Assembly: GCF_963678975.1 (NCBI RefSeq)
Contig: NC_089279.1
Location: 27,328,004 to 27,392,003 of the forward strand
From: Dysidea avara
Lineage: Eukaryota > Porifera > Demospongiae > Dictyoceratida > Dysideidae
DNA length: 64,000 bases
Reading direction: 5' to 3'
The number at the start of each line of letters is the position of its first letter. Position 1 is the stretch's first letter. Under the pieces are notes generated by a model. That model was given only the letters and a program-made list of their open reading frames with translations. It made no database searches and was not told where the DNA came from. A program made the translations under genes and the position numbers. Positions 1 through 64,000 of this stretch are shown in pieces.

Positions 1-1104
1 TGTATAAACTTGGCTGAATGTGGGGGTGTCCGAGCATAATCTGGCTCTGTCGGCTCAAGATACTTTAATAGAGCATTCAACCACTACTCTAATATAACAG
101 TCAGTTAGTCTAATACAGTGTAACTTTGACACCATGTTTTTCGGTACATACTTAAGAAGAAGCATCCATCATGGGCATCAAGGTCCTGGCTAAAAGTTAT
201 TATTACAAAATATTGCTCATGTAATCGTGCTAGAACTTTATTAGAATGTGTCCATCACCATGTTTGAATGTGCAACCATATCATGTGATAAGGTACACAG
301 ATCATCTATAGTTTACTGACTCCATTTGAATCTTGTAAACCATTAGAGCTTCAAACTATCTATCACAATGGCTTGGTGTATGGCTGCTATACATTAATAC
401 AAATGGCCTGAAATGGGACCATGGACAAGCGTGATTATCAAGGTGTCCTTATTAGTGAGGTGTCCTGATTTCAGGATAAAAATACATATACTAGAGACCA
501 TGGACAAATATACTAATATAACAGGAGAGAAACAAAGTTGATATCTGAGATTAACCCTTAAACCACATCAGTTTTATGTTTGAGTATCTGAGGAATCCCT
601 CTTGATTTGTGATCAATTATGTAAGCAACATAGTTATAACGTATGCACCCTGGAGTGTGGTCTAGGTAGAGCTGAACATCTCCTTAGCATTCTGAGCTAA
701 ATCTTTCCGGATATCCCATTCTCAATTATAAAAACGTTATACATTTGGAAACATGCTTGTGTTACTCATCAGAAACAAACATTACATGGTATAATCTTGT
801 GCCCAGACCCCACCCACTGCGTTGAGTAGGGTCTGGTGACTTACACTACGCTGCCATATTGTTTATGTATTTGTATCCATGGTTCCAGTCGGCCATCTTC
901 ATCGTTCTAGCCTATCAAATCGCATTGTAGCTGAACTGAAGTGTCTGATTGGTCAGAGAAGAAAAATGGCATAGGACCCCAAACTCTACTGTTTGTCACC
1001 AGACCCTACTCAAAATGCAGTGGGTGGGGTTTGCACACGAGACTATTATTTGGTAAGGACGTCTGTAGCAATAATTAGATTGAAAGGAATTAAATTGCTT
1101 TAAG

Positions 1105-1199
1105 TACAGTAGAACCTCTCTGTTACGGACAATTTGGTTCTTCTTTCACACGTAAGACTAAAATATTGTCCTTGTTGTGGTAAGAGTGGTTCCACTGTA
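1105..1199. mobile_element. Tigger/mariner-like MITE with TACAGTAGAACC end
   Basis: The left end TACAGTAGAACCTCTCTGTT and the right end GGTTCCACTGTA form short inverted repeats beginning and ending in TA, as in pogo/Tigger-type MITEs. The paralogous position 21,225-21,405 in unit B carries a longer version of the same element. The insertion therefore predates the A/B duplication and this copy has an internal deletion. The family assignment is by end sequence only. Confidence 0.6.
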
Positions 1200-3460
1200 T
1201 CCTGATGGCTCCCAGTTGTACAGCTCAGACAATAAGTATATGCAATAACAAGATCTTGTTTCAGCCTTCATAGACCACTTTATTTAATAAATTTTAATTA
1301 AAACCCTTCAAAGCCTGAATTAATCTTGAAAATGAAATAATGGTAAGTATTTACTGTAGGCAGAGCGCCAGGCTTCTATTATGCACCTATCAATGTAATC
1401 CCTTACTACCACTAATACAGGCTGAGGTGGGGGAAGGTGGGGATTTGCATCATTGAAAATTGCAATTCCCCACCTACTAGCAATGCAAACCCCGACCAAG
1501 TCTCGACCTGCAAACCCTGGGAATACTGGGGTTAGGAGGGGATTTGTACTGTCGTGTGGCGTTCGTCTAGTGATGAGTTAGTTTGAGTGGATTCTAGTAT
1601 GAACGTAATAGCTAGCACCCGAGACCGAGACACTCCCTGACTCCTTCCTAAACTGAAAGCACACACCTTTGCTGTCTGAGTGAATTTCTTTAGTGAAGAC
1701 AAATCCCCACTATGTTGGGGAAATTTAGCGATCAATTCCCCCACCATCCCCGACCTTTCCCCACTCTCAGCCCGTATTAGTGGTAGTCGGGCATCACATT
1801 GCACTGATAGCCGATAGGTGCATTAAATAACGGGATATTCTTATATATGAAACAAAACTTTATTTCAAGCACTACAAGAACATGTAAACAGTTTTATACA
1901 ACACTAAAGAGTACTTTTGATACGAATCGATGAACGGCAGACATCGTCTTCACCGGAACTGAACGGCGTTTTCATTGTTACGAGTTTACATTTAAAAATC
2001 ACGTGATCTTTTGTATACTATTCAGTAGGGCATGAGGATTCTAATGGCGCTTAGTTTAAGGCCATAGCGTTAAGTATGGCGAAGATATGCCTTGATTAGT
2101 GATCCAGTGTACATCCATGGCGGACATTTGATGAAGAAGGCTCTTTTCCAAGTGGTGTCACTGTGATGAACGGCGTTTTACTAATTCTTCGATGCTTGGT
2201 GCCATTTCACCCCTGCATTTTATTGGGACGTTCATGGAAGTAACATGGTGGCTGTGGGATCTTTCTGTTGTTAATACCTGAGAATTTGTATAGAGGCATG
2301 CGTCAAAGCCTGATATAGGCTTACGGGATTCGAAAGGTTTACGGGCACTGATGAGGAATTTAATTAAGGATTGGCAATGTCTGGAGTAGCTACATATTTT
2401 CTAACCACACATTGGTTCCCATACAAATTTGTATGTTTTTCAAAGTGTCTCACAAACTTAAAGTTCCTTGTATTGAAATGAAACTTGGACACTGTTTACC
2501 ACCTATAGAACTATCAATTTGCACAAACAGCGTGAAACCATATAGCTAGCATGTCCATATAGGTGAAGATATGGCTTCAAGAATGTAGTACATGTTGTAG
2601 TGAAGAATTAGCCTATTAGTCACAGAAACACTTGCTGAAAAAATCCTTGTGTATCAGTATCCAGTTCTACAAGCCATAATCAATCCTTATGACAGTGCAG
2701 TAATATTGCTTTACTCCCATTCTGTTACTAGATACTTTGCTGGGGTCTGTAACTTACTGTTATAATTGCTATCCTGTGTGGTCTGGCAATACTAATGTTA
2801 GTATCAGTAATAAAGGTTGAATTTATCAAAAGTCATAGTGTAAGATGAACTACAGGTACTTGATGGCCAGTTTTCATATCAAAATGATCACAGTGCAGCA
2901 AGCATTGTGACCACTGAATGGTTTCCCTTACTAATGTAAAACAGACAGGGTGATAAAGAAACTGGTGCTTATTACCATGCTACAGATTATTACCACTGAG
3001 TGCACCCATACAAGTAATGAGCAAGGCTCTGATTGACCTTATAGACCATAACTGCATTAATGAAACTAGTTTCATAGACTTGTGGTAAAGCATAGGCCAA
3101 ATAATTGCATTTTTCAAGAAGGCAATTCCTATCCACCATAGTACTCCAGTGATTATGCAATAGCTAATTTATTATCCAATTAATATTCCATGGCTTCTGG
3201 TGAAGTGGTCTATTGTGACATTGCAATAATTTGTATTTCTTGTGGTTTCTGTATACATGTACAACCACAAATGCCCACCAGTCATGTGCAGAGAGTCACA
3301 AAACATACACTGTCAAGTGCAAGCTGGTTTGAAATAGCATGCACAAGCACACTTCCACACAACATGCAAAGGTTATGTGGTACAGCACACAATGTGTACT
3401 TGTACATGTGCCATGGCCTGAAACATTAAAGGGCACATGCATGACACTGGCTGACCTGTC

Positions 3461-3954
3461 CAGTGGCGGATCTAGGATTTTTAAAGGGGGTTTCTGAAAG
3501 TTGGTATTGCTGAATAAGGAATCTGATAACATTTCTCCGGAAAAATTTGAGATTTTTAGAAGCTCTGAAAATGCTACTTGTAGTTATAGCAATTACAATA
3601 AATCCAATACTTTAAACTGTAAATACTATATAGCTAACTATAGGGCAAAGATGGTAACTATAAGCTGTAGCTTTGATTGCTCTATTAGAGTAGTTACTTG
3701 ACTGCTCTATTAGAGTATCTCGATCGTTTTTAATACAGTGGAGATGAAAAGTGAAGTGTTGCTGAGGGTTTAATAGCTATGAATGGTGTTAATTAAGTGC
3801 AATTGCATGTATGCTACTGAAACACAGTGGTATATAGTTGTTTGCTATAACAAATTGTCAGTACAACAATGTTTATGTATTTAGACTGCCACTGAGCTAA
3901 ATTTAAAAGGGGGCTTCTGTTGAAACCCCAAAAACCCATCTAGATCCGCCACTG
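3461..3954. mobile_element. Non-autonomous TIR element, CAGTGGCGGATC ends
   Basis: The ends CAGTGGCGGATCTAGG and CTAGATCCGCCACTG are inverted repeats around 494 bp with no coding capacity. Both sides carry ctgtc (3,456-3,460 and 3,955-3,959). The paralogous site in unit B, at about 21,761, reads gacctgtctgc with no insert, an empty site that confirms the boundaries and the 5-bp duplication. The interior holds two copies of the CTCTATTAGAG palindrome at 3,680-3,690 and 3,705-3,715. Confidence 0.8.
3680..3715. repeat. Paired dispersed palindromic motif CTCTATTAGAG
   Basis: Two copies of an 11-bp near-perfect palindrome start 25 bp apart, the second preceded by TGACTG and followed by TATCTCGATCG. 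The same motif, in either orientation and usually next to CAGTCA, recurs near 75, 9,825, 12,295, 12,533, 18,838, 27,231, 32,519, 33,194, 33,729, 33,758, 38,675, 43,613 and 44,890. Some copies are inside transposons; others are in plain intergenic DNA. Confidence 0.75.
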
Positions 3955-4796
3955 CTGTCTGTAAAAAACAATTTTATACTCCTACCAAGTAACGTCTTGT
4001 GTGATTGACTAAATTGATTAGAAATTCCACTAATATTTAGTGGCTTTAACAGCACCAAATTTTATCTCATTCACAAGTCAGTTTATGGGTTGCCAAATGT
4101 ATGCAATTGGTGGTAACTAGTTTAGTACGCAGACACAGTTGTCACTTGACAGCAAACTCACCAATGTGAAAAACAAGACTGTTCTTTGATAGCTTCTAAC
4201 CAGTGTGTATACATAGTAATAGTAACGCATGATGTGCTCACTCTTCTCAGATGAAGAACCCTGGGGATTTCAAGCATGCGTCTGACTGTTACAGATAAGT
4301 TCAGTTAATCTTACTTCAAGTATGAAGTCATCAACGATTTGTTCAAGATAAGCCAGCACTGGTCTCACACACTTTGCTGCCAAACGTAACTTAAAAACAC
4401 AAAGCAATTCAAATGAATGAACCTATACAGAAAAATCGTACTGGTATAGCATACATACATAGGACATACACTAACACCTTTTTTGTTAACACATACAACT
4501 GAAATCGCTTCTGAAAAGTGAAACTCATGCTACTCTACGTAGAACAGAAGCAGAAGACATCAGAATAAATCTGAAGTGCCACAGTAGATTCGATTCCTTT
4601 GCCAGGCACGTGTCTAATAATTCCTACAGGTAATAGCAATACATAGCTGTACCTGACTCCTAAGGATTGTCATTTTCCCTACTACAACAAACGTTTCACT
4701 GATTAGTGGCATTCATTTCACTTTCAAAAAGTAAATGGCCACAAATAACTAGCAGAAGCTCCTAGTAGCTATAGTGGGCATTTACAAATATAAGGA

Positions 4797-5000
4797 AAAT
4801 TAGGTTCGATTAGGAATCATAGAAAAAAGTAGAGAAGCAAGGGAGGTTGCCCACACCTACAGATATACTAACTAGTGGACATTTAATTCTTCCTTCCTGA
4901 CTGTATTAGGGATTAAATGTCCACTAGTATATCTGCAGATGTAGGTGACCTCCCTTGTTTCCATACCTTTCTTCTATGATCCCTAATTGAACTTAAAATT
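4797..5000. repeat. Foldback (long hairpin) element
   Basis: Two arms of roughly 90 bp are inverted copies: the left contains caagggaggttgcccacacc and the right ggtgacctcccttg, with a short unpaired centre near 4,892-4,908. A single arm of the same element lies at about 15,290-15,325 (acctcccttgtttcgatac), so this is a repeated family. No coding capacity. Confidence 0.8.
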
Positions 5001-5009
5001 CGCTATACT

Positions 5010-5690
5010 TATTTGTTAACCTTTCTGTAACATTATGAATGCCCATACCACATCAAAAGAAAGGATGGCGCCAGAGTTAAATGTTTTTGTCTGAACGTAC
5101 ACCCCAGCTGGCTTGAAACTGAAGTGGCCATTACACTTCTTCACTTTCAGCTACAGTATGCTCAGCCTGTTACACATGTACAACATTACAAATGAAGAAC
5201 CATAGGAGAAGTGCCTTTGCAATCAATCCTGTCACAACGGAAATACCCGTTTACAAACATATGGAAGCCATCGTGCTACCACAAATTGACACCTTGTGCT
5301 GTCAGCAAAAAGAAATGGGACACAAAAAAGGACAAAGGTAAGTCAATGATGTGTGCACTGCTGTATGCTAAAAAGGCACATCTTGGGACACAGCAAGTGA
5401 AAATTCAAGCCCATAGCCATTATTGAGTTACAATTGTCTGAAGGCATCAGACAGGCAGGCAATTGACAGAATACTCCATTGGACAATTTTCATAAGAAGC
5501 ATTTAGGGTTGTACTGAAGGCACTTTTGGGCTTGTTTACACCTAACCAATACTGCCAAGGCACCAGGATGGTATTGTGAAGCTGGTTTCGGGTGTATTGA
5601 TATTTTTGGCTGAACCTCCGTGATCTCTATATTAACTGTACTATATGATATATGATAAGCACTTGAGCTTAGCAACTATAACAGACTTCA
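5010..5690. repeat. Dispersed repeat shared with 61,120-61,730
   Basis: This block resembles 61,120-61,730: shared stretches include the caccgcatcaaaagaaa-type start, ggtaagtc(c/a)atga, aaaaggcac and gtctgaaggcatcag. A 70-bp piece in the middle (5,263-5,325) matches the other copy on the opposite strand. It encodes KPSC, then WDTK, in one frame here (plus) and on the minus strand in the other copy. I read both as decayed copies of one mobile element. Confidence 0.55.
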
Positions 5691-6978
5691 CAAATAATTT
5701 CAACAATATAAGCACGTGCACCATATAAAAAGAGTCTACATGACAGTATTAGCTACTATTTTGCTATACTGTATAGTAAATAGTAATTTATGAATGAGCC
5801 ATGCACAAAACAGGGTCAGAGTACAAATATGAAGTTGAAACAACCAAGCTGAGACAGATTGTCTGTGCAAGCACACTTTTCAACCCACACACTGATAAAC
5901 ACCAAATTCCTTTGTAATAATTTTAGTGATGGCTATCATGGCTTATACCAAGTTTTCTATCAATAAGTAAAGCTGTGATTAGATAGCTTACATACAGTAT
6001 GTAATATGTAGGGTACTTCAAAAGAAGTGGTTCTATTGTACTGTTCAATAGCAGCTTACCTGTGCTAGGTCAGCGTGAAGGCTGGTCAACGTGGTGGGAG
6101 CACTTCGATATTTGTCAACGGCCATTTTCAGTACATTGATGGCACACAATGCTTTACCCTGCTTTACCACACCGTTGGTGAACTGATAGTATAAACTGGC
6201 AGCTAAAAAGAACAAATAAAAACATTTAAAAGAATACATAAATGAAAGTTTTTGGCCTTTAAGATATGCATACATACCAACATGCTTGTACAATTATGCG
6301 CTACATAAAAATGTATGTGATGGTTGTGGAAACTTCAAATGATTGTTTATATCAGAAAAACTTATACTTTCATAAAAAGGGTTCTATAGCCTTACAACTA
6401 ATCAAAATTCTTGACACCAATTCTGAAGGGATCCCATGGCAGACGGTAAAGCATTGAAAAGATATGTAACCTGCACTGTATGTAGTCTATCTGAACAAGT
6501 TAGTTTAAACATTCAGTCAGGTGCCTTGTCATCACCCACTCAATCTGCAAAAATGCAGAATGTTATCCCATAACTGAAAACACTTGGGAAATGATCCCAA
6601 ACTATAAACAGTGAAGTCATCACTACAATAATTTGTCTTTTCGAGTTGTTGCCATGCCAATTAACCAAAGCACACTCCAATTATTCAAGAAATAAGTAAT
6701 TCAAGTTGAAAATCTATTGCATCACTACTACACAGTCCGAATGCTGACACCTACCGGTATTCCGCTACATTAAAAAATGCATGCGGGTGGAAACGGGAAA
6801 CTAGCAATCAACTTTTCCAGGCCTAAAAGTTAGAAACTAAATCCTCAGCTCCAACTATACACACTATATTATTTAAACAAAAGTTATAGGTTGGCAGCAT
6901 GTTTTTAAAAGTTGATGGTGAACAGTTATAAGAGTACTGTATGGGCTAATCTACTCACCACTGGCATTAAGGTAATAC

Positions 6979-7610
6979 TTGCTTGCATTATGTTCCTATG
7001 TTTCTTGTTGTGCTCTGTCCTACTCTATTATCTGTTTTACTTGTATGGATACTTATCTAGCGAATAGAAAATCCAGCTTTCATTTCATCCCTCCAAAAGC
7101 TGCCACCTATCTTTTAACCAAAAATTGCTTACATATTATAAGATTGGTGGAACAACTATCAATTCACTCCCTATATACTCATAAACACTTTGGAGTATTA
7201 ATCAACAACATCCTTGAATGGAGCCTTGATTTGGATAACATTCTTGCCAAAGCCTATACAAGATCTTAAGTCTCACATTCGATCAGTCAATATCACCCTC
7301 ATTAAAGGTCAAACCCTACTTTTCGCTTGTTAGATCTCATTGCTCTGCAGTCTAGTGCCCTAGATATTTACCAAAATTTAACAAGTACGTCTTACATGAC
7401 TATATACATATCAGATTACAAGACATGTCTATAATAAAGCTTCAACTACTTCCCTTAATGTATATACGGTTTAAAAATATCTCATGTTTTTCATTACCAA
7501 TCAAGTTTTAACATCTCTTAATTCATACATCTCCTTTTCCACCATCCATGATCTGTATGCTGTGTCAATTATTGTAAAATACATCTATACCAAGTCTACA
7601 TCAGGAGGTT
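6979..7610 (+). mobile_element. Decayed non-LTR retrotransposon (LINE) reverse transcriptase fragment
   Basis: In plus frames the translation contains HFGVLINNILEWSLDLDNI and then KAYTRS, resembling the conserved stretch (LGVLI...W..HI..I..KA) just after the reverse transcriptase core of CR1/Jockey-like LINEs. Later frames contain pieces such as DLYAVS that fit the thumb and tail, but only with frameshifts. It is broken by stops and has no start. A weak call made from motif resemblance. Confidence 0.45.
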
Positions 7611-10600
7611 AGTAAATGTTTCCCATAATTATAAAAGGGTTCAAAATAGAGCTGAAATAGATATCCATATTTTTCCAGATAATAAATTTACTATCCGGAT
7701 AGTAATTTGAAACCATCAGAATAGTTTCCAAATAATTTAAAGCAATTTTATATAAAATTTTCCTTGATACATAGCTTCCACATTTAGCATAACTACAAAC
7801 TTATATTTAATTTTCATATGAACGCTGTGTTTGTATCTATTCTAAAACAAACATGTCCGCAATGAAATAGTATGCATTGTTTTTGATGATGTCACTATCT
7901 GTAGGATATCCGAAAAGATTTGTTCAGGGTGTCCAGATAGTTAATTACTATCCATTCAGTTCAGCCCTATATTATATATATATATTTATAAAAGAGGCAC
8001 AACATTTTAACTTTTAGGCACTGTTATGACAGGATGTTTGGCAAAATGGTGAAATAGCACTGCAGAGGTCAAGAAGAAGAGGTGTCCAATTTCAGAATAC
8101 AAACACTGGTCTTTGTTCCTTATACGTAGTTTTAATGATGGATGTTCTACATATTAGAGTAGTTGACTGATAATTCTATTAGAATATTTCAATTTATAGC
8201 AACTTTTCCAAAAATATAATTTTGACCCCCTTCTTGTTGATTCCTAGAAGACTTCCTTTCCTGTTCTTTCCATCTTTCCATTGCCCATTATATGTTTAAG
8301 ATGCTTGTTCTGTAGCTTCTACTAGCTTTGTAGCTAGCACATAGTAAAGTTTTGAGGGCAACACCCCATGTACTCACTTAATATAAAACACTCTAATAAT
8401 AAACCAGTCACCCTAATACAACAACCATGCATGTTCAATTTTATAATAGAACAGTCACTCATGTATATCAAAGCTATATGCTTTTTATTGAAAGAAATTA
8501 AACAAACTAGTATTTGAAATACAGATCCAAGTGATAAAAACCAGTGGAATAAGAGGTGTGAATAATGGTATTACAACATAGCCCTGTGCAAATCCCTACT
8601 ATAGCATTGAGCAAAACAATTGCAAGACTTCTTTATGGCAGCTGCCACACAAAAAAGTTATTCAAACCTAGAGCTACCACACTCATCAGACAAAGCCACA
8701 TGGTTATTCCACCATGAACCTAACCCAAGATTTTTTTGAGCACAATCAATTTCAGGTAAATTAGACAAATTTGGGGCAGCATTGGGTCAGCTAGCAGATA
8801 TGAAGCCACCAGCCTATTAAATCTTTTGTGTATGTTTGTTGTACACATATCAAATTGTCCATAAAATTATTCACACATAGATGACTTTCACACAAATGTA
8901 GCTCCGTGATCCCTTAACCGATTGCAACCAAATTTCCTGTAGAGATGTCTGCCAGGTAGGGGGTCTACATAACAAATTTGAAGAAAATCATCCCAACTAT
9001 GTCCAAGATACAAGCGGCCAAAGTTTTGGGGCAGGGTTTTCTTCTTCTATATGTTTTGCAAAATCACACAAATGTGTACTTCAGTTAAGCTGAAATTTGG
9101 CACACCAAAAAGGTTATTACAACAAATCTCAGTAGCAATTTTGTCAGAAATCCATCAAGATTCATGCAGTTATAGCCAACTATGTTTGCATAAAATATGA
9201 TGGGTAAACCACTTCAAGGAATCAGTTTAAAATTGATTTGTAGGTGGTTTGAAAGAAATCAAGATTAAGACCACGAAGATACAGCACAATAACCAACAAT
9301 GTGTAACAATCACGCGATTGTCCAATTGAGTTTTGTTAATGAAGAGTATTTAGTTGCCATGCCCACTATATTGGTAAACTGCTTAAAATTGGCATATAGG
9401 TGAATTAATATGGTAGAAGATCTTTCGGTGGTTTAGAAGATGGTATGTATAAAATCCTTTGATAGTGAGGTCTTTAAAATCCATCTGGAGAGGTTTTCTA
9501 AAATGGTTAGAGACAGTTCTCTGAAATGATTAGATACCTCTGATATAGCATACAAGTATCTGTGTATCTGATATCTCCAGTGATTGTGGGTTTACATTTT
9601 GTGCAAGATGTGATACGATGTTACCCACAATCAATCTATCTATCTACCAGTATAAATACACCCCCACCATTGTCTAAGTCAGTTAGAGACCTCCCACTCA
9701 GATCTTTGTGGCTTTAAAATCCTTTTCTTTGCATCAGATTTTTTTTAAATCACAAAGATCCTTGTTTATGGTCTCTAACAATAAAATACACTGAGTAACC
9801 AGCTACGTGCTGATCAAGATACTCTAATAGTGCAGTCACCCTATTAGAACAGTCAGTAAGTAGTAAGTCGTCCTCAGTTACAATCAAGTTACCCTGTAAA
9901 GAGTTCAGCTACACCATAAGTAATCTAGAGAGCTTAGCTAGCAACAAACCATGCATCCTGTAAAGAATTCAGTCACCCTGTAGACAGTGTAGGGAGTACA
10001 GCTATTATTGTAATATTTTGGTGTTACATAGCTTACAGGTGTATTCTTGTCAGTATATTCATAGTTGCATCCCTTCAGATTGTATGGCTGCTCATGTACT
10101 TCCTAAATATCTATAGTTCAATTGTGAGTTAGCTACAGAGCAAGAAAGCAGGCTGTCACTGGAGCAATAATCAGATTAGATAGTTTTCATATTAAAAATC
10201 TATTTTGCGGATTAAAACACATAGGTCATCCATTGCCAAATTACTTTTCAAGCTGATACAAAGGAATTGTAAATCGTTTATTAACTGAGGCTTTATAGTG
10301 AAAACAACATGTCTGTTGGCGCTAGCTACTTAAATTACATACAACCATTGTTATTATCAAAAACTTTACAGTGTAACATATATTGGCAGACAAAAGGTTG
10401 TACAAATTGACAAATTGTATTTAGCTTACATACTGGCATCCTGTGCCAGTTCCCAAAAATATTTAACCTACAAATTCAATGAGATATTTAATTGTTGAAT
10501 TGAGGCCATTAGTTGATAAGTTACTAGATATGATTAAAGTTCACGAATGAGCAGGAACCGAATGGCAGTCAGTAGTGTTGAAGTTTGTAATAAAGGGTTT

Positions 10601-10867
10601 CCAGAAAAAAAATTGATTTTGATGGTATAACTGTTGATAAAACCATGCATGGTAAAGAGTTCCACAGTCTACCAATTCAAATGAAATAAAAGTGACGTTG
10701 TTTGCTTCTGAAAGGTGTATATATTATGGCTCAGTTTTAGTCCATCGACAGCTAAAGACATTGTACTGTGACATTGTATTACATTAAATCAATAGAATAT
10801 TTTGTGACTGTCTTAAATACATAATTAGAAATTAAAGTAATATTTATAAAAAAAAATTAACAATTAG
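7611..10867. other. Intergenic, no gene seen
   Basis: AT-rich sequence between the COPS3-A remnant with its LINE fragment and the 3' end of the first receptor. No ORF here looks coding and I saw no COPS3 exon 1 or 2. It holds copies of the CTCTAATAGAR motif near 8,385, 8,450 and 9,825-9,862. A stretch at about 8,870-9,180 reads like a decayed dispersed repeat but has no partner in this window. Confidence 0.6.
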
Positions 10868-13296
10868 TCAAATACTTTGTGAAAGCAGTTCAAGTAAGGC
10901 AACATCACCCTCAGATCCAAAGCTTTGCTTTTCTTCAATCTTCATGATGTCTTTTGTTAAAGCCTTCACTTGACCATGAAAGAGCAGAAGCTTTGCCATC
11001 CTTTGGGAAGAGCATAGTTTGGATTTTTCTACATAAAATTCTAGTAATTTCAAGCCAGCATCTTGTGCATGTTCAGTCTCCTTCTGTCCACTTGCAGTCA
11101 AGTTCTGTATGACTAATATATATAAAAGGAAAAAGTAAATGTAAAACATGATAAGATTGACATAACTACTAATTCACAATTCGTGACTAAGTGTTATCGA
11201 TTATACATACATACATACTTACTTGGGTTCATCAAGGTGATCAACTTGAGACATGATAGTTCAGTTTCATCTAACCGAATTTCCTGCATTGTGGATGTAC
11301 TTTCCTTGATCACATTTTGTATGGAGGAGACCACCACTGGGTCATCGGTGAGGTATAAGTGTGTTGATTCATCACTCTTGAAAGCACCATCTGGAAACTT
11401 GATGATAGGATGAACAAGTTTTAATGTGTTTACTTCACTCCATGATTTCTTGATCAGTTTAATCTGATCATCAACAGGTAATTGGGTAAACATCGGTAAC
11501 TTCTTTGCCCAGGATATCACACTCAACAGTGATCTCTTTTTGCTATCTGGCAATTTCCTATCTGATCTAGCTAATGGACTGGGCAGAACCATGCTGTTCT
11601 CTGCTTCATCTGCTTTTCTAAGTATCTCTAACATCGCAGAAGTTGATATAGCCTGGTCTTTGGCATCATTGTTGAATGAAGTATTGACCATGTTAACAGG
11701 TGTGGAACCAAATGAATAGAATGGAAAGGGAATACTGGTACCCATGGCACCAAAATTTCTTGCAATTGTTGGACTGTGTTGTACTGATCCAGTAGTACTC
11801 TTGGTACATCTAGTCGACAACTTTCGCTCTTTAATTGGATATGGTGTTCTTTCTTCTTGAACATCTGTTGGAAGGAATAATATACATATAAACACAGGAA
11901 ATTGAGATACAGTACAATTGGTATCATATCCATAAATATCATTTGGTGACAATATACAGAACTAGCTGAAATGGTAATACTTGCTACCTAGCTAGCCAGA
12001 ATGTGCAAGCATTATCAAAGTTATTTGCAAATTAAAGCAGAAACTATATATTAATACTAAGAAATTTGACAGTTTTAAACAATGGTGCATTTTCTACCAT
12101 TTAAAGTTTTTGCCTTATTTTTTACAGATTTCAGTACCAGTAAATCTCTTATTCAGGGTTGTGAACTCAGCAAATCATGAGATTCTTTGATTTTGAATGG
12201 CCCACTTGTGACAAAACCTGCTTGTAGACCTGTGTTAAATATGCCAGCATAATAGGTGATATTTTATATTATGGAACTTAATTCCATGACGGTACTCTTT
12301 AATAGAGCAGTCAGTGGAAACTACAAACTACAATAGAGACTCAAATGCATTGTACATAGCTCTTAGATCAATACTCTCTATCAGAATAGTCGCTTTGTAG
12401 ACTCACACAGAAATGGAAATACGCAATAATATATTAAGCAAACACATGTATTTACCAGTTATAAAACTGGTTTTGTCAGACTCAGTCACATTTATGCATT
12501 TAAAAAGTCTTCTGCTAAGGAAGCTTTCGACTGCTCTATAAGAGTATTAATTTTTTATATAAAATTTTCTTCCCAGTGGAAATAATTTAAGGGTTTCAGC
12601 CTCCGGTCCCTTGGCCTGCAGAATGAAGGTGAATATTTTTTTCATTGCTATGACCTTATTGCACCTTCTTATCTTTCTGTAAAATACTTGTTATATGTAG
12701 CTAGGTCACTGAAGTCATGTGATTACTCTTTCACATGCACAGCACTACAAGCTTCACTTACCATTCTTTCTCATTCCTACATCAACACATTGTTGAAGAC
12801 GACAGTGCTGACATCTGTTTCTTGTGTTCTTATTAATTTCACAACATTTGTTGCCTCTACACACATACTTTGCTTCTGCTCGAATACTTCTTCTGAAGAA
12901 ACTCTTACATGCCTCACAGCTCATCACCCCAAAATGCGTTCCTGAGGCAGTATCGTTGCATACCCTACAAACCTGCAGATCTGCAGATTTTGGAGGGGAG
13001 TTAGCTCGGGAATCAGAGTTCTGGATTAAAGACCAAGATGGCAATGCTGGCTGCTGATTAGTGTCAACACGGCTGTTCTCATATCCAGAAATGGAGATGT
13101 CTTGGTTCATACATTGGTCGCTGAAATCAAACCCAACGTTTGGAAAATCAGTCAGCATCCAGTCACCACAAGCCGGCTGATCGTCAAAGCAACCAGTGTT
13201 ATCACCCCGCTGGGACCATTCGCATGTCTCTTTGTCATACGTAAATATATTGTTAGAGCTAGCTGATAAACAGAAATCGGCAGACCTGGAATTCAT
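10868..13296 (-). CDS. Nuclear receptor, NR2 (RXR/HNF4)-like, paralog 1
   Basis: A ligand-type nuclear transcription factor of 473 aa in three exons: 12,762-13,296, 11,223-11,864 and 10,868-11,112, all with GT/AG junctions and matching phases. The DNA-binding domain has eight zinc cysteines at C110/113/127/130 and C146/152/162/165. The P-box helix is [11 protein letters not shown], and the end GMRKNDVQEER matches the RXR/HNF4 T-box. The ligand-domain signature WAKKLPMF...LPVDDQ..LIK..W lies at about 297-320. The final helix ALLELL (E467) fits the AF-2 consensus seen as FLMEML in RXR. The N-terminus of 109 residues is Asn/Ser-rich and unlike known domains. The start is the first Met, about 43 bp below a TATA-like site. 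The gene lies 0.8 kb downstream of the COPS3-B pseudogene on the same strand. Ligand and targets cannot be told from sequence. Confidence 0.93.
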
Positions 13297-13337
13297 TTCT
13301 GCAACTGCAGTCTGTGACTAGCTACGTGACTGAGTAC

Positions 13338-13345
13338 TTTTTATA
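13338..13345 (-). promoter_or_regulatory. TATA-like box of receptor paralog 1
   Basis: On the minus strand the sequence reads GGTATAAAAAGTAC about 43 bp upstream of the ATG. The second receptor has a matching TATAAAAAA at 39,736-39,744, and both are preceded on the coding strand by a similar CGTGAAA block. The conserved position in both paralogs supports a core promoter role. Confidence 0.5.
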
Positions 13346-14758
13346 CCAAATTTCACGCACATTGACGGCGCGTGCACAGCTAGCCACGTGCTGCAATTTG
13401 CACTTTCACATAATAATCATATATACTAGTAAACAAAATTAATGATGTAATGCAACCAGATACTGTAGCTACACTTGTACCAGTTGCTAGTTACAATGTC
13501 AGGTGATGTTGCTAAAACCTGACCAGCTCCTTGCATTGTGACATGCCACTTAATGGAAGCCTGAACAACCGAAACCAAGAAGTCATTGTTATTATTATTA
13601 ATACTTTACAATACAGTAAACGTATTGAGGGTTGTTATAAATGGAAACCATCCAAACAGGAAGTCAACCAACTTCACTGAGTCTACTACCAAAAAAAATC
13701 AACAAAATAATTGGTAAGTGGTACATACTTGCCTTGGTAGTACCATGCTGCACACGAGACACACAAATCTGCTGTATGCCATAGCCACAGCTTCCAATGA
13801 ACAGGCAACATACACTGATGGCTTCGACTGTAGACACTTCAATAGATAAACCATTTTATTTGTAGAATTATTATGATGGACAAATGTGAAGATTCAAGTG
13901 AGTGTGGTTGTATGCAAAATATAGTGAAAGAAAATTGTAGCTGACAATAAGTACAGCGAGAAGCATGCAATGTTCTGTCATTCCTTCACTGCATGTTCAT
14001 TGTCTTAATCACATGAAGCAGTGGATAACACTTCCTCAAGGATAACAACTTAGATATTGTACCTACATATGATATAATAATTAATATTTAGACTGTACAA
14101 ATTTATGTACTAATCATGTGCACTTATATACTGTTGTTCACATTAATCCTTCATCCGTGTAGAAGGAATCATCTTCATATGTACTGGTGCCTCCGAGCAT
14201 CTGCAGTTACACATCATAGTCAACATACAGATTAAGCACATACTCTCTGTATGAACTTCTGATCCACTGCTATTTGTTGATCAAATGATGCTACGTAGCT
14301 TCTTCTCAATCTCAATGCACTTTCTCATCTGAGTGAAACAAAATTGCATGCTAAGGGGATGATTTATGGTTTGTACTAAATACACTATGCAAGTTCAATG
14401 GTCCGACACCCTCAAAATGGAAAAGTTTTGCAAACCCAAATCTGAAAAATTTTATCTTCTAGCTGTAAGACCATACAGCATGACAGATTACATAATCATG
14501 CAATATGATAGTACTGTATAGTAGGGATTGTAAAGGTTTGCATTCCGGTCAAAAAGTCTATTGAAATCCAGCCTCACCTTTCATGTGGCTTTTTCTGAAA
14601 TTGCCACTTTACTTGACATTGCGTGCATTTAGACATGCAATTAGTTTTAATGTCTGGTGCCATTCTTTCCTTTGATGCAGTATGCACGGGCTCACTAGTC
14701 ATAAACATGTTACAAGTACAAGAAAAAAATTGGAAGTATACTTGCAGGTATAAACAAC

Positions 14759-15277
14759 TAGGGCTGCGGCGGCACTTGTGGGCTCCTGGCTATACCAATA
14801 CCACATTTTACATCCAATACTAATATCTAATATTTATTGTCTATTTCCGATACAGGTTTTCTAATGAACCGATACCATATACACAGCTGATACTTCAAAG
14901 TCGAACTGATATGCATTACAGAATATAGAGTATGTAGGATGATCACTATGGCTGCATAAAAGTTACTATAATTAATATTTTTGTCGGTGCAAATCACAGA
15001 ACAAAAAAAATCAACCACCTTACAACCAAAAAGGTCGTGCAAAAAACCCTCAGAAGAGAAAAAAAGTTAACCGACCTAGGACTCGAACCCAGGCCAAGAT
15101 ATTAGGTATGGACTGCTAGGCTAAGAAATTAAAAACTGAGTCACTTGACCATTATGATACTTTTCATGGTACTGATACTACTTTTAACAGTGAATGTAAC
15201 TCAAGTGAAATATTTTGCAATTGACCGATACCGATACTCATAATATTGGAATCGATACCGATATAATATCAGCCCTA
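14759..15277. mobile_element. hAT-type non-autonomous element, 8-bp TSD taaacaac
   Basis: The left end TAGGGCTG and the right end CAGCCCTA are inverted repeats, and taaacaac flanks both sides exactly (14,751-14,758 and 15,278-15,285). An 8-bp duplication and these ends fit hAT. It lies in intron 12-to-11 DNA of the COPS3-B pseudogene and contains a tRNA-like segment. No transposase. Confidence 0.85.
15066..15130 (-). repeat. tRNA-like (SINE head or tRNA pseudogene) segment
   Basis: On the minus strand, TAGCCTAGCAGT (A-box-like) is followed by a good B-box, GGTTCGAGTCC, then a T-rich tract. The A-to-B spacing is about 22 bases, shorter than in a working tRNA, and I could not form a full cloverleaf. 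It is best read as a SINE head or decayed tRNA inside the hAT element. Confidence 0.4.
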
Positions 15278-15661
15278 TAAACAACCTCCCTTGTTTCGAT
15301 ACATTTCATTTCTATGATCCTTAAAATCCTAATCTTCCCCTTTGAAATTTTCTTTGAAATTGTTGTATACTTGTAACTTTTGATATGGAGCGGAATGAAT
15401 TGCAGGAGCAGATAATGGATGCAAGGAATCGACATCCATCCACAGTCACCACAATATGCGGTGCTGCCACAAGTAGCACTTATAAGGTTCTGTTGCACTG
15501 ATCTGAAATAAGTTGAGTGAAAAAAACACACACAATTGCTTGTGTGTTTTAAGTTCAGAATGAGAGAATAACTATAGTGCTACACAGACTGTAACATAGT
15601 TGAATACACACTACACAAACATGGGCATTATCAGGAATGCCATAACTGCTCTAATAACAAA

Positions 15662-16276
15662 TGTGACCATCTCAGCAAAAACCCATTCTAGTTTGCACAA
15701 CTTCCGAATTCTTTTTATTTTCTCAACATTATCTGCATTGTTCGAGGAATGGTTCACCAAAGTTTTATGGTGAGTAGTTTTGGGATTACAACGCTAGACA
15801 GTAGGAAGAGCAAGGAAATCGATTTGTACAGTGACTATACTAAAATAAACTACAGGTGTTTACATTTGCAGCCATAACTTCTGTTTGGATTAGTGTACAG
15901 AGTTGGGATTTGGCGTACGATGTTCACCATGGATTAGCAGATCGACCAAAGTTTAGTTCGCCCAACAGTTACTCGCACATAGGCGTATGAAGGCAATTTT
16001 TGAAGAAACGGCAACGATTTGTTTATGTCTACTGCATTGTAAACAAATGCATGTGACGCGCAAACCATTGGGGCTACAGAAATTAAACAAAGATTTTCAA
16101 ACTCCCCATGAGTCGGCGAATAAGATGGTGTATATGTTTAATTGATTTGAGTCTTCCTTCTCTGAGTAATGGCTCAATTAATGTAACACGTGTAATTTCA
16201 CCAATTTTTTTAAATTTCATTTTTCTCAAAATGCATGCTTGTGCAAACTAGGTAGGTTTTCACTTAGACGGTCACA
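15662..16276. mobile_element. TIR element (TGTGACC ends), COPS3-B intron 11
   Basis: Inverted ends of about 38 bp: TGTGACCATCTCAGCAAAAA and its partner ending gacggtcaca. About 615 bp with no ORF. A second copy at 46,973-47,616 has the same ends but an interior in the opposite orientation, and sits in a different COPS3 intron, so the two are independent insertions of one family. Confidence 0.8.
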
Positions 16277-19200
16277 AATTTGCACTATGTACTTCAGCTA
16301 GTTTCTCAAATTTACTATTGCACTCAAATGTCTACAGCAAATTTATTCATGTACATTCATAATTGGTAGTTTATTAGCATGTCCCTACTACTCCATAAAT
16401 AGACCTCCATAACTGCTTGTCCCACTACACTGTAGTAGACAATTTGTTTTTTAGGCTCCCTGGCTCATGCTAAGTACCCTATTATAGGCACATCCTTTTG
16501 TGGACATTCTCCAGTGTCAAATTATAAACTACCACTGAATTGATACTTATTGAATCACACATGTACGTAGCAAACAGACCATGCTCTAGGGAATGGCTTG
16601 TAAGATGTATAATTGTCTGGTCATCAATTATAGTGGTTGTAATTGCACACGCTCATGTGGTTTTAGCACTGATTTACTGTAACAAGTGACATCACTCAAA
16701 CTATTTTTGATGTCTGTCCCCAGCTTCCACCACTTAAACAAGCCATCCAAGATTCCATTTCCTTATTAGCACATTTTACGATGACAAGACCTTGCTTTGC
16801 CCAGGTTCTGGTACCATTACAGATTTTTCCCTGGCTGGCCGTCTAAAGTGTGGCCAAAGACTCATCTACTACAAATGCTTATTGGAGAAAATCACTGAGG
16901 CTATTAACTGACAAGCTGAAACTACAACTCATAAGCATTCAAGGGAATATAAAGTGTCTTTTTGATATAAGGATTCTCATCCTAATGCATGAAGCTACTT
17001 CTATTCCAGTGTGTGGTGGTAAATCACGGAAAGTAAATATGGCATGCCAGCAACTAGTAAATTCTATTCTCACTTCTTCATCGATATAATCTGCGATCAG
17101 TGGTCCATTGTATTTCTCTGGGTTGTCATGGAAAGATACCATCCCATTGCCGTGGTCAATGGTTGCAAAAATTTCATTGCTTTCAATCTAACAAGGAAAC
17201 AGCCTTATATTAGAAACCATACAAAGATTTCTTACCATCGTTAAAGTGTACTTCTCTGCCTGTCGGACATCTTGTAATTTTAATCTGCTAGTCATATCTG
17301 ACAATGATAATGTTAAAAATGTTTAAAGGAAGCAACTACTTGAACTCTAATTGTACTTGACATTTGATACCCACCTTAGTCAGCTTCTGAACATTTCTAT
17401 GGTATAGTTAGTGAAGCCAATACACACTTAGCCAATACATGCTTGGCCAATCCTAAATTGTTATCCCATAATGCAGTATTCATTAACCACACAAGTTTTT
17501 TAATATATTTCACTTACCCTAGTTAGTGGTTCAGTATATTTATCAATCACTGCAGTCACCTTGCTCACTTCATAACTTGAGTAGACTTTAGCAATCTCAT
17601 TGTACATCTCACACAGAGGCTAAACAGTGAACACATACTGTACGTATGTTAGTAATGCCTAGAAAGGGTAATTTTAATGGCCGGTGTGTTTGGAAATCCT
17701 CACAATTGTCAAAATTTCCACCCTTACAAAAAATTTTATCTCGCCAAAATTAATCCCACCAAAATATAACCCTACCATAGTTTTAAGCTGTTGTGTGCAT
17801 GAAAAGTTCAATATTATGTTAAGTATAGCTTTGCTAACTGTTAAGTATTCCTTTGTACACTGTACGTAGCTTTGCTAACGCTATCTCTATTTACTATTAC
17901 AGAAAACAAGAAATCTCACATACATGTGTTATAAATTGCACATACAGTACTTGAAACAACAACACACCTTTACATATCTGTCAACTACATGAGAAGTTTA
18001 TTTAGGAAGTGCAGGAACCTATGGGTGGCAGGTTACAAATAATACATAATGGTGTTTAGTTTACTGCTAAATACCTTCTTTCCTTGTTTAAGCAGTGAAA
18101 CCAGAACATATTTCTTGTAAGCTTCTAGCATGATGGCACTTATGGCTGATGCAGGAGTAGAAAGACACTGTGGTAAATAAATAGCAACATAGCTTCATTA
18201 CCATTCAAAAGTGTAATAATATAGTAAGCCAGTTTACCCAATTCAACCCCACTACTTCAAGTGTGTAAACTGTTCTTGTAACAATGCTCATACATAGAAC
18301 ATTTGTGTAGATTAAATCGATGTGTAGTACAACTGGATGCCAATGTTTGTTTAAAGATTAATACAGATAGTAAATGCTTCGCAGAATCTACTGTTGTTGT
18401 TAAGATTGCACCAAGCAAGGCTAACTCCACTTGCCCTTCCAAAAATAATCATTAAAGTAGGCCAATACTCTATTCTAGACCAGCCATATAAGACTATGAA
18501 CTTTGACACATTTAATGTTTGTACCATACTCCACATACTCTGGGCATGTCTTTTCTTTTGCATGTGCAGTTTTCATGGCTTTGTGCGCATGACTATTAAG
18601 CATTTGTGACATAGCCCACAGAAAGTACAAAGTTTCCTACAGTGCAGTCATGTTGTTTAATTGTTACCAATTAATTAACCTTTGACCCATATAATATTAT
18701 CCACTTTACCTACAATAGTATTGGTTTAGTTTCCATGGCATCATACCTACATCAAGTGGGCGTATGTATAAACTTGGCTGAATGTGGGGGTGTCCGAGTA
18801 GATCTGGCTCTGTCGGGTACAGGAAGCTCAAGATACTTTAAAAGAGCAGTTAACCATTACTCTAACATAACAGTCAGTTAGTGAAACCTTGACACCATGT
18901 ATTTTAGTATGTTAAAAACACATCCTTGTTCTTGTTGTTTAACTTATGGTACATACTTAAATTAGAAAATGGTATGTTAGCAATGCTTTGAAGCTTGATT
19001 AAAGTTTCTTATTCACGAAGAGACTCCACCACAAGTCTCTTAGTACTAAGAGACTCGCGGCTAACCATGTTAGTTAATTAGTTATCCACACCAAGAATTT
19101 ATTGTTAAACAATAGCACAACCAAACCAGCATGTTCTTCACCACCCTATTCCGGTGCCACAGAAGGTTAACTGGAGTGCCTAGGCAGGCATTGGTGTCTT

Positions 19201-19652
19201 ACTTTCCTATATAGAAAATGGGCTGCGTTGCCTAGCAACACGACAAGCCAGCGCCATTATACAGTAATTTTGCTAGCTGTCTTTCTCCACTTTTACTTTG
19301 TTTACATGAGGAACGGTGACGCCAATCCATTGATTCTCTCTCGTGGTATAGACTTGCCTTGAATAGTTGCAAGGTACTCCGCATCTAGTCAAGCGTCTAG
19401 TACCTACACCAATCACGATACAACCTTACAGTAGCTACTGTCACTAATTTTTCAATTTCTCTTACTCAAACTGATGCAATTCTTGTTGATAGCAGTGTGT
19501 ATCACCAATAAAAGTGCCGTTTCAGCAACTAATCCTTGAGAGGAAAGTAATTTAACCTTCCCATGCAGCCTTGTGCGTGACACCGTCACTAGCAATGGAA
19601 CGAGGCATAGCTACGATGTCCTTTTTACTGTTGGCAGACCATTTTCTAAAAC

Positions 19653-19807
19653 AGTAAGACACTCCAAACTAGCACCTTCAAAGTATAAACGTCCTCGGAG
19701 TCGGTGTTAGAATGACGCTCGGCTCCGCCTTGGTTTTCATTGTGTCATTCTAACACCTCCTCCTCAGACATTTATACTTCGAAGATGCTAGTTTGGAGTG
19801 TCTTACT
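19653..19807. repeat. Long hairpin at the end of a unit-B-specific insertion
   Basis: agtaagacactccaaactag and its inverted partner ctagtttggagtgtcttact begin and end a hairpin with arms of about 64 bp and a short centre near 19,730. It closes the roughly 830-bp insertion (from about 18,975) that unit A lacks. No gene inside. Confidence 0.75.
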
Positions 19808-20245
19808 ATAACGAAGAAGCATCCATCATGGGCATCAAGGTTTTATTCCTGTCCTATTTCCTGGCTAAAAGTTATAGGTACAAAATATTGTTCACGTAAT
19901 CGTGTTAACACTTTATTAGAATGTGTCCATCCACTATGTTTGATTGTGCAACAATATCACGTGATAAGGTACATAGATTATCTATACCAACTCAGTTCAA
20001 CTCTTGTAAACACAATAGAGCTTCAAACTTCAATAACTATCTATCACAATGGCTTGGTGTATGGTGATTTCAGGGATATACACTAATACAAATGGGACCA
20101 TGAGCAAGTAGCATTATCAAGGTGTCCTTATTAGTGAGGTGTCACGATTTCAGGGTAAATGTGCATACACTAGAGACCATGGACAAATGTATTAGGTAGT
20201 ATTAGTAGATTTAACAGGGAAGAAATAAAGTTGATATCTGATATT

Positions 20246-20815
20246 AACCCTTAAACCCACAGCAGTTCTAAAATACACAAGCACTGAAAACGCATTGTCC
20301 AGTAAACTGAGTTATACTGTTAAAGCTATCTAAAACTACAAACATCTTTTTACTCACCGTGAAATTTTGGTTTAAATGGTCCCATCCTACATCCAGCCTG
20401 CTGTACCTTAAACACTACAAAAGAAGTATCTCTTATGGATAAAAGGCCATATCTTGACCTTACAGTGTACTTCGGCCTATCAACTTTCTCTTGATGTCAT
20501 GTTGTTGCTTGTCACGTAATGACAATTTTGTTGATATACAGATATCATGTGAGCTATTAAATGGCCGACAAGCACAGTGACAATACGAATGTGAAAGAAA
20601 TCAAAATGATCAATGCTTCATAGCGAATAAGTTCTTTGTGTATGTTAAAACTTTATACAGTTAGATAACTTGAAATTAATAAAATCTGTATTTCTAAGAG
20701 ACTGGATGAGATATGCCTGTTTGAAACCATGTATATAAATTGGCATAAAGTATTGTGCGCTTAAGTTAGTTTTAAAAATCAAATCCAGTTTTCTGGACTA
20801 TGTGGGTTTAAGGGT
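20246..20815. mobile_element. TIR element with AACCCTTAAACCCAC ends
   Basis: The left end AACCCTTAAACCCAC and the right end gtgggtttaagggtt are inverted repeats. In unit A the paralogous point (about 553) has only one short copy of the end sequence, so the interior was gained in B or lost in A. A short stretch near 20,355-20,405 (minus strand) looks exon-like but has no recognisable product. Confidence 0.6.
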
Positions 20816-21224
20816 TCGGTTTTCCTTAGTTCTGCTCAAACTAGACATGACTTAATGATAGGAAGAGGGAAAGGAGAATTCTATTCTTGAAACACTTGGC
20901 TTGCTGAAAATACTATTAATATTTACAAATGATTCTCATTATTTCAAATTAAATACGATGAGAGGGACCTCTTGTGGAAAAGGTTTGAGAATGGTCTATC
21001 AAGGAATCCCTATTGATTTGTGATTTGGGAGACAATCAATTATGTGAGCAACGTAGCTATAATGTAGGTTTCCTGTTAAACCTGCAGTTTGGTCTGGGTA
21101 AAGTTACATTTTGGGAACATGTCTGTTTCACTCACCAGAAACAAACATTACATCTGTTATTTGGCAATTATGTTTGCAGCAACAATTAGAATGAAAGAAC
21201 TAAATTGCTTTAAGCAATAAGTAA

Positions 21225-21405
21225 TACAGTGGAACTTCTCTATTATGGACAATTTGGGACCGGGAATATTTGCTGTAAGATAAGAGTTTTCCTCTCTCAG
21301 AGGTAAAAACAGCACTGTTGGGACCAAAATGTTGTCCTTATTATGGAGGGGTAATATTCTACTACGTCCTTAGTTAGGGGAGTTTGTTAAGAGTAGTTCA
21401 ACTAC
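21225..21405. mobile_element. Tigger/mariner-like MITE, longer unit B copy
   Basis: Begins TACAGTGGAACTTCTCTATT and ends near gttcaactaca. Orthologous by position to 1,105-1,199, with more of the interior kept (internal repeat of gttgggacc and ttgtccttatt). Shared by A and B, so older than their duplication. Confidence 0.55.
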
Positions 21406-24010
21406 ATCCTATGGCTCCAAGTTATACCCAGATAATAAGATAATACAACAACATGATGGCCTGTGTAACAAGATAATCTACATTTCAGCCTTAATTGTGG
21501 TATTGCAATACCCTATACTTCTTGTGGTTTCTGTAAATGCACACAATCACATACCACAATGCCCACCAGTCATGCCACAGGAAGCCACAAAACACATACA
21601 CTCAGGTACACACAGGTACACACATGCAACAGCAACTGGATTGGAAAAGCATGCACAAGCACACGCATGTACATGTATTGGTTATGTGGTACAACACACA
21701 ACAATAACTTGCAAGTGCCAGGGCCTAGAACATTGGCACATGCACGACACCAACAGTGACCTGTCTGCAAAAATAATTTATACTCCTACCAAGTCTAGTA
21801 ACTTCTTGCGTGCTTGACTAAATCAACTAAAAATTACACCAACATTTAGTGACATCTAGTACCAAATTTTAGATTGCTATCTCATTCACAACTCAAATGT
21901 ATGCAATTGGTGGTAACAGTTTTGTACACAGTCAGTTGTCACCTGACAACAAACTCACCACTGTGAAAAACAAAACTGCTCTCTGGTAGTTTCTAACCAG
22001 TGTATACACCATTCTACCATAGTAATAATAACACATGATGTGCTCACTGCTCTCAGATGAAGAACCCTGGGTATTTCAAGCATGCGTCTGACTGTTACAG
22101 ATAAGTTCAGTTTATCTTACTTCAAGTATGAAGTCATCAATATCATGGTCAGGCAACACAGGTCTCTCACACTTTGCCGCCAAACACAACTTTTAAAAAA
22201 AGACACAAAGCAATTCAATTGATACAGAAAAAGCATGGACTCTGGTTATTGGTATAGCACCAAACATATACTTGCACTAAACAACACCTTTTTGTTAACA
22301 CAAATCGTTTCTGTAAACTCGTGCTACTGTACATAGAACAGTAGCAGAAGACAATAGAATAAACCATCACAGTAGACTTGATTCCCTTGCCAGGCACATG
22401 TCTAACAAATGTAATAACAATACATAGCTCCTCAGGATTGTCGTTTTCTCTACTACAGCAAATGTTTTGCTGATCAGCGGCAAACAACCAATTTAATTTT
22501 AAAAAGTAAGTGGGCACGAATAAATAGCAGAAGCCCCTAGCGGACATTTATAAACACATATGAGCTTTAACAACTATAGTAGACTTCTCAAATAATTTCT
22601 CTGAACATTATTTTAGCAAGTGAACCATATATACATACAGTGTTAGCTACTGTTTTGCATAAAGTTTTTACAGTACTATCAAGAGTCCATAATAGAACTA
22701 TTATGGATTCTCGCCATATCTGTCCAAGCAATAAAAGTTAAATTATTAATGAGCCATGAACAAAAACAAAAAGGGTCAGAGTACAAATATGAAGTTTGAA
22801 ACAACCAAGCTGAGATACCCTGTCTGTGCAAGCACACTTTTCAACTCACACACTGACAAACACCAAATTCTTTTGTAAAGAATAATTTTAGTGATGGTAT
22901 TTACAATTCAAGAACAATAAAGCTGAGATTATATCTTTTTGTCTAGTTTATGTACAGTATACAATATGTAGGGTCCTTCAAGAAGTGATTCCTTTGTGCT
23001 GTTTAATAGCAGTTTACCTGTGCTAGGTCAGCGTGAAGGCTGGTCAACTTAGTGGGAGAACTTCGGTACTTGTCAACAGCCATTTTTCAGTACATTGATG
23101 GCACAGAATTCTTTACCCTGCTTTACCGCAACCTTGGTGAACTGACGGTACAAACTGGCAACTAAACAAAATAAAAACAAAAATTTTAAAGAAAGTCCAG
23201 GCCTTTAAGATACGCATACAACTGTGTACTACACAAGAATGTATGTGATGGTCACGGCAACTTCAGGGATTGTTTATATTGGAAAAACTTTTTCTAATTT
23301 ATACTTTTATAAAAAGGATACTATAGCCAAGATTATAGCCAAGATCATATTACAACTACTCAAAATATTCTTGACAACAATTTTGAAGGAATCCCATGGC
23401 AGACAGTAAAGTCATGATCCCAAACTATAAACAGTGAAGTCATCACTACAAGAAGTTGTAAATATATTTTACAATGAAAACAATAATACAGCATCGTCTG
23501 GTAGTCATAGATACCACTGTGACTTAATATTTCATCATATCATAGCCCACAACCTCATTAGGACATCATCACATTAATTTATAGAAAACCACAAAACAAA
23601 TTACCCTAAGGCATTGTTATATACCATACCTGTGGTTGAGATCAAAAGCACTATGCTGTGGTGTACAAGTGATATACCACGCTTTGTGGCTACGCTTACC
23701 ATCTATGGTGTAACTTCATACATTCCACGAAATCCTTATCTAAACAGTAAACAAGTCTCTAATAACAAGTGCTTCAATCAATCAACAATTATTTACCTGA
23801 GCAAGGAGAAGGATTCTTGTCTCCTTTGTGGATAACTCAGTAATTACGACTAGGTGGGCATGGCACCACTAAAGAGTCTAAATGTTTGATCTATCAAGGA
23901 TTTCTACTGATTTCGATCTCCAACCGGTGCTGTTTCACTATAAATTACTATCTATCATTGTTTCATCTACTGGGGTGTAGAATATAACAGATATAACACG
24001 ATTATTTGGG

Positions 24011-24082
24011 ACATGACTAAATATATGCACTCTCCCTCGAGCGCTGTGCACTCTCGGGAGGTTGTGTGTATATTTTAGTCAT
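24011..24082. repeat. Short hairpin
   Basis: catgactaaatatatgcact is mirrored by gtgtgtatattttagtcat with a GC-rich loop containing ctcgagcgctgtgcactctcg. It may be a small foldback element. It is not a terminator, as no gene ends here. Confidence 0.55.
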
Positions 24083-24563
24083 ACAGTGTATCCCTTGAAA
24101 GCGTGTTATAACTATAAAATGGCATCATGCTATCTTTACAAAGGATCTAGAAATCATCAAGACATCAATAACCTAGCCATGGTAGGGAGCAACTCAATCC
24201 ACTTTAGAACTACTCTAAATGTCTGCTGTATGTTTAATTGTGAAACAATTTATGTCCATTTTATGAAATAAGTCACAACCATTGTATCACGCATTGAAAA
24301 TTTGCCTAGACGTCAGTTGGGCACTCACGCTTATGTAAGAAATTTATTATCTAATTTTGGCAGCTTCAGGTGTAATACATTGGCTATTTGCTAAGCATAC
24401 AAATTTTTGGGTCATAGTTCCAAAAAATATTTCAACTTGGTACCTTTTCAAAGGGGTACCTAAATAAATAAAGCTTGAGGAATGTTTGAATGTAAAGGTA
24501 TGAGTAAGGGCTTTTACATGTACAAAACAAAAAAACGTCACAATGTAGGACTCGACTTACCAG

Positions 24564-25521
24564 TAGTACTCTGCGATATATCGGTAATACCATTTATCGT
24601 GATAAATTATCATAACCGATTATCATATCATGACAGCCTTTGATAACCGATATATCAAAATACCGGTATATCGATGAATACCGGTATAGGATTACTTTTA
24701 ACCCAGCCTTTGGCATTTAATTAGCCAATTTGTTGATGGTTTAGCAGATACGCCCTAAACAAAAACTTGAGGTTGTCACATTACAACACATGCTTACTTA
24801 TACCAAGAGTTAATAATAGTGGAGGGGAGAGTGTCTAACGCTGTATAGGGCTGCATAAAATGAGCGCGTGGGAGCTAAAGGGCTTCACCACGGATAATCT
24901 CGTGTTTAGTCGCATTCTCTACACTTGACAACTAGAACCAATCATCACTTTTGTCAGGTCACATCAACGATGCTGCACAAGTTCATGAACACTAGAATCG
25001 ATATTTGGGAAGTGCTGATAGTGGTATTTGGTTCCAACATGGCAGACCAGGTAACACCACATCACGTCTTCGAACGACGGTTTTCCTACTTCCCATCGAG
25101 ATGATGTTTCTTCTTCCACTAGAATCTGTTTTCCACTCTCACGGGTACCGCCACAATTTGATATCTTCGACTGAGAACCATGAACGGACGTCATTTTATA
25201 ACACTCGCTTCTCACGTGAACTGCTATCGATACACTCTTTTCTGAATGAGTATTGCGCCAGCCGCGTAACCATAATTGAATGCGTTAACACGTCGCTTGT
25301 TAAGCCCTTTAGCTCAAACGCGCTCATTTTATACAGCCCTATAGAGCGTTAGACACTCTCCCCTCCACTATTATTAACTCCTGCTTATACTGATACTGCT
25401 TCATGCTAGGCCCAAGAGATGATGCAATAGTTACAATAACAAGTTAACTATATACCGATATACCGCGATATTTTCCTGTTACTAATACCATGTATTCAAA
25501 TTTCAATACCGCCGAGCTCTA
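24564..25521. mobile_element. hAT-type element with 8-bp TSD cttaccag, carrying a nested element
   Basis: The ends TAGTACTCTGCG and CGCCGAGCTCTA are imperfect inverted repeats flanked by cttaccag on both sides (24,556-24,563 and 25,522-25,529). The outer parts are rich in ATATCG/CGATAT blocks. A second foldback element (24,809-25,378) has inserted into its middle. Confidence 0.8.
24809..25378. mobile_element. Nested foldback element with about 60-bp inverted ends
   Basis: gttaataatagtggagggga at the left and its inverted partner at the right continue for about 60 bp, including gagtgtctaacgct and atgagcgcgt. The 570-bp element contains an open stretch of 115 codons at 25,005-25,352 that resembles no protein I know. 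It sits inside the hAT-type element at 24,564-25,521 and so is younger. Confidence 0.8.
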
Positions 25522-25604
25522 CTTACCAGGTACGAAATAAAGATTCCATTTTCCCATACATCATAAGATGAGCAAACCACAAACATTGGTGAGTGTATCA
25601 TAGT

Positions 25605-26117
25605 CAGTGTTGGGAGTAACGCGTTACTTATACGTAATATTATTACTTTTGTGGTAACTAAGTAATATAACGAAATACGCTATAAAAACGGGTAATATAA
25701 CTCAAGTTACTTTACTTACAAATGTAACGCGTTACCTAAGTAATATAGTTACTGTAACGAGCCTAATATTATGTAATATTATTACTACAAGTAACGAAGT
25801 TACTAATCTCGTTAGTTATCCTCTGAGTAATGCCTAGCCACAACGAAGTAACGAGGCCTACTGAATAAAGCTTATTCACCAGCTTCTTACTTATAGCCAA
25901 GATTTGCACATTGTTCAACAACGCAATCATGTCACGTGATAAAGTGGTAGTTTCACACGTGACAGCTTAAGGCTGTGGACACAAAGTAATATAATATGTA
26001 ATATTATTATAGTTACTTTATTTTATGGGTAATATGTAACTGTAACTAAATAGTTCTGTTGCAAGCAATATGTAATATGTAACTAGTTACTTTTACAAAG
26101 TAACTTGCCCAACACTG
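25605..26117. mobile_element. hAT-type MITE, CAGTGTTGGG ends, 8-bp TSD atcatagt
   Basis: CAGTGTTGGGAGTAAC and its inverted partner gttacttgcccaacactg enclose sequence made almost entirely of gtaatat/gtaacg words. atcatagt flanks both sides exactly (25,597-25,604 and 26,118-26,125). The CAGTGTTGGG/GTAACGCG style is widespread in aquatic animal genomes. It lies in COPS3-B intron 2. Confidence 0.9.
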
Positions 26118-27056
26118 ATCATAGTGTAGCCGCTACATCTCTGACTCTGATTTGCCGTGGACAGTGTAGCCACAAGAACTACATTGCAGAGGGCCCAAGC
26201 TGACCTATCACTTATCCCATGTCATATAAACACAAGTATAAAATAAACCATACAGATGCTAACAACATCTGAGCGAGTTGAGTTGCATAGAGGTGTGCAT
26301 GGGCTATACGTATGTTGTGTTGTGTTTTGGTATTTTGTAGGTGGAGAAGAACGAGCAACATTGTGCCAAATTGAATTAAAAATTGCTATAGTAAAGGGTA
26401 AAATATGTAGTAGCTATTACTGACACACTTCACATTTAATTACTTGCAATGAATCCATATGCACATGAAATTTGGCGTAATGAACGTATGTACCAGCCTT
26501 ATATGGAAGCATTTTTAAGTTATCCATGTTTTCTTGTAATTGTCCGTGAATGAGACATATGTACCATCAACTCACTAGTTTGGGGCTTGCTCAGGCTCAT
26601 CCTAACAAAGCCAACCAGTCACTCCTAGTGCGAAACATGTAACATAGGACTCTTTTAGCCGGTAACCATAGAGATGAAATGGTGGTGAAGAGAGGATCAA
26701 ATCAGGCAACAAACTATATATTATGTAGATTAAAAATATTTAAATGTGACGTTATTAGTCAGAGATACTGTAGCTTGTAACCCACACACTATTAAAATGA
26801 AAATATTCACATGCTCCAGAATATGGGGATAACATCCAATGATTGGCTTCTCTGATATGAAAAACAACACGAGCTATGATGTCAATCCCCCAGTACATAT
26901 ACCATACTCTAGCTACGAATATCTTCCAATACTCCCAGTCATTCTACCTTCACTTGCAAACAACTTGTTCTTTCAGCTAAAATCCCACACAGAAAAGCCA
27001 CTTCGAACCTCTATAACCGACACCTTATCAATTGTATAATTTTACCTACCTCACTG

Positions 27057-27356
27057 CAGGGGCGTAGGAAGACATTTAACTTATGGGTGCCGAAAAAAAA
27101 AAGAAAAAAAAAGGTCTCAAGCTGATAGCAATAGCAATGGCTGCATAATATTCTACAATATTTATAACTACATAGTTGACTACACTATTCTAAATGAATA
27201 CTGTGACTGCTTTATTAGAGTTATTGACTGCTCTATTAGAGTATCTCGATCGTTTCAGTAATATATAGTACAGTGTACTGACACCCGTTAGTTACGCCAC
27301 TGGAAATATTTATGGGTGCCCAAGCACCCATGGCACTCATGCTTCCTACACCCCTG
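27057..27356. mobile_element. TIR element with CAGGGGCGTAGGAAG ends
   Basis: CAGGGGCGTAGGAAG and CTTCCTACACCCCTG are inverted ends around 300 bp. Inside are two copies of the TTATTAGAG palindrome followed by tatctcgatcg, the same arrangement as in the unrelated-ended element at 3,461. I see no clear target duplication. Confidence 0.7.
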
Positions 27357-27635
27357 CATTAAAATGTTGGAGTCAAACCTGTTGGGACTAAAATATTTCT
27401 TTCCTGTGTAAACGCATCCTCAACTTGTAAAGAGAAATTTTACTGTGCCTTATTTCAGAAAAGGTATTTCAATACTATTGCAAAACCAAAACCCTTCATC
27501 AAAATTTATGCCAGCAATAAATAGTATACACCGTACAGTGGGAAATTTTTGAAAAGTTAAAATCAAAAATAACAATGCATTTATGAAAATATTTTTTTTG
27601 TAATTTATCAGAAATAGCTATAGCTAGCTACAAAG

Positions 27636-28059
27636 TAGGGCTGAGTGATACTACCGTTTTAGCGATATATCGCGATATTTTGAAAGTATCGATATCGCGA
27701 TATTTTGTTATTGACTATCGTGATACCATGCCTGTACATTATTGTCATTAAAAATCCATTTGTTATGCTGTACTAGGCTCAAGAATCCTTGCTAGTCATA
27801 ACCTGGTTACCCCTGCAGAGAGGTGTGAACACCATAACATAACCTCAAAGCATGTGTTACAATAACTGTTACTGTAAACAAGGATGATAGTGGCTAGTTT
27901 GATGCTACTTTTAAAGACTTCCTGCAGGAATACTGACGAATACACTATGTAGCACCAGCTATGATTGACTTATTTGTAAGTATCGTGAACTATTCAGTAT
28001 CGTGAATAGTGGCTTTAGTATTGATCGTGATACTAAAATGGCAGTATCGCTCAGCCCTA
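27636..28059. mobile_element. hAT-type MITE, TAGGGCTGAG ends, 8-bp TSD ctacaaag
   Basis: TAGGGCTGAGTGATACTACC and its inverted partner ending ctcagcccta enclose ATATCGCG-rich sequence. ctacaaag flanks both sides exactly (27,628-27,635 and 28,060-28,067). Ends are close to those at 14,759 and 50,736. In COPS3-B intron 2. Confidence 0.9.
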
Positions 28060-28496
28060 CTACAAAGACCAATAGAAGTGATAATCAAAAGAAAATATGC
28101 ACATTTTCAGTTGAGTTAACCTCATGAGCTAGGCACTGGGCCACAAGAAACTAGCACAAGCGAGCACAAGTGACATCATGAGTCTTGAAACTTAAGAGCC
28201 CGAGAGAATCATTATCCTAGCCTGAGTGAAATGACCAGGAAAAACAGCAAATATTTAGAGGGCTGAAAAAATGCCATGGCTCAATCCACATGCCACTGGA
28301 TTAAGACCAAAGTCTGCCAAACAACATGGTTCAAGTATGACGGAAGAGGTAGCTAAACACAATTCTACCAAAGCCAGATGGGCCTTTATCAATATATATG
28401 CTGAACAATCCTATACATGATCAATGTAACCATTTTTTCAAAAATTTAACCTTTCGAAAATTTCCCGCTATACGGTTGTGTACTGTAGTGATTGTG

Positions 28497-28636
28497 TTAC
28501 ACGTATGAAGCAATACACGTATGAAGCAATATCACAACATCACATAGTTACACACAGTTATACACTCATCACATACAGTTATATACTCAGTTACACCTAT
28601 CACATACAGCTACACACTCTTACACACTCATCACGT
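28497..28636. repeat. Minisatellite next to COPS3-B exon 2 donor
   Basis: A degenerate repeat of about 20 bp (acactcatcacatacagtt) with a doubled acacgtatgaagcaat at the start. Its last unit runs into the 5' splice site of exon 2. The paralogous position in copy C (51,412-51,462) has fewer units. Confidence 0.65.
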
Positions 28637-29154
28637 ACAGGTCACTCTAGCATGTGATATTTGCTCTCCATCATAGAAGGTTCACCTGATCTAACAACAA
28701 CTGAAACTCTCCAACTGATGACAAGTAAACTTTAGCACATCTGAATGAGAATGATAAGTGTTGAATTAAGGGTATATGTAGTATGTGTGGTGTGTTGGTT
28801 GTATAATTTGGTGCACTAGTACAGTGTCTTACAAGCTACCTGCAAACCAAAATCGCAAAGGCTAAATATGAGTATTTGTGCTAAAAAAACTATTTGAAAA
28901 CGTCCAACCAGGTAGCGCAGACTGGTATTCTCTGTTTTCAATGAGGATCACTAATAGTCCACATGCAGTATAAGTGGAATGGCAGTCAGCCTCAGCCAAT
29001 TTTTAGTGGCTGTGTGATCGAAATACAAAGAAATTATTCATGCATTATATAGTGTTTCTATACTTGTCTATAAGGCTTGTGCTAACCTCGAAATTAACTA
29101 CAAGTTGTATTTTCAAATATTGATCCATAACTCCACATATTGCAACAATTTACA

Positions 29155-29445
29155 CAGATTATTTGTGTCCAGTGTTAGAATTAATTATGGAAAACAGTCT
29201 TTGGCATACAGGGGCACGGCCATATGGGACAGCTTACCTAAAGTACTGTACATGTACAGTGTGCTAAAACTGTGAAAGATTTTTAAAAATCACATGGTAT
29301 GTTGTAATTTTGTTTTGTTGTGTAAGTAGGTACTTAAATTGTATTGTTTTTTATTGTGCTCTCAGGGCATAGCTGAAAAACGGCCTTTTTGACTGATGCT
29401 ATTTTCCCTGTTGAAAAAAAATGTACTGCAGATGCAGCATAAAAT
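29155..29445 (+). mobile_element. LINE 3' fragment (reverse transcriptase tail)
   Basis: A plus frame reads INYGKQSLAYRGTAIWDSLP, matching the G..S..YRG...WN.LP tail found after the reverse transcriptase of many LINEs, followed by VLKL and FKNH after a stop. The flanks match copy C (about 51,985), which lacks the insert, so it entered after the B/C duplication. Confidence 0.65.
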
Positions 29446-29834
29446 AGGACTTGCAATGATAGATTAGCCAGAGTTTATGCTAACTCATTGTGAGTGGAAA
29501 TTTTATTAATAATCCCAGGTACCTGGGGTTATTGCTTTCACTACGCTTTAAGCTTTTATTCATTCTAATAAAATCGCACCACAACATCACGTGTTACAGT
29601 CTACTGGTATCTCCACTATACACCCGACACAGTTTGTAGATGTGTTGTTTTAGCAACTCACAATATGGCGAGAACTAAAGACTGCTGTGACACATCCAAT
29701 GCTTCGATAAGGTTGTCCAAATTCTGCGAATCTTGCTTTGCCAACAGCTCCGAATTGTTTTGAAGGTGCTCGGCTAGAGCGCTAAAAGTTTTATCTTCAG
29801 AATGCTTTAGAACGTTCTTTGCCAGTTGATCCAT

Positions 29835-29942
29835 CTTAGCGCATCAACCTAATTACTTTAAGAAATAAAATTATGTAGGCGCGTATTTAAAAAAGGCGAG
29901 GCCGATCTTGACTCGGATCTTGAAGTACAGATTCCTGGTATA
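29835..29942. promoter_or_regulatory. Divergent promoter, COPS3-B pseudogene and PEF1 exon 1 remnant
   Basis: 108 bp between two outward-facing ATGs, paralogous to 52,361-52,463. Shared elements include gcgcatcaacctaattact, agaaataaa.ttat, ggcgcgtatttaaaaaaggc and the ggtataatg start region. Conserved although both genes it serves here are broken. Confidence 0.65.
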
Positions 29943-29966
29943 ATGTCTTGGCAGCCAACGCCATAC
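29943..29966 (+). pseudogene. PEF1: Orphan exon 1 of peflin (MSWQPTPY)
   Basis: ATG and seven more codons followed by the splice donor gtgagt, paralogous to PEF1 exon 1 at 52,464-52,487 (MSWQSPPY). The match to the intron continues to about 31,000, interrupted by a LINE at 30,037. No later PEF1 exon appears before the next receptor at 35,945. The duplication end fell inside PEF1 intron 1, leaving a promoter and a first exon only. Confidence 0.8.
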
Positions 29967-30036
29967 GTGAGTATTGAGTGTATGTGTTGTGTTAGTTGTT
30001 AAATGTTGAACAGAAAAGCGCTTGGGGATAAATCGA

Positions 30037-30604
30037 TGTATGTTTTGGGCATCTGTGACATAATGTTTTTTATCAAAAGCCTTAAAGCCCCTACAAATGC
30101 ATTTAATATCACTGACTATATTAAATTCACTTCAGGAAACACACGATCAGGGTCTAGCTATAAACTGCAACACATAAGAAATACTAATGTTTCCAGCAGC
30201 AACTTCTATTTCAACACTAGAGACTCCCTCGTATATGGAATGTTTTACCAATAATAGATTACAATCTTAGCCTACCTACTATCAAGTACAAACTTACAAA
30301 CTTTTTATGGAATCATTTTGAACTAAATTTTGATCCTGACTACACATGCACTTTTTTTTTGTCCCTGTAGTAATTGTAATAAGTCCCCCAAACCTCCCAA
30401 CTTTGATCACCTGTAACCCTTGCTTTAAATGAGTTTTATATAATATAAGTAACTATAACTAATCTTAATAACTACTTATTCCTGGCCACTGGCACTGGAT
30501 GCCAGTGGACCTTCAGCATACACTAGATTTTAAGGACTGCTAATGTTTATACTCTACGTATCTTGTTGTATGTATGCTGTAAAGCAAATAATAAATAAAT
30601 AAAA
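30037..30604 (+). mobile_element. LINE 3' end inserted in unit B
   Basis: The plus frame contains DIMFFIKSLKAPTNAFNITD and then TRSGSSYKL, characteristic of the reverse transcriptase C-terminal tail of CR1/Jockey-like sponge and cnidarian LINEs. After a frameshift, FLWNHFELNFDPDYTCTF follows. The element ends in ataataaataaataaa. In unit C (52,544-52,562) the flanks join directly with no insert. The apparent Met at 30,003 is host sequence. 5'-truncated, dead. Confidence 0.85.
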
Positions 30605-31506
30605 TTCTGTTGTTTCTGAGATTCGCTGCATGTAACACTGGTAGTGGTATTTCCTTTAAATCTGCATAAATACAGCAGGATTATTGTCTGTCTTGGGCTT
30701 CCTCCAGTGCCTACAAACAAAACACAGTCATTCTAGGTCACCACATAAACGTCCTCCCTTTATTTTTAGTAAACCCTGCAGGCTATTTAAATTTTGCTGA
30801 CTCATGTATGAATAAGTTTTACTATGGCTGTCTGGTATAAATCTGCTTGAAAATGTGTTACCAAAGTGTAGTGGTATCTCTGATAAAGCTTAAAGGAAAA
30901 GAATCAGGCTTGATGTACATTTATGTTACATGGCAGGAGGATAAGCCATGTACAATAGAAGAGACCTGAGTCCGTTCCATATCAATTCATGTTTGTGTAT
31001 GCATGGGGCTCAGTTGCTTGGTTTCAAGGCCAAACAACTCTACACACGCGCGCACACACATCATACTTATTATTTGTTTCTCACAACCCTTTTCCCTTGA
31101 AATATCTGACATAGAAATGGACAGCATTTTGGATGAAGACACCACAGTACCTAACACTGTAGAAATTCATAAGAAACCTCATAAGGAGATTGGGGATTGC
31201 TTGGAATAAAGAGGCCGAGGCTGTTGGTACATCCTCAAATTTGTTTGCAATAAAACATTTTTTGTGTATACTTTACAAACAATCTTGTACATCATTAACT
31301 TATGTATGATTGCCTTCAGCATCCCTGTAATGTAAATACGTATAAGTATACCTTGTTGGGTTATGTAGGTGCCAACCTGACTGAAAAATGTACCAGCATG
31401 TAACTGTGCCTAGGTTGAGCAACAGAGAATTGTTAGGAGTGGCACGAATAATACCACGTGCACACTTCTCAAGTGGGTTAATTTTTTGACAGAATTGATA
31501 ACAACA

Positions 31507-31512
31507 ATACAT

Positions 31513-31559
<47 letters not shown>

Positions 31560-31565
31560 TACATT
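31507..31565. repeat. Microsatellite (CATA)n then (CA)n
   Basis: Seven or so catac units are followed by about a dozen ca units and then cata again. Intergenic. Confidence 0.95.
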
Positions 31566-31599
31566 CATTGCTAAAATGTGATCCTCAATCACATGCAAC

Positions 31600-34500
31600 T
31601 GCAGAGCAGTGTGTTAAAGAACACCCATGTGGGCATGGCAAGAAGTAAAATGCAATACTGTATGCTAAGTTATAAAATTGTACAGTTTACTTCAGTTCGG
31701 GTCTGGAGATAGCCACTCACACTATCATATCCACTGAGAGGCTGTGATACAATTCTTTGTAGAGAATTGACTGTTCATAGTTACAGTCTACCCTACAGTT
31801 GCGACCGCCTTTCAGGCTTTCTATTATTTTGGTCGGAGTGTCATTCTTCGCGACGCTGTAACAGCAGAATCAGGTCAGACCGAAAAGTTTCTATTGTAGG
31901 CTAAAGTCTTTCACTGACTAAATCATTCTAATCCGACTTGGGGGGTCAATATTAATGCCTTTTATTCACAGTATTACTAAAAACCATCGCTTTCTGTGTA
32001 TAAATACTTGTCAGCCACTGTTTAGAATAATACATATGGAAACTATCAATACTAAAAGCAGTTTAGTAAATTTTCGTAATGTTCATAATCATTTCTGTTA
32101 CACAACCTCAGGTAGGAGCCCACTGCAGCCTGGCAAAAGAGATGGAATATATATAGAAAGACTTCAATACTGTCAAATTAGAAGGACTTGACTATAGCCA
32201 GTTTATAAGCAGCTGCGGGGCAGTCAACCAAACACAAGCAGACCTCAGTGCTGGTTATAAACAAACACCACAGTGATGATTTGGAGCATAATAGGTTAAA
32301 TTTTTGATCACTGCAGCATAGCTAATTTAATAGGCTGGTGCTTATATAAGACCTGTATGGTCTATATTTATAAAGAGTATTCTACCATGTAAATTAAGAA
32401 ACACACCATGTATGGTATAATCAAGAGTAAATAAAACAGAAAATAATAGCTAAAAGCAATGAAGGGGTATGCATAGCCAAAACCTGGGCCACAATAATTG
32501 TACACACCATTGATATGCTCTAATAGAACAGTCACCCTAATACAACAGTCAGGCAATTAAGTATTCAGCAATAGAAACTAATGCCTCACATTCAGAGAGT
32601 CTCCTGGATGGTATATGTTTTAGCAGAAACTATAAAATTCAAGATCTGGGTATCCTAATTAAGCATGCAATCATCTTAATTTTATAGTCAAATAAAATAC
32701 TGCTGACATTACTCTCAGATTCAACAAAAATTTACCTGGGTGGCATGTCCCCAGATTCCCTAGCTTTGAATACTTCTTTTTAGTTTTTTGTCATATAAGT
32801 ACCACTTAAATTGAATGGCCACCCTTTTATAAAACTGTTTTTTTTTCACATGTATATTATGTACTTCTTGAGGTGTGCCATATAGCTATAATTATTTGGA
32901 AACCAGCCATTTTAGTGCAAAACAATCCTTAAAGTATGCCATCTTGAGATAGATTTTACCATCTGGTAAAAAGAATTTTCACACTAACATTTGTTAACTC
33001 TTAATTTCTGGATTCAGACTTCTAAATGCTGCAACTTGAAAACAATTTTATTGCCTTGCACAGTTATGCACACATAAAAACTAAATCATAAAGTGCAACA
33101 AAAATTAAATTTTGTGTGCATACCATAGTTCGCTTTATTTTCGTGCAAAATAATTTTCGTATAAAATTATTTTAGCATGATTTAAGTGGATGACTGTTCT
33201 ATTAGAGTAGTTAGATCTTTTGTAAAAATTTTCGTACTAGTTTTTGCATACAAAAATTATGTTTACGGTAGTAACTTTTGTGATAGAAGGGTACTGCATA
33301 GGACTGTACAATAAGCATGATCATCATCATAAAGAATTCAATGACTGTTATTATTATGTATAAATCTCTACTGTACACATGTTATCAGCAGTCAGATGGT
33401 ACACTTTTGAGAACAGTCTACAACTTGTTGCGACAGTGCCAGAAGATCATTTTGACAAGTAGTTATTAGTTATTTACCTTTAAACAGTTTTAGTGTTACA
33501 CTAATTGCGTGCTTGTAAAACTTATTCATGACAATTTTTTTAATCAAGAGATAGTATTGCTTTATTGTGATAAAATAGTTTTATCACACACCCTATAGGT
33601 ATACAGCATATACCATTGTGTACCTAATAGCACTCATTTTGTACTTAGTAGATTGTCTGTGAATATATCCATGCTATGATCACATCCATTTTACAACTTT
33701 AAGCATTTCACTAACTCCTTGAAATCAATACTCTCTAATAGAACAGTCAATAAGATGTGAAATACTCTAATAGAACATCATACATTACTAAAGGATATGG
33801 AGAAGCATGATTGGAACAGTGAAGAGCACAGATAGGTGAAGGTTTAGTAAAATTTGAAAACATAATACTCAACAGCTACCTCACACTTTGCACACAAATA
33901 CTAGCTTGACACTGTATAGGAATAAACTTATATGGCATGCAGGAAATGGGATCACTTGTATAACTCCTTGAATCTTCTGTCTACTGCAAAGAAACTCACC
34001 TATGCAAAGAATACATAGCTACATAGTCGCATTGTGTATGGCTTTACAGTAAACAAGCTGTACAGATGCAGTGTGCACCCTGGACTCTTTGAACTGATAA
34101 ACATTAATCACTTGCAATTATTGATGAATTTTATCCAACTATACTTGTGGTTTGCAATTTTAAATGGCAACCATGCATAGTAAGTGCTGACACAGAAATT
34201 ATGTGTAAACATTTAAACAATTCTAGAAAAAGAATTTCAGATAGCTATGTTGCTCTTGATTACACCATAATGGCATCAGCTGCTCTCATTTAAGTGTACC
34301 TGCCTCTCCCTAATTTTGTGCACTGTCTCACTGAGAATTGTACCAGAAACTATATCACTATAGGGACCAGCCTTAATGAAGAAAAAACAATTAAACACTT
34401 CGATACTGTTGTTCTTAAATGCTTGCAGGATACTTAACATAATATAACACGTGTTGACTGCCCTCACCAGCAATATCACTACTATAGTTCACGGTTATCA

Positions 34501-35944
34501 TTCACAGTGGAGTACTACTACTGACATGTGAAATACCATTTAAATTATGTGTACTGCAGTGAGTGCTGGTGTAAGTGACACGGTGTGTAGACATGAGGTT
34601 CTAGATGATTTGGATCTATATATTATTGGTGAACACATTCAATGGGCTCCATGTAGTGACTGACTTTGAGCATGTGATGTGCACATGGCTAGCATCCTCA
34701 GGGACAGGTAATGCTCAATGTAAATAATGTATGTGGTATAGTTCTGGTAAACTATGTGAGCTGGCTATATAGGGTGCCAATGCATTCAGGTAATCCAGGA
34801 GATAAGTGGGCCTACTTTTTCATTATAATATGTGATTATGACAAGCTATGTATTGTACCAGAGCCCATAATTCAATTTTTGTACAACCAGTAAGTTGTCT
34901 ACTGTTCTTTTCCAGACTCAAAGCTTTAAAACATACGATTGGTTGATTAAAAATTTTTATTCTGCTAGCACCACTTCCATATAACTTGACTTGAATGGTA
35001 CCATTAATTTCTTTACATCATAGTCAAGGTAGAGGTAATGGTCTATATCTAGGGATATTGTGGATGGATGCATGAATATTAGGTCTGTAGTTGGCTGTTG
35101 CACCACAAATGGTCAGAGATTTGTTATTGGTAGCCAAGGTTTGTTATACGTAGCACAAATGGATCATTAACGTTTTGGTGCATGTTATTTGTGACCTGAT
35201 TTTAGAAAATCAGTCACATTTGAAATACATAGAAATCCACACTTATATGTGTAACTACTAAAGCACTTATGCACCTAGTAAAATATTACACAGAATTTTT
35301 GTAATTCAGGGTACTGACTACTGATCTAGTCACCGTAAAGCTGAGTAGAAGTTTTTAATGCCTTATTTTAATCCTTAAATATTTCAGTTGTAAAATGTGA
35401 CATTATGACCGATTTTCCAAAATCTGGTCACATTTAATGTTGTGTGTACATTGAGTAATCATTGCTATATAATTTTGTTATGTGCCTTTATGCTTGCATA
35501 ATGTAAATTGTTGTGTACATGTAGTTTTGTGGTACGTAATAAGTCAAAAATCAAATGAAATAATTATCTATATCAACAGAACTTGTTGAGACAAGGAAAA
35601 TCTGTGCTAAAAAGTAGAAACGAGACAGCTAGATATTTACAAGGAAACCATGCAAGTAAGGTATCACATTGCGGCAATCACTAACAGACACCTTGATTCT
35701 CCTGCAAAATAACGTAATGCAAGATCACATGAGGATTTCTAATGACAATGGAGAATTACTTAAATTGCATATACTCATAGCTAGCTATATCTTTGGTGAT
35801 CTTTACCATTATCATCTATTCAGTTACACCAGCCCACAAACTCCTTTTATATTAATTCTATAGTAGTACTGCGCAGTGTAGCAAACAAGGAAAACAATAT
35901 ATAACAATTTCATACAATGGAATTTAATAATTGATGAGATTTAG
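31600..35944. other. Intergenic, no gene seen
   Basis: Beyond the end of duplicated unit B and before receptor paralog 2. I find no exon with a recognisable product. A minus-strand open stretch at 34,276-34,479 (contains KAGPYSDIVSGTILSET) has a coding-like look but no splice partner. Copies of the CTCTAATAGAACAGTCA motif occur at about 32,519, 33,194 (inverted), 33,729 and 33,758. Confidence 0.55.
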
Positions 35945-38900
35945 TTAAATATTTTGTGAAATTAGTTTAAGTATGGCAGCATCACCCTCAGATTCCAAAA
36001 TTTGATTATCGTAAGTGATCACAGCAATGTCTTTTGTTATACCCTTCACTTGGCCATGAAAGAGTAGAAGCTTAGTCATCCTTTGGGAAGGGCGCAGTTT
36101 GGATTTTTGCACATGAGTTTCTAGTAATTTCAAGCCAGTATCTTGTGCATGTTCAATCTCCTTCTGTCCACTTTCAGTTAGGTTGCGTATGACTAAAAGG
36201 AAACAGAAATAATTAAGAATGTGATGGCTAAAATTGACATCACCAATTCACAACTTGTCAGTAGTGTTATCAGTTATGCGTACTCACTTGGATTCATCAA
36301 GGTGATCAACTTAAGACATGACAGTTCAGTTTCATCTAACCGAATTTCCTGCATCGTGAATGTACTTTCCTTGATCAGTTTTTGTACGGAGGAGGCCACC
36401 ACTGGGTTATCAGTAAGGTATAAGTGTGTTGATTCATCATTCTTGAAAGCACCATTACTCCCAGTTGGAAACTTGATGATACGATGAACAAGTTTCAAAG
36501 TGTTCACTTCACTCCATGATTCCTTGATCAGTTTAATCTGATCATCAACAGGTAATTGGGTGAATATTGGTATCTTCTTTGCCCAGGATATTACACTCAG
36601 CAGTGATCTTGTGCTTTCTGGAAATTTTCTGTGTGATTCAGTTGTTGGACTGTTCAGGATTGCACTAATCTCTGCTTTATCTGCCTTTTTAAGCATCTCT
36701 AACAGTGTAGCCTGGTCTTTAGCATCATCGTTGAATGAAACGTTGACTGGCATGGGACCTAAGGAATGAAACGGAAAGGGAATACTGGTACTAAATTTTC
36801 TTGGAATTGTTGGACTTTGTTGCAATGAACCAGTACTCTTGGTACGTCTAGTTGACAACTTGTGCTCTTTGATTGGATACGGTGTTCTTTCTTCTTGAAC
36901 AGCTGTTTGAAAGAATGGTACATGTACAATAAACGCTGGAAATTGAGATACAACTATCTATGCTAAATATACAAACACCATTTTAATTTTGGTGACAATG
37001 TTAGCTACAGAAATATTAATAAACCAAAACAGTTACTAGTTAATGCATAAATGTCTTAAGTGATTTGCAAAGTAGGAAAACTAGATTAAGCCTAATGCAA
37101 TAGACACCGAGTCTCAAGCAATGGTGTATCTTCTGCAATAAATTCAAAAGTGTTCTTTCCAGATTTCAGTGCAGGAAACATCTTGAATCTTCACTCACCC
37201 ACGCAGGGTTATAGCTACAAACTTAAACAAATCATGAAAGTATTTGATTCTGAATGACTCACTTGTAATGAAGCCTCCTTCCCCCCTCCCCTGTCTGGCT
37301 ATAAGCTGGACCCATTGTTACACATTGCAACCAGCGTTGAAACCGGGTCGGGTCATCCGGGTCACATTTTCTCCGGGTCATCCGGGTCTGACCCGGTTTA
37401 CAATTTATCCGGGTCTGACCCGGATTGGATCACGTGAGAAACGAAATTGTTCGTTTGACGACGTGGAACTTATAAACGCTATCGCGTAGCTCTTTCGTGA
37501 GCCACGCCCACTTATCGCATTACCAACATATGCTCAGCTACGCCTATTTGTTAGTAAGTGCAGCATGTAGCACGAAACTGAGGGTATATATGGTGAGGGG
37601 TAGCTATTGTCAGTAGGTGAAGACTTTTTTTTTTTTTTGGTCTTCAACCTACAGCTAGGCTGAAGTTGCAATATTTACTCAACACGAATCGAACGCTCAA
37701 AATGTAGACTCGTTCGCTCACCCGAGACCAGCCGAAACACGTCTCGGCTTTAATTAATCCGGGTCAGTGGGTCATCCGGGTCAGCAGTAGTGACCCGGTT
37801 TCAACGTTGATTGCAACCAATTGTGTCCTTGTTCACTAATGTGAACTGGCAGAAGCACCGAGATTGATAGATTTAATCTCTAAGAGGAGAGTAAAGCAAA
37901 GAGGAGTAGGCTGTGAAGCAAACTCACTAAAGACCAGTGGCTTGATGTAGCGATATAATTTAATGTGTTATATATGTCATAAAAGAGGTTGTGGGTAGTA
38001 TTGTGAATTCTAATCACACTGATGATCTGAAGTATTTAGCATGTGGTTGATATTTGGTATTTTGTATGATCCCTCATTCTATACTGTGCAGAGCATTAAA
38101 ATGTGAAAGGGACCACTGACATGGGTGGCCCTCTGGAGAAGATAGTGGAAATAGGAAGTTTGTAGGACATTGTTACAGTGAGGTATGCTACAAGTTCAGG
38201 GCTAACTATCGGAGCTTGGTGCATGCCTCTGATTAATTAAACCGGGTCACATCCAGATTGCTTTTTGGATCAGTAGGTCAGCAGTACTGACCCACTTACA
38301 ACCCTGTCATAATGTCATTACTCACAGCATGCATGTCAATATATTGAATCACAATTCACACTCAAAAAGAATAGGACTGTACATCATGATCTCATAAAAT
38401 CAAAGGGCTTTTACAAATTAAAACTTTGGTGAGGAAAGGTATTAGAACTTGAAGAAATTCTGATGAACTCTAAATGGTTTCATGTGGGCAGTTAACAAGT
38501 TATATGAAAGCCCTTTCACGTCACTTAATCATTGTAAAAGTCCTATTACAGTGGTCCCTCCATTATTCAAACTCATTGGGCCTTAAGAGTGTTTGGATAA
38601 TGACAAATGAAGCTCATACATTTATATACAGAGCTCAGTTAAACTACCCTAATAGAACATACACATTAGGCAAAATACTCTAATAGAACAGTCACTTTCA
38701 CAGTTCGGATAATGATGATCAATGGCAGGATAATCAAGGAACCACTGCATGTCTCAGCCTGTTAGCTATACCTTAAAAATAATCTTCAAAACAACCATCA
38801 TAATATGACTACTGAAAGAATAGTTACATTTGCATTACAAATAGTTTCAACTTTGCTATACCTGAACTGACAATGACCTCTCTGATTTTTACCTACAACA

Positions 38901-39698
38901 AATAATGCAACAAATTACACAATTATCTAGTCAGGATTTTTCATAGTTGCGGACCCCCCAATTTTCTTTCTTGGCTTTCTGCCTGGTTTTGCCTGCATGA
39001 AATGAATAACAATTGCTATGACCTTGTTACATCTTGTCTTTTCAGTAAAGGCATTCCTTCTGTAAAATACTCACGTATACACAGATGCGTGATTACTATT
39101 ACACATCCATGCGACATAGTCACTACAGTGACTACAAGCTTCACTTACCACCCTTTTTCATTCCCACATCAATGCATTTCTGCATGCGACAGTGCTGACA
39201 TTTGTTTCTTGAGTTTTTATCAATTTCACAGCATTTGTTGCCTTTACACACATACTTTGCTTCTGCTCGAATACTTCTTCTGAAGAAACTCTTACATGCC
39301 TCACAGCTCATTATACCAAAGTGCATTCCAGAGGCAGTATCATTGCACACTCTGCATACCTGCTGAACTGAATTGGATGCAGATTTTGGTGGAGAATGAG
39401 AGTTCTGGATAGAAGACCAAGATGGCAATGCCGGCTGCTGATTAGTGTCAACGTGGCTGTTCTCATATCCAGAAATGGAACTAATTCCTTGGTTCATGTA
39501 TCGGTCGCTGCAATTAAACCCAACGTGTGGTAAATCAGCTAGCATCATCCAATCACTGAAAGGTTGGTCCTCGGGTTGGTCGTCACAGCAGCCAGTGGGA
39601 AAGGAGTTTCCATCACCCCACAGAGGCCATTCGTATGCTTCTTTGTTATACGTGAATATATTGTTAGAACTAAAGAAATCGGCCGACCTGGAGTTCAT
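35945..39698 (-). CDS. Nuclear receptor, NR2 (RXR/HNF4)-like, paralog 2
   Basis: A 470-aa receptor in three exons: 39,149-39,698, 36,288-36,902 and 35,945-36,192, with the same intron positions and phases as paralog 1. Zinc cysteines are C115/118/132/135 and C151/157/167/170. The P-box helix [11 protein letters not shown] is identical to paralog 1, and the T-box reads GMKKGAVQEER, closer still to RXR. The ligand domain keeps WAKKIPIF...LPVDDQ..LIK..W and the helix-3 lysine. The last helix reads AILKLI: K464 stands where paralog 1 and most receptors have the AF-2 glutamate. This predicts weakened or changed coactivator binding. Intron 1 is larger than in paralog 1 (2,246 against 897 bp), partly from a hAT element at 37,332. 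The gene lies 1.3 kb downstream of functional COPS3, on the same strand. Confidence 0.93.
37332..37809. mobile_element. hAT-type MITE, CAGCGTTGAAACCGGG ends, 8-bp TSD attgcaac
   Basis: CAGCGTTGAAACCGGGTC and gacccggtttcaacgttg are inverted ends, with tandem tccgggtc words next to each. attgcaac flanks both sides exactly (37,324-37,331 and 37,810-37,817). In intron 1 of receptor paralog 2 and absent from paralog 1. A decayed relative with accgggtcaca and tcagcagtactgaccc lies at about 38,239-38,305. Confidence 0.9.
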
Positions 39699-39735
39699 CT
39701 CTGCAACATTTCACTGTAACTACGCAATATCGACC

Positions 39736-39744
39736 TTTTTTATA
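39736..39744 (-). promoter_or_regulatory. TATA-like box of receptor paralog 2
   Basis: The minus strand reads AAGTATAAAAAAGGTC 39 bp upstream of the ATG, matching the position of the TATA-like site of paralog 1. Confidence 0.5.
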
Positions 39745-39853
39745 CTTTCACGCGCAGCGGCGCGTACACGTGTGAACAGCTAGCCCGCATGGTGGCAAAG
39801 CGCGATTTTTCTCGACTCTGGTCGGAGCTCCTTGATTCTTTGTTGTTCTTGTA

Positions 39854-40145
39854 GTGTACAGTAGAGATTTGTCTTCTTCAAGTAGTATGCAAGTTCGACG
39901 GTGGCGACCCTTGCGAACAATACGCTCAAGACTATTGTGTAGATCTAATTACTTTATCAATAGAATCACCAACAATTGGAATAGTTTGCCTAATTACGTT
40001 GTAAATAGTTCTTCGATTAACACTTTTAAATCATTATTAGATAGTCATTTAATTGATTCAAGATTTATTTTTGTATAATTACTGCATTGATCGGGTATGC
40101 AGGCTGTGCCTTTACCCGTATTTAATCATAATCATAATCATAATA
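39854..40145 (+). mobile_element. LINE 3' end upstream of receptor paralog 2
   Basis: The open stretch 39,854-40,078 contains RSNYFINRITNNWNSLPNYV and then FKSLLD, the tail typical of Jockey/I-type LINE reverse transcriptases. The element ends in a run of aatcat units at 40,122-40,145, a usual LINE 3' tail. It is 5'-truncated and sits about 110 bp upstream of the receptor TATA-like site. Confidence 0.8.
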
Positions 40146-40964
40146 CGGGAAGGTACAACAGGACACGCCTTTTCATTTTTGCAAGCTGTCGGTTACTCAT
40201 AAAGGTTTATAATCAAAAGCTTTTAAAGAAATAGTATACTTACGTTTTACCACTGTTCAAGTTCTGAGGTGTAAGTGACATTGGTTGTGCTATATGTAAA
40301 TGATTGCCAGCCTTCTTAGCACCGAAATACTTCGGCGCATGTGATTGATAACAGCTAGCAATAGTAAATGAAATTAGAGAAAGGGGGATGTGAAACAATC
40401 AAATTTGCTTGGCGTAACTATCTGCACCGCGGTCATATAGCTTACAGTCATAGATTATATTCCCTATAATCTATGGTAACACCAACACTTTACAGTACCT
40501 CCCTCTTCTATTATTATGTACTCTTGGTAACGATATAAGCAGCTTGTTCTTTGGCAGGCTTTAACAACTTGCTTTGGTGCCATGCTGCACGTGAGACACA
40601 TGTAGATGCTACTGGGCCTACAGTCTCCATGGAGTGGATAGTAAGCACACTCATGGATAAAGAGGCAAATGAACAGCTAGGAGATGGCATTGCCTGTAGG
40701 TACTTTTAAGAAAACATTTCATAATCATGGACATGTAAAGATTCAAGATATTATGCTGTCATGAGTACACATGAACTGTAGTATTTGTATACAGCATGCA
40801 ACTTGGGAATGGCAATGATATTTACTTCAATGAGGGTATATTCTCTGAAGAGCACATTCTCTGAAGAGCACATAAATATGCACTGTGCTGGCATTTCATT
40901 TCACCACATGAAGCAGCAGACAACACTCTCTAGCTTATAGATATTGCAGTATTATAATACAATC

Positions 40965-40970
40965 TTTATT
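40965..40970 (-). terminator. Poly(A) signal AATAAA of COPS3 copy C
   Basis: On the minus strand AATAAA lies 34 bp after the COPS3 stop at 41,004. The corresponding region of pseudogene B (14,080-14,137) shows no AATAAA. Confidence 0.6.
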
Positions 40971-41003
40971 ATACTAAACATGCACATATTGGTTAACAGT
41001 TGT

Positions 41004-44000
41004 TCACATTAATCCTTCATCTGTATAGAAGGAGTCATCTTCATATGTACTGCTTCCTCCAAGCATCTGTAGTTGCACATCATAGACAACATACAGACTG
41101 AACAATGTCACATACTCTTTGTATGAACTTCTGATCCACTGCTATTTGTTGATCAAATGATGCCAGCTTCTTCTCAATCTCAATACATTTTCTCATCTGA
41201 GTGGAACAAAATCACACATAACGCAATACTGCTATATGCCACTAGAAGTTCTGGGGGTATGGAATTTTGTTATTTTGTATAGTTATTCTAAATACACAGA
41301 CATTCAAGACATTCACAGACATTCATATTTTCTACAAAAGTTTTAGCTGTCATTGCCCATAAAGCATGACATAGTGCGCATAATCATTCAGTATGATAGT
41401 ACTGTATGGTAGCTTAGGGATCGCATTTCTCACCAAAAAACCAGCCTCACCTTCCTCTGTAATGATGTGGCTGTACTGACTAAGTATAATCACACCCAGA
41501 CGTGCCCTCAGTGTAATCTGCTCAATGAATTACTGTGGGACTTCAGATTTTATTTAAACCAAAGTGTCATTTAGACTATAGGCCTTTTCACACTACAGTC
41601 GAATGCGCTGTACAGTCTCCAGATATCTCACACAAAACATGGCTATTGTGCCAAGACTAAAGCGATGGCATACCTAGTGTTATACTCGGCTTGTGGAAGC
41701 GATACGGTAACCATGAGTAAGTGCCAATGGAGGATAGCATACCATTCTGAAATCATCTTGCCCAGTACAGGCATCCTCCTAAGAACTAACCAGCTTCTTG
41801 GCACCCAACATTTTGTAAGTGTACTAACAACATTCCTCGCTGTGAATACTCAAGGAATACAAAGAAGGTATAGTACAATGACCAACGCCATTTAAAGTTT
41901 CATTACATAATCGAGTAATTAATTCATGTGCTATGAAAGCAAATTGAATTTAGTTGCTGCACACGTAGTGTGAAATGGATTGATGCGTATTCGATCCACT
42001 CTCAGTCTGACCACAGCTGGATCTGCATTCAATGCACATTATGCATGAAAAGGCCTTATAACTAGCTGACTGATACCTTCAGCCACACCTAACTCAATTA
42101 CAAGTAAGATTGATTTTGACATCACTTAGAGCTTCTATTTCAGTAATCTAGTGTCACAAAATGGTATGGCAGTCAATGAGGGAGATTGTACAAGATTCTT
42201 TCATTCCTTCAACCAGTGGAGTAATGCCTTCTGTGGACTAATGCATGAATGTATATTACTATCATGGCAATGCGTTTTCCTGCTATCATACATAGCTCAG
42301 TATAAAGCACTGTTCAGTCACTATAATAGTTCTCTAATTAATTGTCATTCTCACATCATGCTTCAGTACACAAGGTGTGGTTATTGTGTAAAAGCAATTC
42401 TCTGACTGTTCTTAAACCTGCTATAATTATCACAATAAATTTGCATGACTACAACACAGTAGTACTACACAAAATGGTACATATGTAAAACGGCTATTTA
42501 ATTCTATTCTTACTTCTTCATCAATATAATCTGCCATCAGCGGCCCATTGTATTTCTCCGGGTTGTCATGGAAAGATACCATCCCATTGCTATGGTCAAT
42601 GGTTGCAAAAATTTCTTTACTCTCAATCTTTGTAATAAAGAGAACAGAGATAGTAAAAATCATACAAAGATTTCTTACCATCTCTAGTGTGTACTTTTCT
42701 GCCTGTCGGACATCTTGTAATTTTAACCTGCTAGTCATATCTGACAATGATAGTGTTAAAAATGTCTAAAGGAAGGAAGTAATTGAACTCCAATTGTACT
42801 TGACATCTGATACATACCTTAGTGAGCTTCTGAACATTTCTATGGTATAATGAGGCCAATACACGCTTTGCCAATCCTAAATTGTTATCCTACATTTTGT
42901 AATCATCATAAACCACAAAATTTTAAAATACTACTCTTACCCTAGTTAGTGGTTCGGCATATTTATCAATCACTGCAGTTACTTTGCTCACTTCATAACT
43001 TGAGTAGACTTTAGCAATTTCATTGTACATCCCACACAGAGGCTAAACAGTGAACACATACTGTAAGCAATGCCTGGAAAGGGTAATTTTGTGCTTAACA
43101 TTGCTGCGTTTACTATTACAGAAAACATTAAAAATTCTGCTATTAGAAATTTTCACATACATAACAAATTGTATACCTTTACATATCTATCAACCACATG
43201 GGAGGTGTATTTAGGAAGTGCAGAAACCTATGGTAAATTGCATGTATAACTTGCAATTGTTATACTGTTACATACCTTTCCTTGCTTCAGCAGCGACACT
43301 AAAACATATTTCTTGTAAGCTTCTAGCATAATGGCACTTATGGCTGATGCAGGAGTAGAAAGACACTATGGTAGATGAATAGCAACACAGAGTTTAAGTG
43401 AAAGACAGCTTTTTAGCCAATCCACACACATTAGACTGATATAATAAAATTCTTTGTTCCCTATCACCTTAAAGGCAGGTATTGAGGGCAGGCAATTATT
43501 CTTACTGAAATTTCATTGTTTCCCCGTCACCTGCCCGTATATCACTTAGCCCTACTGCATTGGAAATTATTTAGAAATATAAATTTTAGAAATACTATGT
43601 TCAAGATCAAAATACTCTAATAGAGCAGTCAGCCACTCTAATATAATACTCGGTTATTCTGCTACTGCAATCAAAACTACGTATGTTTATATGTACTACG
43701 TATGTAATGGGAGGCACTATCAGGATTTAAACTCCTCCAAAGAGTATTTTACTCTGTTATTCTAATTTATTGGAAAGTATCTCGTTGTCGCCTAAGTAGT
43801 TTGCACCGTCCATTGTAGCTAGTCTATTGTTTGAAACTGGTTGGTGGACAGTGTATTGTCATTTTGAAATTTGGCATCCTGGCAAGGCACAAAGAAGCAT
43901 AACAGCTCTGTTTCAATTCCTTTTCAGCCACATATCCTTATAGAGATAGCCTGGGCTGTGTCTGGTTGTGTTAACATGGAGTGTAGTCTGGTGTACTGAA

Positions 44001-47000
44001 ATTAGTTCAACACAAATAACTGTGACCATTCAATGTCGTAATATCCTTTCAAACTCTTATATGTTTCTATGTATAAGGTCCCCTCGCTGACGCCGGCAGT
44101 ACAATGAATAAAATCCTAGCTTCCACAGTCTAGTTGTGTAAGGAAGATAAATACTGGTATGGTTGTTTATACAGCAAAGAGAGAGTTTATAAAATGGCTA
44201 CTGAGTTCATTGTTAAGTTTAACACAAGTTACTTTGACTTGCGACAGTATCATAAGTAGCAGTAAATATATGGACCTGAATTGGTTCTGTTTGGTATTTC
44301 TACCATAATCTCAGTACAGCACTTTTGAATTCAGGAGTTTATAAGCGTCTAAGGAGCATGACACTCGTGGTCTTAAGTAAGAATTACATACCTTTGTTGC
44401 TAGTAATAGTATTTTTTCTTCTTCGTTTTTTGGGAGTATGTGGCAGCTAATAGCACATACTAGGCTTTATTACTGGCCTACTTACCAATAATAAAAATTA
44501 AAGTAGATATATTCTAGACCAGCATGGGTTTGTACTATATACTCTGCATACTTCTACCTCATGCCATCATGCGCATGCACCAAAGTGTAGGCTTCATGGC
44601 TTCATGGCTTCATGCGATGTGCATTTGTGGTAAGCATTTGTGAATGTACAAAGCCCACAGGAGGTGCAAAGTTTTCCACAGCCATGCAAGTATTGCACTG
44701 TCACTCTGTTTATGGTAACCACCTAACTAACCTTTGACCCATATAGTGTTATCCACTTAAGCTACAATGGTTTTGGTTTGGTTTCCATGGTAGTTTACCA
44801 ACATCAAGTGGGCACGTGTATAAACTTTGTAGTAGAACTTGCTTTGCAGACACCGGAAATCTTGCTTGCGGATGCTACACCAGAAGCTCAACATACTTTG
44901 ATAGAGCACTCTAACATAACAGTCATGATGTACTGATGACAGAGGGCCCTCCACCCTGGGGTCATTAAGTGTTCAGGAGACTCCATGTGTGTATACCACA
45001 TGGAACTAAAGACAAGTGTCCTGATTATCAAGGTGTCTTGATTTCAGGGGTATCCCGATTTCAAGTGTGTAACATCATGGGAATATGAACATGCATCCAG
45101 ATTATCAAGCTGTCCTTGTGAACACACAGATTGTCACTTTGTCTGACCCATTTAAAAATCTATCGGCCATTATTGTTCCTTAATTATGCACTATTTAATG
45201 CAGTCTTAGCTATCCAATCTTCCAGCTAGCTTTCCATTTCATCCTCCCAAAATTAAATTTAAAAACACTTCGATAATCAGGTCACTGGTCCCAGTAGACG
45301 CCTGAAATCAGGACACCTTACTAGTAAAACATTGCTCAGTGGACTGTAGTAAGGATAATATGTTAGTACTTACGTTTGTTTGTTTAATGGATAATTAAAT
45401 ACAACATACCCAAGTGATTGTTTTTCACAATTGTAGTAGAAAATAAAGTTGATCAATATACAATAATATGCTTCCTTTCTAAATTACATATGGAAGCGTC
45501 AGTTTTGGAGTCTGTTCATACGAATCATTCATCTCTCCAATACCAACATATATACTAGTCCAGAGTGGATAACAGTACAGGGTATTGGTGGACTACTACT
45601 TGCCAGACATTAGAAGAAACTTTGTACTTCTAGTGGTTTTTACCACAACATACACCACAAATGCCCACCAGTCATGCACAGGAAACCACAAGCCCTACAC
45701 TCTCACACATACAAGTAAAAAGCATGTACAAGCACAGTCTTCCACACAGCATGTATTGGTTATGTGGCAGAGCACACAACATGCAGTTGTGCACAGCTGC
45801 ATGTGCCAGGGCCTGGAACATTGGCACATGGACACCTGGTTTTTACAGTTGCACTTGACACCCTGACACTAATATTTCAGTATTTAACAAACTCACCACC
45901 GTGAAAAACAAAACTGCTCTTTGGTAGTTTCTAACCAGTGTATATACCAATCCACCATAGTAATAATAACGTACGATGTGCTCACTGCTCTCTGACGAAG
46001 AACCCTGGGGGTATCAGATTAACAAGTATGTTTCTAATTGCTACAGATAATTAAGTATAGTCTTACTTCAAGTATGAAGTCATCAACGTCTTGGTCAAGA
46101 TAAGGCAACACCGGCCTGACACACTTTGCCGCCAAACACAACTTTTAAAAACAAAAAACTTTCAATTATTAAGCACACATAAGTTGTATGTACAGTACTT
46201 GCGCATACAGCTGAAATTGCTTCTGCAACCTCATGGATACTACTTAGAATGGACAGAAGTGTCACAGTATACTCGATACCTCACCAGGAACGTGTCTAAA
46301 AAATACCACCACCTAGAAACAACAGCTACGTACACCCAACTTCTCAATATTGGCATTGTCTCTATTGCACACAACAAAGTGTTTCACTGATTTGTGGTAT
46401 CCAATCACTTTAAAATCATTTTGGGCACAAATAATGTTCTCTTAACAGAAGCTCTTAGTGGTAAGCGCATGAGCTTAAAACTAGTAGATTTCACAAGCGC
46501 ATGCATCATACAACCAGAGTCTACAAGTACGGAAACACATAGCTATTGTTAGCTAGACAGATGAAATGCTAAATCCACACATACTAATGAGCTGCAAAAA
46601 CAAAGGGACATAGTACAACTATAAATATGAATTTTGAAATTACAAGATGAGACACAGTGTCTGTGTAGTACAGTTTTCAACAGACGAATTACACCAGACC
46701 CGTGACTAGATTTTTTGGTAATCACTGCATTACCCCTTAAACCCAAATAGGCCAGAAAACTGGCCCAAATACATGTGCCTTGCACAAAGTGCTGTAACTT
46801 TCAAAGCATTCATCCTATGGCTATGCAATTTACATCATTCTACTTGTGATGTACAAGGATTAAAATGATATCAAGGGTTTTTCCCTAACGCACAACAGTG
46901 AAGCCAAAACTAGCCCATGTAAATAAATTTTTGGCAAGGAAACATTCAAACTCTTTACGTACCTTTAAAAAATGTGACCGTTTCAGCGAAAACCCGTCTA

Positions 47001-50000
47001 GTTTGCACAAGCATGCATATTGAGAAAAACAATTTTTTTTTAAAATGTTGAAATTACATGTATTACAAAGAAAATTTACCCAAGTTTTAATCGAGCCATT
47101 ACTCAGGAAAGGAAGTGTTAAACCGATTAAACCTATATACCATCTTATTCACCTATTCAAGGGGAGTTCGAAAATCTTTGTTTCATTTCTGTAGCCCCAA
47201 TGGTTTGCGTGTCACGTGCGTTTGTTTACGATGTGGTAGACATAAACAAAATCGTTGCTGTTTATTCAATAAAACCACCTTCATACGCCTATGCGCAAGT
47301 GACTGCAGGACTAAAACTATACCTTGGCTGATCTGCCAATCCATGGTGAACACTGTAAGCCAAACCTCAACTTTGTAGACTAATCTAAATGAAGTTATGG
47401 GTGCTAATGTAACTCCTGTAGTATATTTTTAGTATAGTCACTGTACAAATCAATTTCCTTGCTTTTCCTACTTTCTAGCGCTGTAATTCCAAAACTACTC
47501 ACCATAATCAACTGAAATTTTGGTGAGCCATTCCTTGGACTATGTAGATAATGCTGAGAAAATAAAAGAAATTTGGAAGTTGTGCAAACTAGATGGTTTT
47601 TGCTGAGATAGTCACAAATGTTCCACAACTCAATGACGGTTGCTCCTATCAACTTGCAACAAGTTCTGTTCGTTTCGCCATAAAATTTTCTATAAGGCCA
47701 TATATGGCTCACGTGAATAAACCCACAACCAAAATTAAAGACATGGCAAGAATTTTGAAACACGAAGACGCAACTCGATGTTGTTCATCGCTTCATAACA
47801 AATAGGCCGATGTAGTTACAGTGTTCATTTATCTTCTCCAAGTAACCCAGTGAACAGACTTTTGAACAATGTGTTGTTTTAGGTTATAAGAATTAACAGG
47901 AATTAAGTTATCCCACCTAACGTTGCCATGCATGCCCAAACACGCATTCCCCAAAAGTTCTTTGCGGGTTTAAGGATTAATATGTACATGTATATTTGAC
48001 AGCAGCTTACCTGTACTAGGTCAGCATGAAGGCTGGTCAACTTGGTGGGAGCAGTTCGGTACTTGTCAATGGCCATTTTCAGCACATTGATGGCACACAA
48101 TGCTTTACCCTGCTTTACTGCAACCTTGGTGAACTGATGGTATAAACTGGCAACTAAACAAAACAAACAGAAAAAACTATGAAAATCCTTACAGCCAGGT
48201 GAGGACCTGGAGTTTTAAGATACACATACATTGCGTATGTAATAGACACTCCATTTTGGGACCAAGACTGACGCGTAAAAGTGTATGATGAGGTGATTTT
48301 CGTGATTGCTGCATTCTTAAAAGGTCAGCACTTCTGTATTGCCATGCACAAATTAAAATTGCAGGACTTCTAAACATCACAAACTGGAGGTTAGACATGG
48401 CAAAACTCAGCTTTAAGGAAACTCCTGCACAGAACAAACGGTACCTAAATGACATTATACCCTAGTCAATCTATGTTACAACTAATCAAAATTACCAATT
48501 CTAGCACAATGTGAAAGGATCACACTGCTAAATGGTATGTGAATAAACAAGTTAGTTTAAACATTCGGTCAGGTGATGTCTCACCACCCACTCTATCAAC
48601 AAATACGCAGAAGTCATCCCATAACAGGAAACTTAATAAATGATCCAAAAGTCAGAATTTGCCTGTTCATGTTGTTTCCATGCTCGCCAACCAAAATATG
48701 CTGTAACAAAATTTTTGACCATCAGCTAGATCACTACAACTCTTGTTACTTACTATCTATGTACATAGTCCATGTTTGATACAGTGTATACCAAGTATCT
48801 ACATATAAACCACCAAGACATCAAGAACAAAGGAACCTAGCTATGATTGGGAGCAATTTATTCCACCGTTAAATGTGCACTGTATGTTGAATTATGCAAG
48901 TAAGCAATTTATGTATGCATTTTACAAAAAAAAAAAAATCAACTGTTGCATTATGGCTTACGTATTGAAAATTTGCATTATGGTACTTTGGCACTCAGAA
49001 ATTTATGTGGTTTGGGTAGAATACATTGGCAGGTTGTTAGATAATCATCCTATAATTGAAACACAAGCATACAAACTCCGTGATATCTCCGTGATATCTC
49101 TAGGAGATGTCCGTTCATCGTAACCGAACGTAACAAGAACGTACTAGCTGCTGACCCATAATCAAAAATTTTAGGTATGCATATATAATATATCCAGTGG
49201 CTGCACTCGTATTGGCTTGGGTGATTGATCGCCCTGCACAGGCTATCAGCCTAATAGCTAAGTGTTACATATTAGCTGTAACACGGGGCATTCGGGCTTT
49301 ACCTGATATGTATGCCCACCTGCCCATGTTACAACTATTACATGTACCATTTTAGCGTGGGCATTCAAAGGTACCGCCCAGGGTTTAACTCGTTTATTTC
49401 CTGGGCATTATCTAGATATTGTAGATATTACCCGGGCAATATCATGAGAATGCGGTTTGCTTATGGCTTTGATGCCCACCAGTTCAAAGATACGAAACGC
49501 TTTGACTTGTTTTATTGAGCAACATGGAGTGTTTTATTGTGGGTTTTAGTTTACACATTATAGGCAAGGCTCAGTCTAGTTGTTAAGTTTAGATTATTTG
49601 ACTGTAATTAAACTATATTCTATGATGAATGATCTGTAAAATGATCGCTTGAGGGATGCGTGGATACGCATTTCTACCCACTACACAGGGGGCATGTCAG
49701 CCATTGAGCAGATCACAAAACAAGAAAAATATGACAACTAGGTGAGTAGCTTATAGTCTTAAGTACTTAACTTTATGTATTAACTTACTTACTGTCACAA
49801 TAGCGAAGGTTTAATGTAGTATTTTAAAAAAACATAGACCCTTTACACCCCAAAAACCGACCCCACAATTGAAAATTCCAGGCGTGTGTTGAAACATAAT
49901 GACGTAGGAATAACGTGCTGAGAGCTATTTGCCCACGCAATCGAAACCACAATCAATCATCAGATGCTAGTGTATAAAACAAATGGGGTGAGCGCTCTGT

Positions 50001-52360
50001 AGTTCTAGGTGAGTGTGCCCTGAGTGATATATATCACTTATACCACGACTGCATCAAGATTTTGTTGATATATATATCCTTAGCCCTCGGGCCTGCGGTC
50101 CTCGTGCTTCGGGTGTACATATCAACAAAATTTCTTGTAGCCGTGGTATAACTATTACATAAACCACAAAATTCTTCCAATAGTTGATAATAAAAATTGT
50201 TGCAAAGATGATATCCTGGCTATTGCATTATCACACAAAATACAATAACACATAATCTTGCAAGGAGAAACATAAGAGTTACATTATAGGTAGGGGGGCC
50301 CTAGCTGACTAATCACCTACCTCAACTCACACACACACACGTGTAAATAAACAAAGCTACCAGATCATTACTAATGTGAAATACATAACATACCGTATAG
50401 CCGGAAAGTTTGGCAGGAGGAAACTTTGATGAATTGGCCACAATAGGATTTTGGCAAGAATAGTTTGGCAAATTTCATAGAGCTAGTATGGATATGCATT
50501 GGACAAACGATTTGGCGGATTTTAGATTGGCGAAACACCATTTACTTGCCAAATTCACTAAACTTTCCTCCCGCCAAATTTTCTGGCTATACAGTACTAT
50601 AGGACCTTTAGCTGGTATGGCCTACAATAAAACAATATTAGCTACTAAATTTATAACAAATTTTGCAAACTTTTATTTCCAAATCCTATTATGGCAAATT
50701 CGCCAAAGTTTCTGATATACTGTATGGTACAAAACTAGGGCTATGAACCTAAGCAATGTATCAAAACCGGTTAACTGGTACCTAGTAACTGCCGGTTAAC
50801 CGGATATTTGATGAAAATGGTCTCATCTGGCAGATTTTATCTATTATCACACTTTTATGCTTTACTTGATTATGGTTATGCTATAGTTTTGTATTATGAA
50901 GCATATTCCAATGTAGGATATTTATTATTACAATGAAATAACTACAAGATTTCATCTAAAATTTGACACAATTACAGTGAAATCATTGGGATACAGTTAA
51001 CCAGTTATGTAAATTGTAAACTGGTTAACTGAAAATTTTCTAATAACTGGTTAACTGTCAGGTTATCCAGTTTAGGTTCACAGCCTTATACAAAACAGTG
51101 CCATATGACATCACTTCTTATTGAGATAATATTGATTATTGAGATATAAATGGTTTTCACTTTTCAAGATATGACTTGCTATTATCACACAGACCTATAA
51201 ATATTTTTTGATACTTTAGCAAGAGACCCAGCTCCTCCCCCTTCCCATCTTAACTACACACTTTACAAAATGACAGCATGCCCAGAAGTATGGGGATAAC
51301 ACCCAATGATTGGCTCCTCTGATATGAAAACAGCATGAGTTATGATGTCATCCCCTAACAGTCCCTATATACCCCTAAATGAGAATATCTCCATATAAGC
51401 AAGAGCACTCAGTTACACACTCATCACATACAGCTACACACTCTTACACACTCATCACGTACAGGTCACTCTAGCATATGATATTTGCTCTCCATCATAG
51501 AAGGTGGTAAATGTGGTCACCTGATCCAACAACAACTGAAACTCTCCAACTGATGACAAGTGGACTTTAGCACACCTGAATGGGAATGATAAGTGTTGAA
51601 TTACTGGTATATGTAGTATGTGTGATGTGTTGGCTGTATAATTTGGTACACTAATGCAGTGTCCTACAGGCTATCTGCAAAACCAAAATTGGAGCGAGTA
51701 CATTATCCCATTGCTAAGTTTAACATGAATTTGTAGAATAATGAGTAATTGTGCTAAAAAACTTTTAAAATGTTGCTAGCAGTACAGGCTCATGTTCTGT
51801 TTTTACATGAAAGTATACCTAAAACCACAGGTGGAGTGGCAGTCAATTTTCAGTAGCTGCACGATGAAATGCAAATTATTCACAAATTATATAGCCAAAA
51901 GATCATAACTGATTATTCAAATTAACTACATGTTGCATTTTTACACATAGTCAAACGTTGACCCATAACTCCACAGGTTAATCATATTGCAAAATAGGCC
52001 TAGCTAGCTAACTCATTGTGAGTGGAAATTTTACTAGTGTCCGGATACCATAACTAACCCAGGTACCTGCTTTCACTGTGCTTTAAATTTACTCATTCTA
52101 GTAAAAGCGCACCACAATATCACGTGTGTTACAGTCTATCTCCACTACATATAGTTTGTAAATGAGTTTGCTTTAGCAACTCACAATATGGCAAGAACTC
52201 CTAAAGACTGCTGTGACACATCTAATGCTTCGATAAGGTTGTCCAAACTCTGCGAATCTTGCCTCGCCAACAGCTCCGAATTGTTTTGAAGGTGCTCGGC
52301 TAGAGCGCTAAAAGTTTTATCTTCAGAATGCTTTAGAATGTTCTTTGCTAGTTGATCCAT
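41004..52360 (-). CDS. COPS3: COP9 signalosome subunit 3 (CSN3), intact
   Basis: CSN3 is a PCI-domain scaffold subunit of the COP9 signalosome, which removes NEDD8 from cullins. Thirteen exons join in phase to 419 aa (human protein 423): 52,185-52,360; 51,463-51,575; 48,011-48,153; 46,067-46,141; 45,897-45,989; 43,276-43,365; 43,177-43,227; 42,941-43,042; 42,818-42,889; 42,679-42,765; 42,514-42,627; 41,116-41,196; 41,004-41,066. Recognisable stretches, in order: [84 protein letters not shown]-type [13 protein letters not shown], and a short acidic tail [14 protein letters not shown]. All introns are GT/AG. The exon 2-3 junction restores [10 protein letters not shown], matching the family. It shares a 103-bp divergent promoter with PEF1. 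The only complete copy in the window. Confidence 0.96.
46973..47616. mobile_element. TIR element (TGTGACC ends), COPS3-C intron 3
   Basis: Begins TGTGACCGTTTCAGCGAAAA and ends tgctgagatagtcaca. Interior words such as catacgcctatgcgcaagt and ccatggtgaaca match 15,662-16,276 on the other strand. No transposase ORF. Confidence 0.8.
50038..50150. repeat. Hairpin with GC-rich loop
   Basis: ttataccacgactgcatcaa and ttgtagccgtggtataa are inverted arms continuing through attttgttgatat, around a loop with ccctcgggcctgcggtcctc. Lies in COPS3-C intron 2. A foldback element by form. Confidence 0.7.
50391..50729. mobile_element. TIR element with TACCGTATAGCC ends
   Basis: The left end taccgtatagccggaaagtt and the right end gccaaagtttctgatatact followed by gtatggta are imperfect inverted repeats. 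Internal inverted copies of ggaggaaactttg and aaactttcctcccgcc add foldback structure. TA at both ends suggests a mariner-type insertion. It abuts the hAT element at 50,736. Confidence 0.6.
50736..51088. mobile_element. hAT-type MITE, TAGGGCTATGAACC ends, 8-bp TSD tacaaaac
   Basis: TAGGGCTATGAACCTAA and ttaggttcacagcctta are inverted ends. tacaaaac flanks both sides exactly (50,728-50,735 and 51,089-51,096). The interior is built of ggttaactgg/ccggttaac words. In COPS3-C intron 2. Confidence 0.9.
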
Positions 52361-52463
52361 CTTAGCGCATCAACCTAATTACTGTAAGAAATAAAGTTAT
52401 AAAGGCGCGTATTTAAAAAAGGCGAGGCCGCCGATCTTGAAGTGCGTACCGATTCGTGGTATA
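52361..52463. promoter_or_regulatory. Divergent promoter between COPS3 and PEF1
   Basis: The start codons of COPS3 (minus) and PEF1 (plus) are separated by only 103 bp, which must hold both 5' UTRs and both core promoters. It contains ttataaaggcgcgtattt and an A-rich run, and its copy at 29,835-29,942 is well conserved. Whether transcription starts overlap cannot be seen from sequence. Confidence 0.75.
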
Positions 52464-55400
52464 ATGTCTTGGCAATCACCGCCATACGTGAGTGTTATGT
52501 GTTGTGTTAAATGTTGAGCGGAAAAGCGCATGGGACTAAATCGATGAATAAAATAAATTCTGTTGTTTTACCACAATGATTTCACGTTATTGTCTGTCTT
52601 GGACACCTAACTGGTAAAGCAGATAAAACAATCAAAACACAGTCATTCTAGGTCACCACAGAAAGTTAACTAAACTTTATTTGAGCAGGCTATTTAAGTT
52701 TTGCTGACTCATATGAATAAGATGGCTGTCTGATATAAATCTGCTTGAGAATGTGGTAGCCAAGGTAGTGGTAGCACTGATAAAGCTTAAAGGAAAGACA
52801 TCAGGCGTGGTGTACACTCATGTACAAATCAATTGCCACTTTATGTTATACATAGCTGATAATGGTCTGGAGTTCTATATTTTCTAGTTCTTAAGTTTAC
52901 ATGTAACTTTATACAACTGTGCTCAAATTTCTAACAACAGTTCCTTACATACTTGACTCTTCACTGGATATTATCGACCAGGCGCATGCCAGTAATTGGG
53001 CTGCTTGTGTGTTTGCATGTTTGATTCTCCATAGTCTTGTGTTGGTAACATCGCTTTATTTATGCCATCACACAGACTAAAGGGGGTGTCACTCCAATAG
53101 CCACTGTACTACAATCTGTGACTGCAGTCAAAGTGACAGGTCAACAAACAAGGTACACGAAGAACAATGGTCAAGCTGTTTTCCCAAAGCTTCGCGAGTA
53201 GTAGCGTATGAAAGCATAGTGAAAATAAACAGAATGAGGTCGATCATAACAATGGCCAAGACAAATTTTTGACAAGCCAACAGTCACAATCCAAAATTGA
53301 TTTTGGCCGTGGTTGTAGATCGTAGTACAGCAGCTATTGGAGTTACACCCCCTTGCTAAAGATTTACTTGAGGTCTAAGAACTAAACTAAATCTATAGTG
53401 CATTACTAAAATTACACAACTTAGAAGCAAGAGTTCATAATATATATACTGAGGGAGTGTCCTACTCTCATATACCCCTATAGAAGGGCGTATCGTGCAG
53501 TTATGACATAATGACAAGGTGTTGTGGTTTGTGACGTATGGGCAGCTGTAAAAGTACAAGAATCGTTAGCACCATTTCACACTCGTGACGTTCGGGATAG
53601 CCATATTCGCGAATGGCCTAGAAAGAAATGCCTATGAAGCGGTCTTAACCCATGAAAGAACGATTGTAGTTTGGTGAGAAATGTTTAGAGTTGGAGTTAA
53701 TTTGGTTGCTAGCGATGTGTTAGGCACGCGTTCAATCGATACCATGTTCAACTAATGGCATCATTAATTATACAAGGAAAAACGGTCGAATTCAGAAATT
53801 CTACGTCATAGCTTCACGATACGCCCTTCTACAGGGGTATATGAGAGTAGGATACTCTCCTCAGTATATATATATTATGAACTCTTGTTAGAAGTTGATG
53901 GTAGATTACGTATTATGCCAGCACCATTGGCTATGTGTACACATCTGTATTCTTCAAGCAGCTAGTAACAACTGGGCTCAGTACAGAGTATGGGATCACT
54001 TTGATAAACAACCGCCTGCACTTCCAGCAGTTATATTGGCGACCCATAAATTGAATCTAAGAATAGTGGGGTGTATTATCAAGGGTATATAATAGCAAGA
54101 GTGAATCTTCTATTATTCACTCTTGATGATAGTTACTATTATATACTCTTGGCAAAACACAATTTTGCTATTAGTAAATGTATTTTGGCTTGTGAGATAA
54201 ACAATGAAGGAATTAAGCCACCATCTGAAACCTAGCTAACCAAATGTTAAGTAAACTTTGCATGGATAGAGTTTTTGTTGATAACTTACCAGCCAGACTA
54301 AATTTTTTTTGTCTATCAGTAGAGCAAGAGAAAAATGTTTCCAACTAAGAAAGAAAGCTCAACATAGCTTTTTAAAAAGTCATGCTGCTGATGGCCTGAA
54401 ATTGGTTCTTCTTGTTTTCTATTGCTATACCTCCGAGATAAAAGGCTGAAACTTTGACAGGCCATTGGCTTTTCCAACAAAGAAGTATATTTGCTGTACA
54501 AATTGATTATTTAAGTGACCTGCTGAGCAAAAACCCAGCCAGTCTGCAATTTTTTTCCTCAATTTTTTTATGATTGATAATATACACAAGTTACAGGTGC
54601 TTATTTTACAAATGCAGCAGTCTATTGAGTTAGGATTTGTCTCACTGTGTTCATCATGAACTGGAGAATTCAACGATATATAGAGTTTGGCCTACATCTA
54701 TTCGAGCACAGAAACGGAGATGCTAAAATTGCATTTTACTGCAGCGTAAACTAAAGCATCCACATGTTTACATGTATTTCAGTGTGTTTTGTTTATGCAA
54801 ACTAGTTTGGTTGCTCAATGGATCACATGTGAGGTTTTTAATAGCTTCAAATTTTCTCATGCCTTGTTCTCATGCATACTAATATATTATGTTGGAAAGC
54901 TAACTATTGTGTTGAGTTGCTGGTAATTCTTCATGAATTCTTCATGAAAGTTATTTTTCAGTTTGTAGCTAGCATTCAGTAATGGAATTTCCTGTTCAGT
55001 GCAACATGTCAATAGCTCAAGTGTATGTATGATTCTTTATTTAATCCAATCAGAATCCTGGCTCAGCCCCACCCCCTGGTGGTGGCTACTATGGTCACCC
55101 ACCCCATCAACAGTATGGACAACCACCTCCCGGCTACCATCCCTCTGGACCACCACCACCACAACATGGAGGCTACCATCCCTCTGGACCACCACCACCA
55201 CAACATGGAGGCTATCATCAAGGATATGCTCAGTCACCTACAGGTCCACCTCCAGGTAGTGGGTATCCCCCTCCACATGGGGGGTATCCCCCTCCACATG
55301 GAGGAGCCCCTCCTCCTCCTGCAGGCCCACCCCATGGTGTGGATCCAACACTATGGAGCTGGTTTAAGGTGTGTATGTACATGTAGCTCTGTAGTTTGTT

Positions 55401-58105
55401 TGTATTCACTTGAGTTCCTGCTTAAGTCAATGAGTCATTGAAGAACTGAAAATATATGCTTTTGTTCTATATTTGTGTTAGCAACACAACATGTTTGTGA
55501 CTTTGTGCCCATATTTGCCTAATATATTATAAAAGTTTTTGAAGTGATATAACTCATTTGTTGTGTCCCAGTTTTTAGACTTCACAGGACTGTTTTGGCA
55601 GGTCGCCTGCATAATAAAACGTCAACCAATTTCCTTAAAACATTTCAAATACAGTACAACAATGCAGTGAGATGGGAATTGGCAAGCACATATATGTGAT
55701 AGAATGGAAGAGAGTAGTGTGTATCTTAAATTTTGCCTTAGCACATTGTGGCTTCTATTATGGTACAGCAATACATGTATGGACACACTGTGGCTTCTAT
55801 AGTAGTGGATAACAGTTAAACTTCTTCCAGACTAACAGTACATGACAGTCCCAACAGATTCCTCATAGTAGAAATTTTAATTTGGTGGGTTGGTAACTTA
55901 CACACTGAAATTGCATTTACATTACTAAACTATTTGTCTATAATGCGTATGTGCTCCTTACCCAAATATCCTATGTCCCTACACAACACATACATCTCAT
56001 GTTTGTTATACAAATGTTGCCGCTGGTTTCAGTTGAAGGATGGCATAATCAGAATAAAGAACACAGATCCTGAGCCATTTTAAGTTGATTATAAACACAA
56101 GTTTTTCTATTCTATAAGTCAGGTGCTATAGCAGATTTTGTTCTCTTTTTGTCACCAGTCGGTGGACCAGGACAACTCAGGTACAATATCAGCACTGGAG
56201 TTACGACAAGCATTGGTGAACAATAATTGGTCACATTTTAACGAGGAGACTTGTCGACTTTTGGTGGGAATGTTTGACACAGACAGGTGAATTCTAATAT
56301 TTTCATGCTACCACTTCTATCATTTGTTTTACAATTTAGAAGTGGCACCATTGATATTCATGAGTTTGTGTCTCTATGGAAGTACATCCAAGACTGGAAA
56401 GGCTGTTTTGACAGGTATGTATGTCACAAAGAACCCTCTCTTTAATTCCACCTACCTAGTTCCCCAAAATTGTGACCTTGTATATGTCACTCAAGCTGGG
56501 TATAATTCTGTCAAAAGCCTATTGTTGGCAGTTTAACTGCTTTGTATGTGTGCATTAACACTATGAATACCATGTTATCAAGGGAGGTCTTGATAATTGT
56601 CAATCAGTTGATAAAGTTGTCTCATATGTTACTTGATGGTATAGGTTTGACAATGACCGATCAGGTAATATTGATGCTTCAGAGCTGCAGCAAGCGCTTC
56701 TGGCTTTTGGCTATAGAGTGTGAGTAATGTTGTGTGCATACAATACAATCTCTGTATAGTTTGTGAATTACTGTGCATGTGCGCGCATGTGTGCTTACTT
56801 ATGCAGACACCTGGGAGTACTATTCGTAAATATGGAGGGAAGCACACAAAATGAACGTAATTAGTGTTAAGTTATGTCAATTAAATGGACCCACTTGTGT
56901 TTGTTGCCTCTTCGCTTTTTCAATCAGGTTGTATTGCATCATAGAATTACTCCCACTGACCTTCTGTGGGGCTGGGAGCTTAGTTATTTGGGTTATCAAA
57001 CTGGTCATTGCTTTACTGAGTGACAACACCGTAGCTATGTATTTGGCAAAGTCATAATATACTGTATGGGACACTGAAGGTGTAGATCCACATACTGTAT
57101 GCGGCTGGGTGCATACTCTTGTACTTGTTAAGATCACACACTTCTTTTACCAGCTCATATGATGTGTGATACTATGACACCTTGCAAGGTTTAATACACT
57201 TTGCCTTACATGGATAATGTATTATGGTAAGTATCAGTCATTGCTGGTACTGGAAAAGTTTATTATCCAGTATAAAAGCTGGAGAGATAGTTGATGCCAT
57301 AAACCAGTAAATTTTCCTATACATAAAGAGCTCATGCAGGTCTCATATCAAGACTCATGGTAGTGAGTCACATGGCCAGTAAAGCAGAAACGCGTGCCGT
57401 AGACAATAAAAGACGCGACCACTACATGTGAGGATTTTACAGGAACGAACATTGTCAAATTTGTCCTTCCTGTAACTCACCCGTCACTTACGCTATCCCT
57501 CTGAAACTCTAGAGTTGAACTCATCGTGTCACTAGTAACTACCACACAAGCAGTGAAACAAATCCATGCCAATTGTTTCGAGATCGAGATTGCCGACATC
57601 AAAGGGAATGTTTCATTTTTTTATTTTTATTTTATTTTACACAATTACACATGTGTATATAAAATAATTAAACTTGCAGTTTGAGTGGGTGAATGGTGAG
57701 TGGGTAGTGTTTCATCAGATAGTACGTGTGTTAACATGTGCTCACTATATATATTTAATTAGGACGGTTATAGATCTCTAAAATGAGTTGCAGTGTTGCC
57801 TATGGCTACTGTGTGTAGTGTATGTATTATGTATGTTGTTGTTGCCTCTCATCTTTTCTTCGTAAGCCTATCTAATGGTGTGTGTAGTGTAGTGTAGTGT
57901 TGCATGCATGTGATCTGCTCTTAAATATATAATTGCAGATTGAATTGTTTACTGGTGGGCGACAATTAATGAGGTCATGCAGGGGTCACCTGTAATGAAA
58001 GTGAAAATCTATTTTAACCATAGTTCACACCTGGCATGCTGTGGTTTATTTCTGTAATAACTGTAGTTGACTAGTAGTGGTTCCTGGTGAAGTTTTACGT
58101 GCGCG

Positions 58106-58138
<33 letters not shown>

Positions 58139-59284
58139 TTCTACACTATTTGTCTGAAGATCATTGTCTTGGAGATACTTAGGAATGCTGAGTAACTTAA
58201 TCCCAAACTGGATAGGTAATGGACAATAGCAAGTATCTGACCTGAAAATAGCACCCTTTTCTGTACCATGTGTATGCATGTTGTCAGGAGCCCATAAACA
58301 CCTAAGGTGATGTACGTAAGCCCAATTGTTGGTTTGTTGGCCAGCACAAGGGACACCCCTAGCCCTACACCACACAGTCAGGGACAGTAGTGTTGCCATT
58401 AACAACAAGTCTTGTTACCAGGCTTATCACAAGGAGGTTAGTAGCATGGGCCTGTACACATGCATAGCATGCTTGTACACACACTAACAAATAAATCACT
58501 TCTTTTTTTTATTTTAGCTCAATAAATTTTTGTAACCTGTGCACAAGAGTGTTTGACCGCAACAACAAGAACTCGATGAAATTTGATGATTTCATCCAGT
58601 GCTGCGTCATGATCAAGGGGCTCACCGAGTCCTTCCAACGTCTTGACACACACCGAGCTGGAGTGGTCAACATCAACTATGAACAGGTATGAACCTTTGT
58701 AAATGTAACAGTGGGTCAGAAACTTTTGAAAGGTACAAATTTTTGGTAGCTGGTTAATGGCTTCCCTTTATTGTAAATTTGGTAGGCTAAGTGTTGAAAT
58801 GTTGAATGGCTGGAAAATGGCCAACTGCTATATAATACTGACATGGTTGTAATGTGAAACTGGGGTCTTCAGTCTACAGCAATACTTATAGCAAACAAAC
58901 ATGAGATCATTCAACACATTTTGATGCTACCAAAGCCATTCAAGAATAATAATCACTCTACTTGTGAGCCTGTTTGTCTAGTAGCCTTGTTTGTCCTGTT
59001 TGCAAGACTTGTTTGTCTGTATAATGAGGTGTTATGTCATCATTTCACAATGTTTGACTGTCATGTGACATTTAAGAAGTTCATGATGTCATACACCAGG
59101 AGGCTGTTATTTCCAGGCTCTATAATATTTGCATTCTGTCCTTGCCTATGCATAAATTATGAGAAAATTTTATTCAATTGGTAAAGTTAATGTTTATACA
59201 TTGTGCTATTGGGTATGCTTGTTTTTTTTTTTTGTTTTGTTTGTGTAGTTCCTTGAAATGGCTATTGATACCAGCGTTCAATAG
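52464..59284 (+). CDS. PEF1: Peflin, penta-EF-hand calcium-binding protein
   Basis: 273 aa (human 284) in seven GT/AG exons: 52,464-52,487; 55,054-55,368; 56,159-56,286; 56,340-56,414; 56,645-56,719; 58,518-58,686; 59,249-59,284. Residues 9-110 are Gly/Pro/Tyr/His-rich with repeats of [13 protein letters not shown] and GYPPPHG, the usual peflin N-terminus. EF1 loop [14 protein letters not shown]2 [12 protein letters not shown] and EF3 [12 protein letters not shown] are canonical; EF4 ([12 protein letters not shown]) and EF5 ([12 protein letters not shown]) lack ligands, EF5 being the usual dimer-forming hand. WSHFNEETC and LVNNNW closely match the human protein. In mammals peflin pairs with PDCD6/ALG-2 and with it acts as a calcium-dependent adaptor for CUL3-KLHL12 on SEC31. 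Exon 1 is tiny (8 codons) and was chosen because it joins in phase and is conserved in unit B. Confidence 0.94.
53428..53887. repeat. Foldback/TIR element in PEF1 intron 1
   Basis: caagagttcataatatatat at the left and its inverted partner at the right extend for about 70 bp, including cctactctcatatacccct and agaagggcgtatcgtg. The 460-bp element has no coding capacity. Nothing else of note in the 2.6-kb intron 1. Confidence 0.85.
54081..54151. repeat. Short hairpin
   Basis: aagggtatataatagcaaga and its inverted partner ttactattatatactctt, with a second inner pair gagtgaat/attcactc. Foldback-like, in PEF1 intron 1. Confidence 0.55.
58104..58139. repeat. (CA)n microsatellite
   Basis: About 17 CA units preceded by gtgcgcgcacacata. 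In PEF1 intron 5. Confidence 0.95.
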
Positions 59285-59512
59285 CCACACCCCTGAGGGG
59301 ATTGCAGCCATGCCCACTTTTGCACAGCTAAGAGTTATATATGTTGATCAGATTATATTTGTCTTTTTTGTTTGTTACAAAACTGACCATTCATTTCTTC
59401 AAATGTTTATTTGTTTCATGTGTGCCAAAATGTTGCATTAGTGATGACATCACCAAAGGGGCAAATATAGTGTGCACTTATACAGGATGTTGTGGCTCAG
59501 AATAATTTGTAC

Positions 59513-59518
59513 AATAAA
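59513..59518 (+). terminator. Candidate PEF1 poly(A) signal AATAAA
   Basis: The first plus-strand AATAAA after the PEF1 stop, 229 bp downstream. A second lies at 59,724-59,729. The stretch 59,285-60,236 is otherwise empty of genes. Confidence 0.4.
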
Positions 59519-60236
59519 GGAGGCCCTTTCTAAATATGCCAGACTGGTAAATCCCTCATATAATACTGTTCTACATGCCCATGAGAACAGAGAAAGTTTC
59601 ACTGTGTATACCATTATTGAAATATGCATACTTTCCTTTGGTCCCACGGTGTCCAGGATCCATTGATTTACAATAATGCATGTATACTTTTCATCTGGTT
59701 TCACACAGAGATGAAGTATTGACAATAAAAATCACTTTGTAATTGGATTTTGAAATATCAACCACTGTTTGACAACTTGGCATTGCTTGGTACTGGTCGG
59801 TTTACCATGGTCAAAATGATGTCACTACTGTGTGAAATGTTATACAAAAGCATGTACAGTATATAACTGCATTATTGCACATGTGACTAAACTGACATCA
59901 CTGATATTCAAAGCAGAATTGTAATAAAAACAATCTGTGATCACATTCCTCTAAGTCTTAGGATCAACTGACTAGTTGTGATGTTGGGGCTGTGAGTTAT
60001 TTCCTCTCTGCATACCATAACAAATATCACACCACTAAGTACACACTAACTTGTGACAGGAAATAACATTACAAAGGGCAAAAGTACATTTTCAGGGAGC
60101 AAATGATATCATCTCACACATTTTTTATTATAAGAAGTACATAAATACCACAGTACGAACAAACCAGAGGTGACATTCGGAACATTAGGAGTCTCACAAT
60201 TCAATCCACCTACAATATTTCATAACAATTTGAAAT

Positions 60237-60400
60237 TTATGTTAGTGGAGTTCTGGAATGTAAACTATCATGTGATGGTAATTTCACATCCACACTTCTT
60301 AGACAATATTTTATCAACTTTACCAGTGGAGGGCGAACACAAAAGGCAGAGCTTGTACAAGACAATAGCACGAGAATCATTATTAAAGTCATAATACAAT
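60237..60400 (-). pseudogene. Broken partial copy of the unidentified gene at 62,634
   Basis: The minus strand ends RSVDVKLPSHDSLHSRTPLT before a stop, against RNVDVALPSGDSLQSRTPVH in the intact exon. Upstream, an LYYDF-coding stretch is present but in another frame, so at least one frameshift separates them. It covers only about the last 55 codons of the exon and lies 2.4 kb from it. Confidence 0.7.
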
Positions 60401-60849
60401 GAGCCATATACATAGACCCCTTTATCTCAAATAACCACTTTGTTTGATATGAGAAATGGTTTTGTGGGTATGATGATGACCCTGACTGACTTAATAGATA
60501 CCATGCATGTTGCCTTATATATAACACTGCTATAAATATCACCAGTCTGGATATCCAGGGTTTGTCTCCTATAACAACACTTATGGGATATATGGCAGAG
60601 GTGTCTATTATCTATGGGCAAACTGTTGACAATTTGATCTACTGTATAACACTGGAATAGAGATAATGTTACTTGACAGTCGTAATTTAAAAAAAACATC
60701 TATTAGTACGTAGTGTGGTATCTATTTAGTTGTGATGAAGTTACTGTTTGCCCACCACAAGGTGCAAGCTAGTTAGGTGTGTCACAACCACATATTAGCA
60801 GTATAACATATGGAAAGATACAAAATTACTACAAGTACACAAAACATTT

Positions 60850-61087
60850 GGAATTTTCAACTAGAGTAGGGACCATAGCACATCGATAAAAGTACTGAAA
60901 CAAGCTGGAGCGATATTAAATCACAGTAAAACAATAAGAAGTGTTATATCCCTACTGTGCATTTACATTAACGAGCACAGTCAGTAGGGATATAAATGTT
61001 TTACTGTGATTTAATATCATGTGCTACTCCAGCTTGTTTCAGTACTTTTATCGATGTGCTATGGTCCCTACTCTAGTTGAAAATTCC
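60850..61087. repeat. Large, well-preserved foldback (arms about 105 bp)
   Basis: ggaattttcaactagagtag at the left is mirrored exactly at the right end, and arms stay paired through accatagcacatcgataaaa and the central gatataacac/ggatataaatg region, with a loop of about 25 bases near 60,957-60,980. The right flank continues into the repeat at 61,120. Confidence 0.9.
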
Positions 61088-61119
61088 AATTTTTTGTTAA
61101 CCTTTTTTGTAAAATAAAA

Positions 61120-61730
61120 TTATTATGACTGGTGAACCCATACGTACCGCATCAAAAGAAATAAATGGCTCCGCATGCTCCAGCTACCAATTATCGTCTG
61201 AAAAGTGAAGTATCCATTACACTTTGTTGTCAGCTATGTTCAACCCGTTGCACAGCATTATGAATCAAGAACTGTTCAAAAAGTATCTCTGCAATTAAAG
61301 TAGCTACTATGATTGTAATTGTTCTGCACATCAGCATTATCCCCTGGAGAGTCCTGCTGTTTAATAATAAATGATATGAAAAATATTTTGTGTCCCATTC
61401 ATCTTGGCGGACAGTGAAAGGTGTCGATTTGACGGTAGCACATGATGGCTTCCCTTCATAACGGAAAATTGTCCACACTGGTAAGTCCATGAAGAATGCA
61501 TTGTACATACTGCGGTATGCCAAAAGGCACCTCTCGGGCTGAAGCGACATCAAACAGTGAAAAAATCAAGCCCATAGCCTTAGCCATTATCAAGTTATGC
61601 TTATCTGAAGGCATCAGTCAGTCAGTTAGTAGAAAATTCCATTAAATAATTTTTTTTTTAAATCCATAGCAACTTGTTGAAAGCATTTTGGGTTGATCTG
61701 AAGGCTTGTTTGGGCTTAGTTTTACCTGCT
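61120..61730. repeat. Dispersed repeat shared with 5,010-5,690
   Basis: Second copy of the repeat described at 5,010. In both cases a foldback (60,850-61,087 here, 4,797-5,000 there) lies directly to the left, so the two parts may be one composite element. A minus-strand open stretch at 61,230-61,553 contains EGKPSCATVKSTPFTVRQDE followed by WDT. I do not recognise the protein. Confidence 0.55.
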
Positions 61731-62633
61731 TCATCATCAGGGAAAAAGTGAGGCTGGTTTTTGGGAGATTTTTTTTCGTAGACCACACACACCTTTGTGG
61801 TCCCTACTATACAGTAGTGATGTTCACTTTCACCAAATAACCAAATAGTAGAGTGGCATAGCACCAAAAAATGGCCTTTCGTGCACTTTGTGATACAATT
61901 ATGAAACTTTCCACACAAATTGTGTTCCTCATGATAAATGTTTTTTGATATAGAGCCATCACAGATCTGACCTTTGGTGACCTCTAGAGCCATTTTTTCA
62001 CTGAAAATGAATCATTTTTGCATTTATCTCCCTGAGGCTTTATTTTACACCGTTAAAACATGGTATCAAATTAAAGGTGTTGATCTAAGAACTATATTGA
62101 CTTTTGTTTGAAGTTTGTATCTCATTCCACTACAAAGTTGTGATCATTTTTGTTAGTCATAAAATTCTTTGCCCTTGGGGTGTAAATACTAATGGGCAAG
62201 TAATTCATAGAATATCATGGTTAATATAAATGATCATAACTTTGGAATGCAATCACCTATTGACTTCAAATAAAAGCTAAGTAGTTCGTTTTAGCAGCAC
62301 CTTGGTGACCGACCAATAAACCAGTGATCAAAATTTTGTAGGTGCACAGGTCTACTATATAGTACTATTGTACTGTATGATACTGGTGTTGAAGGATTGT
62401 AATTATAGCTTTTAAGATTGCTACTTGCTAGGTTTTTTTTTTTTTTGCACAGTTATACTGCAAATACACAAGAGTTTTTAGTTCCAATAAACAATACTAC
62501 ATTTTACAAAACTGTGACCTTTTCACTACCAGCAGTACACAAACCATCACATGACAACATGTACTAGTAATTATGACATGTAAAAGAAGAAATGGGTGGA
62601 AAGAATTGCAGTGAAGTTGACATGTTCTGATTG
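61731..62633. other. Intergenic, no gene seen
   Basis: AT-rich sequence, with only short chance ORFs, between the 61,120 repeat and the stop of the minus-strand gene. Confidence 0.5.
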
Positions 62634-63033
62634 TCATTTCTGTTTTGTATGTACTGGAGTTCTAGATTGTAAACTATCACCCGATGGTAATGCCACATCC
62701 ACATTCCTCATTCCATTTTCAGCCATTAGCACCGGACAATCATTAAACTCGGTACCAAAGTCATAATACAACTCTCGACGAGCTTGTCTCTTGTTCTTAG
62801 ACCCTTTAATCCCATACTTCTCAAGGGTGTATTGAGGTGCCAAGAAACTAGAATGTTGACAACTTGACTCAGTAAAAATCGCTACCACTTGATGTGTTGA
62901 ATATCCCAAATGTTCTCTGATGATTTCCTTGAGGCTGTGTATGGTTGTTGAAGTGGTAACTGTTGTTGTGAAGTGACCAGGATGATTGACAGTGTGTTGA
63001 AATGGTGCCAGTACCATGTGGACATTGACAAAC
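62634..63033 (-). CDS. Last exon of an unidentified gene with a ubiquitin-like fold
   Basis: The terminal 132 codons of a minus-strand gene whose earlier exons lie beyond the window or were not found. The exon opens after a good acceptor (ttaacag) with FVNVHMVLAPF and ends HTKQK before a stop. The pattern of an N-terminal strand, SLKEIIREHLG, VVAIF and YTLEKYGIKGSK resembles the ubiquitin-like layout (strand, helix, strand, 'TL.dYGI..G'), so I infer a beta-grasp domain. The tail has ELYYDFGTEF and DVALPSGDSLQSRTP, conserved in the broken copy at 60,237. I do not recognise the family. A chance ORF is unlikely given the copied and partly conserved reading frame. Confidence 0.6.
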
Positions 63034-63736
63034 CTGTTAAGATATTATACATAACAAACACACGTTGAATTGACTGATATCAACTCTGCTAATCAAACTC
63101 ACAATTTTAATGGTAAATTTGCCTAAACAGAGACTCTTCACTTATATTTTTGATTTGTTCACTTAATTTAAAGCTTAATATTTCTTCCGCTACTGGTTAA
63201 AGGATACCACAGTTTAGGCCCGAGTTTAGACCTTGACTAGACAATAACGAGCGGAGTGCAAATTTGTCATCAAATTTATTGTACTGTAGGCTCTCCCTTA
63301 ACTTATCCTGTTATCATTATCACTTCTGTAATATATTTAACAAAGGTGACAGATATAAGGTCAATGACCTTAGTGTGGTTGTAATTGTGACCTATTAAGA
63401 TGTAAGATAAAAACGATTGTTAGAAGTATCAAATGAGATACATCAGAGACCAAGGGGTATAGCAAATATAAAAGTGATATCCATACCAAAACAACCAAGC
63501 TCTAAAAAAAAGGTGCAGCTTTGGTGCTTAAAATGTCGTGAAATCGAAGTTGGCAGCCAAGAAATGGCTACAGCCACATTTGATTCACAACTCTGGTTTA
63601 TTGAAGGCTACACATTTTCACAACTTGGCTATACAGTTTAACATGAACGTACTGTGTAAGAAGGTTGAACTTTGGTGTGTGTGAAACACGCTGGCTCATA
63701 AAATTATAAAATGAATGTTAAGTAGTATGGCTTATT
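63034..63736. other. Probable intron or intergenic, no exon identified
   Basis: Should contain or precede the upstream exon of the gene ending at 62,634. No matching donor with coding sequence could be picked by eye. Confidence 0.4.
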
Positions 63737-63910
63737 GGTACTTGAACCATGAAACCTGATAGCCTTGTCTTGGTCTACAAAAGCCAACAAATTTTTATTA
63801 CTCACACAAAAGTGGTTTATACAAAAGTACTTGAACCCTGATACCTTTGGTCCACAGAAACCAACTAACTTCAAGTACAAAAGTACTTGAACCCATAAGC
63901 AAACCAACTG
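63737..63910. repeat. Imperfect tandem repeat
   Basis: Three degenerate units starting with gtacttgaacc (63,738, 63,829 and 63,883), each followed by a variant of ctgat..cctttggt..acagaaaccaac. Not coding in any consistent frame. Confidence 0.6.
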
Positions 63911-64000
63911 TATTGTATGTATTAAGGTGGCTCGGAACAGTTTTTATATGGCTACCACAATGTTGCATAAGCCGTCGCATGATGGATTTTGTGGTTGAGC

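Follow-up and report, generated by a model that had tools for sequence, protein, structure and literature searches.

In the sponge genome examined here, the nuclear receptor gene that we call paralog 2 carries a lysine, Lys464, at the position of the AF-2 glutamate, and it is not alone in departing from that residue. Judged from the sequences, paralog 2 is a nuclear receptor and an intact member of an expanded family whose AF-2 core residue varies readily between copies. We give an even chance to the reading that paralog 2 binds DNA, with a lipid as a possible ligand, but is poor at recruiting LxxLL coactivators and damps the activity of its siblings of the Glu type; the fold, the ligand binding, the loss of coactivators and the competition are what we infer for it.

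The window, that is, the whole stretch of 64,000 nucleotides that was analysed, corresponds to C8:27328004-27392003 of the 551-Mb genome. It contains two nuclear receptor genes, paralog 1 (10868-13296) and paralog 2 (35945-39698), both of which are read from the minus strand. Both could be modelled as three exons with GT/AG splice sites (Table 1), giving 473 residues for paralog 1 and 470 for paralog 2, and exon 3 of paralog 2, read on the minus strand, is preceded by AG and terminated by TAA. The DNA-binding domain profile PF00105 is matched with 101.8 bits by paralog 2 and 99.1 bits by paralog 1 (cut-off 21.1), and the ligand-binding domain profile PF00104 with 51.3 bits by exon 2 of paralog 2 alone and 74.1 bits by the joined domain. 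PF00104 is also matched by all eight family sequences that were submitted (8 of the 14 copies), and profile matching gives USP and RXR as the best relatives of the ligand domain among solved structures. The two paralogs have an identical P-box and share 58 of the 68 residues of the zinc-finger domain. Reading frames that match a PCI domain and subunit 3 of the COP9 signalosome (COP9_hel_rpt) adjoin the receptor genes at 42430-42765 and 47903-48214 of the window, minus strand.

Table 1. Exons and AF-2 codons of the two receptor genes, in positions of the window.
Feature	Position	Strand	Basis
Paralog 2 exon 1: N-terminus and C4 zinc-finger DNA-binding domain, P-box CEACKS	39149..39698	-	zf-C4 101.8 bits; GT site
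Paralog 2 exon 2: hinge and first part of ligand-binding domain (about helices 1-8), with Lys292 (helix 3) and Arg324 (helix 5)	36288..36902	-	Hormone_recep 51.3 bits; splice sites
Paralog 2 exon 3: about helices 9-12, including stop codon	35945..36192	-	splice acceptor, frame, stop
Paralog 2 codon AAA, Lys464, AF-2 glutamate position	35966..35968	-	paralog alignment; RXR-alpha alignment
Paralog 1 exon 1: N-terminus and DNA-binding domain, P-box same as in paralog 2	12762..13296	-	zf-C4 99.1 bits
Paralog 1 exon 2: hinge and first part of ligand domain; clamp Lys299 kept, helix-5 arginine replaced by Pro331	11223..11864	-	Hormone_recep 48.9 bits
Paralog 1 exon 3: about helices 9-12	10868..11112	-	gene model
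Paralog 1 codon GAA, Glu467, AF-2 glutamate	10889..10891	-	gene model

The first-pass annotation of the window had read the end of paralog 2 as AILKLI, with K464 in place of the E467 of paralog 1. The three-exon models lead to the same residue numbers, with the codons AAA and GAA, respectively, and they also bear out the helix-3 lysine that it had described as kept, which is K292 in paralog 2 and K299 in paralog 1. The charge reversal proposed there thus stands, and the receptor that has it is open, its DNA-binding exon intact and its helix-3 lysine in place. The identity of the residue at the AF-2 position is certain, the function of paralog 2 putative. The core glutamate is present in paralog 1 and absent from paralog 2; in the available part of PMC2950128 the AF-2 core is written with any charged residue at this position, a wider pattern that the lysine passes.

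The annotation had named two findings that would overturn its claim. One of them, a sequencing or assembly error at the Lys464 codon, is very improbable, as AAA is found at the same codon in four further copies and the exon of paralog 2 is open and unique in the window. The other, a different glutamate acting as the clamp, has no apparent counterpart in the sequence near the AF-2 core and was rejected: paralog 2 has no acidic residue after the core, and going upstream the first one is an Asp at a distance of five residues, which 12 of the 13 readable copies share irrespective of the residue at their core. In pairwise alignments to the tail of RXR-alpha, the core residue falls opposite the RXR glutamate, which we take to be number 453, in 9 of 13 copies, including paralog 2 (low score, 9.0), while in the remaining four (paralog 1, C, G and H) the alignment shifts along helix 11, which matches poorly. 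In none of the four profile alignments to solved structures that were examined did the match extend to helix 12; it ended in helix 10-11. A structure prediction for exon 3 of paralog 2 only, with paralog 1 as the alignment, was poor (mean pLDDT 62.1, with the helix-12 segment mostly below 50).

The whole genome was searched with exon 3, and the counts are lower bounds. At least 14 copies of this exon were found, all on contig C8, with ten at about 26.94-27.36 Mb and four at 30.22-30.44 Mb; copies beyond paralogs 1 and 2 are given the arbitrary letters C-P. The AF-2 core residue is Lys in five copies (paralog 2, D, F, G and H), Glu in five (paralog 1, its neighbour C, J, K and L), and Ala, Val and Asp in one copy each (M, N and O), while copy P stops before the site, which leaves 13 readable copies. 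Lys464 is therefore present in paralog 2 as annotated, but the description of lysine as a feature of one receptor paralog was too narrow, since 5 of the 14 copies found have it.

In the first array, exons 2 and 3 are open in all ten copies, and nine of them have a full open model; copy F has no DNA-binding exon nearby. Among the five Lys copies, exons 2 and 3 are open in every case and the full model in four. In the second array, three of the four copies are disrupted: M contains a stop in exon 2, and its first exon is incomplete; O loses its frame within exon 2; and exon 3 of P ends at an early stop. A zinc-finger search of the genome gave 18 matches, made up of 14 family exons, three remnants and one insert-bearing gene. 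Three zinc-finger exons are partial or degenerate, and one of these is on contig C13. An isolated DNA-binding exon (C8:27303518), with no ligand domain, is located 20 kb upstream of an isolated ligand domain (27282092-27283004) that lacks a DNA-binding exon; the two may belong to a single gene split by a very long intron.

The variability at the core residue can be compared with its surroundings. Over 184 ligand-domain columns from helix 3 on, each filled in at least 11 copies, the mean number of changes is 1.8; the AF-2 column is one of only 12 with five or more, and the columns directly before and after it (−1 and +1) have no change at all. In the 13 readable copies, positions −2, −1, +1 and +2 are hydrophobic without exception (52 of 52 cells), and all 14 copies have the clamp lysine of helix 3. 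With the hydrophobic neighbours kept and the core residue variable, helix 12 appears to keep the side expected to pack on the domain and to vary where it would face the coactivator.

The history of the residue was examined on an unrooted tree of all exons from which the AF-2 codon was left out. Paralog 2 groups with paralog 1 and C (support 100/100), the latter two being closest to each other (98/98), and this trio joins D, F, G and H (100/99), making seven minus-strand genes. A tree with the Lys copies as a single clade is rejected with the codon left out (p-AU 4e-102 for all exons and 0.0086 for exon 3 alone). The minimum number of changes at the AF-2 residue is two for Lys and Glu alone and five for all states. 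Two gains of Lys, or one gain followed by one return to Glu, cost the same two changes each. The direction of the change may thus be the reverse of the one that the annotation supposed: a single gain of Lys would date from the ancestor of the seven minus-strand genes, Glu would have returned in paralog 1 and its sister, and paralog 2 would have kept the older state. The grouping of paralog 2 with two Glu genes, and of that trio with four Lys genes, fits this scenario, although the tree on which it is read is unrooted, and we give it somewhat less than an even chance. It is important to point out that it concerns descent and is compatible with any of the functional readings.

We now turn our attention to whether the lysine is a selected change, as the annotation had envisaged. 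In the absence of selection, Lys would make up 44% of the single-step replacements from GAA, which makes it the commonest outcome, and the neutral probability that it stays in the clade of D, F, G and H is 0.57. With mutation favouring the lysine and neutral retention likely, its presence says little about selection. Better evidence that these copies still work comes from the conserved face of helix 12 and the open reading frames.

Codon fits were made on one fixed tree with one custom-written substitution model, and the p values are uncorrected. The overall omega of the ligand domain is 0.41. For the Lys lineages, pooled on the presumption that Lys was on the stem of D, F, G and H, it is 0.58 (p 0.003 against 1; p 0.029 against 0.37 for the rest). 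Taken separately, neither the branch of paralog 2 (0.62, p 0.20) nor the inner branches of D, F, G and H (0.61, p 0.071) can be distinguished from 1. The Glu pair of paralog 1 and C has a similar value of 0.67 (p 0.26), which indicates that the raised omega is not special to Lys. In the second array, with Ala, Val and Asp, the value is 0.39 and differs from 1 (p 4.5e-9). On the branch of paralog 2, the DNA-binding domain has an omega of 0.24 (p 0.018 against 1) and is under purifying selection, and the N-terminus with the hinge has 0.49 (p 0.037). In a free fit, an omega of 3.9 was assigned to the short stem leading to the seven-gene clade, a value to which we attach no meaning.

These numbers bear directly on the possibility that constraint was simply relaxed, in which case the clamp residue would have become dispensable after duplication, Lys would be present as the commonest mutation, and paralog 2 would be losing activation without gaining a new role. 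The mutational expectation, the higher omega of the pooled Lys lineages, the occurrence of Ala, Val and Asp in other copies and the three broken copies of the second array are all consistent with this. However, the Lys copies are open to the extent given above, the four positions flanking the core are never polar in 13 copies, and the DNA-binding domain of paralog 2 is under purifying selection. Moreover, the low omega of the second array means that the clamp residue changed there without a freely drifting domain. We therefore consider relaxed constraint rather unlikely, though it deserves to be taken seriously.

A second site of variation concerns the ligand. The position 11 residues after the conserved Trp matches the helix-5 arginine of RXR, which we take to be its ligand arginine, and it is Arg in 6 of the 14 copies, His in seven and Pro in one. 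The helix-5 Arg and the helix-12 Glu are both kept in only 3 of the 13 readable copies (J, K and L). The two paralogs in the window are complementary in this respect, with Pro and Glu in paralog 1, and Arg and Lys in paralog 2. In AqNR1 of Amphimedon, the helix-5 arginine is required for fatty-acid binding and activation, according to the available part of PMC2950128. One can speculate that the arrays uncouple the ligand anchor from the output switch copy by copy, yielding graded lipid sensors, ligand-blind activators and ligand-binding dampeners that would compete for the same DNA sites, but this broader picture is unlikely.

For paralog 2 itself, the mechanism that we propose is as follows. 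Helix 12 would remain a hydrophobic lid, with the clamp residue either reversed from Glu to Lys or never restored to Glu. Lys292 and Lys464 would then lie at both ends of the groove and leave an LxxLL helix without a cap at its N-terminal end, so that coactivators would be poorly recruited and the receptor would activate little alone. DNA binding is expected to be retained, the P-box being identical to that of the Glu-type siblings, and with the helix-5 arginine kept, binding of a lipid acid may persist. The shared P-box and the 58 shared zinc-finger residues make competition at the same sites plausible. Provided that they are co-expressed, paralog 2 would then dampen or buffer its Glu-type siblings at shared sites, and its sequence is compatible with dominant-negative behaviour. 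The annotation had suggested a loss of ligand-dependent activation. By analogy with the E403K mutant of TR-alpha, weakened ligand-dependent coactivator recruitment is the best reading, and Lys464 would cause the same kind of defect; its further idea of a selected change fares less well, as the lysine alone is weak evidence for it.

Another option considered was a switch of partner, in which Lys464 suits a coregulator helix with acidic residues, or a different surface is used, and the receptor still activates. A Glu directly after the basic residue that ends helix 4 is found in all five Lys copies and in one of the five Glu copies, and the four copies of the second array have Thr. The association of this Glu with Lys would fit a new partner, but the tree has just two Lys/Glu changes to support it, and the same Glu occurs in one Glu copy. 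The NR4A receptors provide a precedent, shown for Nurr1, which natively has Lys at this place (IIDKLF in chain 1ovl); chains of Nur77 and HR38 match the same query. The available part of PMC10259986 describes the charge clamp of Nurr1 as reversed and as preventing typical coregulator binding. A reversed clamp needs an acidic residue in helix 3, though, and here that residue is also Lys, in 14 of 14 copies, which makes the clamp doubly positive; a clamp of the NR4A type was therefore rejected in spite of the lysine in helix 12. A switch of partner is in our view improbable, and poor coactivator recruitment is retained as the preferred reading.

As to where the family comes from, its C4 zinc finger and RXR-like ligand domain resemble those of sponge NR1 (AqNR1 of Amphimedon, SpNR1), as does the helix-5 arginine in 6 of the 14 copies, and sponge NR1 is the probable origin. 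In the available part of PMC8092661, an RxxxE motif in helix 7 is reported for SpNR1, lost in one group of paralogs. This motif was not found in the exon 2 alignment, read by eye, where paralog 2 has KLIKE and paralog 1 NVIKE, and the first place is Lys in 8, Asn in 3 and Glu in 3 of the 14 copies; the family is therefore called SpNR1-like only. According to the same part of that source, sponges have two receptors, SpNR1 and SpNR2, the latter HNF4-like and with an insert in its DNA-binding domain, and calcareous sponges have four paralogs of SpNR1; for Amphimedon, two receptors are reported in the text available, one of them NR1. The zinc-finger matches in the present genome, with their one insert-bearing gene, fit a sponge. 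Compared with the published SpNR1 counts in these sources, at least 14 ligand-domain copies on one contig are far more. Among the titles and abstract openings of the sponge receptor literature searched, none describes a large NR1 array, which is no proof of absence in print.

The insert-bearing gene from the zinc-finger search is an HNF4-like receptor (L023, L056:2305-3099 and L057:2228-2575, minus strands), and one of its exons has RIDALLLMSMI near its end. In a weak alignment to HNF4-alpha (E 0.072), Met lies opposite the AF-2 Glu, and in a slightly better, gapped alignment to an RXR-like protein (E 0.026) Ser does, so that the residue is non-acidic in both. Amphimedon NR2 is reported as a strong repressor in the available part of PMC2950128.

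Sponge receptors are used to infer what the first nuclear receptor did. If the proposal for the arrays is true, they represent an early-branching animal's expansion of an RXR-like receptor into at least 14 graded copies. With the clamp residue changed at least five times and the rest of helix 12 hydrophobic, the family offers natural variants in a similar background, and it would allow the passage from an activating to a silent or repressing receptor to be tested in living paralogs, beside disease mutations such as TR-alpha E403K.

Among known systems, inactive repressor nuclear receptors have lost the coactivator motif of helix 12 and kept DNA binding and the fold (available part of PMC2950128); here, unlike in those receptors, helix 12 retains its hydrophobic part and the change is in the charged residue. 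The closest measured case is human TR-alpha E403K, found in resistance to thyroid hormone alpha, where the available part of PMC8852717 gives a predominantly defective coactivator interaction. It is the same change from Glu to Lys at the residue by which helix 12 contacts the coactivator, but there it is a disease mutation in one human receptor, whereas here it is the state of several paralogs in one genome.
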